Shown here in pieces: positions 1 to 64,000 of a DNA stretch of 64,000 nucleotides (its first letter is position 1; every line of letters begins with the position of its first letter). Location of the stretch: NCBI RefSeq assembly GCF_900112525.1, contig NZ_FOMD01000004.1, positions 1 through 64,000 on the forward strand, read 5' to 3'. Position numbers and translations under genes: made by a program. Below the pieces are notes generated by a model. That model saw only the letters and a program-made list of their open reading frames with translations. It was not told the origin of the DNA and did no database searches. This DNA is from Klenkia taihuensis (lineage in GTDB: Bacteria > Actinomycetota > Actinomycetes > Mycobacteriales > Geodermatophilaceae).

Positions 1-2
1 CG

Positions 3-617
3 CTGGACTGGCACCTGTCGGACTCCTACTTCGTGGTGGCGCACTTCCACTACGTGGTCTTCGGGACGGTGGTGTTCGCCGCCTACGCCGGCATCTACTT
101 CTGGTTCCCCAAGATGTGCGGCCGGATGATGGACGAGCGGCTGGGCAAGGTGCACTTCTGGCTGACCTTCGTCGGGTTCCACGCCACGTTCCTGGTGCAG
201 CACTGGCTGGGCAACGAGGGCATGCCGCGCCGCTACGCCGACTACCTGCCCACCGACACGTTCACCACGCTGAACACGATCTCCACGATCGGGTCGTTCG
301 TGCTGGGGGCCTCCACCATCCCGTTCCTGTACAACGTGGTGAAGTCCTGGAAGTACGGGCAGCTGGCCCTGCGCGATGACCCCTGGGGCCACGGCAACTC
401 CCTGGAGTGGGCCACCAGCTCACCCCCGCCGCGGCACAACTTCATCGAGATCCCCCGCATCCGCTCCGAGCGCCCGGCCTTCGAGCTGCACTACCCCCAC
501 CTGCGCGAGCGCCTGGAGGCCGAGGCCCACGCCGGCAAGAAGCACGGGCCGTACGCCAGCGAGCTGCTGGAGGGCACCGGCACCCGCGCCGGGGCCAACG
601 ACCCCGACCCGTTCTAG
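3..617 (+). CDS. ctaD: Cytochrome c oxidase subunit I, C-terminal part (5' end outside window)
   Basis: Carries the C-terminal third of the heme-copper oxidase catalytic subunit, which reduces oxygen to water and pumps protons in the cytoplasmic membrane. The visible frame opens with [21 protein letters not shown], the highly conserved helix whose two histidines bind the hemes, and continues with [14 protein letters not shown] and a final membrane segment near [15 protein letters not shown]. The hydrophilic tail ends at TAG. The start lies upstream of the window, so the N-terminal helices and the CuB site cannot be checked. It is followed by a strong terminator-like hairpin and serB; ctaD next to a serB homologue is also known from Mycobacterium tuberculosis (serB2). 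Identity is secure. Confidence 0.95.
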
Positions 618-641
618 ACCGCAGCACCACCCGAGCACCAC

Positions 642-680
642 CCAGGACGCCCCCTCGGCCCGGCCGAGGGGGCGTCCTGG
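642..680 (+). terminator. Perfect 19-bp inverted repeat after ctaD
   Basis: Bases 642-660 and 662-680 are exact reverse complements, with a single base between them, so a hairpin would open only a few central pairs as a loop. It lies 25 bases after the ctaD stop and just before serB. There is no T-run, as is usual for terminators of high-GC actinobacteria. Confidence 0.75.
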
Positions 681-702
681 CGTTGCGGCACCATGAGCAC
701 CC

Positions 703-1929
703 GTGACCGGCCCCGATCCCGAGACCGACGCCGTGCCGCACGCGGGCGCGCTGCTCACCGTCACCGGTGCCGACCGGCCCGGTGTCACCGCCCGGCTGTT
801 CGCCGCGCTGGCCGGCGTCCCCGCCCTGGAGGTCGTCGACGTCGAGCAGGTGGTCGTGCACGGCCAGCTGGTGCTCGGCGTCGTCGTCCACGAGCACGGC
901 GGCACCGCCGACGACGACCTGGTCGCCCGGCTGCAACCGCTGGCGTCCGAGGTCGGCGCGGCCAGCGGCGTGCAGGTCGTCGTCGAGCCGGCCTCGGGGG
1001 CGACCGGTCTCGGGGCGGACGGGGTGCGCCGCCACCACGTCATCGTGCTGGGCCGCCCGGTGCCCCCGGACGCGGTCGGCGGCGCGGCCCGGGCCATCGC
1101 CGACGTGGGCGGCAACATCGACGCCATCCGCCGGCTCTCGGACTACCCGGTGACCAGCTTCGAGCTCACCGTGTCCGGCGCCGAGGCCGGCCCGCTGCGC
1201 GCCGCCCTCGGTGCGGTCGCCGCCGCCACCGGGGCCGACGTCGCCGTGGAGCAGGTGGGACTGGCCCGGCGCAGCAAGCGGCTCATCGTGCTCGACGTGG
1301 ACTCCACCCTGGTGCGCGGCGAGGTCATCGACGAGCTCGCCGCCCGCGCCGGCCGCGCCGCCGAGGTCGCCCGGATCACCGCGGCCGCGATGAACGGCGA
1401 GCTGGACTTCGAGCAGTCCCTGCGGGCCCGCGTCGCCGCCCTGGCCGGGCTGCCGGTCGGCGTCCTGGACGAGGTCCGCGAGCACCTGGTGCTCACCCCG
1501 GGCGCCCGCACGCTGATCCGCACCCTGCAACGGCTGGGCTTCCGCTGCGGCATCGTCTCCGGCGGGTTCAGCCAGATCACCGACCGGCTCGCCGACGACC
1601 TGGGCCTGGACTTCGCCGCCGCGAACACCCTGGAGGTGGCCGACGGCGTGCTCACCGGGGGACTGGTGGGCGAGATCGTCGACCGGCCCGGCAAGGCCCG
1701 CGCGCTGGCCCGCTTCGCCGCCGAGCACGGCATCCCGCTGGAGCAGACGGTCGCGGTCGGCGACGGCGCCAACGACCTGGACATGCTCACCACCGCCGGC
1801 CTGGGCATCGCGTTCAACGCCAAGCCCTTCGTCCGCGAGCAGGCGCACACCGCGCTGAACCAGCCCTACCTGGACGCCGTCCTGCAGGTGCTCGGCTTCA
1901 CCCGGGACGAGGTCCTCGATGCGGTCTAG
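703..1929 (+). CDS. serB: Phosphoserine phosphatase (ACT-HAD type)
   Basis: Dephosphorylates O-phospho-L-serine to L-serine, the last step of serine synthesis. The 408-residue protein starts with a tandem ACT-type regulatory region (about residues 10-180), followed by a HAD phosphatase domain: motif I DVDSTLVRGE near residue 198, motif II SGGFSQITDRL, and motif IV GDGANDLDML near 352. This layout matches mycobacterial SerB2. The GTG at 703 begins the frame MTGPDPETDAVPHAG; an ATG ten bases upstream is in another frame. The substrate is also used by CysM encoded about 4 kb away, so the two enzymes may compete for phosphoserine. Confidence 0.92.
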   Translation: MTGPDPETDAVPHAGALLTVTGADRPGVTARLFAALAGVPALEVVDVEQVVVHGQLVLGVVVHEHGGTADDDLVARLQPLASEVGAASGVQVVVEPASGATGLGADGVRRHHVIVLGRPVPPDAVGGAARAIADVGGNIDAIRRLSDYPVTSFELTVSGAEAGPLRAALGAVAAATGADVAVEQVGLARRSKRLIVLDVDSTLVRGEVIDELAARAGRAAEVARITAAAMNGELDFEQSLRARVAALAGLPVGVLDEVREHLVLTPGARTLIRTLQRLGFRCGIVSGGFSQITDRLADDLGLDFAAANTLEVADGVLTGGLVGEIVDRPGKARALARFAAEHGIPLEQTVAVGDGANDLDMLTTAGLGIAFNAKPFVREQAHTALNQPYLDAVLQVLGFTRDEVLDAV

Positions 1930-1941
1930 GGGCGCTGCGGT

Positions 1942-2520
1942 CTAGAACCGCTGGGGCTCGCCCTCCAGGTGCACGCCCGCCGTCCGCAGCTGGTCCAGCG
2001 CGGCGTCCGTCGTGCCCTCGGCGACGCCGGCGGTCAGCGGCAGCAGCACGTGGGTGGTGAACCCGGCACCCACGGCGTCCAGCGCGGTGGCCCGCACGCA
2101 GTGGTCGGTGGCGATGCCCACGACGTCGACCTCGTCGACGCCGTGCTGCCGCAGCCAGTCGGCCAGGCCGACGCCGTCGGCCGCGCCCTCGAAGCCGGAG
2201 TAGGCGGCGGCGTGCTCGCCCTTGTCGAACACCGCGCGCAGCAGCCCGCGGTCCAGCTCGGGGTGCAGCTCCACGCCCCCGGTGCCCACGACGCAGTGCC
2301 GCGGCCAGGTCTCCACGAAGTCGGGGGCGTCGGAGAAGTGGCCGCCCGGGTCGACGTGGTGGTCCCGGGTGGCGACGACGTGCGCGTACTCGCCCCGCTC
2401 CAGGCCCTGGCCGGCGTGCGCGGTCACCGCGCGGGCCACCGCGGCCCCTCCGGCGACCGCGAGGCTGCCACCCTCGCAGAAGTCGACCTGGACGTCCACC
2501 ACGATCAGCGCCTTGCTCAT
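1942..2520 (-). CDS. pncA: Nicotinamidase / isochorismatase-family hydrolase
   Basis: Predicted to hydrolyse nicotinamide to nicotinate and ammonia for NAD salvage. The 192-residue protein shows the expected triad: Asp9 in VVDVQVDFC, Lys in VFDKGEH and Cys in IATDHCVRA. The metal-binding region DHHVDPGGHF is also present. It lies directly downstream of pncB on the same strand, 41 bases apart, so product (nicotinate) passes to the enzyme encoded by the neighbour. The ATG at 2520 is preceded by a GGCAGGATG-like ribosome site that is duplicated 23 bases upstream (see the repeat entry). Confidence 0.93.
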   Translation of the reverse strand: MSKALIVVDVQVDFCEGGSLAVAGGAAVARAVTAHAGQGLERGEYAHVVATRDHHVDPGGHFSDAPDFVETWPRHCVVGTGGVELHPELDRGLLRAVFDKGEHAAAYSGFEGAADGVGLADWLRQHGVDEVDVVGIATDHCVRATALDAVGAGFTTHVLLPLTAGVAEGTTDAALDQLRTAGVHLEGEPQRF

Positions 2521-2557
2521 GGCGTCATCCTGCCTCGGCTCATGGCCCCATCCTGCC
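2516..2557. repeat. Tandem duplication of the pncA translation-start region
   Basis: Bases 2516-2534 and 2539-2557 match at 17 of 19 positions with a period of 23. Each copy holds, on the minus strand, a GGCAGGATG-like segment followed by CCATGAG. Only the copy nearer pncA opens the real gene. Confidence 0.7.
2517..2543 (-). CDS. Possible 8-residue upstream ORF before pncA
   Basis: The ATG of the upstream start-region copy opens a frame reading MSRGRMTP, whose TGA overlaps the pncA ATG as ATGA. Such an arrangement can couple translation. It may equally be a by-product of the 23-base duplication; nothing else supports a peptide function. Confidence 0.25.
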   Translation of the reverse strand: MSRGRMTP

Positions 2558-2561
2558 GGGT

Positions 2562-3839
2562 TCAGGCAGTGAGCGTGTCGAGGGCCGGCTCGCCGCGGGA
2601 CAGCGCCCACGCCTCCTGCGGCAGCGCGGCGCGCACCCGCTCGTGGTGCTCCCGGGCCGACCGCAGCCAGGCCGCGGGGTCCAGGTCGTGCACCGGCCGG
2701 CCGGCGCGCACCAGCGGGACGAGCAGGTCGCGGTCGCCCTCCTGCGGGGTGATCGGGCCCGGGACGACCACCTCGGCGGTCGCCGTCCCCGAGGCGTCGT
2801 GCCGGCGGACGGCGGACTTGCGCCCGCCGACCGACCGCTTGCCCTCGGCGTTCTTGGCCACCGGCACGCCGTCGCGCTCGACCAGCTTGTAGACCATCCC
2901 GGCCGTGGGGGCGCCCGAGCCGGTGACCAGCGAGGTGCCCACGCCGTAGCCGTCCACCGGCGCGGCGGCGAGCGCGGCGATGGCGTACTCGTCCAGGTCG
3001 CTGGTGACCGTCACCCGGGTGCGGTGCGCGCCGAGGGAGTCCAGCAGCGCGCGGGCCTGCCGGGCCAGGTCGGCCAGGTCGCCGGAGTCCAGCCGCACCG
3101 CACCCAGCTCGGTGCCGGCCACCTCGACCGCCGTCCGGATGCCCTGCATCGTGTCGTAGGTGTCCACCAGCAGCGTCGTCCCGGTGCCCAGCACCTCGAC
3201 CTGCGCGCGGAAGGCGGCGGCCTCGTCGTCGTGCAGCAGGGTGAAGGCGTGCGCGCTGGTGCCCGCCGTCGGCACCCCGTAGCGGGCCCCGGCCGCCAGG
3301 TTCGACGTCGAGCCGAAGCCGACCAGGTGCGCGGCGCGGGCGGCGGCCACCGCGGCCTCCTCGTGGGTGCGCCGGGAGCCCATCTCGATGCACGGCCGGC
3401 CGCCGGCCGCGCCGACCATGCGGGCGGCGGCCGAGGCGATCGCGCTGTCGTGGTTCAGGATCGACAGGACCAGCGTCTCCAGCAGCACCGCCTGGCCGAA
3501 CGGGGCGCGGACGGTCAGCACGGGGGAGCCGGGGAAGTAGACCTCGCCCTCGGCGTAGCCCTCGACGTCCCCGGTGAACTCGAACGCGGACAGGTGGTCC
3601 AGCAGGGCCGGGTCGGTGAGGCCCTGCGCGCGCAGCGCGGCCAGCTCGGCGTCGCCGAACCGGAAGTCGGCCAGCTGCTCGAGCAGCCGGCCGGTGCCGG
3701 CCAGCACCCCGTAGCGGCGACCGTGCGGGAGGCGGCGGGCGAACACCTCGAACACGCAGTCGCGGCCGGCGGTGCCGTCGGCGAGGGCAGCGGCGAGCAT
3801 GGTGAGCTCGTACCGGTCGGTCAGCAGCGAGGGGCGCAC
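2562..3839 (-). CDS. pncB: Nicotinate phosphoribosyltransferase
   Basis: Makes nicotinate mononucleotide from nicotinate and PRPP in the Preiss-Handler NAD salvage route. The 425-residue product begins RPSLLTDRYELTML, typical of the family, and contains SILNHDSAIASAA with the catalytic histidine, plus DSGDLADLARQARALLDSLG of the phosphoribosyl site. The frame stays open upstream, but the GTG at 3839 fits the family N terminus and sits 8 bases after a TAGGCT -10 box. It is divergent from clpS and heads a pncB-pncA unit. The pncB1/clpS/DUF2017 neighbourhood is the same in mycobacteria. Confidence 0.93.
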   Translation of the reverse strand: MRPSLLTDRYELTMLAAALADGTAGRDCVFEVFARRLPHGRRYGVLAGTGRLLEQLADFRFGDAELAALRAQGLTDPALLDHLSAFEFTGDVEGYAEGEVYFPGSPVLTVRAPFGQAVLLETLVLSILNHDSAIASAAARMVGAAGGRPCIEMGSRRTHEEAAVAAARAAHLVGFGSTSNLAAGARYGVPTAGTSAHAFTLLHDDEAAAFRAQVEVLGTGTTLLVDTYDTMQGIRTAVEVAGTELGAVRLDSGDLADLARQARALLDSLGAHRTRVTVTSDLDEYAIAALAAAPVDGYGVGTSLVTGSGAPTAGMVYKLVERDGVPVAKNAEGKRSVGGRKSAVRRHDASGTATAEVVVPGPITPQEGDRDLLVPLVRAGRPVHDLDPAAWLRSAREHHERVRAALPQEAWALSRGEPALDTLTA

Positions 3840-3847
3840 GACCCCGG

Positions 3848-3857
3848 AGCCTAGAGT
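3848..3857. promoter_or_regulatory. Overlapping divergent -10 boxes for pncB and clpS
   Basis: TAGAGT at 3852-3857 points right, 6 bases before the clpS GTG. TAGGCT at 3853-3848 points left, 8 bases before the pncB GTG. The two share the central CTAG, so both transcripts would be leaderless and the promoters could not be occupied at the same time. Confidence 0.6.
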
Positions 3858-3863
3858 GGCCCG

Positions 3864-4160
3864 GTGGCCGCACCGCTCGCGCCGGAGATGACCCCCGGCA
3901 CCGTCGTGCGGGAGGAGTCCGAGCTCGACCGGCCCTGGGTGACCGTCGTCTGGGACGACCCGGTCAACCTGATGACCTACGTGACCTTCGTGCTGCAGGA
4001 GCTGTTCGGCTACGACGAGGCCACCGCCACGAAGCTGATGCTGCAGGTGCACCACGAGGGGAAGGCGATCGTGAGCTCGGGCCCGCGCGAGCGGATGGAG
4101 CACGACACCAGCCGGCTGCACGCCTACGGCCTGTGGGCCAGCTACCAGCGCGACTCGTGA
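3864..4160 (+). CDS. clpS: ATP-dependent Clp protease adaptor ClpS
   Basis: Adaptor that delivers N-degron substrates to the ClpC/ClpA-ClpP protease. The 98-residue protein has the ClpS core: [40 protein letters not shown] and [13 protein letters not shown], including the DDPVNLM substrate-pocket loop and the HHEG segment. The N-terminal extension is short, as expected. The GTG start follows a TAGAGT box by 6 bases, suggesting a leaderless mRNA. The stop overlaps the start of the DUF2017 gene (GTGA). Confidence 0.95.
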
Positions 4161-4636
4161 GGCCCTTCCGCCGCCGCGGCGACCAGGTCGTCGCCGGCCT
4201 GACCGACGCCGAGTCCGCCGTCGTCACCCTGCTGCTGGACCAGCTCGAGGAGCTGCTGGCCGAGGACGCCCCGGCCGACGACCCCGTCGTGGGCCGGCTG
4301 TTCCCCACCGGCCACGCCACCGACGCCGAGCTCGCCCGCGACTACCGCGAGCTGACCGGGGCCGCGCTGCGGCAGGGCAAGACCGAGGACCTGGCCACCG
4401 TGCGGGCCACCCTGCCGGAGCACGGCGGGGACGTCGCGCTGGCCGAGGACCAGGCGCGGGCCTGGCTGCGCACCACCAACGACCTGCGGCTGGCGCTGGG
4501 CACCCGGCTGGGCATCACCGCCGACGTCGACCACGAGGCGTCGACGTCGCAGGAGATGACCGTCTACTCGTGGCTCACCGCGGTGCAGGGGTCGCTCGTC
4601 GACGCGCTCGTGGCGGGCGGGGGGCGGCGGAGGTGA
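4157..4636 (+). CDS. DUF2017 family protein (clpS-linked)
   Basis: A 159-residue protein starting [18 protein letters not shown] and rich in charged helices ([19 protein letters not shown]). It matches the DUF2017 family, which almost always follows clpS in actinobacteria; its molecular role is unknown. The GTG at 4157 overlaps the clpS stop by four bases, implying translational coupling. An earlier start at 4133 in the same frame is possible but would run deep into clpS. The 3' end overlaps the convergent gene at 4575 by 62 bases. Confidence 0.85.
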
Positions 4637-4940
4637 GCACCACCAGCGCCGCCAGCAGCAGGTCCAGCACGAAGGCGACGTAGACCAGGCTCGGCAGGTC
4701 GTCCAGGTCGCGGACCAGCGCGCCGACCGTGGCCACCAGCACCAGGGCCGACAGCAGGAGGATCAGCAGCAGACCCAGCAGCCGGCCCACCAGCACCACG
4801 ACGAACTCCGACGTGCTGCCGCCCGGGCTGCGCAGGCTGCGGGGCCCGCGCCTGGTCAGCCGCCGGCTGCCGACGACGAGCGCGGGCAGGGCGAGGAGGA
4901 CGACGCCGGCGGCCATCAGGACCTGGATCAGCACGCGCAC
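4575..4940 (-). CDS. Small hypothetical membrane protein
   Basis: About 121 residues with three hydrophobic stretches: IQVLMAAGVVLLALPALVVG, FVVVLVGRLLGLLLILLLSA and [20 protein letters not shown], followed by an Arg/Pro-rich tail. I do not recognise the family. The GTG at 4940 is the first reasonable start after a TAGCGT box (4959-4954); GTG 4934 is also possible. It is divergent from mec, and its last 62 bases overlap the end of the DUF2017 gene, unusually long for two real convergent genes. Membrane-protein composition argues that it is coding. Confidence 0.6.
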   Translation of the reverse strand: MRVLIQVLMAAGVVLLALPALVVGSRRLTRRGPRSLRSPGGSTSEFVVVLVGRLLGLLLILLLSALVLVATVGALVRDLDDLPSLVYVAFVLDLLLAALVVLTSAAPRPPRARRRATPAPR

Positions 4941-4953
4941 ACCACGATCCGGG

Positions 4954-4959
4954 ACGCTA
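4954..4959 (-). promoter_or_regulatory. Candidate -10 box (TAGCGT) for the 4575-4940 gene
   Basis: TANNNT-type hexamer 13 bases before the GTG at 4940. Position only; no clear -35 seen. Confidence 0.35.
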
Positions 4960-5010
4960 CCGTCCCGGGGGCCCCGGTCGGCGCACTGCGTGCGGGTCCC
5001 GGGCCCCCCG

Positions 5011-5016
5011 TAGAGT
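5011..5016 (+). promoter_or_regulatory. -10 box (TAGAGT) for a leaderless mec transcript
   Basis: Identical hexamer and identical 6-base spacing to the start codon as seen before clpS, 1.1 kb away. Confidence 0.55.
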
Positions 5017-5022
5017 GGGGCC

Positions 5023-5496
5023 GTGCTGCGCATCGACCGGGCGTCCTACGACGCGATCGTCGCGCACGCCCGTCGTGACCACCCCGACGAGGCCTGCGGC
5101 GTGGTGGCCGGGCCCGACGGCAGCGACCGGCCCGAGCGGTTCATCCCGATGCTCAACGCGGCCCGCTCGCCCACGTTCTACGAGTTCGACAGCGCCGACC
5201 TGCTCAGGCTCTACCGCGAGATGGACGACCGGGACGAGGTGCCGGTGGTCGTCTACCACTCGCACACCGCCACCGAGGCCTACCCCTCGCGCACCGACAT
5301 CAGCTACGCGTCCGAGCCGTTCGCGCACTACGTGCTGGTGTCCACCCGCGAGCACGGCGACCAGACGGGCCTGGTCGGCGACGACGTCGAGTTCCGGAGC
5401 TTCCGGATCGTCGACGGCGAGGTGACCGAGGAGGACGTCGACGTCGTCGAGTCCTACCTGTTCGGGCACTCGCCCACCACCGTCGTCTACGACTGA
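5023..5496 (+). CDS. mec: JAMM/MPN metallopeptidase, CysO-cysteine hydrolase (Mec)
   Basis: Releases cysteine from the CysO-cysteine thioester-derived adduct and so regenerates CysO. The 157-residue protein has the zinc JAMM motif HSHTATEAYPSRTD and the upstream glutamate in HPDEACGVVAG (Glu23). It stands at the head of mec-cysO-cysM, the same order as Rv1334-Rv1336 in M. tuberculosis, which makes the assignment strong. The GTG start follows a TAGAGT box by six bases. A 99-base gap with weak hairpins separates it from cysO. Confidence 0.92.
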   Translation: MLRIDRASYDAIVAHARRDHPDEACGVVAGPDGSDRPERFIPMLNAARSPTFYEFDSADLLRLYREMDDRDEVPVVVYHSHTATEAYPSRTDISYASEPFAHYVLVSTREHGDQTGLVGDDVEFRSFRIVDGEVTEEDVDVVESYLFGHSPTTVVYD

Positions 5497-5570
5497 GCGA
5501 CGGAATCCCCGCCGCACCCGCGGCGTTCCCCCAGCACGAGACCACCCTCGCTGCGTGCTGCGCGAGGTGA

Positions 5571-7492
<1,922 letters not shown>

Positions 7493-7503
7493 CCTTCCCC
7501 CCG

Positions 7504-8310
7504 ATGGGGAACGCAGCGAGCGCCGACGCACCGATCGGGGTGTTCGACTCCGGCGTGGGCGGGCTGACCGTCGTCCGGTCGATCCTGGACCAGCTGCCGC
7601 ACGAGGCGGTGCGCTACGTCGGCGACACCCGGAACGGCCCCTACGGCCCGCTGCCCATCGCGCAGGTGCGCGCGCACTCCCTGGCCGTCATGGACGACCT
7701 GGTCGAGGCCGGCGTGAAGATGCTCGTGGTGGCCTGCAACTCGGCCAGCGCGGCGTGCCTGCGCGACGCCCGGGAGCGCTACGACGTCCCGGTGGTCGAG
7801 GTCGTGCTGCCCGCTGTCCGCCGGGCGACGGCGGCGACCCGCAACGGCCGGGTCGGGGTCATCGGCACCCAGGCCACCGTCACGTCGGGCGCCTACGCCG
7901 ACGCCTTCGCCGCCGCGCCGCAGATCACCGTGACCAGCGCGGCGTGCCCGAGCTTCGTCGACTTCGTCGAGCGCGGGGTCACCAGCGGCCGGCAGCTGCT
8001 GGGCCTGGCGCAGTCCTACCTGGACCCGCTGCTGACGGCCGGCGTGGACACCGTGGTGCTCGGCTGCACGCACTACCCGCTGCTCACCGGCGTCCTGTCC
8101 CTGGTGCTCGGACCGGAGGTGACCCTGGTGTCCAGCGCCGAGGAGACCGCGCAGGACGTCTACCGGGTGCTCACCGGCGCCGACCTGCTGCGCCCCGACG
8201 ACGCCCCGCCGCCGCGGCACGCCTTCCTGGCCACCGGCGACCCCGAGCCCTTCGCCCGGCTCGGCCGCCGGTTCCTCGGGCCCGAGGTGGAGACGGTGGT
8301 GCCGGCGTGA
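7504..8310 (+). CDS. murI: Glutamate racemase
   Basis: Interconverts L- and D-glutamate for peptidoglycan. The 268-residue protein has the signature [16 protein letters not shown] and both catalytic cysteines, in [11 protein letters not shown] and [11 protein letters not shown]. The ATG at 7504 gives the standard N terminus. It is followed, with a four-base overlap, by the metallo-beta-lactamase gene, the order also found in mycobacteria (Rv1338-Rv1339). Confidence 0.95.
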
Positions 8311-9047
8311 GGCTGACCGTGGTGGGCTGCTCCGGGTCCGGCCCGGGCCCGGACTCGCCGGCGTCCTGCTACCTCGTCGAGCACGAGGGCTACCGGCTGC
8401 TGCTGGACCTCGGCAGCGGGTCCTTCGGCGTGCTGCAGAAGGTGCTCCCGCCCGACGAGGTGGACGCCGTCCTGCTCTCGCACCTGCACGCCGACCACTG
8501 CCTGGACGTCGCCCCGTTCGTCGTGTGGCGGCGCTACTCGGGCCTGGCCACCCGCAACCCGCTGCCGCTCTACGCCCCGGTCGGCGCCGACCGCCGGCTG
8601 CGGCTGGCCTACGACCTCTCCGACGGGCCCATCGACGACGTCTTCGAGGTGTTCGGCATCGGCGCGGGCTCCTTCGACCTCGGCCCCTTCCACGTCGAGA
8701 CGGCGCGCACCGCGCACCCGGTCGAGTGCTACGCCTCCCGGCTCACCGCGGGCGGGCGGTCGCTGGTCTACACCGGTGACACCGGCGCCTGCCCCGCCGT
8801 GGTCGAGCTGGCACGGGGGGCCGACGTCCTGCTGGCCGAGGCCGCGCACCCCGACGTCCCCGGCCTGCCGCCGGACCTGCACCTGACCGGCCGAGAGGCC
8901 GGGGAGCACGCCCGGGACGCCGGGGTGGGGCGGCTGCTGCTGACCCACGTGCCGGCGTGGGTCGACCCGGCGGCGCAGCTGTCCGCCGCCCGGTCGGTGT
9001 TCGGGGCCGCGGAGCTGGTCCGCCCGCTCGGGGTCTACGAGGTCTGA
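8307..9047 (+). CDS. Metallo-beta-lactamase fold hydrolase (Rv1339-like)
   Basis: A 246-residue MBL-fold enzyme with the zinc motif [11 protein letters not shown] and later metal ligands in [17 protein letters not shown] and LLLTHVPAW. Its genomic partner murI and size match mycobacterial Rv1339, described as an atypical cyclic-nucleotide phosphodiesterase; RNase Z-like activity is an alternative. The GTG at 8307 overlaps the murI stop (GTGA). Its TGA overlaps the following ATG as well. Confidence 0.88.
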
Positions 9048-9979
9048 TGGACGAGGTCCGCTTCTCCTCGCTGGACGACGAGCTCGGCGACGGGCTGGGG
9101 GTGACGAAGCGGGCGCTGGTGGAGCACTACGACGCCTTCGCCGACCGCCTGGTGCCGCTGCTGTCGGGCCGGCCGCTGACGATGGTCCGGATCCGGCCGG
9201 GGGCGGCGGCGTTCGTGCAGCGCGACATCCCCAAGGGCGCCCCGGACTGGGTGCGCACGGTGGCCACCTGGTCCGACCGCACGCGGCGCGAGGTGCACCA
9301 GGTGCTGGTGGAGGACCGCCGCACCCTGCTGTGGCTGGCCAACCAGCGGGCGGTCGAGCTGCACGTGCCGTTCTCCCCGGTGGTCGACGGCGCGTTCGCC
9401 GAGCCGACCGGTCTCGTGCTGGACCTCGACCCGCCCGAGGACGGCGACTTCGCGCAGGTCGTCGCGGTGGCGAGGCTCGCCCGCGAGGCACTGGCCGCGG
9501 CGGGGCTCGCGGGCGCGGTGAAGACCAGCGGGTCGAGCGGCCTGCACGTGGTGGTGCCGGTGTGCGGGTCCTCGCACGAGGACGTCGCCGCCGCGACCCG
9601 CGCGCTGGCCGCCCGCACGGCCGCGCTGGACCCGGCGGTGGCGACGACGGAGTACGTGGTGGCCGACCGCGGCGGCCGGGTGTTCGTCGACTCGACGCGC
9701 TCCGGTCGGGGGACGATCGCAGCGGCCTACTCCCCGCGCGCCCGCCCGGGGCTGCCGATCTCGGCACCGGTGGCCTGGGACGACCTGGACGGCGTCACCC
9801 CGCGCGGGGTGACCGTCGCCGACGCCGCTGCCCGCATCACCGGTGACCCCTGGGCCGATTCGATGCCCGCCCCGCAGGAGCTGCCCGCCGACCTGGTCGC
9901 CGAGGGCCACACCATCCCGGTGGCCCGGGTGGCCGCCATGCACGAGGGCAAGCGCCGCAGGAAGGCCGCCGAGGGCTGA
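9047..9979 (+). CDS. LigD-type polymerase/primase domain protein (stand-alone)
   Basis: 310 residues resembling the polymerase domain of the bacterial non-homologous end-joining protein LigD. Visible marks are the early FVQRDIPKGAPDWV segment, metal-binding LVLDLDPPEDGDF, the histidine in SGSSGLHVVVPV and the later VFVDSTRSGRGTIAAAYSPR. There is no ligase or nuclease domain and no ku gene beside it, so it belongs to the orphan PolDom proteins common in actinobacteria. The ATG overlaps the preceding stop (TGATG). Template repair or nucleotide fill-in is an inference. Confidence 0.85.
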   Translation: MDEVRFSSLDDELGDGLGVTKRALVEHYDAFADRLVPLLSGRPLTMVRIRPGAAAFVQRDIPKGAPDWVRTVATWSDRTRREVHQVLVEDRRTLLWLANQRAVELHVPFSPVVDGAFAEPTGLVLDLDPPEDGDFAQVVAVARLAREALAAAGLAGAVKTSGSSGLHVVVPVCGSSHEDVAAATRALAARTAALDPAVATTEYVVADRGGRVFVDSTRSGRGTIAAAYSPRARPGLPISAPVAWDDLDGVTPRGVTVADAAARITGDPWADSMPAPQELPADLVAEGHTIPVARVAAMHEGKRRRKAAEG

Positions 9980-10108
9980 CCTGCTGCGGGGACCCTCGCT
10001 GCCCGGCGCCGTGCTGGTGGTGGCGCTGCTGACCGCCGGGGTGCACATCGGGCTGGTGGCGGTGGGCGCGGCCGGCTGCCACGGGGTGGCCGGGGTGCTT
10101 GCCCGCCG

Positions 10109-10651
10109 TCAGCGGACCGCGGCGTAGAGCACCATGTCCCGCCCGGTGCCGCCGATCTCGGTGTGGCTGCGGAGCAGCCCCTCGCGTGAGTAGCCGGCCG
10201 CCTCGGCGGTGCGCACCGACGCGGTGTTCCAGGGCTCGACGTGCAGCGCGACCCGGTGCAGGCCCGCGATCGTCCAGGCGAAGGCGGTCAGCGCGGTGAG
10301 GGCGGCTGCCGCGTACCCGTGCCCCCGCCGGGAGGGGAGGACGGCGTAGCCAGCCGTGGCCCGGCCCTCGCCGAGGTCCCGCAGGTGCAGCCCGACGGTG
10401 CCGACCATGCGGTCGTCGAGGTCGGTGGCGGCGACGGAGAACCCGGCGCCGGTGGTCCACCGGTCGTGCTGCCGGGTGATCCAGGCCCGGGCCTGCGCGT
10501 CGTCCGCGTGGGCGGGGAGGCTGCCGATCAGCGGGACGTAGAGGTCGGCGGCCAGCTCCCGGACGGCGGCCAGGTCGTCGTCCCGGAACGGCCGGAGGGC
10601 CACCGGGCCGCACCGTGGCGGCTCGGTGGGCCACGGCGGCAGCGGGGTCAC
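10109..10651 (-). CDS. GNAT-family N-acetyltransferase (RimJ/RimL-like)
   Basis: 180 residues beginning VALRPFRDDDLAAVRELA, a classic GNAT opening, with the acetyl-CoA loop GYAVLPSRRGHGYAAAAL and the C-terminal HRVALHVEPWNTASVRTAEAAGY typical of RimJ/RimL-type enzymes. The acceptor cannot be deduced. The GTG at 10651 was chosen because upstream in-frame sequence lacks domain character and runs into the promoter region of the divergent DUF222 gene. Confidence 0.85.
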   Translation of the reverse strand: MTPLPPWPTEPPRCGPVALRPFRDDDLAAVRELAADLYVPLIGSLPAHADDAQARAWITRQHDRWTTGAGFSVAATDLDDRMVGTVGLHLRDLGEGRATAGYAVLPSRRGHGYAAAALTALTAFAWTIAGLHRVALHVEPWNTASVRTAEAAGYSREGLLRSHTEIGGTGRDMVLYAAVR

Positions 10652-10748
10652 GCGCCCACGGTCCCCCTCAGGGGCAGCTCGTGTCCACGGCGGCACGGGC
10701 CTGCTCAGAACTCCGAGAACTGTCGTACCCCTGTGGTGAGGTGCAGGT

Positions 10749-12542
10749 ATGGCGTTGCAGGGGCGGTTCGGGGTCGAGGTGACCACCCGGTTCACCCCTG
10801 CCGGCTGGGCGCCGCCGGACCTGCCGCCGGCCGCCCCGCTGCCGCGGCTGACCGAGACGGCCGCGGCGTTCGATCTGACCGGCGCCGCCCTGGATGCCGA
10901 GATCGTGTCGGTGCGGGCCAAGCGGTCGGAGCTGGCCGCCTACGAGGCCGGGCTGATCGAGCGCAAGGCCACCCAGGGCGCCCAGCACGTGCTGCCGTTG
11001 CTGCCCGGCGCCCGCACCGACGTCGGTGGCGGGGAGGGCGAGGCGGAGCTGCAGGCGGCCGATGACTTCCTGCCCGACGAGGTGGCGGTGCTGCTGCGCT
11101 GCAGCGTCACCTCCGCCCGGCACCTGGTCGAGCACGCCCTGGTGCTGGTCCGCCAGCTCCCGGTGGTGTGGCACGCGCTGGCCGACGGCCGCATCGACGA
11201 GGCGCGGGCCCGGGTCGTCGTGCAGGAGCTGCGCTGGCAGGCGGCCTCGGTGGGCGGCCCGTTCGCCGACGAAGCCCTCGACGAGCTGGCCGCCCGGGCG
11301 GTCGGGTGGGCCGAGCGGGGCTGCCCGCCCACCACGCTGCGGGAGCGGCTGCAGGCCGGGCTGGTAGGCCTGGACCCCGAGGCCGCCGACCGGCGGCGGG
11401 AGCAGCGGGTGCGGGCCGGTGACGTGACCAGCGCTCCGACCGGTGACGGCACGTCCCAGCTGCGGGCCACCGGCGTGACGACCGAGCGGGCCGCGCTGAT
11501 CCGAGCCCAGCTGACCGCCTACGCCCGCAAGCTCAAGGCCGACGGCGACCCCCGACCCCTAGGCGCGCTCCGCAACGCCGTCCTGGACGCGCTGATCACC
11601 CGCCCCTGGGAACGCCTCGACCCGGCCGTGGCGCACGTGACCATCACCGCCGACCTGGCCGACCTCATCGACCCCGACCAGCTCACCGCCCTGCGCGACC
11701 TCATCGCACCCCCTGACCAGTCCGCCGACGGGTCGCACGCCGGGGACCCGCCCGCCGAGGCCGACGCCGCAACCACCAAGCCGCACGACCCGGCCAAGAG
11801 CGACCCGGCCGAAGCCACGGCCAGCAGCAACCCGGCCGAAGCCACGGCCAGGAGCGACCCGGCCGAGGCCACGGCTCCCACGAGCAGCGCCGACGCCACT
11901 GCGCCGGGTGGCACCCCCGCCCCGAGCAGTAGCGCCGCTGCCCCGGACGGCTGCGCCGGTGGGGTGGGGGACGTCGGCGGCCAACCGGTCACCCCGGCTG
12001 CCGTCCGGGAGCTGCTGCGCCGCATCGACGCCCTCGGCCTGGTCGACCCGGCCTTCGGGGACCTCGGCCTCACCCTCACCGACCGCGGCCGCACCCTGGC
12101 CGTGGCCTCACCCGCCGAGCTGCTCACCACAGCCCGCACCGGGGCCGGGCTCGGCCCACCACCGCCGACCGCCGGCTACACCCCCACCGCCGCGCAGTAC
12201 CGCTACCTACGCGCCCGCGACCGGCACTGCCGCTTCCCCGGCTGCCGCCGCACCGCCCAGGCCTGCGACGCCGACCACGTCATCCCCTACGACCACCACG
12301 ACCCGGCTGCGGGCGGACCGACGTGCGTCCGCAACCTGGCCCTGCTGTGCCGGCACCACCACCGGCTCAAGACCCACGCCCCCCGCTGGGCCTTCCGCCT
12401 CGACCCCGACGGCACCCTGCACGTCACCACCCCCGGCGGCACGAGCCTCACCACCCAGCCACCCGGTGCCGACCAGGTCCTCGACCCCGGCCGGCCGGAA
12501 CCGCCACCGCACGACCCCGTCGCCGACCCGGCACCGTTCTGA
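10749..12542 (+). CDS. DUF222 and HNH-endonuclease domain protein
   Basis: 597 residues. The N-terminal part (about 60-320) fits DUF222 with segments such as [19 protein letters not shown] and [19 protein letters not shown]. The C-terminal part carries an HNH/McrA-like nuclease: [20 protein letters not shown] and [18 protein letters not shown], with paired cysteines for zinc. A low-complexity Pro/Ala/Asp linker between them includes three 9-residue repeats. Such proteins occur in many copies in actinobacteria (for example the mycobacterial REP13E12 family); their function is not established. No recombination sites are visible at either end. Confidence 0.88.
11802..11882 (+). repeat. Three tandem 27-bp units in the DUF222/HNH linker
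   Basis: The units encode [18 protein letters not shown] and [10 protein letters not shown] partial DPAKS unit precedes them. They stay in frame, so copy-number change would alter linker length only. Confidence 0.75.
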
Positions 12543-12565
12543 GGGCGCCGGGCCGGGCAACGGGA

Positions 12566-14002
12566 TCAGGCAGAGACCTCGCGGCGGTCCTCGGACCACA
12601 TCGTGTGGAACGAGCCCTCGGCGTCGACCCTGCGGTAGGTGTGCGAGCCGAAGCGGTCGCGCAGGCCCTGGATCAGCGCGGCGGGGGAGCGCTCGGCGCG
12701 CAGGCCGTCGTAGTAGGCCAGCGCGCTGGCGAACCCGGGTGCGGGCACCCCGTGCCGCGCGGCACCGGCCACCACCTGCCGCCAGCCCTCCTGCGCGTCG
12801 GCCACGGCGTCGCGGAAGTACTCGTTGGTCAGCAGCGTGGTCAGGTCCGGCTCGTCGGTGAACACCTGGCGCACCCGGTCCAGGAACGCCGCCCGGATGA
12901 TGCAGCCGTCCCGCCAGATGGCCGCCAGCGCCGCCCGGTCGACGTCCCAGCCGTTGGCCTCCGCGCCCCGCGCGATCTGGTCGAAGCCCTGCGAGTAGGC
13001 GACCACCTTGGCCGCGTACAGCGCCTGGCGCACGCTCTCGACGAACCCGTCCCGGTCGGCGACCTGGTCGTCCCAGTCCCGCCCCGGCCCGGGCAGCACC
13101 TTCTGCGCCGCCTTCCGCTGGTCGACGTGCCCGGACAGCGCCCGCGCGAAGACCGCCTCCGCGATCCCGGACACCGGGGTCCCCAGGTCCAGCGCCGACT
13201 GCACCGTCCAGCGCCCGGTGCCCTTCTGCTCCGCCTCGTCGAGCACCACGTCGACGAACGGCTTCCCCGTCTTGCCGTCGGTGTGCCGCAGCACCTCCGC
13301 GGTGATCTCGATCAGGTAGGACTGGAGGTCGCCCTCGTTCCAGGTGGCGAACACGTCCCCGATCTCGGCCGGCGACAGCCCCAGCCCCTGGCGCAGCAGG
13401 TCGTAGGCCTCCGCGATCAGCTGCATGTCGGCGTACTCGATGCCGTTGTGCACCATCTTCACGAAGTGGCCCGCGCCGTCGGTGCCCACGTGCGTGCAGC
13501 ACGGCTCGCCGTCCACGTGCGCGGAGATGTCCTCCAGCACCGGCCCGACGATCGCGTAGGCCTCGGCCGACCCGCCGGGCATGATGCTCGGCCCGTTGAG
13601 CGCGCCCTCCTCACCACCGCTGATGCCGCAGCCGACGAAGTGGACGCCCCGGCCCCCGAGCTCCTCGGTCCGCCGGATGGTGTCGGTGTAGCGGGCGTTG
13701 CCGCCGTCCACCAGCACGTCGCCCTCGGCCAGCAGCGGGGCGATCTCGGAGATGACGGCGTCCGTCGGGTCGCCCGCCGCGACCATGATGACCACCGTGC
13801 GCGGCTGCTCCAGCTTGTCGACCAGCTCCTGCGGGGAGTCGGCGCGGACGAAGTCGCCCTCGTCGCCGTGCGCCTCCAGCAGTGCGTCGGTCTTGGCCGC
13901 CGTGCGGTTGTGCACCACCACCTGGTGGCCGTGCCGTGCCAGGTTGCGGGCCAGGTTGGCCCCCATCGTCGCGAGGCCGGTGACCCCGATCTGTCCGCTC
14001 AT
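12566..14002 (-). CDS. gnd: 6-phosphogluconate dehydrogenase, decarboxylating (NADP+)
   Basis: Oxidises 6-phosphogluconate to ribulose 5-phosphate in the oxidative pentose phosphate pathway. The 478-residue full-length protein has the nucleotide fold [52 protein letters not shown] and the catalytic [15 protein letters not shown]. It ends with [13 protein letters not shown], a normal C terminus. A perfect inverted repeat ends one base before its ATG (see 14004-14027). A gluconokinase that would feed this enzyme lies at 53.5 kb. Confidence 0.96.
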
Positions 14003-14003
14003 G

Positions 14004-14027
14004 GGTTCGGTCGTGCCCGACCGAACC
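14004..14027 (-). terminator. 9-bp perfect inverted repeat between bcp and gnd
   Basis: GGTTCGGTC and GACCGAACC flank a 6-base loop. On the minus strand it lies five bases after the bcp stop and abuts the gnd ATG, leaving no space for a ribosome site. It could be the bcp terminator, an operator, or a hairpin controlling gnd translation. Confidence 0.5.
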
Positions 14028-14032
14028 GGCGG

Positions 14033-14518
14033 CTAACCGAGACCGAGGTCTCGCCGCAGCTTGGCGACGTGACCGGTGGCCTTGACGTTGTAGGCGGCCC
14101 GCTCGACCTTGCCCTCGGCGTCGAGCACGAAGGTCGACCGGATCACGCCGACGACCTCCTTGCCGTACAGCTTCTTCGGCCCGTACGCCCCGAACGCGGC
14201 CAGCACCGACTTCTCCTCGTCCGAGACGAGGGTGATCGACAGCCCCTCCTTCTCCCGGAAGCGCATCAGCTTGTCGGGGGCGTCGGGGGAGATGCCGACG
14301 ATGTCCAGCCCCGCCTCGGCGAACTCGCCCGCGGCCGCGGTGAAGTCGACCGCCTGCGTCGTGCAGCCCGGGGTCAGCGCAGCCGGGTAGCAGTAGACGA
14401 CGACCCGCCGGCCCCGGTAGGAGGCCAGAGACACCGGGTTGCCCTCGGCGTCGGGCAGCGTGAAGTCCGGCGCCTGGTCGCCGGGGGACAGGCGCGTGGC
14501 GGTGGGGCTGTCGGTCAT
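14033..14518 (-). CDS. bcp: Thiol peroxidase / bacterioferritin comigratory protein (peroxiredoxin)
   Basis: 161-residue peroxiredoxin that reduces peroxides with thioredoxin-type electron donors. The peroxidatic cysteine is in [16 protein letters not shown], with [19 protein letters not shown] upstream and the family-typical ending segment [19 protein letters not shown] (here read as FVLDAEGK). The ATG at 14518 gives the usual N terminus. It sits between yjbQ and gnd on the same strand with short gaps, but a hairpin separates it from gnd. Confidence 0.92.
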
Positions 14519-14560
14519 GCGGGCATGGTGGCAGACCCCACCGACGACCCGGGTCCGGGG

Positions 14561-14965
14561 TCAGCCGGCCAGGAAGCTCAGCCGCACGTGCCGCGTGGGG
14601 TTGTCGCCGTTGGTGTCCACGAAGCAGATCCGCTGCCACGTGCCCAGCGCCAACCGGCCCTCCAGCACCGGCACGGTCGCATGCGGCGGCACGAACGCCG
14701 GCAGCACGTGGTCCCGGCCGTGCCCGGGCGAACCGTGCCGGTGCCGCCACCGGTCGTCGGTGGGCAGCAGCTCGTCGAGCTGGGCGAGCAGGTCGTCGTC
14801 GCTGCCGGCGCCGGTCTCGATGATCGCCACCCCGGCGGTCGCGTGCGGCACGAACACCTGCAGCAGCCCGTCGGCCTCGCCGCGGACGAACTCGGCGCAC
14901 TCGTCGGTCAGGTCGACGACGGCCGGGGTCCGTCCGGTGCGGACCTGGCGCAGTTCCGATCGCAT
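14561..14965 (-). CDS. yjbQ: YjbQ/UPF0047 family protein
   Basis: 134 residues of the secondary thiamine-phosphate synthase enzyme family (YjbQ). Characteristic segments are [34 protein letters not shown] and [20 protein letters not shown]. Some members have weak thiamine-phosphate synthase activity, but the physiological role is unsettled. It diverges from rph across 36 bases. Confidence 0.88.
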
Positions 14966-14987
14966 GGGACCAGTCTTCCCCGCCCAC

Positions 14988-14993
14988 TACCCT
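14988..14993 (+). promoter_or_regulatory. -10 box (TACCCT) before rph
   Basis: Ends 8 bases before the rph GTG, consistent with a leaderless transcript. Confidence 0.45.
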
Positions 14994-15001
14994 CGACCCA
15001 C

Positions 15002-15724
15002 GTGACCCGCCCCGACGGCCGCAGCGCCGACCAGCTCCGCCCGGTGACCATCACCCGCAACTGGCTCGACCACGCCGAGGGCTCGGTGCTCGTCGAGTTC
15101 GGCCGCACCCGCGTGCTCTGCGCGGCCAGCGTCACCGAGGGTGTGCCCCGCTGGCGCCGCGGCTCGGGCCTGGGCTGGGTGACCGCCGAGTACGCGATGC
15201 TGCCGCGCGCCACCCACACCCGCAGCGACCGCGAGTCGGTCAAGGGCAAGGTCGGCGGCCGCACGCACGAGATCAGCCGGCTCATCGGCCGCTCGCTGCG
15301 CGCCTCGATCGACCTGGGCGCCCTCGGGGAGAACTCCATCGCCCTGGACTGCGACGTGCTGCAGGCCGACGGCGGTACCCGCACCGCCGCCATCACCGGT
15401 GCCTACGTGGCCCTCGCCGACGCCGTCGCCCACCTCGGTGCGCGCGGCAAGCTGGCGAAGAAGGAGCCGCTCGCGCAGTCGGTGGCCGCGGTCAGCGTCG
15501 GCGTCGTCGACGGCGAGCCCCGCCTGGACCTCGCCTACGAGGAGGACGTGCGGGCCGGCACCGACATGAACGTGGTGTGCACCGGCGACGGCGGGTTCGT
15601 CGAGGTGCAGGGGACGGCGGAGGGCGCGGTGTTCGACCGCGCGACCCTCGACCAGCTGCTCGACCTCGCCGTCGCGGGGTGCGCCGAGCTCACCCGCATC
15701 CAGGCCGAGGCACTGGGCCGATGA
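15002..15724 (+). CDS. rph: Ribonuclease PH
   Basis: Phosphorolytic exoribonuclease trimming tRNA 3' ends. The 240-residue protein reads [19 protein letters not shown] at the start and contains [49 protein letters not shown] and [19 protein letters not shown], all family hallmarks. The GTG at 15002 follows a TACCCT box. Its TGA overlaps the rdgB ATG (ATGA), the conserved rph-rdgB pair of actinobacteria. Confidence 0.96.
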
Positions 15725-16338
15725 GCCGGCTCGTCCTCGCCACCCGCAACGCCGGCAAGCTCGCCGAGCTGCAGCGGCTGCTGACCGCCGCCGTCCCCGG
15801 TGTCGAGGTGCTCGGGCTGCGCGACGTCCCCGAGTACCCCGAGGCGCCCGAGACCGGTGCGACCTTCGCCGACAACGCGCTGCTCAAGGCGCGGGAGGCG
15901 GTCCGGTACACCGGGCTGCCCGCGGTCGCCGACGACTCCGGCATCACCGTCGACGCGCTCAACGGCATGCCCGGCATCCTGTCCGCCCGCTGGTCGGGCC
16001 GGCACGGCGACGACCCGGCGAACACCGCCCTGCTGCTGGGGCAGCTGGCCGACGTCCCCGACGAGCGGCGCGGGGCTGGCTTCGTCTGCGCGGCGGCCGT
16101 CGTCCTGCCCGACGGCACCGAGCGGGTGCTCGAGGCAACCTGGCGGGGCAGCGTGCTGCGCGAGCCGCGCGGCAGCAACGGCTTCGGCTACGACCCGGTG
16201 TTCCTGCCCGAGGGCCTGGACCGGACGTCGGCCGAGCTCGAGCCCGCGGAGAAGGACGCGCTCAGCCACCGCGGCCAGGCCTTCGCCGCGCTCGTCCCCG
16301 TGCTGGCCGAGCTGCTCAGCGGGTCGCCGTCCAGCTGA
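15721..16338 (+). CDS. rdgB: dITP/XTP pyrophosphatase (RdgB/HAM1)
   Basis: Removes non-canonical purine nucleoside triphosphates from the pool. The 205-residue protein begins [17 protein letters not shown] and contains [25 protein letters not shown] and [15 protein letters not shown], the standard RdgB motifs. It is translationally coupled to rph. The last 23 bases overlap the convergent membrane-protein gene at 16316. Confidence 0.95.
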
Positions 16339-16804
16339 CGAAGGCGACCGCGCCGGTGACGAACACGGGCGGGAAGGCCAGCACCAGGAACGCCGCGACC
16401 ACCCGGTCGGTGCGCCACCGGGGGGCCGGCGCGGCCGGACCGGCCGACCGCGCGGCCTGCCAGGCCTCGACCCGGGCCCAGGCCGGGGCCACCCCGCAGA
16501 GCAGGGCGGCTCCCGCCGTCCCGGCGAGTACCAGCGGCAGGTGACCCGGCTCCAGCGCGGCGACGCCGGCGGTCGCGGCGCCGGCCGCGAAGCCCGAGAC
16601 GGTGATCGCGCCGAGCACGAACACCGCCCCGAACACCAGCGCGGCGAGCAGGCACAGCCCGGGCCACAGCAGGGCCGCGGGGACGTCGGTGAGCAGCCCG
16701 ACCCCGGCGGCGACGGCCAGGCCGGCGAGCACCAGCACCAGCACGACCGCCATCGGCAGCCGCACCGGCTCCCGGACGGCGACGGGCCCGGTGACGGTGC
16801 TCAT
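16316..16804 (-). CDS. Small membrane protein downstream of the glycosyltransferase
   Basis: 162 residues with four or five hydrophobic segments, including [40 protein letters not shown] and the final [21 protein letters not shown] do not recognise a family. The ATG at 16804 overlaps the stop of the large glycosyltransferase (ATGA), so the two are probably produced together and may form one membrane complex. Confidence 0.75.
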   Translation of the reverse strand: MSTVTGPVAVREPVRLPMAVVLVLVLAGLAVAAGVGLLTDVPAALLWPGLCLLAALVFGAVFVLGAITVSGFAAGAATAGVAALEPGHLPLVLAGTAGAALLCGVAPAWARVEAWQAARSAGPAAPAPRWRTDRVVAAFLVLAFPPVFVTGAVAFVSWTATR

Positions 16805-19038
16805 GGCCGGTCCAGGGCCCACCCGAGCAGGCCGGTGGCGGGGGCCGGTGCCGCGGCGTGCCGGGCCCGGCGGGGGGACGGCGCGGGCACCGGCGGCGGC
16901 TCCTCGACCACCCGCGTGGGGGCCACCGGGGGCAGCGGACCGGTCCGGCGGACCACCCGCTCGGCCGGCGGCGGCACCGGCGGCAGCGCGCCCTCGGTGG
17001 GCCGCAGCGCCGGCACCGCGACGGCCGCCGGGGCCAGCTCGGCGATCAGGTCGTGCTCGTCGAGCGCCTCCAGGGCCGCCTGCAGGGCGGTCAGGTCGTC
17101 CAGGTGCAGCGGGGCCATCGGGTCCTCCGGGGTGTCGGGGGTCAGGGACGCGGGGGAGTGGCTGGTGAGCCCGTGCTGGGTCTTCTCCCAGTAGAAGGGC
17201 TTGGTGACCAGCTGCCAGGCGGCCTTGTAGGAGGCGACCGAGTGCAGCAGCCAGTAGAGGGGGGACAGCAGCGCGTAGCCGACCAGGCGGTAGCTGCGGC
17301 GCTTGAACCCGGCGAGCAGGCTGAGGTAGACGATCAGCCCGTTGCCCAGCAGCAGGTTGGCCAGGCTGACCACCTGCAGCCACGCCGGCAGCGGGGCGAA
17401 CAGGTGCGGGAAGGCCAGCCACAGCCCGAACACCGCCCACAGCGGCGGGGTCAGCAGGAAGGTGGCCGGGGTGCCGCCGATGGTGAGCAGGAACCCCAGT
17501 GCCTGCCGCGGCCCGATCGCGCGGACCAGCCGCACCGGGTGCCGGCTGTGCACCAGGAAGGTCTGCATGTAGCCCTTGATCCAGCGGCTGCGCTGGCGGA
17601 CCCAGTTGCCGAGGGCCATGTTGGCCTCCTCGTAGGTGGTCGAGTTGACCACCGCCACCCGCCCGCCGCGGGCCGAGGCGCGCACGCCGAGGTCGGCGTC
17701 CTCGGTGACGTTGAAGGGGTCCCAGCCGCCGAGCTCGCGGAGCATGCCGGCGCGGAAGTGGTTGCTGGTGCCGCCGAGCGGGGTCGGCAGCCGCAGCGCG
17801 TCCAGACCGGGCAGCGTGTAGTCGAACCACGAGCTGTACTCGAGGGTGAACATGCGGGTGAGCAGGTTCTCCTCGGCGTTGAAGTAGTTCAGCGCCGCCT
17901 GCACGCAGACCAGGTCGTCCCCGCCCTGGGCGAAGGCGACGACGGCCTTCTTCAGCTGGTCGGGGTCGGGCCGGTCCTCGGCGTCGTAGATGACCACCAG
18001 GTCGCCCCGGGCGAACGCCAGCCCGACGTTGCAGGCCCGCGGCTTGGTCTTGGGCATCGAGTGCGGCACGACCAGGATGCGGACGACGTCCGGCGGGGCG
18101 GCGGCCAGCGCGGCCTGCAGGGTCTCCGGGTCGTCCTCCTCCAGCAGGAGCAGGATCTCCAGCTTCTCCCGCGGGTAGTCCAGCCCGGCCAGGTTCTGCA
18201 TGAGCAGCCCGACGATCCCCGCCTCGCGGTAGACGGGGACCAGGATCGTGTAGCGCGGCAGGTCGGCGTCGGCGAGCGCCGCGACGTCGGCCGCGGTCAC
18301 CTGCTCGACGGTCTCCGACGCCGTCCCCACCGTGCTGATCAGTGCCTTCGCGCCCACGGCCAGGCCGATGACGACGTTGACCACCGCGAGCAGGACGACG
18401 ACGGTCGCGGGTGCGTCCAGCACCAGCCCCACGGCGATGGCCAGGACGGCGACGACGGCGCAGGCGACCTGCGGCCAGGTGAAGACGGTGGACGCCGACT
18501 CCTCGGGCCGGCGCTCGGCCAGCCCGGACACCGCCTCGTGCACGACCTCCTCGCGCCACACGGTGCGCAGCGCCCGTTGCACGTCCCAGTCGGTGGTGAC
18601 CAGCTGCTGCACCCGGGTGATGCCCGTGCGCTCGGCGACCACCTGCTGCACGTGCGCGCTGGGCCGGCCCGACGAGGCGACGACGACCTGCGGTTCGCCC
18701 TCCGGCCCGGTCTCCGTGCGCAGCGGCACCCACATCTCGCGGGCCAGCTCCGGGTAGGGGAACAGCCGGGCGAGGTCGGCGTCGACCTCGACCGGGTCGA
18801 CGAAGGTCATCTCGGTGCCCCACACCTCGGCGAGGGCCAGGTACAGGCGGCGGCGGGTGATCCAGCCGCGGGCCAGCAGCACCGACCCCAGCGGTTCGCC
18901 CACCTCGCGGGAGGCCGTCAGCGCCTCCGCCAGCTGCCCGGGGGTGATCGAGCCGTCGCCGACCAGCACGTCGCCCAGCCGTCGCTCGACCGCCGGCCGC
19001 GGCGCGGCGGGGTCGGGTCGGCGAGCGGTGGTGGTCAC
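16801..19038 (-). CDS. MshEN-domain family 2 glycosyltransferase (NfrB-like), membrane bound
   Basis: About 745 residues. The N-terminal 120 residues match the type II secretion E/MshEN domain: RLGDVLVGDGSITPGQLAEA then PLGSVLLARGWITRRRLYLA, the pattern that binds cyclic-di-GMP in MshE and NfrB. Two membrane helices follow, then a GT2 catalytic domain (RYTILVPVYREAGIVG, VIYDAEDRPDPDQ, NVTEDADLGVRA, RQRSRWIKGYMQTF) and C-terminal membrane helices plus a Pro-rich tail. The glycan product is unknown. The GTG at 19038 is chosen; GTG 19083 is an alternative, and the frame cannot extend far because tRNA-Leu lies upstream. Confidence 0.8.
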   Translation of the reverse strand: MTTTARRPDPAAPRPAVERRLGDVLVGDGSITPGQLAEALTASREVGEPLGSVLLARGWITRRRLYLALAEVWGTEMTFVDPVEVDADLARLFPYPELAREMWVPLRTETGPEGEPQVVVASSGRPSAHVQQVVAERTGITRVQQLVTTDWDVQRALRTVWREEVVHEAVSGLAERRPEESASTVFTWPQVACAVVAVLAIAVGLVLDAPATVVVLLAVVNVVIGLAVGAKALISTVGTASETVEQVTAADVAALADADLPRYTILVPVYREAGIVGLLMQNLAGLDYPREKLEILLLLEEDDPETLQAALAAAPPDVVRILVVPHSMPKTKPRACNVGLAFARGDLVVIYDAEDRPDPDQLKKAVVAFAQGGDDLVCVQAALNYFNAEENLLTRMFTLEYSSWFDYTLPGLDALRLPTPLGGTSNHFRAGMLRELGGWDPFNVTEDADLGVRASARGGRVAVVNSTTYEEANMALGNWVRQRSRWIKGYMQTFLVHSRHPVRLVRAIGPRQALGFLLTIGGTPATFLLTPPLWAVFGLWLAFPHLFAPLPAWLQVVSLANLLLGNGLIVYLSLLAGFKRRSYRLVGYALLSPLYWLLHSVASYKAAWQLVTKPFYWEKTQHGLTSHSPASLTPDTPEDPMAPLHLDDLTALQAALEALDEHDLIAELAPAAVAVPALRPTEGALPPVPPPAERVVRRTGPLPPVAPTRVVEEPPPVPAPSPRRARHAAAPAPATGLLGWALDRP

Positions 19039-19101
19039 CCCAGGGGCTTCGGCACCCGACCGCCGCGACCCCAGCGCGTTCACCCGTCCGGGTGGACACC
19101 G

Positions 19102-19182
19102 TGCGGGAGAGGGGAGTCGAACCCCTACGCCCGAAGGCACCAGGACCTAAACCTGGCGTGGCTGCCGTTACACCACTCCCGC
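19102..19182 (-). tRNA. tRNA-Leu (anticodon UAG)
   Basis: Read on the minus strand, acceptor arms GCGGGAG and CTCCCGC pair. The anticodon stem CCAGG/CCTGG encloses TTTAGGT, giving UAG for CUA codons. The long variable arm and the TTCGACT T-loop fit a class II leucine tRNA. The CCA end is not encoded. Confidence 0.95.
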
Positions 19183-19237
19183 GCTGCCCCGGAGTCTAGG
19201 AGCGGTGCGGGGGACCGGGACGTGGCACGCTGTGCGG

Positions 19238-19468
19238 GTGCCCCGCAGCCCCGAGCAGATCCAGCAGGAGATCGACGCCGCCCGCGAGTCCCTGGCGGCC
19301 ACCCTGGACCAGCTGGTCCACCGGGGCAGCCCGCAGCGCCTGCAGGCCCAGGCGCAGGAGCGCATCAAGCACTGGCTGAGCACCCCCGCCGGGCAGGCGA
19401 CCCTCGCCGCGGCCGGCCTGTTCGTCACCTTCGTCGTGGTGCAGAAGGTCCGGCACGCCCGGCGCTGA
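19238..19468 (+). CDS. DUF3618 family small membrane protein
   Basis: 76 residues starting PRSPEQIQQEIDAARESLAA, then LDQLVHRGSPQRLQAQAQER, and a single C-terminal membrane helix TLAAAGLFVTFVVVQKV. The opening helix and size match DUF3618, a conserved actinobacterial family of unknown role often linked to membrane-stress proteins. The GTG at 19238 fits the family start; GTG 19232 is also in frame. Confidence 0.8.
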   Translation: MPRSPEQIQQEIDAARESLAATLDQLVHRGSPQRLQAQAQERIKHWLSTPAGQATLAAAGLFVTFVVVQKVRHARR

Positions 19469-19486
19469 CCGCGCACACTGGCGGGT

Positions 19487-20014
19487 GTGATGCACCCGCG
19501 CCCCGGCCGCCGCCCTGCCCCCGGACCCCACCCGGACCCCGTCGGCCCCGGCCAGGAGTCCGTCTGGGCCTACCCCCGCCCCCCGTCGGCCGAGGTGACG
19601 CCCCGCCGCGTCCAGGTCGTGCTGGGCGGGGTGGAGATCGCCAGCACGGACCGGGCGGCGCGGGTCTGCGAGACCAGCCACCCGCCGGTGTACTACGTCC
19701 CCCGCGAGGACGTCGCCGACGGCGTGCTCCAGCGCGGCGAGGGCGCGAGCTGGTGCGAGTGGAAGGGCGTGGCCACGTACTGGGACGCCGTGGTCGAGGG
19801 CACCCGGTACCCCGCCGTCGGCTGGTCCTACGAGGACCCGACCCCGGGCTACCGGCACCTGCGCGGGGCGGTGGCGTTCTACCCGTCCAAGCTCGACCGG
19901 GCCACGGTCGACGGCGAGGTCGTGCGCGCCCAGGCCGGTGACTTCTACGGCGGCTGGATCACCGACGAGGTGGTCGGCCCGTTCAAGGGCGAGCCCGGCA
20001 CCCGCGGCTGGTAA
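19487..20014 (+). CDS. DUF427 domain-containing protein
   Basis: 175 residues with the DUF427 beta-fold marks GQESVWAYPRPPSAEV, GGVEIASTDRAARVCETSHP, YYVPREDV, GASWCEWKGVATYWDAV and FYPSKLDRATVDGEVV. The family is widespread and uncharacterised. The tandem GTG/ATG (19487 or 19490) leaves the start uncertain by one codon. It ends 30 bases before csoR; its stop lies beside the copper operator. Confidence 0.85.
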   Translation: MMHPRPGRRPAPGPHPDPVGPGQESVWAYPRPPSAEVTPRRVQVVLGGVEIASTDRAARVCETSHPPVYYVPREDVADGVLQRGEGASWCEWKGVATYWDAVVEGTRYPAVGWSYEDPTPGYRHLRGAVAFYPSKLDRATVDGEVVRAQAGDFYGGWITDEVVGPFKGEPGTRGW

Positions 20015-20018
20015 CCCC

Positions 20019-20037
20019 TACCCCCTAGGGGTACCCT
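20019..20037 (+). promoter_or_regulatory. CsoR-type copper operator overlapping the csoR -10 box
   Basis: TACCCC (20019-20024) and GGGGTA (20028-20033) form a perfect inverted repeat around CTA. The -10 box TACCCT (20032-20037) shares its first two bases with the right arm and ends 7 bases before the csoR ATG. CsoR bound here would block the promoter; copper would release it. Confidence 0.75.
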
Positions 20038-20044
20038 CGACCGC

Positions 20045-20338
20045 ATGGCCGGCTACGAGGGCAACAAGGAGCAGGTGCTCGCGCGGCTCAAGCGCGTCGA
20101 GGGCCAGGTGCGGGGCATCTCCCGGATGGTCGAGCAGGACACCTACTGCATCGACGTGCTGACCCAGGTGTCGGCCGCCACCAAGGCGCTGCAGGCCGTG
20201 GCCCTCGGGCTGCTCGACGACCACCTCGGGCACTGCGTCCGCCACGCGGTCGCCAGCAGCGCCGAGGACGACGGCGCGGCCGCCGACGCCAAGATCGCCG
20301 AGGCCTCCGCCGCCATCGCGCGGCTGGTCCGGTCCTGA
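20045..20338 (+). CDS. csoR: Copper-sensing transcriptional repressor CsoR
   Basis: 97-residue all-helical repressor that leaves DNA when it binds Cu(I). The Cys-His-Cys ligand set is intact at Cys35 (DTYCIDVL), His60 and Cys64 (DDHLGHCVRHAV), equivalent to Cys36, His61 and Cys65 of the M. tuberculosis protein. It begins with KEQVLARLKRVEGQVRGIS, typical of the family. First gene of csoR-copZ-copA, with its operator directly before it. Confidence 0.95.
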   Translation: MAGYEGNKEQVLARLKRVEGQVRGISRMVEQDTYCIDVLTQVSAATKALQAVALGLLDDHLGHCVRHAVASSAEDDGAAADAKIAEASAAIARLVRS

Positions 20339-20355
20339 GACGGGAGGAACCCCCC

Positions 20356-20562
20356 ATGAGCACCCTCGACTTCACCGTCACCGGCATGACCTGCCAGCAC
20401 TGCGTCGCCTCGGTCACCGAGGAGGTCTCCGAGGTCCCCGGCGTCTCCGCCGTCGACGTCGACCTGGCCAGCGGCGCGCTGCGGGTCACCGGTGAGGGCG
20501 TCGACGGCGACCAGGTGCGCGCGGCCGTGGCGGAGGCCGGCTACTCCGCCAGCGCGGCATGA
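20356..20562 (+). CDS. copZ: Copper chaperone, heavy-metal-associated domain
   Basis: 68-residue ferredoxin-like metal-binding protein with the Cu(I) motif GMTCQHC near residues 10-16 and an AVAEAGYSA end. It should carry copper to the ATPase encoded next. The ATG has the strong ribosome site GGGAGGA. Its TGA overlaps the copA ATG. Confidence 0.93.
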
Positions 20563-22775
20563 CCACCGCCGCCGGGCCCCGCGAGGAGGTCCGGCTCGAC
20601 ATCACCGGCATGACCTGCGCCAGCTGCGCCCACCGGATCGAGCGCAAGCTCAACAAGGTCGACGGCGTGCAGGCCAGCGTCAACTACGCCACCGAGGCCG
20701 CCACGGTCACCTACGACCCGGCCGCCGTGGACACCGACACCCTCCTGGCCACCGTCTCGGCCGCCGGCTACGCGGCGACGCTGCCCGCGCCCCCGGCCGC
20801 GGACGACGCCCCCACCCCGGACGACGAGCCCACCGAGGACCGCGACCTGCGGCAGCGGCTGGTCGTCTCGGCCGCCCTCGCGCTGCCGGTCCTGCTGCTG
20901 TCGATGGTGCCGCCGCTGCAGTTCGACAACTGGCAGTGGCTCGCGCTCACGCTGGCCAGCCCGGTCGCGGTGTGGGGCGCCTGGCCCTTCCACCGCGCCG
21001 CCGCGGTCAACGCCCGGCACGGCGCCAGCACCATGGACACCCTGGTCTCGATCGGCATCGTCGCGGCCTACCTGTGGTCGCTGTACGCGCTGTTCCTCGG
21101 CGGGGCCGGCGAGCCCGGCATGCGCATGCAGTTCCACCTGCTCGCCGAGCAGGGCGCCGGCAGCAGCGAGGTCTACCTCGAGGTGGCCAGTGCGGTCACC
21201 GTGTTCCTGCTGGCCGGCCGGTACGCCGAGTCCCGCGCCAAGCGCCGCTCCGGCGCCGCGCTGCGCGCGCTGCTGGCCCTGGGGGCCAAGGACGCCGCGG
21301 TGCTGCGCGACGGCGTCGAGGTCCGGGTGCCGGTCGACGCCCTCGCGGTCGGCGACCGGTTCGTCGTCCGGCCGGGGGAGAAGGTGGCCACCGACGGCGT
21401 GGTCGTGTCCGGCTCGTCGGCGGTCGACGTGTCGATGCTGACCGGTGAGTCCGTGCCGGTCGAGGTCGGCCCGGGCGACCGGGTCACCGGCGCCTCCGTC
21501 GTCGCCGGCGGCCGGCTGGTCGTCGAGGCCGACCGGGTGGGTGCGGCGACCACGCTGGCCGCGCTGGGCCGGCTGGTCACCGCCGCGCAGAGCGGCAAGG
21601 CGCCGGTGCAGCGGCTGGCCGACCGGGTGTCGGCGGTCTTCGTGCCCGTCGTCCTGGTGGTCGCCCTGGCCACCCTGCTCACCTGGCTCCTGGTCACCGG
21701 CGACGTCTCCGCCGCGTTCACCTCCGCGGTGGCCGTGCTGGTCATCGCCTGCCCCTGCGCGCTGGGCCTGGCCACCCCCACCGCCCTGCTGGTGGGCACC
21801 GGCCGCGGCGCGCAGCTGGGCATCGTCATCAAGGGCCCCGAGGTGCTGGAGTCCACCCGCACCGTCGACACCGTCGTGCTGGACAAGACCGGCACCGTCA
21901 CCACCGGCGAGATGGCCCTGGTCGAGCAGGTCGGCGACGCCGGTGCGCTGCGGCTGGCCGCCGCGGTCGAGGCGGCGTCCGAGCACCCGGTCGCCCGGGC
22001 CGTCGTGGCCGGGGTCCCCGGCCCGCTGCCCGAGGTCGAGGGCTTCGCCAACCGGCCCGGGCTCGGCGTCACCGGCACCGTCGAGGGCCACCGCGTGCAG
22101 GTCGGCCGGGACGTCGAGGGCGACGTGCCCACCGAGCTCGCCGACGCCGCGTCGCGCGCGGCCGACGCGGGGCGGACCGCCGTCCTGGTGTCGGTGGACG
22201 GCGAGGTGCGCGGCCTGCTGGTCGTCGCCGACACCGTGCGGCCCACCAGCCGGGCCGCCGTCCGGGCGCTGCGCGACCTGGGGCTGTCCCCGGTGCTGCT
22301 CACCGGCGACGGCCCCGGCGCCGCGGCGGCCGTCGCCCGCGAGGTCGGGCTGGACCCGGCCACCGAGGTGGTCGCCGGCGTGCTGCCCGAGGGCAAGGTC
22401 GACGTCGTGCGCGACCTGCAGGGGCGCGGCCGGGTGGTGGCGATGGTCGGCGACGGCGTGAACGACGCCGCGGCGCTGGCCCAGGCCGACCTCGGGCTGG
22501 CGATGGGCACCGGGACCGACGTCGCGATCGAGGCCGGCGACATCACCCTGGTCCGCGCCGACCTGGCCGCCGCGGCCGACGCGGTGCGGCTGTCCCGCCG
22601 CACGCTGGCCACGATCAAGGTCAACCTGGTGTGGGCGTTCGCCTACAACGTGGCGCTGGTCCCGCTGGCCGCGCTGGGCTTCCTCAACCCGGTGCTGGCC
22701 GGGCTGGCGATGGCCGCGTCGTCGGTGCTGGTGGTGACCAACAGCCTGCGGCTGCGCCGCTTCGCCGCCGGCTGA
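20559..22775 (+). CDS. copA: Copper-exporting P1B-type ATPase
   Basis: Pumps Cu(I) out of the cytoplasm using ATP. The 738-residue protein has one N-terminal metal-binding domain ([18 protein letters not shown]), the actuator TGES loop ([10 protein letters not shown]), the transmembrane CPC metal site ([13 protein letters not shown]), the phosphorylated aspartate ([12 protein letters not shown]), the SEHP motif ([12 protein letters not shown]) and the hinge [16 protein letters not shown]. It is translationally coupled to copZ and followed by a terminator shared with a convergent tetR. Confidence 0.95.
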
Positions 22776-22787
22776 CCCCGCGCACGG

Positions 22788-22825
22788 CAACGGCCCGCCC
22801 TCCGGGGGGAGAGGACGGGCCGTTG
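22788..22825. terminator. Bidirectional terminator between copA and tetR
   Basis: CAACGGCCCG and CGGGCCGTTG form a perfect 10-bp stem with a C/G-rich inner region, located between the two convergent stops. Confidence 0.75.
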
Positions 22826-22841
22826 GTCTCGGTGCCGCCGG

Positions 22842-23462
22842 TCAGGCGGGGGTGGCCGCCCGGGCCAGCGGGAGGACGACGGTCTCGAGCACGTCGTCGA
22901 CGTAGGCGTCGTCCAGCGGCTCGCGGGTGATCAGCCAGCGCTGCACCAGCAGCGCGGACGCGGCCTGGGCGACCGCGGTGCGGCCGGTGCCCTCGGTGAC
23001 CTCGCCGCGGGCCTCGGCCCGCTGCCACACCGTGGCCAGCGCGCTGCGCCAGCGGGTCAGCGGGCCGGTGCGGAAGGCCTCGGCCAGCTCGGGCTGGTGC
23101 GGCAGGGTGGACAGCAGGGACAGCGTCGCCGACCCGGTCGGGCCGTTGATCCGGTCGACCAGTGACCGCAGCAGCGCGCGCAGGTCACCGGCGAGGTCCC
23201 CGGTGTCGGGCACCTCGGCCTCGGCGTCCTGCATGCCGGTGATCGTGTCGACGACCAGGTCGGACTTGGTCCGCCAGCGGCGGTAGATGGTCGCCTTGCC
23301 GACGCCGGCCTCGGCGGCGACCGCGTCCATGGTCAGGGCGTTGTAGCCCACCTCGCCCAGCAGCCGCAGGATCGCGGCGCGGATGGCGCAGTCCCGGGAG
23401 GGGTCGCGCGGACGGCCACCGCGGTTGGGCAGGGCGGTCTCCTGGAGGGTGGGGGCTGACAT
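22842..23462 (-). CDS. TetR/AcrR family transcriptional regulator
   Basis: 206 residues. The N-terminal helix-turn-helix is DCAIRAAILRLLGEVGYNAL, TMDAVAAEAGVGKATIYRRW; the C-terminal half resembles the TetR_C_16/33-type ligand domain. Start ATG 23462 lies 8 bases after a TAAAGT box. Neighbours (copper operon, EAL gene) give no clear target; the divergent EAL gene or autoregulation is most likely. The ligand is unknown. Confidence 0.88.
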   Translation of the reverse strand: MSAPTLQETALPNRGGRPRDPSRDCAIRAAILRLLGEVGYNALTMDAVAAEAGVGKATIYRRWRTKSDLVVDTITGMQDAEAEVPDTGDLAGDLRALLRSLVDRINGPTGSATLSLLSTLPHQPELAEAFRTGPLTRWRSALATVWQRAEARGEVTEGTGRTAVAQAASALLVQRWLITREPLDDAYVDDVLETVVLPLARAATPA

Positions 23463-23470
23463 GTTCCGAG

Positions 23471-23476
23471 ACTTTA
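23471..23476 (-). promoter_or_regulatory. -10 box (TAAAGT) for the tetR at 22842-23462
   Basis: Ends 8 bases before the ATG on the minus strand, consistent with a leaderless transcript. Confidence 0.45.
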
Positions 23477-23500
23477 GACCGTTCAGTGATGTAGTTGCTC

Positions 23501-23514
23501 CACACCTGGGTGTG
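23501..23514. promoter_or_regulatory. 14-bp palindrome between tetR and the EAL gene
   Basis: CACACC-TG-GGTGTG, perfect 6-base arms, in the 134-base divergent gap. A candidate operator for the TetR protein; no second copy was noticed. Confidence 0.4.
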
Positions 23515-23596
23515 CACAACATGTGAGTTCCGGTACGTCGGGGGCCGATCGACCCCGTCCCCGCGCGCCTGGGACCGCTGGGCGCCGTCCTGGGCG

Positions 23597-24688
23597 ATGC
23601 TCCCGGGCGTGGCCGGGGCGCGTCGGGAGGAGCAGCCGCGCTTCCCGCTGCCCGGCCGGGTGGGCCGCCTGCTGCTGGCCAGCCCGGTGCCGCACGTGCT
23701 GCCCCTCGTCGTCCGTGCGGCCACCGAGCTGGGCCTGAACGCCGAGACCGCGCCCGGGCTGGTCGACGTCGTCGACGACAGCAGCCCGCTGGACGCCACC
23801 CGCTTCGACCGGCTGCTCGCCCGGCTGGCCCGGGAGCTGACCACCGCCGAGGCCGACGTGGTCCGGGTGGCCTGCGACCCCGGGGACGACGACGGCGTCG
23901 CGGTCGCCGCGCAGCTGATGACCGCCCCGACGCTGTCGGTGGAGCTGGCCCGCCGCGGCATCACCGTCGAGGTCGGGCTGCTGGCCGAGGCCGAGCTGTA
24001 CCCGGTCTACCAGCCGGTCGTGGACCTCGCCGACGGCCGGACCACCGGCTACGAGGCGCTGCTGCGCGGGCGGGTCGACGGCCGGGAGGTGGGCGGCGGC
24101 GACCTGTTCTTCCTCGCCGCGGCGGCCGGCTGGGGCGACCGGCTGGACCGCTGGGCCCGCGAGGCCGCCGTCACCGGTGCCGGGGCGTGGCTGGGCGGTG
24201 CCGACCTGTTCGTCAACTCGAGCCCGGAGGCCGTCGTCCGCCCCGAGGTGTGCCTGTCCGGGACGGCGGAGGCCGTGCGCGAGGCGGGCATCACCCCCGG
24301 TCAGCTGGTCTTCGAGGTCGTCGAGGCGCACGCCACCCGCGACCGCGGCCACCTGCTCGCCGTGCTGGAGCACCACCGCGCGCAGGGCTGGCGGGTGGCG
24401 CTGGACGACGTCGGCGTGGGCTGGTCCAGCCTCGCGCTGGTGTCGGCGCTGCGGCCGGACGTGGTCAAGCTGGACAAGGCGCTGGTCGCCCGGCTGGACA
24501 CCGCGGCCGCCCGGGCCGTGGTGGGCGGCCTGGTGGAGGTCGCGCACTCCCTGGGCGCGGTCGTCGTCGCCGAGGGCGTGGAGACCCAGGCCCGCGCCGA
24601 CCAGGCCCGTCAGCTGGGTGTCGACCTCGGCCAGGGCTGGCTCTTCGGCCGCCCGGCCCGCGTCGCCGACGAGTTGCTGGCCGGTTAG
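23597..24688 (+). CDS. EAL-domain cyclic-di-GMP phosphodiesterase
   Basis: About 363 residues. An N-terminal region of roughly 130 residues has no family I recognise; the rest is an EAL domain starting at AELYPVYQPVVDLADG. Catalytic residues look complete: Glu in GYEALLRGR, Asn in LFVNSS, Glu in VFEVVEAH, Asp pair in ALDDVGVGW, Lys in VVKLDKALV and Glu in VAEGVET. It should linearise c-di-GMP to pGpG. No GGDEF domain is attached. The start is uncertain: the frame is open back to about 23495 and includes a CTTC pair; ATG 23597 is the first ATG before the conserved-looking part. Confidence 0.85.
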   Translation: MLPGVAGARREEQPRFPLPGRVGRLLLASPVPHVLPLVVRAATELGLNAETAPGLVDVVDDSSPLDATRFDRLLARLARELTTAEADVVRVACDPGDDDGVAVAAQLMTAPTLSVELARRGITVEVGLLAEAELYPVYQPVVDLADGRTTGYEALLRGRVDGREVGGGDLFFLAAAAGWGDRLDRWAREAAVTGAGAWLGGADLFVNSSPEAVVRPEVCLSGTAEAVREAGITPGQLVFEVVEAHATRDRGHLLAVLEHHRAQGWRVALDDVGVGWSSLALVSALRPDVVKLDKALVARLDTAAARAVVGGLVEVAHSLGAVVVAEGVETQARADQARQLGVDLGQGWLFGRPARVADELLAG

Positions 24689-25269
24689 CCCGCCTGGTTC
24701 CAGCCGGACAGCACCGCGCGGTCGTGCTCGTGGCCCAGCGCGCCGAAGGACCCCGCGTGCAGCGCGAACAGCGCCCCCGCCGCCGGCTCGAGGCCCAGCC
24801 AGCGGGCGGTGAGGATGCGCAGCACGTGCCCGTGGGCGACCAGCGCGACGTCGCCGTCGGCCAGCCGGGGGCGGACCCGGTCCAGCACCCGGTCGCAGCG
24901 GGTGGCGACCTGCGCCAGCGTCTCGCCCGGGGTGTCCCCGGGCTCGGTGCCGTCGGTCCACAGCGACCAGGTGCGGCCGAGCTCCGCGGAGATGTCGGGG
25001 GTGGTGCGGCCCTCCCACCGGCCGTAGTCGACCTCGACCAGGTCCTCGTCGACGGTGTCGGTGGACAGCCCGGCCAGCTCGGCGGTGCGCCGGGCCCGCT
25101 CCCGGGGGCTCACCCGCACCTCGACGAAGGACCGGCCGGCCAGCGGCCCGCGCAGGGCCCGCGCCTGCTGCTCGCCCTCGGGGAGCAGCGGCAGGTCGGT
25201 GACCCCGGTGTGCTGCCCGGACAGGCTCCACTCCGTCTGGCCGTGCCGGACGACGACGATCTCACCCAC
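24685..25269 (-). CDS. Histidine phosphatase (phosphoglycerate-mutase-like) family protein
   Basis: 194 residues with the phosphohistidine motif IVVVRHGQTEWSLSGQHTG, the second histidine in ALVAHGHVLRILTARWLG and Glu in YGRWEGRTTPD. This fits small acid phosphatases or GpgP-like enzymes rather than glycolytic mutase; the substrate is unknown. An AGGAGG ribosome site lies inside the end of the upstream MFS gene, 9 bases before GTG 25269 (GTG 25275 is only 3 bases away), so translation is coupled. The gene is convergent with the EAL gene, overlapping by four bases. Confidence 0.87.
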   Translation of the reverse strand: MGEIVVVRHGQTEWSLSGQHTGVTDLPLLPEGEQQARALRGPLAGRSFVEVRVSPRERARRTAELAGLSTDTVDEDLVEVDYGRWEGRTTPDISAELGRTWSLWTDGTEPGDTPGETLAQVATRCDRVLDRVRPRLADGDVALVAHGHVLRILTARWLGLEPAAGALFALHAGSFGALGHEHDRAVLSGWNQAG

Positions 25270-26470
25270 GTGCACGCTCCTCCTGCTGCCGGCCCCCGGC
25301 GGAGAGCCCACCGGCCACGGCCATGACCACGATCGCACCCAGCACGAGCAGCATCGGCACCGTCCAGCCGCCCGTGAGGTCGTGCACCGAGCCGACGACC
25401 AGCGGGCCAGTGGCCGCCACCGCGTACCCGCCGCCCTGCACCATCGCCGAGGTCCGGCGGTTCTCCACCAGGTCCCGCGAGCGGGCCACGATCGCGATGA
25501 ACACGACGGTGATGCCCCCGCCCTGCGCGACGCCGGCGACGGAGCACCACACCGGCCACAGGCCGGGGGCGGTCAGCAGCCCGACCGGCAGGAACGCCCA
25601 GGCGGCCGTGACGGCCAGCAGCACCGCGGCGGGCCGGCGCCACCACCGCACCAGCGCCGGGACGGCGAAGGCGCCGGCCACGGCGAAGACCTGGAACAGC
25701 GCGCTGCTCACCCCGGCGGTGCTGCGGGACAGGCCCTGCTCGTCGGCCAGCAGGGTCGGCAACCACGCGGTCACCCCGTAGTAGCTGAACGCCTGCGCGG
25801 CGAAGGCGACCGTGAGCCCCCACACCGCCGGCTGCCGCCACACCGGCCGCACCGGACCGGCCGGCGGGGGAGGGCCCGCGGAGCCGTCGGCCCGGGCGGC
25901 CTGCCGGCGCAGCCCCGCCGTCCAGACCAGGCACGCCAGCCCGACCAGCAGCCCCCAGGCGGCCAGCGCCCACCGCCAGCCCACGACGTCGGCGACCGGC
26001 GCGGTGAGCGTGGTGGTCAGCGTCGCGCCGACGTTCAGCGCCGCGGTGTAGGCCGCCGTCACCACGTTCGTCGCGCCGGGGAAGTCCCGGCCGATGACCA
26101 CGGGCACGACGACGTTGCCCACCGTGATCGCCAGGCCGAGCACCACGGTGCCGGCCAGCGCGGTGCGCGCGTCGCCGACCGACCGCAGGACGGTGCCGGC
26201 CAGCACGCCGAGCATGGCCAGCAGCACCGCGCGGTGGGTGCCCGCCCGGGCGATCACCCACGACGCGACCGGCGCGGCCAGGCCGAACAGCAGCACCGGG
26301 ATGGAGGTCAGCAGGCCCACGGTGCCGGCGCCCACCGCCAGGTCGCTGCGCAGCTCCCCGGCCACCGGTGCCACCGCCACCAGGGGGCCGCGCAGGTTCA
26401 GCGCCACCAGCAGCACCCCGGCCAGCAGCAGGCCCGGCACCGCCGTGCGTGCGCGCACCCCCGTCGTCAT
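25262..26470 (-). CDS. MFS transporter, CynX/NimT family
   Basis: 402 residues with twelve predicted membrane segments, starting [20 protein letters not shown] followed by [20 protein letters not shown], the conserved opening of the cyanate/nitroimidazole (CynX/NimT) MFS family. [16 protein letters not shown] in the second half is also typical. Substrate cannot be inferred. Start ATG 26470; divergent from an aldo/keto reductase. The end overlaps the phosphatase gene. Confidence 0.87.
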
Positions 26471-26531
26471 CGCGGGCCAGCTTCCTCCCCGGCCCGGGAA
26501 CACCGCGCACCGGGAGGCTGCTGCACCCGGC

Positions 26532-27389
26532 ATGACCTCCTCCACCACCCACCCCGACACGTTCGCCCTCGGCGGGGACCTCACCGTCCACCGCCTCGGC
26601 TACGGCGCCATGCAGATCACCGGCGACGGCGTCTGGGGTCCGCCGGCCGACCGCGAGGGCGCGCTGGCCGTGCTGCGCGCCGCGGTCGAGCAGGGCGTGG
26701 ACTTCATCGACACCGCCGACTCCTACGGCCCGCAGGTCTCCGAGCAGCTCATCCACGACGCGCTGCACCCCTACGCCGACGGCCTGGTCGTCGCCACCAA
26801 GGCCGGGCTGACGCGCACCGGCCCCGGCGTCTGGCCCCCGGTGGGCCGGCCGGAGTACCTGAAGCAGCAGGTCGAGCTCTCCCTCCGCAACCTCGGCGTG
26901 GAGCGCATCGACCTCATCCAGCTGCACCGCATCGACCCGCAGGTGCCCCTCGCGGACTCCCTCGGCGCCTTCGTCGAGCTCAAGGAGCAGGGCAAGGTCC
27001 GGCACATCGGCGTCAGCGAGGTCTCCCTCGACGAGCTGCGCCAGGCGCAGCAGATCACCGAGATCGCCAGCGTGCAGAACCTCTACAACCTGACCAACCG
27101 GCAGTCCCAGGACGTGCTCGACCACGCCACCGCCGAGGGCATCGCGTTCATCCCCTGGTTCCCGATCGCCACCGGCGACCTGGCCAGGCCCGACAGCCCG
27201 GTGGCCGACATCGCCCGCGAGCTGGACGCCACCCCGTCGCAGGTGGCGCTGGCCTGGCTGCTGCAGACCTCGCCGGTCGTGCTGCCCATCCCCGGCACCA
27301 AGAGCGTCGACCACCTCACCGAGAACCTGGGGGCGGCGTCGCTGACCCTCTCGGCCGAGGACGTCGCGCGCCTGGACGCCCTGGCCTGA
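26532..27389 (+). CDS. Aldo/keto reductase
   Basis: 285-residue TIM-barrel NADPH oxidoreductase. The catalytic tetrad is visible as Asp and Tyr in [11 protein letters not shown], Lys in [10 protein letters not shown] and His in [10 protein letters not shown]; the cofactor region is [20 protein letters not shown]. The pattern resembles the YdbC/oxidoreductase subfamily. Start ATG 26532. The substrate is unknown; no pathway partner adjoins it. Confidence 0.9.
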
Positions 27390-27416
27390 CCTGCGCGGCC
27401 TGGTAGACCTGCGGGC

Positions 27417-28571
27417 ATGGACGCCGACGTCTTCGCCCAGGTCCGCACCGCCGTCCGCGAGCTCGTCCGGGAACGGGTCGTGCCCCTCGAGGAGCGCATC
27501 GAGGAGACCGACGCCGTCCCGGACGAGCTGCGGGCCGCCGCCGCCGAGATGGGCCTGTTCGGCTACGCCCTGCCCGAGGAGTTCGGCGGCCTCGGCGTCA
27601 CGATGGCCGAGGACGTGCAGCTGGCCTTCGAGTTCGGCTACACCTCGCCGGCCTTCCGGTCGCTGTTCGGCACCAACAACGGCATCGCCGGCCAGGTCAT
27701 CGCCCGCTTCGGCAGCGACGAGCAGAAGAAGGCGTGGCTGCCCGGGCTGGCCGAGGGCGAGCTGATCGGCTCCTTCGCCCTCACCGAGGCCGAGGCCGGC
27801 TCCGACCCCGCCGGGCTGCGCACCAGCGCCCGACGCGACGGCGAGGACTGGGTGATCAACGGCGCCAAGCGGTACATCACCAACGCGCCCATCGCCGACC
27901 TGTTCGTCGTGTTCGCCCGCTCCGAGCCCGAGCAGACCGGCGGGCGCGGCATCTCCACCTTCCTGGTCCCGGCGAGCACGCCTGGGGTGACGGTCGGCCC
28001 GCACGACCGCAAGACCGGCCAGTCGGGGGCCTGGACCGCCGAGGTGTTCCTGGACGACGTCCGGGTGCCGGCCGACGCGCTGGTCGGCGAGCAGGGCCGG
28101 GGCTACAGCAAGGCGCTGACCGTGCTGTCCCGCGGCCGGCTGCACGTCGCGGCGCTGTGCGTGGGCATGGCGCAGCGGGTGCTGGACGAGTCGGTCGCGT
28201 ACGCGGCCACCGCCAAGCAGGGCGGGGCGCCGATCGGGCGGTTCCAGCTGGTGCAGGCGCTGATCGCCGACATGCACACCGAGCTGCTGGCCGGCCGGGC
28301 GATGGTCACCGACGTCGCCGCCCGCTACGACTCCGGCGAGGACACCTCTGTCGGGCCGTCGGCGGCCAAGCTCTTCTGCTCGGAGATGGTCGGCCGGGCC
28401 ACCGACCGCGCGGTGCAGGTGCACGGCGGGCTGGGCTACCTGCGCACCACCCCGGTCGAGCGGTTCTACCGCGACGCCCGGCTCTACCGGCTCTACGAGG
28501 GCACCAGCGAGGTGCAGCGGGTCATCGTGGGCTCGGGCCTGCTGCGGGCCGCGGGCATGGCGCGTGGCTGA
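27417..28571 (+). CDS. Acyl-CoA dehydrogenase
   Basis: 384-residue flavoprotein that introduces a double bond into an acyl-CoA. Visible marks: MGLFGYALPEEFGGLGVTM, the signature FALTEAEAGSDPAGLRTSA, WVINGAKRYITNAPIADLF, the GQSGAWTAEVFLDDVRVPA strand and the C-terminal YRLYEGTSEVQRVIV with the catalytic Glu. Chain-length preference is not evident. An imperfect -10 (TAGACC) lies 7 bases before the ATG. The end overlaps the thioesterase gene by eight bases, suggesting shared acyl-CoA metabolism. Confidence 0.92.
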   Translation: MDADVFAQVRTAVRELVRERVVPLEERIEETDAVPDELRAAAAEMGLFGYALPEEFGGLGVTMAEDVQLAFEFGYTSPAFRSLFGTNNGIAGQVIARFGSDEQKKAWLPGLAEGELIGSFALTEAEAGSDPAGLRTSARRDGEDWVINGAKRYITNAPIADLFVVFARSEPEQTGGRGISTFLVPASTPGVTVGPHDRKTGQSGAWTAEVFLDDVRVPADALVGEQGRGYSKALTVLSRGRLHVAALCVGMAQRVLDESVAYAATAKQGGAPIGRFQLVQALIADMHTELLAGRAMVTDVAARYDSGEDTSVGPSAAKLFCSEMVGRATDRAVQVHGGLGYLRTTPVERFYRDARLYRLYEGTSEVQRVIVGSGLLRAAGMARG

Positions 28572-29241
28572 GCTGCTCACCGGGGCCGCCCGCGACGAGC
28601 GGCGGGCCGCCGTCGCCGACCTGGGCGCCGCGCTGCGCGAGCTGGTGGACGCCGCGGTGCGCACCGAGGTCGCCGCACCCGACCTCGCCGCCGCCGCGGC
28701 CGCCGCCCGCCGGCTGGCCGCGGAGCTCCGCGCCGGCGGGCGGGGGCTGTTCGAGGTGGCCTCGGTCGACGACCCGGTGGCCGGCGAGCGCTGGTACTCC
28801 CCGGTCTACGGCCCCGGCAGCCCGGTCGCCCCGCCGCTGCTGGTGGAGAGCGAGGGCGGGGGCACGGTGACCGCCCGGGTCACCGTGCCCAAGGCGCTGG
28901 AGGGCCCGCCCGGGCTCGCGCACGGCGGGACCATCGCCACGCTGCTGGACCACGTGCTGGCCCGCGCGCTGCGCTCGGCCGGCCGCGGCGGGCTGACCGC
29001 GACGCTGACGGTGACCTACCGGCGGCCGGTGCGGCTGGGGGTCGAGCACCTGCTGCACGCCGAGGTCGCCGGCACCGAGGGACGGCGGTCGACGGCCCGG
29101 GCCCGGATCGTGGCCGCGGACGACCCGGGCACCGTGCTGGCCGAGGGCGAGGGCCTGTTCGTGGCGCTGCGCCCCGAGGCAGCGGCCGCCACCTTCGCCG
29201 GTGTGGACCACGCCCCCGAGGCCTGGACCGCCCGGTCCTAG
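28564..29241 (+). CDS. PaaI-like hotdog thioesterase
   Basis: 225 residues. The C-terminal half is a hotdog domain with GPPGLAHGGTIATLLDHVLA, the HGG motif of PaaI-type acyl-CoA thioesterases, then LTATLTVTYRRPVRLG. The N-terminal 80 residues are an Ala-rich helical extension. The GTG at 28564 overlaps the acyl-CoA dehydrogenase gene. Likely hydrolyses an acyl-CoA made in the same pathway. Confidence 0.85.
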   Translation: MAELLTGAARDERRAAVADLGAALRELVDAAVRTEVAAPDLAAAAAAARRLAAELRAGGRGLFEVASVDDPVAGERWYSPVYGPGSPVAPPLLVESEGGGTVTARVTVPKALEGPPGLAHGGTIATLLDHVLARALRSAGRGGLTATLTVTYRRPVRLGVEHLLHAEVAGTEGRRSTARARIVAADDPGTVLAEGEGLFVALRPEAAAATFAGVDHAPEAWTARS

Positions 29242-30293
29242 GGCGCCAGCAGCGGGCCCTGGCCGCCCTCGCCGCGGCCCAGCGCGGCGACGAAGTCGGC
29301 GAGCAACCGGTCCCCGGGGTGCCGGGGCGACCACTCCAGCACCTCGCGGGCGCGGGTGGTGTCCAGTGCGGGCACACCCAGGCCGAGGTCCAGCCAGCCG
29401 GGCTCGGTCGGCACCAGCCGCGCGTGGAACGCCGCGGACAACCCGGCGCGCAGCACCGCCCGGGGCACCGGCACGCGGGTGGTGCCCAGCGCCGCGGCGA
29501 ACCCGTCGGGGTCGAGCACCGGCTCGGCGGACAGGTTGAACGCGCCGTCGGCCCGCCGGTCGACGATCCGCAGCAGGGCGTCGGCGACGTCGTCGGCGTG
29601 CACGAAGCCCAGGTGCAGGTTGTCGGGCAGCGGCAGCGGCAGCTTCGACGCAACCGCGCCGGGGAGCGCGCGGGCGCCGCGCAGCAGCAGCGGGCCGAGG
29701 AAGTACCGGCCGATCTCGCTCGCCGCGTCGGGCTGCAGCACCAGGGTGGGGCGGACGACGCTGACGGCGACCTCGGGGTGGCTGGCGGCGAACTCGCGGG
29801 TGACCTGCTCGACGGCCACCTTGTCGCGGCTGTACTGGGAGCTGGGCACGCCGCTGGTCGGCCAGGTCTCGTCGACCCGGTCGGCCGGGTTGCCGGGCGC
29901 GTAGCTGCCGAGGGAGGACATCACCACGACGTGGTCCACCCCGGCGTCGGCCGCGGCCGACAGCACCCGGCGGGTGCCGTCGACGTTGACCTGGGCCAGC
30001 CGGTCGGGCTCGCGGCCGGGCTGCAGGGCCCAGGCCAGGTGCACCAGGGTGGTGGCCCGGTCGAGGAACCCCCGCAGCGGGCCGGCCGAGGCGGGGTCGC
30101 CGAGGTCGGCGTGGGTCCAGAAGACCGAGCTGTACGGGGCGGAGTCCGGGGGCTCGCGTCGGGACAGGCCGCGCACCTGGTGCACACCGGTGAGGAACAG
30201 CTGGCGCAGCAGCGCCGTCCCCAGGTTGCCGGTGGCGCCGGTGACGGCGACGGTCTGCCCGTCGAGGTGGCCGGGGGCGGCTGGTGAGGTCAC
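29238..30293 (-). CDS. NAD-dependent epimerase/dehydratase (extended SDR)
   Basis: 351 residues with the Rossmann motif TVAVTGATGNLGTALLRQL, HADLGD, and the catalytic pair in SSQYSRDKVAVE (YxxxK), with Ser in VVMSSLGSYAP. It belongs to the atypical/extended SDRs acting on nucleotide sugars or related substrates; no sugar pathway adjoins it. Start GTG 30293. It is convergent with the thioesterase gene, overlapping by four bases. Confidence 0.87.
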   Translation of the reverse strand: MTSPAAPGHLDGQTVAVTGATGNLGTALLRQLFLTGVHQVRGLSRREPPDSAPYSSVFWTHADLGDPASAGPLRGFLDRATTLVHLAWALQPGREPDRLAQVNVDGTRRVLSAAADAGVDHVVVMSSLGSYAPGNPADRVDETWPTSGVPSSQYSRDKVAVEQVTREFAASHPEVAVSVVRPTLVLQPDAASEIGRYFLGPLLLRGARALPGAVASKLPLPLPDNLHLGFVHADDVADALLRIVDRRADGAFNLSAEPVLDPDGFAAALGTTRVPVPRAVLRAGLSAAFHARLVPTEPGWLDLGLGVPALDTTRAREVLEWSPRHPGDRLLADFVAALGRGEGGQGPLLAP

Positions 30294-30310
30294 CCCGTGG
30301 CCCTACCCGG

Positions 30311-31381
30311 TCAGGCCACGGTCACGCCGCCGGACCCGAGTCCGCGGGCGGCGGCCATCCGTGCGGCCTGCTCCTCGACCGCGGCGGTGTCGAACGGCCG
30401 CCACCGGGTGACGGCCAGGGCGAGCCGGCCGGCCTTGGTGGTGGGCCGCCAGGTGCCGGCGACCTCGCCGTCGACCAGCACCGCGCCGGGCCGCCCCAGC
30501 ACCGGCCAGAGCTCCTTCGCCGGCCGGTCGGGCAGCAGCAGCTCGCGGTCGCGGACCTGCAGGTAGGGGTCGAAGGGCGCCAGCAGCCGGGTGGTGCGGG
30601 CCCTCTCCGGCGGCTGCGTCCCGGCCAGCACCCAGCGCTGCTCGCCGTCGACGTCGACCGGCTCGGCGTCCTCGGGCCAGTGGCGCCTGACCTCGGCCAC
30701 GGTGGAGTCGACGTAGGTGGCGACCTGCTTCGGGGTCGCCGGTCCGGTCAGCCGCAGGTAGGCCCGCACGACGTCCAGCCGCTCGGGCACCGCGTCGGCG
30801 GGCTCGACACCGGTCTGCTCCAGGACCGGGGGAGAGGTGCCCGGCTGCAGCACCAGCCCGGCGTGCAGCGCGGCGAGGCGGAAGGTCTGCTCGTAGGCGT
30901 GCACGGCGTCGCAGGGGCGGCAGAACCGCAGGTAGGGCTCGGGCAGCCGGTCGCGCAGCGCACCGGAGACGTCGCCCTTGACCGTCGGCCGGGCGGCGAC
31001 GGCGCGCATCTGCGCCCCGACGTGCTCGAGGGCGTCCAGGACCGGGATGCCCGCGGCCCGCAGTGGCCGGGCGCCGTCGAAGATGCGCTTGGCGGCGTCC
31101 GCCTCCGACCACGGCCAGGTGGCCGCGGCGACGCCGGCCAGGTCGGTGCGGCGGTAGGTGTGCGGGGCGCCGCGCAGCGTCCAGGCGGTGACCAGGTCGT
31201 CGTCCGGCGGGTCGGGCAGGCCGCGGACGGCCAGTGCCCAGCGGGCCGCGCCGGGCGGTCCGGTGTCCTGCACGCCGAGGTCCAGGACGGCGGTGCCGGC
31301 CACCGTGCCGCCGGCGTCGCGGTCCAGCTGCTGGGCCCGGACCCGGTAGGCCAGGACGTCGTCCCGGCTCCAGCCGCTCAT
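30311..31381 (-). CDS. Winged-helix DNA-binding protein, AlkZ/HTH_42 family
   Basis: 356 residues of the winged-helix family that includes the DNA glycosylase AlkZ. The opening DDVLAYRVRAQQLDRDAG contains the AQQL element where AlkZ proteins have their catalytic Gln motif. Further marks are TLRGAPHTYRRTDL and LLAPFDPYLQVRDRELLLPD. A DNA-repair or interstrand-crosslink role is possible but unproven for this subgroup. Its ATG overlaps the stop of the upstream hydrolase gene (ATGA). Confidence 0.8.
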   Translation of the reverse strand: MSGWSRDDVLAYRVRAQQLDRDAGGTVAGTAVLDLGVQDTGPPGAARWALAVRGLPDPPDDDLVTAWTLRGAPHTYRRTDLAGVAAATWPWSEADAAKRIFDGARPLRAAGIPVLDALEHVGAQMRAVAARPTVKGDVSGALRDRLPEPYLRFCRPCDAVHAYEQTFRLAALHAGLVLQPGTSPPVLEQTGVEPADAVPERLDVVRAYLRLTGPATPKQVATYVDSTVAEVRRHWPEDAEPVDVDGEQRWVLAGTQPPERARTTRLLAPFDPYLQVRDRELLLPDRPAKELWPVLGRPGAVLVDGEVAGTWRPTTKAGRLALAVTRWRPFDTAAVEEQAARMAAARGLGSGGVTVA

Positions 31382-32205
31382 CCCCGGACGTGGGCGGTGA
31401 CCAGCTCGGCGAGCCGGTCACCGGCGGTCTCGGGCACCCAGTGCGTGACCCCGGGCAGCACCTCCAGGCGGTAGGGGCCGGTGACGTACTGCGCCGTGGC
31501 CTCGGTGCCGGCCCGGCCGAGGAACCCGTCGCGGTCGCTCCAGACGTGCAGCGTGCGCACCCGCACCCGGCCCACCGGGTCACTCGCCCCCAGCGGCAGC
31601 GCCCGGTACCAGTTCAGCGCCGCGGTGAGCGCCCCCGCCGGGCGCAGCCGGGCGACGGTCTCCTCGGCGTCGCCCCGGGGCAGCCCCGACCGCACCAGGG
31701 TGTCGCGCAGGAACGCGCCGTTGCCGCGGGTGAGCACCTTCTCCGGCACCCCGGGCAGCTGGAAGAACGCCATGTAGGCCGACTTGAGGCCCTGCGTGCT
31801 GGTCAGGAAGGACCTGGTGAACGCAGCGGGGTGCGGCACGGAGACCGCGGTCAGGCTGGACACCCGGTCGGGGTGCCAGGCGGCCAGCGCCCAGGCCACC
31901 ATGGCGCCCCAGTCGTGGCCGACGACGTGCGCGCGCTCCAGACCGGCGGTGTCGAGCAGCGCGCGGACGTCGTCCACCAGGTCGCGGACGACGTAGGCGC
32001 GGCGGCCGGGAGGCCGGGCGGCGGGGGAGTAGCCGCGCTGGTCGGGGGCCAGCGTGCGCAGCCCGGCACCGTGCAGGCCGGGGGCGACGCGGTCCCAGCT
32101 GCCGGCGTGCTGCGGGAAGCCGTGCAGCAGCACGACCGGCTCGCCGTCGGCCGGGCCGGCGTCGCGCACGTCGAAGGTCAGGCCGGATCGGGTGAAGGAG
32201 TCCAC
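31378..32205 (-). CDS. Alpha/beta hydrolase (epoxide-hydrolase-like)
   Basis: 275 residues. Oxyanion segment VVLLHGFPQHAGSWDRVAPG, nucleophile elbow VVGHDWGAMVAWAL (Asp nucleophile, as in epoxide hydrolases and dehalogenases), acid in HVWSDRDGFLGRAG and catalytic His in LPGVTHWVPETAG. GTG 32205 is preferred because CATGCT ends 6 bases upstream, the same spacing as other leaderless genes here; ATG 32250 would add 15 residues. Operon with the AlkZ-like gene. Confidence 0.85.
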   Translation of the reverse strand: MDSFTRSGLTFDVRDAGPADGEPVVLLHGFPQHAGSWDRVAPGLHGAGLRTLAPDQRGYSPAARPPGRRAYVVRDLVDDVRALLDTAGLERAHVVGHDWGAMVAWALAAWHPDRVSSLTAVSVPHPAAFTRSFLTSTQGLKSAYMAFFQLPGVPEKVLTRGNGAFLRDTLVRSGLPRGDAEETVARLRPAGALTAALNWYRALPLGASDPVGRVRVRTLHVWSDRDGFLGRAGTEATAQYVTGPYRLEVLPGVTHWVPETAGDRLAELVTAHVRG

Positions 32206-32287
32206 CCGCCCAGCATGCCGGGCGGCCGGGACGGGTGCGTCGGCACGCATCCGGTTGAGCGCGGCCGGATCGGGCACCACCCCGGTC

Positions 32288-32683
32288 ATGCCGATCACAC
32301 CCACCGGGTACGCCCACGTCCGCCTGACCGTCACCGACATCGCGCGCTCCAAGCAGTTCTACGACCAGGTGTTCGGCCTGCCGGTCGCGGTCGACGGGCA
32401 GGACGGTGAGCCCGACTTCGCCTTCGGCGGGGTCATCTACGCCATCGACGACTCGACGCTGCTGGGTCTGCGCCCGGTGGCCGAGGACCGGTTCGACGAG
32501 GACCGCACCGGCCTGGACCACGTGAGCCTCAAGGTCACCTCCAAGGACGCCATCGACGACGCCGCCCGCCACCTCGACGCACTCGGCATCCCGCACGAGG
32601 GGGTCAAGGACATCGGGCAGGGCTACATCCTCGAGTTCCGGGACCCCGACAACGTCGCCCTGGAGCTCATGGCCCCCGCCTGA
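32288..32683 (+). CDS. VOC (glyoxalase/bleomycin-resistance) family protein
   Basis: 131 residues forming the two beta-alpha-beta-beta-beta modules of the VOC fold: [20 protein letters not shown] and [20 protein letters not shown], ending [19 protein letters not shown] with the metal-type Glu. Role unknown; glyoxalase, dioxygenase or drug-binding activity are all possible. Start ATG 32288. Confidence 0.88.
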
Positions 32684-32693
32684 CCGGCTGCCG

Positions 32694-32725
32694 ACCCCCG
32701 GGACCCCTCGTAGGGTCCCGGGGGT
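32694..32725. promoter_or_regulatory. 13-bp perfect inverted repeat overlapping the ung promoter and start
   Basis: ACCCCCGGGACCC and GGGTCCCGGGGGT flank CTCGTA. The repeat begins 10 bases after the VOC stop. It spans TAGGGT (32711-32716), a -10 box 7 bases before the ung GTG, and two bases of the start codon. Either a terminator for the VOC gene or an operator for ung. Confidence 0.6.
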
Positions 32726-33437
32726 GGGTGCGCTGAGCGGGCTGGTCGACCGGGGACTGATGGCGCCGGACTGGGCGGAGGCGATGGCCCCCGTCGAGGA
32801 CCGGATCACCGCGCTCGGGCAGTTCCTGCGCGACGAGGTCGCCGCGGGCCGGCCCTACCTGCCGCACGGCGACCACGTGTTCCGCGCGTTCCAGGCGCCG
32901 CTGGCCGACGTCCGGGTGCTGGTCGTGGGCCAGGACCCCTACCCGACGCCGGGGCACCCGATCGGGCTGAGCTTCGCCGTGGACCGGCACGTCCGGCCGC
33001 TGCCGAAGTCGCTGGTCAACATCTACAGGGAGCTGCGCGACGACCTCGGGGTCGAGCCCGCGCAGCACGGCGACCTCACCCCGTGGCGCGACCGCGGGGT
33101 GATGCTGCTCAACCGCGCGCTCACGGTCCGCCCCGGTGCTCCTGCCTCGCACCGCGGCCAGGGCTGGGAGCACGTCACCGCGCACGCCATCGCGGTGCTG
33201 GTCGAGCGGGCCGCCGCGGGGCAGCCGGTGGCGGCGATCCTGTGGGGCAAGGACGCGCAGGGCCTGGAACCCCACCTGGGGTCGGTGCCCTTCGTCGCCT
33301 CGCCGCACCCGTCGCCGCTGTCGGCGTCCCGCGGCTTCTTCGGCTCCAAGCCGTTCAGCCGGGTGAACGGGCTGCTGGCCGAGCGGGGCGGGGAGCCGGT
33401 CGACTGGACCCTGCCCCCGCTCGACGAGCTGCCCTAG
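32724..33437 (+). CDS. ung: Uracil-DNA glycosylase (family 1)
   Basis: Removes uracil from DNA. The 237-residue protein has the water-activating motif [20 protein letters not shown] and the C-terminal loop [20 protein letters not shown], both standard family 1 signatures, plus [19 protein letters not shown] 32724 is the natural start, after a TAGGGT box. Its end overlaps paaZ by four bases on the opposite strand. Confidence 0.95.
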
Positions 33438-35479
33438 GCGGGGGGCCAGGTCTTGGCGACCATCGTCAGGACGTCGTAGGTCGCCACCGGGCTCCCCTGC
33501 GAGTCCACGACCACGGCGTCCCACCGCACCTCGCCGTGGTCGGCGCCGCCGCGCGGGGTGATCTGCTTGCACGTGAGCGTCACCGTCACCTGCTCGCCCG
33601 GCTTGACCGGGGTGAGGAACCGCAGGTCGTCCACCCCGTAGTTCGCCAGCACCGGGCCCGGGTCGGGGTCGACGAACAGGCCGGCGGCCCAGCTCAGGAT
33701 CAGGTAGCCGTGCGCCACGCGGCCGCCGAACAGCGGGTTGGCCGCGGCGGCCTGCTCGTCCATGTGCGCGTAGAACGTGTCACCCGTGAAGTGCGCGAAG
33801 TGTTCCACGTCCGCGAGCGTGATCTCCCGCGGGCCCGCCGTCACCGAGTCCCCGATCCGCAGCTGAGCCAGCGACTTGCGGAAGGGGTGCACGCCGTCGT
33901 CGGCCCGCGTCGCGCCGGTGACCCAGCGCCGGCCGACGCCGGTCAGCACGTCGGGGGAGCCCTGGACGGCGGTGCGCTGCATGTGGTGCAGCACGCCGCG
34001 GACGCCGCCGAGCTCCTCGCCGCCGCCGGCCCGCCCCGGGCCGCCGTGCACCAGCACCGGCAGCGGTGACCCGTGGCCGGTGGACTCGCGGGCGTCGTCG
34101 CGGTCCAGCACGTGCACGCGGCCGTGCGCCGAGCCCGCACCCAGCACGAACTCCCGCGCGACGGCCGGGTCGTGGGTGACCAGCGAGGCCACCAGCGACC
34201 CCTGCCCGCGGCGGGCCAGCGCCACGGCGTCGGCCACGCCGTCGTAGGTCAGCACCGTCGACACGGGGCCGAAGGCCTCGACGTCGTGCGGCTCGGGGGC
34301 GGCCGGGTCGTCGCAGCGCAGCAGCATCGGCGGCAGGAAGGCGCCGCGCTCGCGGTCGGCGCCGACCACCGCGAAGTCGGCCGGGTCGCCGACCACCAGG
34401 TCGGCGTGGGTGCGCAGCCGCTCGACGGCCCGCAGGACCTCGTCGCGCTGGTCCCGCGAGGCCAGCGCGCCCATGGTCACGCCGTCCGCCCCGGGGGCGC
34501 CGACGACGACGTCCTCGAGCGCGGCCCGCAGCGCCTCGACGACGGCGTCGGCGTGCCGGCGGGGCACGATCGCGCGGCGGATCGCGGTGCACTTCTGGCC
34601 GGCCTTGACCGTCATCTCGGTGACCACGCCGTCGACGAACAGGTCGAACTCCGGGGTGCCGGGGCCGGCGTCGGGGCCGAGCACCGAGCAGTTGAGCGAG
34701 TCGGCCTCGGCGTTGAACCGGACGGCGCGCTCGGTCACCGCGGGGTGCGCGCGCAGCAGCGCGGCGGTGGACGCCGAGCCGGTGAACCCGACGAGGTCCT
34801 GGCCGTCGAGGTGGTCCAGCAGCCCCGACGCCGACCCGGCCAGCAGCTGCACCGACCCCTCGGGCAGCAGGCCGCTCTCCACGACCGCCCGGAACACCGC
34901 CTCGGTCAGGTAGGCGGTCTGCGAGGCGGGCTTGACGATGGTCGGCATGCCGGCGAGGAAGGCCGGGGCGAGCTTCTCGAGCATGCCCCAGACCGGGAAG
35001 TTGAAGGCGTTGATCTGCACCGCGACGCCGGTCAGCGAGGTGTACACGTGCTGGCCGAGGAAGGTGCCGCCGCGGCCCAGGGGCGTCGGCGGGCCGTCGA
35101 GCACCAGCACGTCGTCGGGCAGCTCGCGGCGGCCGGTGGAGGCGTAGGAGAGCACCGTCCCGAACCCGCCGTCGATGTCGACCAGGTTGTCGGCGTCGGT
35201 GGCGCCGGTGCGGTGGGACAGCGCCGCGAACTCGTCCTTGCGGCCCATCAGGTGCAGGCCCAGCGCCTTGAGCAGCGCGGCCCGCTGGTGGAAGGTCAGC
35301 TCCCGCAGCGCCGGGCCGCCGACGGTGCGGGCGTGGGTGACCATCGCGCCGACGTCCAGGCCGCGGCTGCCGATCCGGGCGACGGTCTCGCCGGTGACGG
35401 CGTCGGGCAGCGGGGTGCCCTCGTCGGCCGAGGCCCACCAGCGGCCGGCGACGTAGCTCTCGAGCAGCGGTGCGGTCAC
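33434..35479 (-). CDS. paaZ: Phenylacetate pathway bifunctional protein PaaZ
   Basis: Opens the oxepin-CoA ring and oxidises the resulting aldehyde. 681 residues, the family's usual length: N-terminal aldehyde dehydrogenase ([20 protein letters not shown]; catalytic Cys in [18 protein letters not shown]) and C-terminal MaoC-type hydratase ([39 protein letters not shown]). GTG 35479 has a CGGAG ribosome site and overlaps the TetR-gene stop, placing paaZ third in the paaK-paaR-paaZ unit. Confidence 0.95.
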
Positions 35480-36093
35480 GGGGTGCTCCGTTGGGGTGGA
35501 GGGGCGGGTTGGTTGCGCAGTCCGGAGAACAGGGTGGTGACCAGGCCGTCGGCCAGGTCGTCGGCGGAGAGGCCGCCGTCGGGGCGGTACCACTCGGTGA
35601 GGGAGTTGACGGTGCCGAACAGCAACCGGCTGGTCAGGGCGGGGTCGACGTCCGGGCGGACCGACCCCTCGGCGACGCAGGCGCGGACCAGCTCGGTGAC
35701 CGCCCGGTCGAACTCGCGGCGGCGCTGCAGGGCGCGGGACTCCACCTCGGAGTTGCCGCGCACCCGCAGCAGCAGGGTGACGAAGGGCAGCTCGCTGGTC
35801 AGCACCCGGACCGACCCGCGGACGACGGCCTCCAGCCGGTCGACGGCGGGGCCGGTGCCGGCGTCGGCCAGCACCGCGAACAGGCCGTCCAGCGCGCGGT
35901 CCAGGGCCAGCTCGAGCAGCTCGGTCTTGGAGCGGACGTGGTGGTAGATGGCGGACTTCGTGACCCCGAGCCGCTCGGCCAGGGCGTCCATCGAGGTCGC
36001 CTCGTAGCCGCGCTCGATGAACACCGCGACGGCGGTGTCCAGCAGCGAGTCGACCGAGTGGCCGGGCCGCCCCCGCCGGGCGGGTGCGGTCAC
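35476..36093 (-). CDS. paaR: TetR-family regulator of phenylacetate genes (PaaR-like)
   Basis: 205 residues. The helix-turn-helix is SLLDTAVAVFIERGYEATSM, DALAERLGVTKSAIYHHVRS, close to PaaR-type TetR repressors that respond to phenylacetyl-CoA. It sits between paaK and paaZ with four-base overlaps at both ends. Two matching palindromes (37444-37465 and 38202-38223) in front of the two paa arms are the likely binding sites. The ligand is inferred from other PaaR proteins. Confidence 0.85.
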   Translation of the reverse strand: MTAPARRGRPGHSVDSLLDTAVAVFIERGYEATSMDALAERLGVTKSAIYHHVRSKTELLELALDRALDGLFAVLADAGTGPAVDRLEAVVRGSVRVLTSELPFVTLLLRVRGNSEVESRALQRRREFDRAVTELVRACVAEGSVRPDVDPALTSRLLFGTVNSLTEWYRPDGGLSADDLADGLVTTLFSGLRNQPAPPPQRSTP

Positions 36094-37421
36094 CGGCTGC
36101 GCTTGTCGGTCAGCCGCTGCAGCTTGCCCATCGACCGGGGCAGCGTCTCGGGGTCGACCACGACCACCTCCACGCTGGTGCCGACGGTCTCCTTCAGGCC
36201 CACCTGCACCTCGCCGGCGGCGGGGGCGCGCCGGTCGGCCGGGCAGTCGGGGCGGGCCTCGACCGAGACGACCAGGTGGTCCATCCGGCCGCGGGTGGTC
36301 AGCTCGAGCGCGAAGTGCGGGGACAGCCCCGGGGTGCGCAGCACGACCTCCTCGATCTGGGTCGGGAACAGGTTCACCCCGCGCAGGATGATCATGTCGT
36401 CGGTGCGGCCGGTGACCTTCTGCATCCGGCGCATGCCCGGCCGCGCGGTGCCCGGCAGCAGCCGGGTCAGGTCGCGGGTGCGGTACCGGATGATCGGCAG
36501 CGCCTCCTTGGTCAGCGAGGTGAACAGCAGCTCGCCCTCCTCGCCGTCGGCCAGCGGGGCGGCGGTCACCGGGTCGACGACCTCGGGCAGGAAGTGGTCC
36601 TCCCAGACGTGCAGGCCGTCCTTGGTCTCCACGCACTCCTGGCTGACGCCGGGGCCCATCACCTCGGACAGGCCGTAGATGTCGACCGCGTGGATGTCCA
36701 GGCGGTCCTCGACCTCGCGGCGCATCTGCTCGGTCCAGGGCTCGGCGCCGAAGATGCCGATCTGCAGGGAGCTCGCCCGCGGGTCCAGGCCCTGCCGCTC
36801 GAACTCGTCGACAAGAGCCAACATGTAGCTGGGCGTGACCATGATGATGCGGGGCCCGAAGTCGCCGATGAGCTGCACCTGGCGCGGGGTCATGCCGCCC
36901 GAGACCGGGACGACGGTGCAGCCCAGCGCCTCGGCGCCGTAGTGGGCGCCCAGGCCGCCGGTGAACAGGCCGTAGCCGTAGGCGTTGTGCAGCACGTCCC
37001 CGCTGCGCCCGCCGGCGGCGCGGATGGAGCGGGCCATGACGGCGGCCCAGGTGTCGATGTCGTGCCGGGTGTAGCCGACCACGGTGGGCTTGCCGGTGGT
37101 GCCCGAGCTGGCGTGCACCCGGGCGACCTGGTCCTGCGGGACGGCGAACATGCCGAAGGGGTAGTTCTCCCGCAGGTCGGCCTTGGACGTCGTCGGGAAC
37201 TTCGCGATGTCGGCGAGCTCGCGGCAGTCGTCGGGGTGCACGCCGTGGGCGTCGAAGGCCCGGCGGTAGTGCGGGACGTTCTCGTAGGCGTGCCGGAGCG
37301 TCCACTGCAGCCGGTCCAGCTGCAGGGCGCGCAGCTCGTCGGTGCCCATCCGCTCGGCCGGGTCGAGCAGGGCCGGGTCGGGGGCCTCGCCGAGGCGCTG
37401 CGCTGCGGACGTCGTCGTCAC
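36090..37421 (-). CDS. paaK: Phenylacetate-CoA ligase
   Basis: Activates phenylacetate to its CoA thioester, the first step. 443 residues with the ATP-binding loop RVHASSGTTGKPTVVGYTRH, GYGLFTGGLGAHYGAEALG, DIYGLSEVMGPGVSQECVE and the conserved RTDDMIILRGVNLFPTQIEE near the C terminus. GTG 37421 follows a GGGAG ribosome site; a PaaR box lies 22 bases upstream. The stop overlaps the paaR start (GTGA). Confidence 0.95.
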   Translation of the reverse strand: MTTTSAAQRLGEAPDPALLDPAERMGTDELRALQLDRLQWTLRHAYENVPHYRRAFDAHGVHPDDCRELADIAKFPTTSKADLRENYPFGMFAVPQDQVARVHASSGTTGKPTVVGYTRHDIDTWAAVMARSIRAAGGRSGDVLHNAYGYGLFTGGLGAHYGAEALGCTVVPVSGGMTPRQVQLIGDFGPRIIMVTPSYMLALVDEFERQGLDPRASSLQIGIFGAEPWTEQMRREVEDRLDIHAVDIYGLSEVMGPGVSQECVETKDGLHVWEDHFLPEVVDPVTAAPLADGEEGELLFTSLTKEALPIIRYRTRDLTRLLPGTARPGMRRMQKVTGRTDDMIILRGVNLFPTQIEEVVLRTPGLSPHFALELTTRGRMDHLVVSVEARPDCPADRRAPAAGEVQVGLKETVGTSVEVVVVDPETLPRSMGKLQRLTDKRSR

Positions 37422-37443
37422 GTGGTCTCCCGGGGCTCGCGGA

Positions 37444-37465
37444 TTACTGACCGTTCGGTCAGTCA
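37444..37465. promoter_or_regulatory. PaaR box upstream of paaK
   Basis: TTACTGACC-GTTC-GGTCAGTCA. The inner ACTGACCG/CGGTCAGT arms are perfect. The sequence nearly matches the box before paaA (38202-38223), marking both as sites for the clustered TetR protein. Confidence 0.75.
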
Positions 37466-37489
37466 TGCAAGACCCGGCGACCTCGGCTG

Positions 37490-38104
37490 TCAACCCGCGG
37501 TCATGTCGCCCGTCGCGGGCGTGCCCTCGAGCAGGCCGTAGCGCAGCAGGACGCTGCCGGTCGGGGTGGCGGCCGCGGGCGGGTCGAGCAGGCGGAGAAC
37601 TGTCGGCACGGTGCCGTCGGCGAACACCTTCTTGCCGGTGCCGAGGGTGATCGGGTGCAGCCACAGGTGCAGCTCGTCGAACAGCTTCTCCCGCAGCAGG
37701 GTCTGCACCAGGTCCAGGCTGCCGACCACCTTGACCACCTCGTGCCGCTCGCGCACCTCGCGGACGGCGGCCGGCAGGTCGGGGCCGAGCAGGGTGGACC
37801 CGGCCCAGGTCAGCTCCGGGTCGCGCCGGGAGGCCACGTACTTGGGGACGGCGTTGAACAGCTCGGCGAACGGGCCCTCCTGCAGGGGCCAGTACGCGGC
37901 GAAGACGTCGTAGGTCCGGCGGCCCAGCAGGAGGGCGTCGGTGCCCGCGTAGGACGCCTGCACCTGCGCGCCGCCCTCCTCGCTCATCAGCGGGGCCTGC
38001 CAGCCGCCGAAGGTGAACCCGCCGCCGGGGTCCTCGTCCGGCCCGCCCGGCGCCTGGCCGACGAGGTCGAGGGTGGCGAACAGCTCGAGGTGGATCTGGC
38101 CCAT
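37490..38104 (-). CDS. Dihydrofolate-reductase-like (RibD C-terminal) protein
   Basis: 204 residues of the COG0262/RibD_C family: [56 protein letters not shown] and [16 protein letters not shown]. The family binds NADPH, but this subgroup has no known substrate. It lies between the two paa arms on the same strand as paaK, with a PaaR box on each side; it ends about 24 bases before the paaK box. Start ATG 38104. Confidence 0.87.
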
Positions 38105-38201
38105 GGCGTGCTCCCGGGTGTCGGCGGTGTCGCCGGTGGGGACCGGCCGGCGCGCCCGGACTCATCGGGGTTGTGCGCCGTCGCCATCCGGGGCACACTC
38201 A

Positions 38202-38223
38202 TTACCGACCGGATGGTCAGTAA
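38202..38223. promoter_or_regulatory. PaaR box upstream of paaA
   Basis: TTACCGACC-GGAT-GGTCAGTAA, 9-base arms with one mismatch. It ends 7 bases before the AGGAGG ribosome site of paaA, and so covers or adjoins the transcription start. Confidence 0.75.
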
Positions 38224-38243
38224 ATGCCGCAGGAGGTTCGCCG

Positions 38244-39197
38244 ATGTCCGCACCGACCGCCGTCCGCCCGACCGAGGACGAGCTGCAGGCGCAGTTCGAC
38301 GCCACCATCGCCGCCGACCGCCGGATCGAGCCGCGCGACTGGATGCCGGAGAAGTACCGCGCCGGCCTGGTGCGCCAGATCGCCCAGCACGCGCACTCCG
38401 AGATCATCGGCATGCAGCCCGAGGGCGACTGGCTGCTCAAGGCGCCGTCGCTGCGCCGCAAGGCCGTGCTGCTGGCCAAGGTGCAGGACGAGGCCGGCCA
38501 CGGCATGTACCTCTACTCCGCGGCCGAGACCCTCGGCGCCGACCGCGCCGACCTGACCGACAAGCTGGTCAACGGCAAGCAGAAGTACTCCTCGATCTTC
38601 AACTACCCGACGCTCACCTACGCCGACTGCGGCGTCATCGGGTGGCTGGTCGACGGCGCGGCCATCTGCAACCAGGTGCCGCTGTGCCGGTCCAGCTACG
38701 GGCCCTACGCCCGCGCCATGATCCGGGTCTGCAAGGAGGAGTCCTTCCACCAGCGGCAGGGCTACGAGCTGCTCATGACGATGATGCGCGGCACCCCCGA
38801 GCAGCGGGCGATGGTGCAGGACGCCGTCGACCGCTGGTGGTGGCCCTCGCTCATGATGTTCGGGCCGCCCGACGACGACAGCCCCAACTCGGCGCAGTCG
38901 ATGGCCTGGGGCGTGAAGCGGCACAGCAACGACGAGCTGCGCCAGCGCTTCGTCGACATGTCGGTCCCGCAGGCGCAGGCGCTGGGCGTCACGCTGCCCG
39001 ACCCCGAGCTGGCGCTGGACGAGACCACCGGCCGGTACCGCTTCGGGCAGATCGACTGGACCGAGTTCAAGCAGGTCATCTCGGGCAACGGCCCGTGCAA
39101 CGAGGAGCGGATCACCCGCCGCCGGGCCGCCCGCGACGACAACGCGTGGGTGACCGAGGCCGCCACGGCCTACGCCGCGAAGCACGCCGCCCGATGA
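38244..39197 (+). CDS. paaA: Phenylacetyl-CoA epoxidase, catalytic subunit PaaA
   Basis: Di-iron subunit that epoxidises phenylacetyl-CoA. 317 residues, with the iron ligands in [20 protein letters not shown] and [18 protein letters not shown], and [20 protein letters not shown] typical of PaaA. ATG 38244 follows a perfect AGGAGG by seven bases. First gene of paaABCDE. Confidence 0.96.
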
Positions 39198-39568
39198 CCG
39201 AGACCACCGCCGAGGGGGGCCACGGCGCCGTCCCGACCGGCCCCGACGTCCCCAGCGGCGCGCACCCCTCGCCGTCGGGCGCGGCCCGCAGGGACTGGCC
39301 GCTCTACGAGTGCTTCGTGCGCGGCAAGCGCGGGCTCAACCACGTGCACGTCGGGTCGTTGCACGCCCCCGACGACGAGATGGCCGTGCACGCCGCCCGC
39401 GACCTGTTCACCCGCCGCAACGAGGGCGTGAGCATCTGGGTCGTGCGGGCCAGCGACATCACCGCGTCCAGCCCGGACGAGAAGGACCCGATGTTCGCCC
39501 CCGCCGGCGACAAGGTCTACCGCCACCCGACGTTCTACGAGATCCCCGAGAACGTCCCCCACATGTGA
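39194..39568 (+). CDS. paaB: Phenylacetyl-CoA epoxidase subunit PaaB
   Basis: 124 residues: [40 protein letters not shown] and the end [14 protein letters not shown] are diagnostic of PaaB, the small bridging subunit of the epoxidase complex. Its N-terminal 30 residues are a low-complexity extension. The ATG overlaps the paaA stop (ATGA). Confidence 0.95.
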
Positions 39569-39572
39569 GGCA

Positions 39573-39598
39573 GCGCGGCCGTCATGTGACGGCTGCGC
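39573..39598. promoter_or_regulatory. Palindrome 1 in the paaB-paaC gap
   Basis: GCGCGGCCGTCA-TG-TGACGGCTGCGC: 12-base arms with one mismatch around the core CGTCATGTGACG. It begins five bases after the paaB stop. Confidence 0.55.
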
Positions 39599-39626
39599 AC
39601 CACTTCGTCTTGGTTCTGGTTCGTCA

Positions 39627-39640
39627 GCGTCATGTGACGC
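39627..39640. promoter_or_regulatory. Palindrome 2 in the paaB-paaC gap
   Basis: GCGTCA-TG-TGACGC, same 12-base core as palindrome 1, centred 48 bases away. The stretch between them is locally AT-richer (TTGGTTCTGGTTCGTC). Confidence 0.55.
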
Positions 39641-39660
39641 CGTGAGGGTGAGGGAGAACG

Positions 39661-40572
39661 TTGGCGCACGAGGAGACCGTCTACGACGCGCTGGACCACG
39701 CCCACGGCGGCGAGGGCCAGTGGGCGTTCGGCACCGGCTTCGACGACCCGCTGGCCGGCGTCGACACCACCGTCCCCGAGGGTGTGGACCCCGCCGACCT
39801 GGGCGCCTACTGCCTGATGCTCGGCGACGACGCCCTCGTGCTCTGCCAGCGGCTCACCGAGTGGGCCACCCGGGCACCCGAGCTCGAGGAGGAGGTCGCG
39901 ATCGCCAACTGCGGCCTGGACCTGCTCGGCCAGGCCCGGTTGCTGCTCGCGCGCGCGGGCAGCTGCGGGGTGCTCGGCCGCAGCCGCGAGCACGCCACCG
40001 ACTCGATCCCCGACGAGGACGCGCTGGCCTACTTCCGCGACCCCGACGAGTTCGTCAACCACCACCTCGCCGAGGCCGACGGCGGGGACTTCGCGCAGAC
40101 GATGGTCCGGCTGCTGGTGGCCAGCACCGCCCGGCTCGCGCTCGTCGCCCACCTGCGCGGGTCCCGCGACCCGGTGCTCAGCGCGATCGCGGCCAAGGGC
40201 GTGCCCGAGCTGACCTACCACCGCGACCACGCCGCCCGCTGGGTGCTCCGGCTGGGCGACGGCACCGAGGAGTCCCACCGCCGGGCGCAGGCCGGCGTCG
40301 ACGCGGTGTGGCCGCTGACCGCCGACCTGTTCACCGCCACCGACGTGGAGCGCCGGCTGGTGGAGCAGGGTGTCGCCGTCGACCCCGCGGACACCCGCGA
40401 CGAGGTGCGCGACGTCCTCACCATGGTGGTCGAGCGGGCCACCCTGACCGTGCCGGACTGGCCGGCCGACCGGCCGTCGCCGGGCCGGGCGGGGGAGCAC
40501 ACCGACGAGCTAGCGCCCCTGCTGGCCACCCTGCAGGGCCTGGCCCGGGAGCACCCGGCGGCCACCTGGTGA
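39661..40572 (+). CDS. paaC: Phenylacetyl-CoA epoxidase subunit PaaC
   Basis: Structural partner of PaaA in the epoxidase. 303 residues with AYCLMLGDDALVLCQRLTEW, EVAIANCGLDLLGQARLLL, FVNHHLAEADGGDFAQTMVR and ELTYHRDHAARWVLRLGDGT, all PaaC-like. The start is TTG at 39661, preceded by an AGGGAG ribosome site; no ATG/GTG start fits. A 92-base gap with two palindromes separates it from paaB, unlike the coupled joins elsewhere in the operon. Confidence 0.93.
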   Translation: MAHEETVYDALDHAHGGEGQWAFGTGFDDPLAGVDTTVPEGVDPADLGAYCLMLGDDALVLCQRLTEWATRAPELEEEVAIANCGLDLLGQARLLLARAGSCGVLGRSREHATDSIPDEDALAYFRDPDEFVNHHLAEADGGDFAQTMVRLLVASTARLALVAHLRGSRDPVLSAIAAKGVPELTYHRDHAARWVLRLGDGTEESHRRAQAGVDAVWPLTADLFTATDVERRLVEQGVAVDPADTRDEVRDVLTMVVERATLTVPDWPADRPSPGRAGEHTDELAPLLATLQGLAREHPAATW

Positions 40573-41066
40573 GCACGCTGGCCGACCCGCGGGCGGTCGC
40601 CGAGACGGTCACCGACCCCGAGCTGCCGATGCTCACCCTCGCCGACCTCGGCGTGCTGCGCGACGTGCGCACCGAGGGCGACCAGGTGGTCGTGGAGATC
40701 ACCCCCACCTACTCCGGCTGCCCGGCGATGGGCGTCATGCGCGCCGACCTCGTGCACGCGCTGCACCGGGCCGGGTTCGCCGACGTCGACGTCCGCACCG
40801 TGCTGTCCCCGCCGTGGTCCACCGACTGGATCAGCGAGGAGGGCCGCCGCAAGCTCGCCGCGGGCGGCATCGCCCCGCCCGGCGCCGCCCCGCGGCACAC
40901 CGGCCCGATCCCGCTGAGCCTGGGCCCCACCCGCCGGACGGCGACCTGCCCGGAGTGCGGGTCGGCCGACACCGAGGAGCTCAGCGAGTTCAGCGGGACC
41001 GCCTGCAAGGCGCTGCGCCGCTGCCGCAGCTGCCGCGAACCCTTCGAGCACGTCAAGGAGATCTAG
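40569..41066 (+). CDS. paaD: Phenylacetate pathway protein PaaD (Fe-S assembly factor)
   Basis: 165 residues: DUF59/MIP18-type domain (DPELPMLTLADLGVLRDV, PTYSGCPAMGVMRADL) and C-terminal zinc ribbon (ATCPECGSADTEELSEF ... CRSCREPFEHVKEI). PaaD is needed to mature the epoxidase Fe-S components. GTG overlaps the paaC stop; its TAG overlaps the paaE GTG. Confidence 0.93.
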   Translation: MSTLADPRAVAETVTDPELPMLTLADLGVLRDVRTEGDQVVVEITPTYSGCPAMGVMRADLVHALHRAGFADVDVRTVLSPPWSTDWISEEGRRKLAAGGIAPPGAAPRHTGPIPLSLGPTRRTATCPECGSADTEELSEFSGTACKALRRCRSCREPFEHVKEI

Positions 41067-42142
41067 TGGCGCGCACCCGTCCGACCTTCCACCCGCTCAC
41101 GGTGGCCCGGGTCGAGCAGCTCACCGACGACGCCGTCGCGGTCACCTTCGACGTGCCCGACGCCCTCGCCGAGGACTACGCCTTCGCCCCCGGCCAGGCG
41201 CTGACCCTGCGCCGGGTGGACGGCGACCGCGACGAGCGCCGGTCCTACTCCATCTGCGCGCCGGTCGGCGACGCCCCTCGGGTCGGGGTCCGCGAGGTGC
41301 CCGGCGGCTACTTCTCCTCGTGGCTGGTCAACGAGGTGCGCCCGGGCCAGGTCATCGACGTCCTGCCGCCCTCGGGCACCTTCACCGCCGACGTGTCCAC
41401 CCCGGCCGACCACGTGTTCGTCGTCGCCGGGTCCGGGGTCACCCCGGCGCTGAGCCTGGCGGGCACCGTGCTGCGCGACGGCGAGTCGACGGTGACGGTG
41501 TTCTACGGCAACCGGCGCACCAGCACGGTGATGTTCGCCGACGAGCTGGCCGACCTCAAGGACCGCTACGGGTCCCGGCTGCAGCTGGTGCACGTGCTCT
41601 CCCGCGAGCCCCGCGACGCCGAGGTCACCAGTGGCCGGCTGGACGGCGAGCGGCTGCGCACCCTGGTCGGCGCGCTGGTCGACGTCCCCGAGGTCGACCA
41701 CTGGTGGCTGTGCGGCCCGCACGGCATGGTCACCGAGGCCCGCGACCTGCTCGCCGAGCTGGGCGTGCCGCGCGAGCGGGTGCACCAGGAGCTGTTCTTC
41801 GTCGACGAGGGGGACGGGGCCCCGCCGGAGCCGGTGCGCGGTGACGAGCAGACCGTCGACGGGCCGTCCAGCCAGGTGACGATCGTGCTCGACGGCCGGT
41901 CCACCACGCTGGCGCTGGAGCAGGGCGTGCCGGTGCTCGACAGCGCGCAGCGGGTGCGGTCGGACCTGCCCTTCGCCTGCAAGGGCGGGGTGTGCGGCAC
42001 CTGTCGGGCCAAGGTCACCGCCGGCGAGGTCGAGATGCGGCGCAACTACGCGCTGGACCCCGACGAGGTGGCCAGGGGCTACGTGCTCACCTGCCAGACC
42101 GTGCCGGTGTCCGCCGAGGTCACCGTCGACTTCGACGCCTGA
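41066..42142 (+). CDS. paaE: Phenylacetyl-CoA epoxidase reductase PaaE
   Basis: Passes electrons from NADPH to the di-iron subunit. 358 residues: FAD-binding (RRSYSICAPVG), NAD-binding (VFVVAGSGVTPALSLAGT, WLCGPHGMVTEARD) and C-terminal 2Fe-2S ferredoxin with CKGGVCGTCRAKV and the last Cys in YVLTCQTVP. GTG 41066 overlaps the paaD stop. Last gene of the epoxidase operon. Confidence 0.95.
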   Translation: MARTRPTFHPLTVARVEQLTDDAVAVTFDVPDALAEDYAFAPGQALTLRRVDGDRDERRSYSICAPVGDAPRVGVREVPGGYFSSWLVNEVRPGQVIDVLPPSGTFTADVSTPADHVFVVAGSGVTPALSLAGTVLRDGESTVTVFYGNRRTSTVMFADELADLKDRYGSRLQLVHVLSREPRDAEVTSGRLDGERLRTLVGALVDVPEVDHWWLCGPHGMVTEARDLLAELGVPRERVHQELFFVDEGDGAPPEPVRGDEQTVDGPSSQVTIVLDGRSTTLALEQGVPVLDSAQRVRSDLPFACKGGVCGTCRAKVTAGEVEMRRNYALDPDEVARGYVLTCQTVPVSAEVTVDFDA

Positions 42143-42150
42143 CCACCGCC

Positions 42151-42156
42151 TAACCT
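42151..42156 (+). promoter_or_regulatory. -10 box (TAACCT) for a leaderless idi transcript
   Basis: Ends 6 bases before the idi ATG, 9 bases after the paaE stop. Confidence 0.5.
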
Positions 42157-42162
42157 GATCCC

Positions 42163-42696
42163 ATGCCCGAAGAGCTGATCGTGCTGCTGGACGACGACGG
42201 CACCGAGATCGGGACCATGCCCAAGCGGCTGGTGCACCACGGGGACACCCCGCTGCACCGCGCGTTCTCCGCCTACCTGTTCGCCGACGACGGCCGGCTG
42301 CTGGTCACCCGCCGCGCGCTGTCCAAGCAGACCTTCCCCGGGCTGTGGACCAACACCGTCTGCGGCCACCCCGGCCCCGGCGAGGACGACGCCGGCGCCA
42401 TCGCCCGCCGCGCCTCCGACGAGCTGGGCCTGCGGGTGGACCGGCTGGCCCCGGTGCTGCCGGACTACCGGTACCGCGCGGAGTTCCAGGGCGTCGTGGA
42501 GAACGAGATCTGCCCGGTCTACACCGGCGTCTTCCGCGGCGACCCCGCCCCGGCGGCCGCCGAGGTCGAGGAGTGGGAGCTGCTGGACTGGGGCGCCTTC
42601 CGGGCCCGGCAGGACAACGAGGGCGACGCCTGGTCGCCCTGGTGCCGCGAGCAGGCGCGGCTCATCGAGGCGAGCGGGCTGCTGCCGGCGGCCTGA
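42163..42696 (+). CDS. idi: Isopentenyl-diphosphate delta-isomerase, type I
   Basis: Interconverts isopentenyl and dimethylallyl diphosphate. 177-residue NUDIX-fold enzyme with the catalytic Cys in WTNTVCGHPGPGED, Glu in VVENEICPVYTG and the RRASDELGL helix. The ATG follows a TAACCT box by six bases, so it probably has its own promoter despite following paaE by only 20 bases. Confidence 0.94.
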   Translation: MPEELIVLLDDDGTEIGTMPKRLVHHGDTPLHRAFSAYLFADDGRLLVTRRALSKQTFPGLWTNTVCGHPGPGEDDAGAIARRASDELGLRVDRLAPVLPDYRYRAEFQGVVENEICPVYTGVFRGDPAPAAAEVEEWELLDWGAFRARQDNEGDAWSPWCREQARLIEASGLLPAA

Positions 42697-42702
42697 GCCG
42701 GG

Positions 42703-43683
42703 TCAGTCCTCCTGGCGGGGGTCCACGACCAGCCGGACGACGCAGCCGTCGCCGTCGGCCAACGGGGCGGTGGTCATCCGGTCCACCGCGCGGCGGGCCA
42801 GCCACAGGCCCATCCCGCCCACGGACAGGTCGTCGCCGTGCGCCGGGCCGTAGCCGGCCAGCGGCTCGTCGAAGCCGTGGCCGCGGTCGGCCACCGCGCA
42901 CAGCACCCGCTGCTCGGTGACCCACAGGCGCACGTCGACCGGCGGGACGCCGTGCTCGGCGGCGTTGGCCACCACCTCGTCGATGGCCAGCACCAGGTCC
43001 TCGGCCTCGTCGGGGTCCAGCGGCCCGTCGGACAGGCTGGCGGTGAGCTCGCGGCGCAGCTGGCGCAGGCTGCCGACGTCCTCGACCTCGAGGGTCGGGG
43101 GCGTGGCCTCCAGCGGGTCGGGGCCCGGCGCCGACCACAGCGACCGCAGCACCTCCGCCGGGTCCTTGCGACCGGGGTTGGGCACCACGCCGTCGGCGGT
43201 CAGGGACCACGGGTGGCAGGACAGGGCCCGGTCGGTGTCGGCGCCGAGGTGGCCGGGGTCGACCACGCAGTAGTGCGCCACCGAGCGGCCGGCGAGCACG
43301 TGGTTGAGCAGCGCCTCGGTCTGCAACCACGCCGGGACGCCGAGGGAGGTGCGGCCGCTGTCGGTGACCAGGTGCAGCCGGGTGCCGTCGGTCGTCAGCT
43401 TGTCGACCAGCGATGTGTGGCCCGCGATGGCGTCGGGCGCCCGGCCGCCGAGCTCGTCGGGGTCCACGACGTGCACCGCGTCGGCGCCCAGCCGGTCCAG
43501 CAGCGGGGCGCGCAGGTCGGGGGCGCAGGCGAGCACGACGGTGCCGCCGTCGGCGAGGGCCTGCTGCAGCCAGGGGGCGAGCAGCTCCGCCGACCGCGGG
43601 CCGGGCGTGCCGAGCTGGGCGACGTGCACGTAGCCGGCGGGGACGGCACCCGCCGACCCGAGGACGCCCGCTGTTTCCGACAC
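42703..43683 (-). CDS. MEDS-domain sensor with RsbW-like ATPase domain
   Basis: About 326 residues. The N-terminal part resembles the MEDS (DcmR-sensory) domain: YVHVAQLGTPGPRSAELLAP, TVVLACAPDLRAPLL, LHLVTDSGRTSLGVPAWLQT, followed by an HATPase_c module (N box VLAIDEVVANAAEHG, G1 AVADRGHGFDEPL, G2 VGGMGLWLARRAVDRM). There is no histidine phosphoacceptor domain, so it is likely an anti-sigma kinase of the RsbW type. Start GTG 43683 chosen; GTG 43737 is possible. Convergent with idi. Confidence 0.8.
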   Translation of the reverse strand: MSETAGVLGSAGAVPAGYVHVAQLGTPGPRSAELLAPWLQQALADGGTVVLACAPDLRAPLLDRLGADAVHVVDPDELGGRAPDAIAGHTSLVDKLTTDGTRLHLVTDSGRTSLGVPAWLQTEALLNHVLAGRSVAHYCVVDPGHLGADTDRALSCHPWSLTADGVVPNPGRKDPAEVLRSLWSAPGPDPLEATPPTLEVEDVGSLRQLRRELTASLSDGPLDPDEAEDLVLAIDEVVANAAEHGVPPVDVRLWVTEQRVLCAVADRGHGFDEPLAGYGPAHGDDLSVGGMGLWLARRAVDRMTTAPLADGDGCVVRLVVDPRQED

Positions 43684-43790
43684 GCCGCACTGGGTGCCCG
43701 GGATCCCCGGCCGCACACATGCTGCGTCCGATTGCACACCGCGGGGTCGGTGCGCGGTTCAGCCTCCCCGGCGGCGGGCAGCGGTCCGGG

Positions 43791-44816
43791 ATGACGACGG
43801 CCGCCGCGCAGGAGCGCGCCGGGTGCCCGAAGCGGATGGTCTTCGGCCCCTGCGGCGGGGTGCGCGACGACGCCCGCTGCGAGCTCGCCGACCACCCCTG
43901 CCCCTTCGTGGCGGCACCGGCGCCGGCCTGGCCGGACCCGCTGCCGGTCCCGGCACCCCGCCCCGGTGGGCTGCTGGACCGCGCGGCGGCCGGCCCGGTC
44001 GTGCTGGCCGACCTCACCGTGACCCCGTTCGACCCCGCCTCGGTGCGGGCGGTCGTCGGCGCGCTGGCCGGTGCCGTGGACGCGGTGCTGGTGGGGGAGC
44101 ACCAGAACCGGCCCGACCTCCCGCCGGTGCTGCTGGCCCAGGAGGTGCTCGGCGCCGGCGGGCTGCCGTGGACGACGCTGGCCTGCCGGGACCGCAACCG
44201 GCTGGTGCTGGAGCAGGAGCTGGTCGGGCTGGCCCGGGTCGGGGTGGACGGCGTGCTGTGCGTGACCGGCGACGGCCGCGGGCCGGGGGTGCGGCCCGGG
44301 GTGACCCAGGTGTTCGACCTCGACGGGGTGCGGCTGACCGCGCTGGCGGCGGCGGCCGGGCTGGCGGCGGCCGTGCCGGAGTCGCCGGAGGCGGTGCCGG
44401 TGGCCGACCGGCCGGGGCGGGTGGCGCTCAAGCAGCGGGCCGGGGCGGCGGTGTGCGTGCTCAACCACGTCTCGACGCCGGCCCGGGTGGCCGGTTTCGT
44501 CGCGGCCGCCCGCGCGGCCGGCGCGACGCTGCCGTTCGTCGCCGGGGTCGCGGTCTACACCGACGAGCGGTCGGCCCGGGTGCTGCAGGCCTTCCCGGGG
44601 CTGCACCTGGACGACGCCGCGGTCACCCGGGTGCTGGCCGCCCCCGACCCGGTCGAGGCCGGGGTCGCGGCCGCGGTGGCCGAGGCGCGGGCGCTGCTGG
44701 CGGTGCCCGGCGTGGTGGGGGTGGACCTGTCCGGCCTGGCGTCGGACCGCGGCGTGCTGGCCGGGGCCCGGGTCAAGGCCGAGGTGGCCCGACGGATCCA
44801 GGAGGGGGAGCGGTGA
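43791..44816 (+). CDS. Methylenetetrahydrofolate-reductase-like protein with N-terminal Cys-rich domain
   Basis: 341 residues. The first 50 carry CPKRMVFGPCGGVRDDARC and DHPCPF, matching the Cys-rich module normally called the MTHFR C-terminal domain (MetV-like). The rest looks like a TIM barrel of the MetF type: VDAVLVGEHQNRPDLPPVLL, LPWTTLACRDRNRLVLEQEL, GVDGVLCVTGDGRGPG. Reduction of methylene-THF is plausible but unproven. The domain order is the reverse of the usual one. Followed by a methyltransferase gene with overlapping stop/start. Confidence 0.7.
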   Translation: MTTAAAQERAGCPKRMVFGPCGGVRDDARCELADHPCPFVAAPAPAWPDPLPVPAPRPGGLLDRAAAGPVVLADLTVTPFDPASVRAVVGALAGAVDAVLVGEHQNRPDLPPVLLAQEVLGAGGLPWTTLACRDRNRLVLEQELVGLARVGVDGVLCVTGDGRGPGVRPGVTQVFDLDGVRLTALAAAAGLAAAVPESPEAVPVADRPGRVALKQRAGAAVCVLNHVSTPARVAGFVAAARAAGATLPFVAGVAVYTDERSARVLQAFPGLHLDDAAVTRVLAAPDPVEAGVAAAVAEARALLAVPGVVGVDLSGLASDRGVLAGARVKAEVARRIQEGER

Positions 44817-45583
44817 GCGAGCTGGACAGCGAGGCGATGGAGGACGAGTTCGGCGTCGCGGCGGCGTGGACCGAGGAGGCCGCCCGCGCACTCGGCCCGG
44901 GGCACGCGGTCCCGGCGGGGTGCCGCGGGTCGGGCAGCGTCGGGTCGCTGCGCTGGCTGGCCGACCGGCTGGAGCTGGCCCCCGGCGACCTGCTGGTCGA
45001 CAGCGGCGCCGGCGTGGGCGGCCCGGCCCGGTGGGTGGCCGGCGAGCGCGAGGTCGCGCCGGTGTGCCTGGAACCGATGGTCGGCGCCGTGCACGCCTCC
45101 CGCCGGCTGTTCGGCCTCCCCTCGGCCGTCGCCCTCGCCCAGGCGCTGCCGCTGCGCGACCGGGTCACCGGCGCCGCGTGGAGCCTCGGCGTGCTGTGCA
45201 CGACCGCGGACAAGGCCGGGGCGCTCGCCGAGCTGCACCGGGTGCTCCGGCCCGGTGGCCGGCTCGGCCTGCTGGTGTTCGCGCAGGTCGTGGACGAGCT
45301 GCCCGCGCCGCCACCGGACGGCAACACCTTCCCGACGCCGGCCGAGCTCACCGCGCTGCTCGACGGCGCCGGCTTCGACGTCGTCGACCGGGCGACGGCG
45401 GACCTGCACGACAACCCGCCCGGGTGGCAGGACGCCGCCGACGCGGTGGACGCCGAGGTCGCCCGCCGGCACGGGGAGGACCCGCGGTACCGGCACTCGC
45501 TGCAGCAGGCGCAGCGGATGGGCGCGCTGCTGTCGGCGGGCGCGCTGTCGCCGGAGCTGGTGGTCGCGGCCCGCCGGGCATGA
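44813..45583 (+). CDS. Class I SAM-dependent methyltransferase
   Basis: 256 residues with the SAM-binding glycine loop LLVDSGAGVGGPARWVAGER, motif II-like ALAQALPLRDRVTGAAWSLG and motif III ELHRVLRPGGRLGLLVFAQV. The acceptor is unknown. Its GTG overlaps the stop of the MTHFR-like gene (GTGA), and an AGGAGGGGG ribosome site lies just upstream, so both are probably made together; a one-carbon pathway link is an inference. Confidence 0.85.
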   Translation: MSELDSEAMEDEFGVAAAWTEEAARALGPGHAVPAGCRGSGSVGSLRWLADRLELAPGDLLVDSGAGVGGPARWVAGEREVAPVCLEPMVGAVHASRRLFGLPSAVALAQALPLRDRVTGAAWSLGVLCTTADKAGALAELHRVLRPGGRLGLLVFAQVVDELPAPPPDGNTFPTPAELTALLDGAGFDVVDRATADLHDNPPGWQDAADAVDAEVARRHGEDPRYRHSLQQAQRMGALLSAGALSPELVVAARRA

Positions 45584-45611
45584 GGCCGGGCCCGCCCGCG
45601 TTGGGGCGGGC

Positions 45612-46643
45612 GTGCACGCGGAGGTGGTCGTCGTCGGGGCCGGGCAGGCCGGGTTGTCCGCGGCCTACCAGCTGCGCCGCGAGGGCGCCGACTTCGTCGT
45701 GCTGGACGCCGACGCGGCACCCGGCGGGGCGTGGCAGCACCGGTGGGCCTCGCTGCGGCTGGACCGCGCCAACGGCATCGCCGACCTGCCCGGGATGCCG
45801 CTGGCCGGCGACCCCGCCGAGCGCGCCTCGGTGGCCATGGCCCGCTACTTCGCCGACTACGAGCGGACCTTCGACCTGCCGGTGCGCCGCCCCGTGGCGG
45901 TCCGCCGGGTGACCCGCACGCACGACGGGTTCGCCCTGGCCACGACCGGGGGCACCTGGACCGCCCGCGGGCTGGTCAACGCCACCGGCACCTGGTCGCG
46001 GCCGTTCTGGCCCGCCTACCCGGGCCGGGAGACCTTCCGCGGCCGGCAGCTGCACGCCGCCCAGTTCACCGAGGCCGCCGACTTCGCCGGGCAGCACGTG
46101 CTCGTCGTCGGCGGTGGCATCTCCGCGCTGCAGCTGCTGGTGGAGGTCGCCGAGGTCACCCGGACCACCTGGGTCACCCGCCGGCCCCCGGTCTGGCGCA
46201 CCGAGGACTTCGACGCCGACGCCGGCCGGGCCGCCGTCGCGATGGTCGAGGAACGGGTCCGGGCGGGGTTGCCGCCGGGCAGCGTGGTGGGCGTGACCGG
46301 GCTGCCGGTCACCGAGGAGGTCCGCCGGGCCCGGGAGCGCGGCGTGCTCGACCGGCGGCCGGCGTTCGACCGGATGACGCCGACCGGGGTGGCGTGGGAC
46401 GACCCGGCCGGGGAGCTGGCCGTCGACGTGGTGCTGTGGGCGACCGGGTTCCGGGCGGCGCTGGACCACCTGGCACCGCTGCACCTGCGGGCCCCCGGCG
46501 GCGGGATCGTCGTCGAGGGCACCCGGGTGGTCGCCGAGCCCCGGCTGCACCTGGTCGGCTACGGCCCCTCGGCCAGCACGATCGGCGCCAACCGCGCCGG
46601 CCGGTCCGCGGTCCGGGAGCTGCTGGCCACCCTGCGCGGCTGA
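45612..46643 (+). CDS. Flavin-containing monooxygenase-like FAD/NAD(P) oxidoreductase
   Basis: 343 residues with two Rossmann loops: VVVVGAGQAGLSAAYQLRRE for FAD at the N terminus and VLVVGGGISALQLLVEVAE for NADPH in the middle, plus ATGTWSRPFWPAYPG and the late VVLWATGFRAALDHLAPL. It resembles the YhiN/CzcO-type single-component monooxygenases. No substrate is evident. Start GTG 45612. Confidence 0.85.
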   Translation: MHAEVVVVGAGQAGLSAAYQLRREGADFVVLDADAAPGGAWQHRWASLRLDRANGIADLPGMPLAGDPAERASVAMARYFADYERTFDLPVRRPVAVRRVTRTHDGFALATTGGTWTARGLVNATGTWSRPFWPAYPGRETFRGRQLHAAQFTEAADFAGQHVLVVGGGISALQLLVEVAEVTRTTWVTRRPPVWRTEDFDADAGRAAVAMVEERVRAGLPPGSVVGVTGLPVTEEVRRARERGVLDRRPAFDRMTPTGVAWDDPAGELAVDVVLWATGFRAALDHLAPLHLRAPGGGIVVEGTRVVAEPRLHLVGYGPSASTIGANRAGRSAVRELLATLRG

Positions 46644-46658
46644 CCCGACGGCCGGGCC

Positions 46659-49028
46659 TCAGCGGTCGGGTCGGGGCCGGTCCTGCGCGTGCAGCCGGAC
46701 GGCGACCAGCGCGACGTCGTCCTCGGCCCGCTCGGGCAGCAGCTCACCCAGCAGGGTGTCGGCGAGCTGCTCCACCGGACGGTCGGGCAGCCGGCCCAGC
46801 AGGCCCATCAGCACGTCGATGCCCTCGTCGAACACCTGGTCGCGGCGCTCGACGAGGCCGTCGGTGTAGAGCAGCACCGTCGACCCGCGCTCGAGCACGG
46901 CCTCGTGCTCGCGCCGGGGTGCACCCGGGTCCACGCCCAGCAGCAGGTCGGCCCGGCCGCCGCCCCCGAGCAGCCGGGTGCCGCCGTCCGCGGTCAGCAC
47001 GACCGGCGGCAGGTGACCGGCGTTGGACCAGACCAGCCGGGTCACCCCTTCGTCGAACTCGTCGGGGGTCTGCTCCAGCCGCGCCACCAGCACCGAGGCG
47101 ATGGCCTCCATGCGGAGGCCGTCGACCGCGGCGTCCAGCCGGCGCAGCACGTCGGCCGGGCCCAGGCCGCTGTCGAAGGCGATGCCGCGCAGCAGGCCGC
47201 GCAGCTGACCCATGACCGCGGCGGCCTCGGTGTCGTGGCCGACGACGTCGCCGATGACCAGCACCGTGGCGCCGTCGGGCTGCACGAACGCGTCGTACCA
47301 GTCACCGCCGACCTGGGCCTCGCGCGCGGCCGGCACGTAGCGCACCGCCATCTGCAGGTGGTCGGGCTGCGGCGGGTCGGACAGCATGCTGCGCTGCAGC
47401 GTCTCCGCGGCCCGGGCCACCCGGCGGGTGCGGGCGTAGAGCGCCTCGAGCAGGTTGGTGCGCAGCTCGGTGGCCTCGGCGACCTCGGCCGCCGTCCACG
47501 GCTCGGACCGGCCGTGCACCGTCTCCGACCACCGGTCGAAGGACTGCCGCGGCGAGATGCGCACGCCGTCGCCCTCGGGGACGACGGTCGCCTGGTGGTG
47601 CGGGTCGCCGCCCCAGTCGATGGAGCGCACCTTCTCCTGGCGCAGCCACACCACGGACTGGCCCTCGGGCAGCGGCACGACGAGCGCACCGCAGGCCAGC
47701 TCCACCGGCACGTCCAGCTCGGGGGCGTCGGTCGGCAGGGACTCGGTGGACACCACGTCGCTGCGCCGGCCGGCCGCCCACTCGGCGACCTGGGCGGCGA
47801 GGGCCTCGGGCACCGGCGCGCCGCGGACGGCGGCGTGCCCCTCCAGGTGCACCACCACGCTGTCGGCGGGCACCAGGTCGAGCAGGTCGGGGGTGCCCAG
47901 CAGCGACTCGGCCAGCGGCCGGTCCTGGTCGAGGGTGGCCGCGGTCAGCCAGGCCAGGGTCGAGCGGGCCCGCAGCGCGCGGCGGACCTCCTCCTCGGCG
48001 GCCCGGTCGACCAGCCGCAGCGACAGCGTCGAGCCCAGGAACTCGGCCGCGGCGCGGGTGGCGTAGGGCGGGGCGTGCGGTCCGGCGTAGTGGTGGCAGG
48101 CGATCAGGCCCCACAGCTTGTCCTCGCGCAGCAGCGAGATCGACATCGAGGCCGCCACGCCCATGTTGCCCAGGTACTCGACGTGGATGGGCGAGACGCT
48201 GCGCAGCGTGGAGTACGTCAGGTCCAGCGGGGCGCCGGTGGCCGGGTGGTCGACCGGCTGCAGCAGGGCGGGGGTGTAGGGCGCCTCGGAGATGAGGCGG
48301 ACCCAGTTCTTCTCGTACAGCGCCCGCGCCTGGGCGGGGATGTCCGACGCCGGGTAGTGCAGGCCGAGGAAGCTGGGCAGCCCGCCGTGCTGGGCCTCGG
48401 CGACGACCTCGCCGTTGTACTCGTCGTCGTAGCGGTAGAGCATCACCCGGTCGAAACCGGTCAGGTTGCGCACCGCGGTGACCGTGACGTCGTAGAGCTC
48501 CTGCAGGTCCGTGGCCCGGTTCAGCTCGGCGATGCTGCTGCGCACGGCCTGGTAGGTGTTCGGGAAGCTGAACGGCCGGGGGCCGAAGGCCGGCTCCAGC
48601 TCGACCACCAGCGAGCTCGCACCGCGGCGCTCGCCGTCGTCGAGGCGGCCGGGGCCGGACCCGCCGTGCACGATGCGGTGCAGGATCGCGTCGACCGGCA
48701 CCGGGGTGCCGTCGAGGTCCAGGGTGAGCTCGACCGGGTTGCGCTCGCGCAGGTCGCCGAACGCCGCCGCGCTGCGGGCCACGGCCTGCGCGGGCACGGT
48801 GCCGAGGACCTCGGCCAGCGGCCGGCCGAGCGCGCGCTCCCACGCCACCCCGACGACGTCGGCCAGGTTCTCCGACACCTGCTCCACGACCAGGTCGGGC
48901 TCGCTGACCGAGATCAGCACGCCGCGGGGCTGGATGCTGCCCGGGACGTGGATGGGCTCGCGCGCGCAGTTGGTCAGGTCCACCGGCGTACCGGGGGCCA
49001 GCCACTCCACGGGCTGGGTGTCGGTCAC
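46659..49028 (-). CDS. bphP: Bacteriophytochrome with SpoIIE-type PP2C phosphatase output
   Basis: 789 residues. Order: PAS with chromophore Cys21 in DLTNCAREPIHVPGSIQPRG; GAF with LHYPASDIPAQARALYEKNW and RSVSPIHVEYLGNMGVAASM; PHY with both tongue motifs (RSIDWGGDP, ISPRQSFDRW); C-terminal SpoIIE/PP2C phosphatase ([58 protein letters not shown]). The usual histidine kinase is absent. It should change phosphatase activity with red/far-red light. GTG 49028 overlaps the heme oxygenase stop. Confidence 0.93.
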   Translation of the reverse strand: MTDTQPVEWLAPGTPVDLTNCAREPIHVPGSIQPRGVLISVSEPDLVVEQVSENLADVVGVAWERALGRPLAEVLGTVPAQAVARSAAAFGDLRERNPVELTLDLDGTPVPVDAILHRIVHGGSGPGRLDDGERRGASSLVVELEPAFGPRPFSFPNTYQAVRSSIAELNRATDLQELYDVTVTAVRNLTGFDRVMLYRYDDEYNGEVVAEAQHGGLPSFLGLHYPASDIPAQARALYEKNWVRLISEAPYTPALLQPVDHPATGAPLDLTYSTLRSVSPIHVEYLGNMGVAASMSISLLREDKLWGLIACHHYAGPHAPPYATRAAAEFLGSTLSLRLVDRAAEEEVRRALRARSTLAWLTAATLDQDRPLAESLLGTPDLLDLVPADSVVVHLEGHAAVRGAPVPEALAAQVAEWAAGRRSDVVSTESLPTDAPELDVPVELACGALVVPLPEGQSVVWLRQEKVRSIDWGGDPHHQATVVPEGDGVRISPRQSFDRWSETVHGRSEPWTAAEVAEATELRTNLLEALYARTRRVARAAETLQRSMLSDPPQPDHLQMAVRYVPAAREAQVGGDWYDAFVQPDGATVLVIGDVVGHDTEAAAVMGQLRGLLRGIAFDSGLGPADVLRRLDAAVDGLRMEAIASVLVARLEQTPDEFDEGVTRLVWSNAGHLPPVVLTADGGTRLLGGGGRADLLLGVDPGAPRREHEAVLERGSTVLLYTDGLVERRDQVFDEGIDVLMGLLGRLPDRPVEQLADTLLGELLPERAEDDVALVAVRLHAQDRPRPDR

Positions 49029-49690
49029 GCAGCAGCACCTCGACGTCGGGTCGTGGGTTCGGAGGGCGGCGACGCAGGCTGCTCGACGTCGGCGCACCAC
49101 TGGGCCATCAGGACGAAGGTACGGCGTGCCGCCCCGACCACCGCGTCGGCGTCACCCCCGCGGGTCACGTGCTCGCGGGTGGCCCGCCGGAACGCGGCCC
49201 ACCGCGCGCCGGTGGCCTCGCCGTACGGGCTGAAGGCCCGGACCGTCGCGACACCGGCCAGCGCGGGCAGCGCGGCCAGGTGGCGGTCGATGAACTGCCC
49301 GCCCAGGGTCGAGCCCTCGAGCACGTACATCGCACCCAGCGCCTCGTCGGTGGAGGCCGGTGCGGGCACCGCGGGCAGCGGGTCGGTCGTGGGGACGGCG
49401 TCCAGGGCGGTCAGGTCGGCGGCGAACAGGTGCGCCCGGCGCCGGGCGGACCAGTCCAGGCCCTCGGCGACCGCCGGGTGGTCGGCGGCCCAGGCGTCCA
49501 GGCCGGTCTCGGCGGCGACCCAGAACGCGTGCATCCGCTGCAGCACCGCGGCCAGGCGGGGGACGGTGAGGTCGGCGTCCATCAGGTCGAGGGTGTCCTC
49601 GAGCTGCTGGTGCTCGGCCGCGGTGGCCGTGCGCAGCGCCCGCATCACGTCGGGAGCGGACTGCTCGTCGGTACCGGCGTCCGTGCTCAT
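49025..49690 (-). CDS. bphO: Biliverdin-producing heme oxygenase (BphO)
   Basis: 221 residues of the bacterial heme oxygenase family: RALRTATAAEHQQLEDTLDL with the proximal His, LGAMYVLEGSTLGGQFIDRH with the distal-helix glycines, and AFSPYGEATGARWAAFRRAT. It converts heme to biliverdin, the chromophore of the phytochrome encoded immediately downstream. ATG 49690 overlaps the pucR-type stop (ATGA), and its own stop overlaps bphP: three genes in one coupled unit. Confidence 0.93.
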   Translation of the reverse strand: MSTDAGTDEQSAPDVMRALRTATAAEHQQLEDTLDLMDADLTVPRLAAVLQRMHAFWVAAETGLDAWAADHPAVAEGLDWSARRRAHLFAADLTALDAVPTTDPLPAVPAPASTDEALGAMYVLEGSTLGGQFIDRHLAALPALAGVATVRAFSPYGEATGARWAAFRRATREHVTRGGDADAVVGAARRTFVLMAQWCADVEQPASPPSEPTTRRRGAAA

Positions 49691-50823
49691 GAGGCCCACG
49701 ACCCTAGAGCACCCCGCCCGGGGGCGGCCGCCAGCCGGGCCGAGCGGACGGCCAGGTGCAGTGCCAGCCGGTCGCCGCCGTCGGACAGGTCCAGGCCGGT
49801 GAGCTCGGCGATCCGGCCGAGCCGGTAGTACAGCGTCTGCCGGTGCACCACGAGCTCGGCGGCGGCCCGCTGCGGCGAGGCGGCCCGGTCCAGCCACACC
49901 TCGGCGGTGCGGGTGAGCACGGGGTCGGCGAGCAGGGCCGCGAAGGCCGGGTCCGGGCCGTCGAGCCGGACCACCTGGCGCCAGGCGCCGAGCTCGGCCC
50001 AGGACGCGACCGGGGCCAGCGCCGGGTCGACCGCGGCCACCCGGGCGGCGTCGGAGGCCTCGGACCACTGCCGCCGCAGCTCGCCGCACCCGGTGCGGGC
50101 GGCGGCCACGCCGGCGGTGCTCCCGGCGGGCAGCCGCTGCAGGGCCGCGGCGGACAGCGCGACCGCCGGGCGGGTGTCGCCGCGGTGCGGCAGGGGGACC
50201 AGGGCGGCCACCGCATCGCCCACGACCGCGGCGACCGCGCCGGCGCCGGGCGCGGCCCAGCCGGCGGGCAGGCCGGGGTCGGCCGGGTGCAGCGCGACCA
50301 GGGCGACCGGGGTGCGCGCGCCCAGCGCGGCGCCCAGCCGGCCGGCGGCGGTGTCGTCCCCGGCGAGCGCGGCGGCGAGGTCCGCGGACGGGTCGCCGGC
50401 GGCCGGCCGGGTGGCCAGCAGCGCACCGGCCCGGTCGGCCAGCGCGACGGCCGCGGCCAGGCCCGGCGGGTCGGCGGCGTCGAGGTCGGTGCGGCCCTCG
50501 TCCAGCAGCCACAGCCAGCCGTGCAACCGGCCGCGGTGGCGCACCGGCAGGCACAGCCGGGTCAGGATCCCGGCCGCCGGGTCGGCCGGGGTGCGCAGCG
50601 GGGCGGTGGCCCGGTCGATGCCGAAGTCGGTGAACCAGCGGCGGGTCGCCGCGGGGGAGCCCCGGGTCAGGATCGAGCGGGTGCGCACGGCGTCCAGGCC
50701 GGTCAGCGCGCCCTCGCCCTGGGCGCAGAAGGCCAGCAGGGTGAAGTCCGGGTCCTCCAGGGTCGCGGGCGCGCCGAGCAGCCGGGACACCTCGTCCACG
50801 ATGTCCTGCAGGTCGTCGCGCAC
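49687..50823 (-). CDS. PucR-family transcriptional regulator (PruR-like)
   Basis: 378 residues. The C-terminal helix-turn-helix AAAELVVHRQTLYYRLGRIA, ELTGLDLSDGGDRLALHLAV is typical of the PucR/CdaR HTH_30 type; the N-terminal half is a sensory region. GTG 50823 lies six bases after TACGAT, a leaderless promoter. It is divergent from putB-pruA, as PruR regulators of proline catabolism are in mycobacteria and relatives, yet it is also the first gene of the bphO-bphP unit. Confidence 0.87.
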   Translation of the reverse strand: MRDDLQDIVDEVSRLLGAPATLEDPDFTLLAFCAQGEGALTGLDAVRTRSILTRGSPAATRRWFTDFGIDRATAPLRTPADPAAGILTRLCLPVRHRGRLHGWLWLLDEGRTDLDAADPPGLAAAVALADRAGALLATRPAAGDPSADLAAALAGDDTAAGRLGAALGARTPVALVALHPADPGLPAGWAAPGAGAVAAVVGDAVAALVPLPHRGDTRPAVALSAAALQRLPAGSTAGVAAARTGCGELRRQWSEASDAARVAAVDPALAPVASWAELGAWRQVVRLDGPDPAFAALLADPVLTRTAEVWLDRAASPQRAAAELVVHRQTLYYRLGRIAELTGLDLSDGGDRLALHLAVRSARLAAAPGRGALGSWAS

Positions 50824-50829
50824 CAGACG

Positions 50830-50835
50830 ATCGTA
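50830..50835 (-). promoter_or_regulatory. -10 box (TACGAT) for the pucR-bphO-bphP operon
   Basis: Six bases before the GTG on the minus strand; leaderless. Confidence 0.6.
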
Positions 50836-50883
50836 CGAACGAGTCCCGACAGCTGTCCGTGGTGACGGCGACGACCTCACTCC

Positions 50884-50889
50884 TAGGTT
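50884..50889 (+). promoter_or_regulatory. -10 box (TAGGTT) for putB-pruA
   Basis: Places the transcript start near 50896-50897, about 22 bases before the GTG and upstream of the GGAGG ribosome site, so this mRNA is leadered. Confidence 0.45.
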
Positions 50890-50918
50890 GCAGTCACCCA
50901 CTGCTGCTGGAGGTCCCC

Positions 50919-51845
50919 GTGCTCGGTCAGGCCCTGCTCGTCGCGTCCCGCCGCCCCGGCCTGCGCCGCGCCGTCGTCGGCACCCCGGTCACCCGCCGGG
51001 TGGTCGACCGGTTCGTCGCGGGGGAGCAGCTGCCCGACGCGCTGGCCGCCGTCCGGTCGCTGCAGGCCGACGGGGTCGCCGTCACCCTGGACCACCTGGG
51101 CGAGGACATCACCACCCGCGCCGAGGCCGTCGCCTCCCGCGACGCCTACCTCGCGCTGCTCGACGGCCTGGCGCCGCTGCAGCTGGGGCCGGCCGCCGAG
51201 GTGTCGGTCAAGCTGTCGGCCTTCGGCCAGGCGCTGCCCGGCGGGCACGACCTGGCCCTCGAGCTGGTCCGCCCGGTCGCCGAGGCCGCCACGGCGCTGG
51301 GCACCACGGTCACCCTGGACATGGAGGACCACACCACGGTCGACTCCACGCTCGCCGTCCTGGCCGAGCTGCGCCGCGACCACCCGGGCACCGGCGCGGT
51401 GCTGCAGTCGGCGCTGCACCGCACCGAGGCCGACGCGGCCGACCTGGCCGTCGCCGGGTCCCGGGTGCGGCTGGTCAAGGGTGCCTACGCCGAGCCCCGC
51501 ACCGTCGCCTTCACCGACAAGGCCGAGGTGGACGCCGCCTACCTCCGCTGCCTGGACGTGCTGTTCCGCGGCGCGGGCTACCCGATGGCCGGCACGCACG
51601 ACCCCGCGATGATCGCCCGGGTGCTGGAGCTGGTCCGCGAGACGGGCCGGGCGGCCGACAGCTACGAGTTCCAGCTGCTCTACGGCATCCGCACCGGCGA
51701 GCAGCAGCGGCTGGCCCGCGAGGGGCACACCGTGCGCGCCTACGTGCCCTACGGCGCCGACTGGTACGGCTACTTCATGCGCCGCCTGGCCGAGCGCCCG
51801 GCCAACCTGCAGTTCTTCCTCCGCTCCCTCGTCACCACCAGCTAA
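50919..51845 (+). CDS. putB: Proline dehydrogenase (monofunctional)
   Basis: Flavoenzyme oxidising proline to pyrroline-5-carboxylate. 308 residues: GVAVTLDHLGEDITTRAEAV, VSVKLSAFGQALPGG, TLDMEDHTTVDSTLAVL, RLVKGAYAEPRTVAF, GTHDPAMIARVLEL, FQLLYGIRTGEQ and YGADWYGYFMRRLAERPANL are all PRODH motifs. GTG 50919 has GGAGG five bases upstream and gives a typical N terminus; an earlier GTG at 50859 lacks this. Followed by pruA 13 bases on. Confidence 0.94.
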   Translation: MLGQALLVASRRPGLRRAVVGTPVTRRVVDRFVAGEQLPDALAAVRSLQADGVAVTLDHLGEDITTRAEAVASRDAYLALLDGLAPLQLGPAAEVSVKLSAFGQALPGGHDLALELVRPVAEAATALGTTVTLDMEDHTTVDSTLAVLAELRRDHPGTGAVLQSALHRTEADAADLAVAGSRVRLVKGAYAEPRTVAFTDKAEVDAAYLRCLDVLFRGAGYPMAGTHDPAMIARVLELVRETGRAADSYEFQLLYGIRTGEQQRLAREGHTVRAYVPYGADWYGYFMRRLAERPANLQFFLRSLVTTS

Positions 51846-51858
51846 GGAGCTGACCCCC

Positions 51859-53471
<1,613 letters not shown>

Positions 53472-53484
<13 letters not shown>

Positions 53485-54014
53485 GGGCGCTCCGCGCGCA
53501 GCTCGCGGACCAGGGCCTCCACCGTCTGCTCGGGGGAGCCCTGGCCCGAGTAGGCGTGGCCGGGCTCGTCGTCGGCCAGCGGCTCCAGGGTGGCCAGCTG
53601 GCTGTCCAGCAGCGAGCCCGGCATGTAGTGGCCGGTGCGCCTGCGCAGCCGCTCGACCAGCACGTCGTGCGGGGTGTCGATGTGGGCGAACCACACCGAC
53701 GGGTGCTGCTCCCGCAGCAGGTCCCGGTAGGCGCGCTTGAGCGCCGAGCAGGTGATCACCAGGTCGGTGCCGGCGGCCTCGTGCTCGCCGACCCGGGCGG
53801 CGACCGCGCGCAGCCACGGCCAGCGGTCCTCGTCGTCCAGCGGGGTGCCCGAGCGCATCTTCTCCACGTTGGCCGGCGGGTGCAGGTCGTCGCCCTCGAC
53901 GAAGTCGCAGCCCAGCGTCTGCGCGATGCCCACGCCGACGGTGGACTTGCCGGTGCCCGACACGCCCATCACGACGACGGAGACGGTGGTCGGCGGGGCG
54001 TCGGTGTCGGCCAT
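53472..54014 (-). CDS. gntK: Gluconokinase
   Basis: Phosphorylates gluconate to 6-phosphogluconate, the substrate of the Gnd enzyme encoded at 12.6 kb. 180 residues: P-loop VVMGVSGTGKSTVGVGIAQT, FVEGDDLHPPANVEKMRSG, PLDDEDRWPWLRAVAAR, VITCSALKRAYRDLLRE and RTGHYMPGSLLDSQLATLE are GntK signatures. ATG 54014 lies six bases after TACGGT. Confidence 0.94.
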
Positions 54015-54020
54015 GGCCCG

Positions 54021-54026
54021 ACCGTA
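54021..54026 (-). promoter_or_regulatory. -10 box (TACGGT) for a leaderless gntK transcript
   Basis: Six bases before the ATG on the minus strand, in the 40-base gap to the divergent MFS gene. Confidence 0.55.
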
Positions 54027-54054
54027 TCGGCGGCAGGGCAGGATCGCGGGGGCG

Positions 54055-55209
54055 ATGAGCGAGGAGACGGTGCAGCAGACGGGGCCGGTGTGGCGGGTCC
54101 CCGCCGTCCGGGCCCTGCTGGCGGCCTCGCTGCTGGGGTTCACCAGCTACGCGGTGACGCTGGCCGCGCTGCCCTCCTACGCCGTCCGCGGCGGGGCCGG
54201 CGTGGCCGCGGCCGGCCTGGTCACCACCGTCTTCCTGGCCGCCACGGTGCTCACCCAGCTGGCCGTGCCGGGCCTGGTCGGCCGGTTCGGCCTCGGCCCG
54301 GTGCTGGCCGGCGGGCTGCTGGCCATCGGCGGGCCCTCACCGCTGTACCTGCTCGGGGACGGCGTGGGGTGGCTGTGCGCGGTGTCGGCGGTGCGGGGCA
54401 CCGGCTTCGGCGTGCTGACCGTGCTGGGCGCGACCATCGCCGCCCGGGTGGTGCCGCCGTCCCGCCGCGGGGAGTCCCTCGGCCTCTACGGCCTGGCGCT
54501 CGGACTGCCCACGCTGGCCGCCACGCCGGGCGGGGTGGCACTGGTGCTGTCCGACCGGTTCCCGCTGGTGGTGCTGGTGGCGACCCTCCCGCTGCTGGGG
54601 CTGCTGGCGGTGCCGCGGCTGGTCCGCGCGGTGCCCAGCGCGGTGACCGCGCCGTCCGGGGACCCGGTGGGCCCGGCGGTGCGCGCGTCCGCGACGCCGT
54701 CGGCGGTGCTGCTCGTGGTCACCCTGGCCGGGGCCGGGGTGGTCACCTTCCTGCCGATCGCGCGCCCGGACGGCGTCGTGGCCACCGTCGCGCTGCTGGT
54801 GTTCGGGGCCACCGGGGCGCTGTGCCGCTGGGCCGGCGGCGTGCTCACCGACCGGTTCGGCACCCGGGTGCTGCTGCCGGTCGCGCTGGCGCTCGGCGTC
54901 CTCGGGCTGGTGCTGCTGGCCGTGGGCCTGGACTCCGACGCCGCGGTCTACGCCGGCGCCGCGGTCTTCGGCGTGGCCTACGGCGGCTCGCAGAACACCA
55001 CGCTGGTCGTCGCGATGGCGCGGGCGGGGGAGCGGGGGACGACGACGGCCAGCGCGGTGTGGAACGCCGCCTTCGACGCCGGCACGGGGCTCGGTGCCCT
55101 CGCGGTCGGGCTGGTCGCCGCCGCGGTCGGTCTCGAGGCGTCCTACGCGGTGCTGGCCGTGCTGGTCGCGCTCGTGGTGCCCGTGGCGGTGCGGGTCACC
55201 CGTCGCTGA
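54055..55209 (+). CDS. MFS transporter
   Basis: 384 residues with about twelve membrane segments, e.g. VRALLAASLLGFTSYAVTLA, LVTTVFLAATVLTQLAVPGL, and FGVAYGGSQNTTLVVAMARA in the second half. Loop motifs FGLGPVLAGG and DRFGTRVLLPVALALGV match the MFS pattern. Drug or sugar efflux is likely in this subgroup but the substrate is not evident. ATG 54055; end overlaps the next gene by 14 bases. Confidence 0.87.
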   Translation: MSEETVQQTGPVWRVPAVRALLAASLLGFTSYAVTLAALPSYAVRGGAGVAAAGLVTTVFLAATVLTQLAVPGLVGRFGLGPVLAGGLLAIGGPSPLYLLGDGVGWLCAVSAVRGTGFGVLTVLGATIAARVVPPSRRGESLGLYGLALGLPTLAATPGGVALVLSDRFPLVVLVATLPLLGLLAVPRLVRAVPSAVTAPSGDPVGPAVRASATPSAVLLVVTLAGAGVVTFLPIARPDGVVATVALLVFGATGALCRWAGGVLTDRFGTRVLLPVALALGVLGLVLLAVGLDSDAAVYAGAAVFGVAYGGSQNTTLVVAMARAGERGTTTASAVWNAAFDAGTGLGALAVGLVAAAVGLEASYAVLAVLVALVVPVAVRVTRR

Positions 55210-55552
55210 CGGTGCCGTCGCGGCGGGCGGCGGCCAGGGACTGCATGTGCCGCACCAGCGCCGCCTCGCGGGCGAGCGCGTGCAGCCACGGCCGCAGCGC
55301 CTGCGGGTCGCGGCCGGCGGCGTCGCGCTGGGCGGCCAGCCGCATGTGCCGGCCGGTGGCCTGGGCGCGCTGGGCGGGGGAGAGCTCGCGGGCACCGCCG
55401 CGGGAGATCGCGGTGAAGGCGGCGCCCAGGTAGGTGACCTCGGCCAGCCCGGAGGCCTGCTCGAGCACGGCGTCGGCGTCGTCCTGGCGGCCCTGCGCGA
55501 CCAGGTCGAGGTGCTCCTCGGCGCGGCGTCGTCCCTCGTCGGCGGTGCTCAA
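55196..55552 (-). CDS. Hypothetical helical protein
   Basis: 118 residues, mostly predicted helix: STADEGRRRAEEHLDLVAQG, EQASGLAEVTYLGAAFTAIS, HALAREAALVRHMQSLAAAR. No family recognised and no signal or membrane segment. The only start near the beginning of the frame is TTG 55552. Coding is supported by composition and by ending just inside the MFS gene end, a common arrangement here, but remains tentative. Confidence 0.6.
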   Translation of the reverse strand: MSTADEGRRRAEEHLDLVAQGRQDDADAVLEQASGLAEVTYLGAAFTAISRGGARELSPAQRAQATGRHMRLAAQRDAAGRDPQALRPWLHALAREAALVRHMQSLAAARRDGTVSDG

Positions 55553-55581
55553 CCGGCCCTCCCGGGGTCGTGACAGCAGAA

Positions 55582-55608
55582 CGGCCCCGTCCTGGGTGGA
55601 CGGGGCCG
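55582..55608 (-). terminator. Terminator hairpin after tRNA-Lys
   Basis: CGGCCCCGTCC and GGACGGGGCCG, a perfect 11-bp stem with a 5-base loop, followed on the minus strand by TTCTGCT. Confidence 0.75.
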
Positions 55609-55621
55609 GCTGGGTGGTGGG

Positions 55622-55694
<73 letters not shown>

Positions 55695-55841
55695 GGCGTC
55701 ACTGCGTGGCAGCGACCGGGAGAACGGTACACGGCCCCGGGCGCGGCCCGCGACCCGGGGTGGCGTGGCCTGCGTGACAGCGAACTGTCAGCACCGGGGA
55801 GCACACTGGGTCCCGGACGCACCGCTGTCCTGACGAGGGGG

Positions 55842-57140
55842 ATGTCGCACGTGGCTCTGCTGATCAACCGCCGCTCCGCGCTCGCGCTGGGCGCCACCGC
55901 CGTGCTGGTGGCGCTGGCCGGCTGCGGGCCCGATGCCACCGGCGGCGGGGGGAGCGCGGCGGGCACCACCGCGGCGGCCGACCCGGCGGTGGTCAGCCTC
56001 TCGGTCGCCGACGGCGCCACCGACGTCTCCCCGGCCAGGCCGCTGCAGGCCACCGTCACCGGCGGCTCGATCACCGACGTCACGGTGACCGACGCGGCCG
56101 GCGCGCCGGTGCAGGGCACGCTGAGCGAGGTCCCGGCCGCCGAGGCCGCGCCGGCTGCGTCGTCCTCGGCGCCCGCCTCCTCGGCCGCGTCGTCCTCGGG
56201 CGCACCGTCGGGCGAGGCCGCGGCAGGCACCACCAGCCTCTGGACGCCGGCCGCCCCGCTGGCCTACGGCACGTCCTACACCGTGACGGCCACCGCGCAG
56301 AACGCCGACGGCGCCTCCAGCGACGCCAGCGGCTCGTTCACCACGGTCGCCCCGGCGTCGGTCACCACGCCCTCGATCGGCCCGCTCGACGGCACCACCG
56401 TCGGGGTCGGCATGCCCATCCGGGTGTTCTTCGACCAGCCGGTCACCAACAAGGCCGAGGTCGAGCGCAACCTGGTGGTCACCAGCTCCACGCCCACCGA
56501 CGGCCGGTGGAGCTGGATGAGCGACACCGAGGTGCACTTCCGGCCCTCCACCTACTGGCCGGCCGACACCCAGGTCACCCTCGACGCGAACCTCTACGGC
56601 GTCGACCTCGGCGACGGCGTGTGGGGCGAGAAGGACCGCACGGTGTCCTTCACGGTCGGCGAGAAGCACGTGTCGGTGGCCGACGCCGGCACGCACACCC
56701 TCACCGTCTACTCCGGCGACCAGGTCGTGCAGACCTACCCGATGAGCGCGGGCAGCAACGCCAACCCGACCCGCAACGGCGCGCACGTGGTGCTGGAGAA
56801 GTTCGCCGACATCACGATGGACTCCTCCACCTTCGGCCTGGCCGTCGACGCGCCGGGCGGCTACCGCACCGACGTGCAGTACGCGACGCGCATCTCCAAC
56901 AACGGCGAGTTCGTGCACGCCGCGCCGTGGTCGGTGGGCCAGCAGGGCTCGTCGAACGTGTCGCACGGCTGCATCAACCTGTCGACCGACCGCGCGCAGT
57001 GGTTCTACCAGTTCTCCCAGCCCGGCGACGTGGTCGAGGTGGTGAACTCGATCGGCCCGACGCTGTCGCGCGCCGACGGCGACATCTACGACTGGGCCAT
57101 CCCGTGGGACCAGTGGGTGGCCGGCAGCGCCCTGGGCTGA
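55842..57140 (+). CDS. L,D-transpeptidase lipoprotein (LdtMt2-like)
   Basis: Cross-links peptidoglycan by 3-3 bonds outside the membrane. 432 residues: signal with lipobox ALAGCG near residue 29, Ser/Ala-rich linker, Ig-like domains (SPARPLQATVTGG; PLDGTTVGVGMPIRVFFDQP), and a YkuD catalytic domain with NVSHGCINLSTDRAQWFY holding His and Cys. The architecture matches mycobacterial Ldt enzymes. ATG 55842 touches a GAGGGGG run; GTG 55851 with better spacing is equally possible. Confidence 0.92.
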   Translation: MSHVALLINRRSALALGATAVLVALAGCGPDATGGGGSAAGTTAAADPAVVSLSVADGATDVSPARPLQATVTGGSITDVTVTDAAGAPVQGTLSEVPAAEAAPAASSSAPASSAASSSGAPSGEAAAGTTSLWTPAAPLAYGTSYTVTATAQNADGASSDASGSFTTVAPASVTTPSIGPLDGTTVGVGMPIRVFFDQPVTNKAEVERNLVVTSSTPTDGRWSWMSDTEVHFRPSTYWPADTQVTLDANLYGVDLGDGVWGEKDRTVSFTVGEKHVSVADAGTHTLTVYSGDQVVQTYPMSAGSNANPTRNGAHVVLEKFADITMDSSTFGLAVDAPGGYRTDVQYATRISNNGEFVHAAPWSVGQQGSSNVSHGCINLSTDRAQWFYQFSQPGDVVEVVNSIGPTLSRADGDIYDWAIPWDQWVAGSALG

Positions 57141-57153
57141 GCCGCAGACGCAC

Positions 57154-57186
57154 GAGGCCCCCGATCCGGTGCGGATCGGGGGCCTC
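57154..57186 (+). terminator. Terminator after the L,D-transpeptidase gene
   Basis: GAGGCCCCCGATCC and GGATCGGGGGCCTC form a perfect 14-bp stem with a 5-base loop, 13 bases after the stop. Confidence 0.85.
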
Positions 57187-57198
57187 TGCGCGCTGTGG

Positions 57199-57272
57199 GG
57201 TGAGTGACGGGACTCGAACCCGCGACATCCAGGATCACAACCTGGCGCTCTACCAGCTGAGCTACACCCACC
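57199..57272 (-). tRNA. tRNA-His (anticodon GUG)
   Basis: On the minus strand the acceptor GTGGGTG pairs with CACTCAC (one G-T pair). The anticodon stem CCAGG/CCTGG encloses TTGTGAT. The extra 5' G typical of tRNA-His is encoded at 57272, and the discriminator is C. Confidence 0.93.
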
Positions 57273-57298
57273 GTCGCCCGCGAGCGGGCAGTCGGTGC

Positions 57299-57318
57299 GG
57301 CCCGAGGTGAGGCGGGCC
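57299..57318 (-). terminator. Possible terminator after orn
   Basis: GGCCCG and CGGGCC flank an 8-base loop, 22 bases downstream of the orn stop on the minus strand and before tRNA-His. A second short repeat lies at 57278-57291. Confidence 0.4.
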
Positions 57319-57340
57319 GTCGAGAAGAGTACCGGAGGCC

Positions 57341-57985
57341 TCAGCCCTGCTGCGGCGGGGTCAGCAGCGGGGCGTAGGTGTCGGTGGCGGCGGCCGCGGC
57401 GGCCTGCGCCTGCTCGGTGGTCGGCCCCGGCGCGGGCACGAAGACCGCGCCGCGGTAGTAGGCCAGCTCCCGGATCGACTCCAGGATGTCGGCCAGCGCG
57501 CGGTGCGCCAGGCCCTTGGGCGGCTGGTTGAAGTACACCCGGGGGAACCAGCGGCGGGCCAGCTCCTTGACCGAGGACACGTCGACCATCCGGTAGTGCA
57601 GGTGGTCGTCCAGGGCGGGCATGTCGCGGGCGAGGAAGCCGCGGTCGGTGCCGATGGAGTTGCCGCACAGCGGGGCGGTGCGGCGCTCGGGCACGAACCG
57701 CTTCACGTAGGCCAGCACCTGCTGCTCGGCCTCGGCGAGGCTCACCGTGGAGGCGCGCACCGCCTCGGTCAGCCCCGACTTGGCGTGCATGGCGACCACC
57801 ACGTCGGCCATCCCGGCCAGGTCCTCGTCCTCGGCGTGGATGATCACGTCCAGGCCCTCGTCGAGCACGTTCAGCTCGGAGTCGGTGACCACGACGGCGA
57901 TCTCGATGAGCTTGTCGCTGCCCAGGTCCAGCCCGGTCATCTCGCAGTCGATCCAGACCAGGTTGTGCGCTCCGTTGCCTGCCAC
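57341..57985 (-). CDS. orn: Oligoribonuclease
   Basis: Degrades 2-5 nt RNAs, including pGpG from c-di-GMP breakdown. 214 residues: DEDDh exonuclease motifs [40 protein letters not shown] and [20 protein letters not shown]. The C-terminal 20 residues are an Ala-rich extension. GTG 57985 follows TACTGT by eight bases and gives the standard N terminus. Confidence 0.95.
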
Positions 57986-57993
57986 GGGAGGCG

Positions 57994-57999
57994 ACAGTA
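57994..57999 (-). promoter_or_regulatory. -10 box (TACTGT) for orn
   Basis: Ends 8 bases before the GTG on the minus strand; leaderless type. Confidence 0.5.
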
Positions 58000-58062
58000 C
58001 GCACCCGTCCCGGCGCAGCAGCCGCCTTACGACAGAAGTCCCGTTCCCGCCACTCGAAAGGG

Positions 58063-58091
58063 CTGACCCGGGGCCCCGGGGTCGGTACGCT
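58063..58091 (+). promoter_or_regulatory. Promoter for the 58122 membrane-protein gene
   Basis: CTGACC (58063-58068) and TACGCT (58086-58091) are spaced 17 bases apart. A start near 58098 leaves a short leader with the GCAGGAG ribosome site. Confidence 0.45.
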
Positions 58092-58121
58092 GCTGGCTCG
58101 CCTGCCGCAGGAGCCGCTCCC

Positions 58122-59312
58122 ATGACCCTGGACACCCGCACGGTCGAGGTCCCCCGTCCCGCCCCCGTTTCGGTGCGTGCCGCCCTGCGGCACCCCGTCG
58201 CCGCGCTGCGGTGGCTGTGGGCCTACGCCATGACCCCCGGGCGCCCCGGCCGCACGACCACGGAGCCCGAGCTGCGCTGGCTCTACGGCGGCTGGCTGCT
58301 GGCCTTCGGGCTGAAGATGCTGGGGTCCTCCTGGGACGTCTCCTGGCACTTCAAGTGGCTGCGCGACGACCTGGCGCCCCCGCACCTGCTCAACTCCGCC
58401 GGCACCGTGCTCGTCGTCGCCCTGGTGGTGGTGCACAGCTACTCCGGTCGCGGCGTCGACCGCCGGGCGCTGCGCTGGATGCAGGCCGGCACGGCGACCT
58501 TCCTGGTCGCGGTGCCGATCGACATCATCAACCACCGCATCAACGGGCTGGACATCACCAGCTGGAGCCCCAGCCACGTGCTCCTGTACGTCGGCACCGC
58601 GATCATGCTCGCCGGCGCCCTGCGCGGCTGGTGGCTGTACGCGGCGCCGGGCCCGGTGCGCACCGCCGTCCACCTCGGCCTGTGGTTCTTCTTCCTGGAG
58701 AACGTGCTGTTCCCCAACCAGCACCAGGAGTACGGGGTGCTGTCGCTGGCCGACTACCAGGCCGGGCACACCACCGCCGAGCCCCAGCTGCTGGACTTCG
58801 CCGCCGCGCAGGGCTCCTCGCCGACCAGCTTCATGCTGCCCGTGCCGCCGTGGGTGCACCCGGCCTGGCTGATCGGCGCCGGGCTGCTGACCCTGGTCGT
58901 GGCCCGCAAGGTCACCGGGTTCCGCTGGACGGCGACCCTGCTCACCGCCGCCTACCTGGGCTACCGCGCGGTCACCTGGGGCCTGCTGGTGGCCACCGGC
59001 TTCCCGCCGTCGGTGCTGCCGGTGATGCTGCTGACCGGCGCGGTGCTGGTCGACCTCGCGGTGCGGTGGCGGGTGCCGGGCTGGCTCGCCGGCGTCCCGG
59101 TCGCCGCCACGGTGTTCCTCGCCGCCTTCGTGCAGGAGTTCGTCGCGGTCATCCCGCCCTGGGACTGGCACGTGGCGCCCGTCGTGTGCCTGGGGTTCGC
59201 CCTGCTGTGGGCCGTGGTCGACCGCACCGCGACGTCGCGCCGCTGGGCGCGGTGGCGTGCCCCGTCGGTGGCCGGCGTCCCGGTGGCCGCAGGCGGCGCG
59301 TCCGCACCGTGA
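58122..59312 (+). CDS. Multi-pass membrane protein with duplicated D-H-P-x-H motif
   Basis: 396 residues, about nine hydrophobic segments. I do not recognise a named family. Two parts look like copies of one motif: [20 protein letters not shown] and [20 protein letters not shown] followed by HVLLYVGT, each with Asp, then His, then P-x-H before a hydrophobic helix. Further polar residues occur in [13 protein letters not shown] and [14 protein letters not shown]. Buried His/Asp/Glu suggest metal or cofactor binding, an inference. ATG 58122 has a GCAGGAG ribosome site. Confidence 0.8.
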
Positions 59313-59338
59313 GTCCCGGACCCGCCGCGTCGATGTCG

Positions 59339-59344
59339 TAACGT
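59339..59344 (+). promoter_or_regulatory. -10 box (TAACGT) for a leaderless leader ORF
   Basis: Ends 7 bases before the ATG at 59352, not before the main gene start at 59399. Confidence 0.55.
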
Positions 59345-59351
59345 CGGGTCG

Positions 59352-59405
59352 ATGACCGAGAAGGGCCGGATACGGGCGCAGGGCGGCGGCGCAGCGCAGT
59401 GCTGA
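59352..59405 (+). CDS. Possible 17-residue leader peptide
   Basis: Reads MTEKGRIRAQGGGAAQC and stops at TGA 59403-59405, overlapping the GTG (59399) of the next gene. The ATG is placed exactly where a leaderless transcript from TAACGT would begin. It may serve to couple or regulate translation of the downstream gene. Confidence 0.45.
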   Translation: MTEKGRIRAQGGGAAQC

Positions 59406-61210
59406 TCCTCACCCCCTCCGGGCTCGAGACCCCCGCCGAGCGGGCGTTCTTCGCCGAACTGGCCAGCTGGGACACCGGTGGGTCGGTTCGCGGGGCGCTG
59501 GTGGCCTCCCTGGCGCTGTCCGACGGCCCGATGGACCGCCGGATCTGCGACGCCGTCGTGCTGGTGCCCGAGGGCGTCGCGGTGGTCCGGGTGGTGGAGG
59601 TGGTGCGGCAGTCCGGCGTGGTCACGGTGCTGCCCGAGGGCTCCTGGACCATCGGCCCCGGCGCCGGACCGGGCGACGTGCTCCGGCTGGCCGGCGGCGG
59701 GTCCACCCCGCTGGACGGCCTCATGCGGGCCGGCATGGAGGCCGCGACCCGGCTGCGCCGGGCGGGCCTGGAGCCCGGCCGCATCGCCCGGCTGAGCGTG
59801 CTGCACGGCGAGCTGAGCGGTCTGGTGCCCGCCGACGGCGACCTCGGCGAGGGCGACCAGGTCGCGCTGCTGGAGTCCCGCTCGCTGCTGCTCGGCATCG
59901 CCCGCGCCGCCCGCTACGCCGGCACCGGCAACCCCAGGCTGTGGACCACCGCCGACGTCCGCGCCGCGCTCGAGGCGCTCGGCGTGGGTGGCCGCAGCCC
60001 CGCCGTCGAGGAGCTCAACGGCGAGGGCTTCCCGTACTCGCCCTACGTGCTGCGCCGCCGCGAGCTGCTCGCCCCGGCCGGGTTCGCCGACCAGCCCACG
60101 AGCCACCCGGCGGGCCCGACCGCCACCCCGCCGGCCACCCGCACCGACTGGCCGGCCACGGGCCCCGGCTCCTCGGGTGCGCCCGTCGGCTCGCCCGGCG
60201 GCCCCCTCGTCGACCCGGCCGCCGCGGCGGCCCTCGCCGCGGCGGCCGCGGCGCAGCAGACCCCCGAGCCGCGTACCGGCGGCGACACCGTCTCCCTGCC
60301 CGGCGGCTCGGCGGCGCCCTCGGGACCCTCGGCGCCCGCGCCCCAGGCCCCGGCCGAGCCGTCGTGGCACGAGACCCAGGCCATCGTCCCGCGACCGGCC
60401 CCGGAGGCCCAGCAGGCCCCGCGGACCGCGTGGTCCCCGCAGCCGGTGCAGCAGCCGGCGCCCGTCGACGAGACCGGCGGGATCGGTGGGATCTTCGCCG
60501 AGCCGACCCGCACCGGCGAGGCCGCCGACCCGCCGACCCGGGGCCGCCCGCCCGCGCCCGCCGGCGGCCCGGACCGGCCGGGGCGGTCCCGGCGCGGCCT
60601 GCTGGTCGTGCTGGCCGGCGTCCTCCTGGTGGTCCTGCTCGGCCTCGGGGGCCTGTGGCTGACCCGGGGCGGGTCCGACGAGGACGCCTCCGGTCCGGCG
60701 CCGACGTCCACCGCGGCGCCCACCAGCACCGGCCCGAGCACCCCCGCGGCCCTCCCGGTCGGGACCGTGCAGTCCCTGGGCGAGACCGACTACACGCTGC
60801 AGGTCGTGGAGTACGACACCACCTGCCGCGACCACGCCTACGGCGCGATCAGCGGTTTCTTCGGGACGACGGACTGCCTGGGCCTGTCCCGCGCGCTGTG
60901 GTCGGCCGAGGTGGACGGCGTCCCGGCGGTGGTGTCGGTGTCGCGGGTGACCATGCCCGACGCCGCCCGGGCCACCGCCCTGCTGTCGCTGACCGACGTG
61001 TCGGGCACCGGCAACGTCTCGGACCTGCTGCGCGAGGGCGCCCGCTACCCGGGCGGCCCCGAGGAGCTGCGCAGTGCCGACTACGCCAGCACGACCGTCG
61101 ACGACGTCGCGGTCATCGTGGAGACATCCTGGACCGGTCAGGCCGGCCCGGCCGCCGGGCTGCAGCAGCTGGCCGACGACGCCCTGGACCTGGTCGCCAC
61201 CCAGGACTGA
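59399..61210 (+). CDS. Single-pass membrane protein with NERD-like N-terminal domain and Pro/Ala linker
   Basis: 603 residues. The N-terminal 230 residues are globular; RRICDAVVLVPEGVAVVRVV and GVVTVLPEGSWTIG resemble the beta-sheet core of NERD domains but lack the catalytic Glu-x-Lys. A long Pro/Ala/Gly linker (about 230-395) follows. A membrane helix (LLVVLAGVLLVVLLGLGGLW, near 400) leads to an extracellular domain of about 150 residues with two cysteines in a 17-residue span, a likely disulfide. Function unknown. GTG 59399 overlaps the leader ORF; no ribosome site is evident. Confidence 0.75.
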   Translation: MLILTPSGLETPAERAFFAELASWDTGGSVRGALVASLALSDGPMDRRICDAVVLVPEGVAVVRVVEVVRQSGVVTVLPEGSWTIGPGAGPGDVLRLAGGGSTPLDGLMRAGMEAATRLRRAGLEPGRIARLSVLHGELSGLVPADGDLGEGDQVALLESRSLLLGIARAARYAGTGNPRLWTTADVRAALEALGVGGRSPAVEELNGEGFPYSPYVLRRRELLAPAGFADQPTSHPAGPTATPPATRTDWPATGPGSSGAPVGSPGGPLVDPAAAAALAAAAAAQQTPEPRTGGDTVSLPGGSAAPSGPSAPAPQAPAEPSWHETQAIVPRPAPEAQQAPRTAWSPQPVQQPAPVDETGGIGGIFAEPTRTGEAADPPTRGRPPAPAGGPDRPGRSRRGLLVVLAGVLLVVLLGLGGLWLTRGGSDEDASGPAPTSTAAPTSTGPSTPAALPVGTVQSLGETDYTLQVVEYDTTCRDHAYGAISGFFGTTDCLGLSRALWSAEVDGVPAVVSVSRVTMPDAARATALLSLTDVSGTGNVSDLLREGARYPGGPEELRSADYASTTVDDVAVIVETSWTGQAGPAAGLQQLADDALDLVATQD

Positions 61211-61267
61211 CCGCGGCGGGGGCCGGGTAGCGGGGGCGGGTCCCCGACCCGAGCAGGAAGGCCCCCC

Positions 61268-62041
61268 GTGCAGCACGCGAGCTTCGACTTCACCGACACC
61301 GTCGTCCTGGTCACCGGGGGTGGCACGGGCATCGGACGGGCCATCACCGACGCCTTCCTGGACGCCGGGGCCACGGTGGTCATCACCGGACGACGCCGGG
61401 AGCGCCTGGAGCAGGCGCTCGAGGGCCGGCCCGCCGACCGGGCGGTGGCCGTGCCGGCCGACGTGTCCGACGGGGCGGCCGTGGCCGCGCTCGTCGAGCA
61501 GGTCGTGGAGCGGTTCGGGCGGCTGGACGTGGTGGTCCCCAACGCCGCGGGCTACGAGTCCGGGCCGCTGACCGAGCTGTCGGACGAGGCCTGGGCCGCG
61601 CTGCGGGCCACCAACGTCGACGGCTTCTTCCACCTGGCCAAGGCGGTGCTGCCGCACCTGGCCGCCTCGGGCGGCAACCTGGTCGCGGTGTCGAGCGTGT
61701 CCGGCGACCGCGGCGACTGGGGCCAGGCGGCCTACAACGCGACCAAGGCGGCGATCAGCAACTTCGTGCGCTCGCTGGCGCTGGACTGGGGCGCCGAGGG
61801 CGTGCGGCTGAACGCGGTGGCCCCCGCCTTCACCCTCACCGAGCTGACCGAGGGCATGGGCCGCGACGAGGAGTCGCTGGCCCCGTTCGTCGACCGGATC
61901 GCGCTGGGCCGGCCCGGCGAGCCCGAGGACGTCGCCCCGGCGGTGCTGTTCCTGGCCAGCGACGCCGCGCGCTACGTCACCGGCGCCGTGCTCGCGGTGG
62001 ACGGGGGGACCAGCGCCTCGACGGGCCAGCCGCACCTGTAG
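61268..62041 (+). CDS. Short-chain dehydrogenase/reductase
   Basis: 257-residue classical SDR: VVLVTGGGTGIGRAITDAFL cofactor loop, VVVPNAAGYESGP (NAG position), Ser in LVAVSSVSGDRG and the YNATKAAISNFVRSLA active site (YxxxK), and the C-terminal VTGAVLAVDGGTSAS. FabG-like oxidoreductase of unknown substrate. GTG 61268 has an AGGAAGG ribosome site. Convergent with tetR at 62045. Confidence 0.9.
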   Translation: MQHASFDFTDTVVLVTGGGTGIGRAITDAFLDAGATVVITGRRRERLEQALEGRPADRAVAVPADVSDGAAVAALVEQVVERFGRLDVVVPNAAGYESGPLTELSDEAWAALRATNVDGFFHLAKAVLPHLAASGGNLVAVSSVSGDRGDWGQAAYNATKAAISNFVRSLALDWGAEGVRLNAVAPAFTLTELTEGMGRDEESLAPFVDRIALGRPGEPEDVAPAVLFLASDAARYVTGAVLAVDGGTSASTGQPHL

Positions 62042-62044
62042 CGG

Positions 62045-62641
62045 TCAGGTGGTCGCGGCGGCGGTGGCCATCGCGGTGAGCAGCGAGGCCATCGCCGACC
62101 GCGACACCCGGCCGGCGCTGTGCGGGGTGGAGTTGATCAGCCCGAACAGGGCGTGCGCGCGGGCCCGGCAGGCGGCGGTCGACGCCTCGGGGTGCAGCGC
62201 GCCCAGCACCGCGACCCACTGCTCGACGTAGCGGCGCTGCAGCCGGCGGACCTGGCGGGCGTCGTCGTCGGACAGCGCGCCGAGGTCGCGGTCCTGCACG
62301 GTGATCAGCGCCGGGTTGTCCAGCGCGAAGTCGACCTGGAAGGCGACCAGGGCGGCCAGCTGCGCCGCGGGGTCGCTGCCGGCGTCGGCGACCACGTGCT
62401 CGGCGCCGGTGTGCAGCCGCTCGCTGATCCGCAGCAGCATCTCGGCCAGCATGGCGTCCTTGCTGGCGAAGTGCCGGTAGATGGCCGGGCCGGTCACCCC
62501 CACCGCGGCGCCGACGTCGTCGACCCCGACGCTGCGCGACCCGCGCTCGGCGAACAGCCGGGCCGCGGCCTGCAGGATCTGCTCCCGGCGGGACGGGCGC
62601 GCGGCGTCGGCGTGCAGCGCGCTGTCGGGCTCCGCGGTCAT
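62045..62641 (-). CDS. TetR-family regulator divergent from an acyl-CoA carboxylase
   Basis: 198 residues. Helix-turn-helix REQILQAAARLFAERGSRSV, GVDDVGAAVGVTGPAIYRHF; the C-terminal half has the TetR_C shape seen in SACE_7040/AmtR-like acyl-CoA regulators. It faces a carboxyltransferase gene across 68 bases with two mirrored operators, so it likely represses both. ATG 62641 lies six bases after TAACAT. Confidence 0.88.
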   Translation of the reverse strand: MTAEPDSALHADAARPSRREQILQAAARLFAERGSRSVGVDDVGAAVGVTGPAIYRHFASKDAMLAEMLLRISERLHTGAEHVVADAGSDPAAQLAALVAFQVDFALDNPALITVQDRDLGALSDDDARQVRRLQRRYVEQWVAVLGALHPEASTAACRARAHALFGLINSTPHSAGRVSRSAMASLLTAMATAAATT

Positions 62642-62647
62642 GCCGAG

Positions 62648-62702
62648 ATGTTAACCCGCGTTCACCCCGCGCTGGACCGGCGACGTGAACGGTGGTTAAC
62701 AT
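62648..62702. promoter_or_regulatory. Mirror-image operator/promoter between tetR and the carboxyltransferase gene
   Basis: 62648-62665 (ATGTTAACCCGCGTTCAC) and 62685-62702 are reverse complements at 16 of 18 positions. Each half is itself an imperfect palindrome GTNAAC-N4-GTTNAC. The outer ends contain TAACAT -10 boxes pointing outward: at 62653-62648 for tetR and 62697-62702 for the carboxyltransferase, 6 and 7 bases from their start codons. Confidence 0.8.
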
Positions 62703-62709
62703 CCCGGAC

Positions 62710-64000
62710 GTGGACGCACCGGTGCTGAGCAGCTCCCCGCCGGCCGACCCGGGTGCCGCAGCCGGGTGGGCGCAGCGGCACCGCGAGCTGGCCGCCGACC
62801 TGGCCGACCAGCTGGCGGCCGTCGCGCAGGGCGGGGGCGAGCGCGCGCGCACCCGGCACACCGACCGCGGCAAGCTGCTGCCCCGCGACCGGGTCGACAC
62901 CCTGCTCGACCCGGGCAGCCCGTTCCTCGAGCTCTCCCCGCTGGCCGCGCACGGCCTCTACGACGGCGACGCCCCCGCCGCCGGGATCATCACCGGCGTC
63001 GGGCGGGTGGCCGGTCGCGAGGTCGTGGTGGTGGCCAACGACGCCACCGTCAAGGGCGGCACGTACTACCCGATGACGGTCAAGAAGCACCTGCGCGCGC
63101 AGGAGGTGGCGCTGCAGAACGAGCTGCCCTGCCTCTACCTGGTCGACTCCGGCGGGGCCTTCCTGCCCCGCCAGGACGAGGTCTTCCCCGACCGCGAGCA
63201 CTTCGGCCGGATCTTCTACAACCAGGCGCAGATGTCCCGCCGCGGCATCCCGCAGCTGGCCGCCGTCCTGGGGTCCTGCACCGCGGGCGGTGCCTACGTG
63301 CCGGCGATGAGCGACGAGGCCGTCATCGTCCGCGAGCAGGGCACGATCTTCCTGGGCGGCCCGCCGCTGGTGAAGGCCGCCACCGGCGAGGTGGTCACCG
63401 CCGAGGAGCTCGGCGGCGGGGACCTGCACAGCCGCACCAGCGGGGTCACCGACCACCTGGCCGAGGACGACGAGCACGCGCTGCAGGTCCTGCGCCGGAT
63501 CGTCGGCACGCTGGGCCCGGTCGCCCCGGCCCCGTGGGACGTGCGCCCCACCGAGGAGCCCGCCTACCCCGCCGAGACCCTCTACGACGTCGTCCCCCCG
63601 GACTCCCGCACGCCCTACGACGTCCGCGAGGTCATCGCCCGGCTCGTCGACGGCAGCCGGTTCCAGGAGTTCAAGGCCCTCTACGGGCAGACCCTGGTCA
63701 CCGGGTTCGCCCGCATCCACGGCCACCCGGTAGGCATCGTCGCCAACAACGGCATCCTGTTCGGCGAATCCGCGGTGAAGGGCGCGCACTTCGTGGAGCT
63801 GTGCGACAAGCGGAAGGTCCCGCTGCTGTTCCTGCAGAACATCAGCGGGTTCATGGTGGGCCGCGACTACGAGGCCGGCGGCATCGCCAAGCACGGCGCC
63901 AAGATGGTCACCGCCGTCGCCTGCGCCCGGGTGCCCAAGCTGACCGTGGTCATCGGGGGCTCGTTCGGTGCCGGCAACTACTCGATGTGCGGCCGGGCCT
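62710..64000 (+). CDS. Acyl-CoA carboxylase carboxyltransferase subunit (methylcrotonyl-CoA type), 3' end outside window
   Basis: 430 residues visible of a biotin-dependent carboxyltransferase. [80 protein letters not shown] and [18 protein letters not shown] match methylcrotonyl-CoA carboxylase beta (LiuB/MccB) of leucine degradation more than propionyl-CoA carboxylase. Partner genes would lie beyond the window. GTG 62710 follows TAACAT by seven bases. Confidence 0.9.

Follow-up and report, generated by a model that had tools for sequence, protein, structure and literature searches.

Does a locus in which the genes for a PucR-type regulator, a heme oxygenase and a phytochrome lie beside those for proline breakdown form a single circuit, placing proline catabolism under the control of light? 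This was proposed in an initial annotation, in which pucR, bphO and bphP were described as one coupled operon. We analysed the locus within a 64-kb window (the whole stretch of DNA under analysis) and compared it with related loci inside and outside the family Geodermatophilaceae. As judged from the sequences, the put and phytochrome sets appear to be adjacent but separately controlled.

Gene order and its conservation

In the window, ATGA is common to the pucR stop and the bphO start, GTGA is common to the bphO stop and the bphP start, no reverse-strand gene lies inside pucR-bphO-bphP, and the putB-pruA run is divergent from these three genes (Table 1). The overlaps and the divergence described in the initial annotation were thus borne out by the coordinates and Pfam domains; the range 49025-50823 then given for the three genes holds pucR and bphO, but bphP lies outside it. 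The TIGR01236 score of pruA is above the NCBIfam cut-off for PruA (613.6).

Table 1. Genes and predicted DNA elements at the locus (window coordinates)
Feature	Position	Strand	Description
MEDS-HATPase_c_2 gene	42703..43716	minus	RsbW-like anti-sigma kinase type; HATPase_c_2 1.4e-18; MEDS 3.2e-5, below cut-off
bphP	46659..49028	minus	789 aa; GTG 49028-49026; PAS_2/GAF/PHY/SpoIIE by Pfam
bphO	49025..49690	minus	221 aa, heme oxygenase; ATG 49690-49688, TGA 49027-49025; PF01126 over cut-off
Predicted bphO -10 element (TAGGGT)	49701..49706	minus	10 nt upstream of bphO ATG, within 3' end of pucR
pucR	49687..50823	minus	378 aa; GTG start 50823, TGA 49689-49687; HTH_30 2.9e-20
Predicted PucR operator site 1 (ACGATCGT core)	50827..50834		Adjoins pucR start codon; conserved tandem site
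Predicted PucR operator site 2 (ACAGCTGT core)	50849..50856		22 bp from site 1; ~31 bp upstream of putB -10
Predicted putB -10 element (TAGGTT)	50884..50889	plus	Conserved CCTAGCGT-type element
putB	50919..51845	plus	308 aa, proline dehydrogenase; Pro_dh 1.2e-33
pruA	51859..53484	plus	541 aa, L-glutamate gamma-semialdehyde dehydrogenase; Aldedh; TIGR01236 793.8 bits

All five genes were found in 58 of the 96 family genomes examined, and in 54 of these 58 they are located on one stretch; as judged from gene order, this recurrence across the family is more than chance. The refuting finding named in the initial annotation, a regulator and a phytochrome in separate places in related genomes, was thus not obtained, and pucR-bphO-bphP usually lies beside put genes in other Geodermatophilaceae. 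Locus counts, here and below, come from genomes of shared ancestry and hence are not independent. The flanking order was also kept (68 loci have a NUDIX gene preceding bphP, and 76 an MFS gene following pruA), and adjacency alone was rejected as proof of function since these flanking genes are likewise syntenic. The region could simply be one that is rarely rearranged in the family, with no regulatory contact between its parts. This reading, which is compatible with two modules, agrees with the retained flanks and with the independent absence of each core part in some genomes, and we give it an even chance. Against it, the core gaps, unlike the flanking gaps that vary on the kilobase scale, are tight (bphO-bphP below 300 bp in 72/72 loci, pucR-putB below 300 bp in 75/77).

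The pattern of gene absence differed between the partners. Five genomes retain bphP but lack putB, and 17 retain putB but lack bphP at the locus. No association was observed between the presence of bphP and putB (Fisher p = 1.0), whereas the presence of pucR tracks that of putB (p = 2e-5), the genomes in both comparisons not being independent. Outside the family, no put genes were detected beside BphP in 12 stretches from 11 genomes; the search, at E up to 1e-90, covered 397 genomes sampled evenly across the order and matched 14 non-family genomes, and in the remaining 3 the match was limited to the SpoIIE part. For the heme oxygenase, a search of 394 genomes sampled evenly across the class matched 15 non-family genomes, and no put genes were detected beside it in 18-20 kb stretches from 9 genomes.

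PucR and its predicted operator

The pucR product carries the C-terminal helix-turn-helix of PucR type (PF13556, HTH_30, residues 303-360) and a GAF_2 match below its cut-off; no match to the N-terminal PucR domain (PF07905) was found at 0.01. Two inverted repeats were detected in the pucR-putB gap, and site 2 is the sole ACANNTGT in the window; the operator pattern at the proper gap length matched one site (0.06 expected). This strict form was found in 68 of the 77 family pucR loci (shuffle mean 1.7, max 4), and two relaxed AC[AG]NN[CT]GT repeats in 74 of the 77 (shuffle mean 1.75, max 5), the relaxed pattern having been set after viewing the family sequences, so that only the non-family locus set is independent. 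Among 72 scored loci, the two sites are 22/23 bp apart in 17 and 32/33 bp apart in 51, and the centre of site 2 is located 30-31 bp upstream of the putB -10 in 70. The putB -10-type element is kept in pucR-less loci as well.

The non-family loci were picked by the PucR protein alone, and 79 were kept from 206 relatives. In these relatives, mostly of Streptomyces, pucR is divergent from putB in 56/56 loci, with the strict site in 55 and two relaxed sites in 52 (shuffle means 1.3 and 0.7), and neither bphO nor bphP was found at any of the 56. The operator thus looks conserved from Geodermatophilaceae to Streptomyces. Two strict sites also lie upstream in the case of another PucR relative, L216, which has no putB within 15 kb, and so the sites are possibly not put-specific. 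Eleven family genomes are pucR-less; the tree places 9 changes, of which at least 7 fall on starred branches, and the strict site was found in none of the 11 loci. One relaxed site nevertheless persists in each of G029 and G022, and two persist in G058, all three being without pucR. Divergence, inverted repeats at the put promoter, conservation and co-loss altogether indicate a local put regulator by role. The assignment of PucR as a put-gene regulator, taken in the initial annotation from known relatives, is supported by the operators, the co-loss and the conservation in other families, and PucR very probably acts as activator of the put genes beside it.

The bphO-bphP pair and its upstream element

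For the bphO product, the only PF01126 match in its genome, the Heme_oxygenase score was 31.9 bits against a cut-off of 23. His27 is present in 84/84 bphO loci and the EGS.LGG motif is nearly invariant; these we take to be the proximal His and the G-rich distal helix, which complete the features of a heme oxygenase. The product is predicted to be a maker of biliverdin. BphP, the only PHY-domain match in its genome, has the PAS-GAF-PHY array, N-terminal chromophore Cys, PASDIP motif and conserved His of a bacteriophytochrome. Cys21, PASD, His282 and the Asp residues of the PP2C motif are invariant in 76/76 sequences, and the Ile of PASDIP is replaced by Val in 5 of the 76. In the SpoIIE domain (PF07228, 4.1e-39), Asp576, 594, 723, 770 and 771, presumably the metal-binding residues of such a domain, are likewise invariant in 76/76. 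BphP is thus a predicted light-sensing PP2C-type phosphatase. Six genomes keep bphP without a local bphO; each of them encodes a further PF01126 protein elsewhere (193-199 bits) and keeps Cys21, so that the idea of a dead phytochrome in these relatives was not supported.

The MEDS-HATPase_c_2 gene, located 2.9 kb downstream of bphP on the same strand and outside the operon, was found near bphP in 26/27 loci of genera g1, g5 and g9 and in 0/51 of other genera. Its product is a possible partner of the BphP phosphatase. No STAS gene was detected near bphP among the neighbours scanned; HATPase_c_2 and STAS genes lie alongside the paralogue BphP2 in one genome.

In 70/72 loci, a start codon is present for bphP that overlaps the stop of bphO (NTGA). 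The in-frame ATGA overlap between pucR and bphO was found in 10 of the 66 loci with both genes, 5 in the genus of the window (the window included) and 5 in genus g9, and is lineage-specific, not family-wide. A -10-like element, with the family form GTSACCTASNCTCG, was detected upstream of bphO; when trained on 17 of 23 g2 loci, it was recognized in 46/61 held-out loci versus 1/364 coding windows, and it is present also in genomes without pucR. The trained element was over threshold in 0/8 own-genus, 0/1 g5 and 0/1 g10 loci. The own genus keeps only the CTAGGGTC-type element, in the form CTAG[GT][GA]TC[GT] in 8/8 loci (a pattern fitted to those loci), lying inside the pucR coding region in 6 and containing the pucR stop in 2. 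No -35 was evident upstream of bphO. In g4, pucR and bphO are separated by a reverse-strand gene in six genomes. One pucR-bphO-bphP operon was thus not observed across relatives, and the proposal of 'one coupled operon' is weakened by the own element of bphO, by the g4 gene and by the lineage-specific overlap.

A PucR operator at bphO was also considered. The 13 matches in 84 loci are no clear enrichment (shuffle mean 6.7, max 14), 7 of them being letters of the -10 element itself, and this candidate was dropped. Proline availability may still set the amount of BphO and BphP through PucR by read-through, though only within the own genus and for some relatives in g9, in agreement with the 10 overlapping loci and with the lack of terminator-like sites in a scan of 46500-51100. 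A sigma-70 consensus scan of this range gave no match either. This reading, which is compatible with two modules, is rather doubtful in view of the promoter-like element that closely precedes bphO in all own-genus loci and the operator result there.

Two probable modules and a proposed link to light

The locus is probably best explained by two adjacent modules, A (pucR-putB-pruA) and B (bphO-bphP), because pucR tracks putB and not bphP, and because bphO and bphP overlap in nearly all loci and have a conserved upstream element of their own. This explanation is built on gene order, domains, residues, conserved DNA elements and co-loss, from which we infer the following activities. Module A would be an old actinobacterial put module, in which PucR binds the two inverted repeats in the pucR-putB gap. 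At the site beside the putB promoter, PucR would activate putB-pruA in the presence of proline (or of one of its derivatives), and the site at the pucR start would also control pucR. Module B would be a light-sensing operon, with a putative leaderless-type promoter located either at the 3' end of pucR or immediately beyond it. BphO would supply biliverdin for binding by BphP, and red/far-red light would switch the SpoIIE phosphatase, most likely acting on a STAS anti-anti-sigma factor. Since the two modules are tightly packed in the own genus, some pucR transcript would probably continue into bphO-bphP there, giving a loose coupling of phytochrome supply to PucR.

One light-proline circuit, with pucR-bphO-bphP as a single unit and the BphP phosphatase adjusting putB-pruA to light directly or by a sigma-factor switch, could account for the overlaps in the window, the neighbourhood retained across the family, the frequent abutting of bphO on putB where pucR is absent (gap below 300 bp in 9 loci) and the retention of bphP with a heme oxygenase elsewhere. 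We consider it improbable, since bphP and putB are unassociated, bphO has its own upstream element, a reverse-strand gene intervenes in g4, and the flanking order is conserved as well. Nothing at the locus points to a means for the phosphatase to act on PucR, and where the transcript runs through, the direction would be from PucR to phytochrome supply, not from light to proline. Thus, of the earlier proposal, the neighbourhood with put genes proved family-wide, but the tie of proline catabolism to light was not supported by the bphP-putB test or by operators at bphO. Cross-wiring in Geodermatophilaceae, with PucR setting the phytochrome level and the light-switched phosphatase setting a sigma factor (perhaps via the MEDS-HATPase_c_2 gene) that tunes proline breakdown, has only a slim chance; if true, surface-dwelling cells would save proline as an osmolyte in sunlight and break it down in darkness.

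The analysis separates what is likely, PucR-put control and a self-contained bphO-bphP light unit, from the merely suggested light-proline coupling. A testable operator is now at hand for a PucR-type put regulator, and the natural pucR losses are ready-made controls. The phytochromes of Geodermatophilaceae, bacteria of desert and stone, seem little studied: searches of open-licence PMC full text for bacteriophytochrome in the family and for phytochrome in Blastococcus or Geodermatophilus found none, which is weak evidence of absence, and the titles and abstract beginnings of the literature found held nothing on phytochromes beside put genes.

Among known systems, bphO-bphP pairs of other Actinobacteria (families f32 and f43) likewise have a heme oxygenase followed by a PAS-GAF-PHY-SpoIIE-type phytochrome, overlapping or nearly so in the examples compared, but without put genes in 18-20 kb stretches. 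The isolated phosphatase domain of BphP has a single solved match, the SpoIIE-type phosphatase Rv1364c (PDB 3ke6; 8.1e-18), with GDVVGH and DGL motifs, but this match lacks a phytochrome sensor. GabR of Corynebacterium glutamicum, a PucR-type regulator needed for expression of its target gabTDP, resembles our PucR in that it has no GGDEF-like domain, is encoded divergently from its target and is associated with two inverted repeats, those of GabR being immediately upstream of the -35 (PMC7652997). It differs in serving GABA genes through 21-bp repeats, and the passages on it mention no phytochrome genes (PMC7652997); binding at the pucR locus is only predicted. PutR/PrcR of Bacillus differs in its GGDEF-like domain, and in B. 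licheniformis putR follows putBCP; PutR is likened by role, not by sequence kinship, being a PucR-type, proline-responsive activator of the proline catabolic genes putBCP that acts at an inverted-repeat site (PMC7652997, PMC3858371).

Gene order at the locus and its conservation

As proposed in the initial annotation, the genes for a PucR-type regulator (pucR), a heme oxygenase (bphO) and a bacteriophytochrome-SpoIIE phosphatase (bphP) were confirmed in the window as overlapping neighbours, joined by ATGA (pucR/bphO) and GTGA (bphO/bphP), with the genes for proline dehydrogenase (putB) and P5C dehydrogenase (pruA) on the opposite strand. Heme oxygenase and the PHY domain each gave a single match genome-wide, the window bphO and bphP, respectively.

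Features of the locus and of related loci
Feature	Location	Strand	Remarks
pucR	window 50823-49687	minus	PucR helix-turn-helix domain
bphO	window 49690-49025	minus	heme oxygenase domain
bphP	window 49028-46659	minus	PAS_2-GAF-PHY-SpoIIE domains
putB	window 50919-51845	plus	proline dehydrogenase domain; divergent from pucR
pruA	window 51859-53484	plus	P5C dehydrogenase domain
Predicted operator site 1	window 50827-50834		core AC[AG]NN[CT]GT
Predicted operator site 2	window 50849-50856		22 bp from site 1
MEDS-HATPase_c_2 gene	window 42703-43716	minus	RsbW-like anti-sigma kinase type
Intervening genes, g4 subgroup	L044:8744-9853 and like loci		TetR-type gene; reverse-strand gene (weak DUF2867 match)
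Different heme oxygenases	L219-L224		six g9 genomes without local bphO
Second phytochrome-SpoIIE	L227:1942-5012		G018; 43% identity to BphP
PAS-GAF-SpoIIE protein	L226:3181-5250		own genome, contig C5; 689 aa
Small conserved gene (example)	L021:6094-6333 (turned locus)		G018; convergent with bphP

Gene positions were obtained by single-protein searches of 112 Geodermatophilaceae genomes, and 100 loci were taken from 95 of these, which together with the window make a set of 96 genomes; presence at the locus was called by BLAST identity thresholds. The 16 genomes left out (G061, G067-G075, G082, G094-G098) were mostly fragmented drafts, and the single-protein searches gave no bphO or bphP match in nine of them belonging to genera g6-g8. 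All five genes were present at the locus in 58 of the 96 genomes. The other states were bphP missing (9), only pucR missing (8), only bphO missing (6), bphO and bphP without the put genes (5), pucR and put without bph genes (4), bphO and put (2), put only (2), bphO only (1), and a locus cut by a contig end (G030). A single stretch holds all five genes in 54 of the 58 complete genomes, the genes being divided between two contigs in G081, G008, G031 and G104. The refuting arrangement named initially, with the regulator and the phytochrome in separate places, is therefore not what most of the family shows. bphP is a mere fragment in G059 and is broken in G104.

Adjacency by itself is weak evidence, because the flanking order is also conserved: 68 loci contain both bphP and a NUDIX gene preceding it, and 76 contain both pruA and an MFS gene following it. 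The core gaps are tighter than the flanking gaps. All 72 bphO-bphP gaps and 75 of the 77 pucR-putB gaps are below 300 bp; on the flanks, the median distance between the NUDIX gene and bphP is 3.0 kb and that between pruA and the MFS gene is 0.6 kb. Wide gaps of about 2 kb were found for pucR-putB in G104 and putB-pruA in G060, and the pucR-bphO gap is about 1.2-1.3 kb in seven g4 genomes. A small conserved gene (about 80-100 aa), convergent with bphP, was also noted in most genera, g5 and the own genus (g1) excepted.

The bphO-bphP pair and its predicted promoter

The overlaps in the window are in agreement with one coupled operon, as initially claimed, but three observations across the family speak against it: the pucR-bphO ATGA overlap occurs in 10 of 66 loci, bphO has an upstream element of its own, and in six g4 genomes (G041, G042, G044, G047, G048, G050) pucR and bphO are separated by two genes, one of them in reverse orientation. 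Since this reverse-strand gene intervenes, a simple single pucR-bphO-bphP operon is excluded in those six genomes. Of the two intervening genes in G042, one encodes a TetR_N protein and the other matches DUF2867 weakly; the same pair separates putB from bphO in G058, which lacks pucR. The bphO and bphP genes can overlap by NTGA in 70 of 72 loci.

By eye, many g2-g4 loci have a conserved GTSACCTASNCTCG upstream of bphO, about 7-11 nt from its likely start codon ATG. With a matrix trained on 17 of 23 g2 loci, 46 of 61 held-out loci reached the threshold of at least 9 bits, as compared with 1 of 364 coding windows (g3, 10/11; g4, 21/24; g9, 11/12; g11, 3/3; g12, 1/1; g1, 0/8; g5, 0/1; g10, 0/1). 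The element is present in pucR-less loci too. All eight loci of the own genus carry another form, CTAG[GT][GA]TC[GT], a pattern fitted to these loci. Its TAG doubles as the pucR stop in G079 and G083, and in the window it reads CTA-GGG within the pucR coding sequence; thus the letters are kept across different reading frames. We interpret the element as the predicted -10 of a promoter of the leaderless type, with no -35 evident upstream.

State of BphP and its candidate partners

Every one of the 76 BphPs has Cys21, the PASD of PASDIP, His282, the tongue WGG and the residues of the PP2C motif. Each of the six g9 genomes without local bphO encodes, at another place, a different PF01126 protein with a stronger match (193-199 bits), and their bphP is full-length with Cys21 kept, which suggests that the phytochrome still works there.

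For the phosphatase domain alone, the only solved-structure match was Rv1364c. The second phytochrome-SpoIIE gene of G018 adjoins a STAS gene as well as a divergently oriented HATPase_c_2 gene, and the MEDS-HATPase_c_2 gene of the window lies 2.9 kb downstream of bphP on the same strand, beyond three plus-strand genes. Among bphP loci, such a gene is nearby in 26 of the 27 from g1, g5 and g9, as opposed to 0 of the 51 from other genera. As judged from the Rv1364c match and these neighbours, a role of the BphP phosphatase in sigma-factor partner switching is probable. Paralogues of BphP with 41-45% identity occur in many family genomes, and none was found for the own genus among the matches listed. 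In the own genome, a PAS-GAF-SpoIIE protein has a phosphatase domain similar to the one in BphP, GDVVGHD motif included.

Predicted PucR operators and the PucR-put module

Within the pucR-putB gap we detected two repeats of the relaxed core, predicted to be PucR operators. The strict form ACANNTGT occurs once in the 64-kb window, at site 2, against 4.1 expected, and was found in 68 of 77 pucR loci (shuffles: mean 1.7, maximum 4). Two or more relaxed sites lie no farther than 200 bp from putB in 74 of 77 (mean 1.75, maximum 5); in the other three (G015, G024, G104) a second site is visible by eye one base off the pattern. Among 72 scored loci, the spacing is 22/23 bp in 17, 32/33 bp in 51 and other in 4, the two main values corresponding approximately to two and three turns of the helix. 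In 70 of 72 loci the putB -10 follows the centre of site 2 by 30-31 bp; with a usual start, the site would be predicted to lie near -42, a frequent position for activators.

pucR is absent in 11 fetched genomes that have putB. A PutB+PruA tree with 89 rows, made by a quick method and with several open forks, places at least 7 of the 9 changes that these genomes require on starred branches. The strict site was found in none of the 11 loci; relaxed sites are left in G022 (one), G029 (one) and G058 (two), and stretches resembling pucR pieces remain by eye in G022 and G058. In the draft genome G034 (L091), pucR looks broken with both predicted operators intact, either because the gene was lost recently or through an error in the assembly; it was scored pucR-present in the tree and was the twelfth row of the operator loss comparison, in which a putB -10-like element was found in 12 of 12. 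For 95 genomes of known state, pucR goes with putB: both were present in 77, putB only in 12, neither in 6 and pucR only in 0 (p = 2e-5, rough as all these p-values are for genomes sharing ancestry). One deletion event could account for the joint absence of pucR and put. In the same 95 genomes, bphO goes with bphP (p = 0.009), and bphP is associated with neither putB (p = 1.0) nor pucR (p = 0.32).

By a scan of named genomes with the PucR protein, 206 relatives were found, the best of which were kept as 79 loci, 23 from the family and 56 from other families, mostly Streptomyces. Among these best loci, putB is divergent from the regulator in 56 of 56 non-family cases, the strict site is in 55 gaps (shuffles: mean 1.3, maximum 5) and two relaxed sites are in 52 (mean 0.7, maximum 4). 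Within the 7-13 kb examined per locus, none of the 56 gave a match to bphO or a match of at least 40% to bphP, the one partial bphP match (36%) being at L300. A second sample, 18 loci taken from other families within the order, includes three with a divergent putB (L201, L202, L212), which have one, two and one relaxed sites, respectively, and no bph genes; a putB match was absent at the other 15. One of these, L216 (G298), has a PucR relative with two strict sites upstream and no putB within 15 kb. Divergent putB and the predicted operators occur without bph genes in other families, which marks the PucR-put module as old and widespread; only in this family was the phytochrome pair seen next to it.

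Altogether, the locus is best read as this old module beside a light module, bphO-bphP, that has a predicted promoter to itself, the two being loosely joined in the own genus. The suggested light control of proline catabolism is possible and found no direct support here; the operon logic would run from PucR to phytochrome supply, not from light to proline.

Among studied PucR-type regulators, PutR of Bacillus is an activator responding to proline (PMC7652997, PMC3858371). The closest studied case by layout, binding at the present locus being only predicted, is GabR of C. glutamicum, a PucR-type protein whose divergent target carries, directly upstream of its -35, two inverted repeats bound by GabR (PMC7652997).
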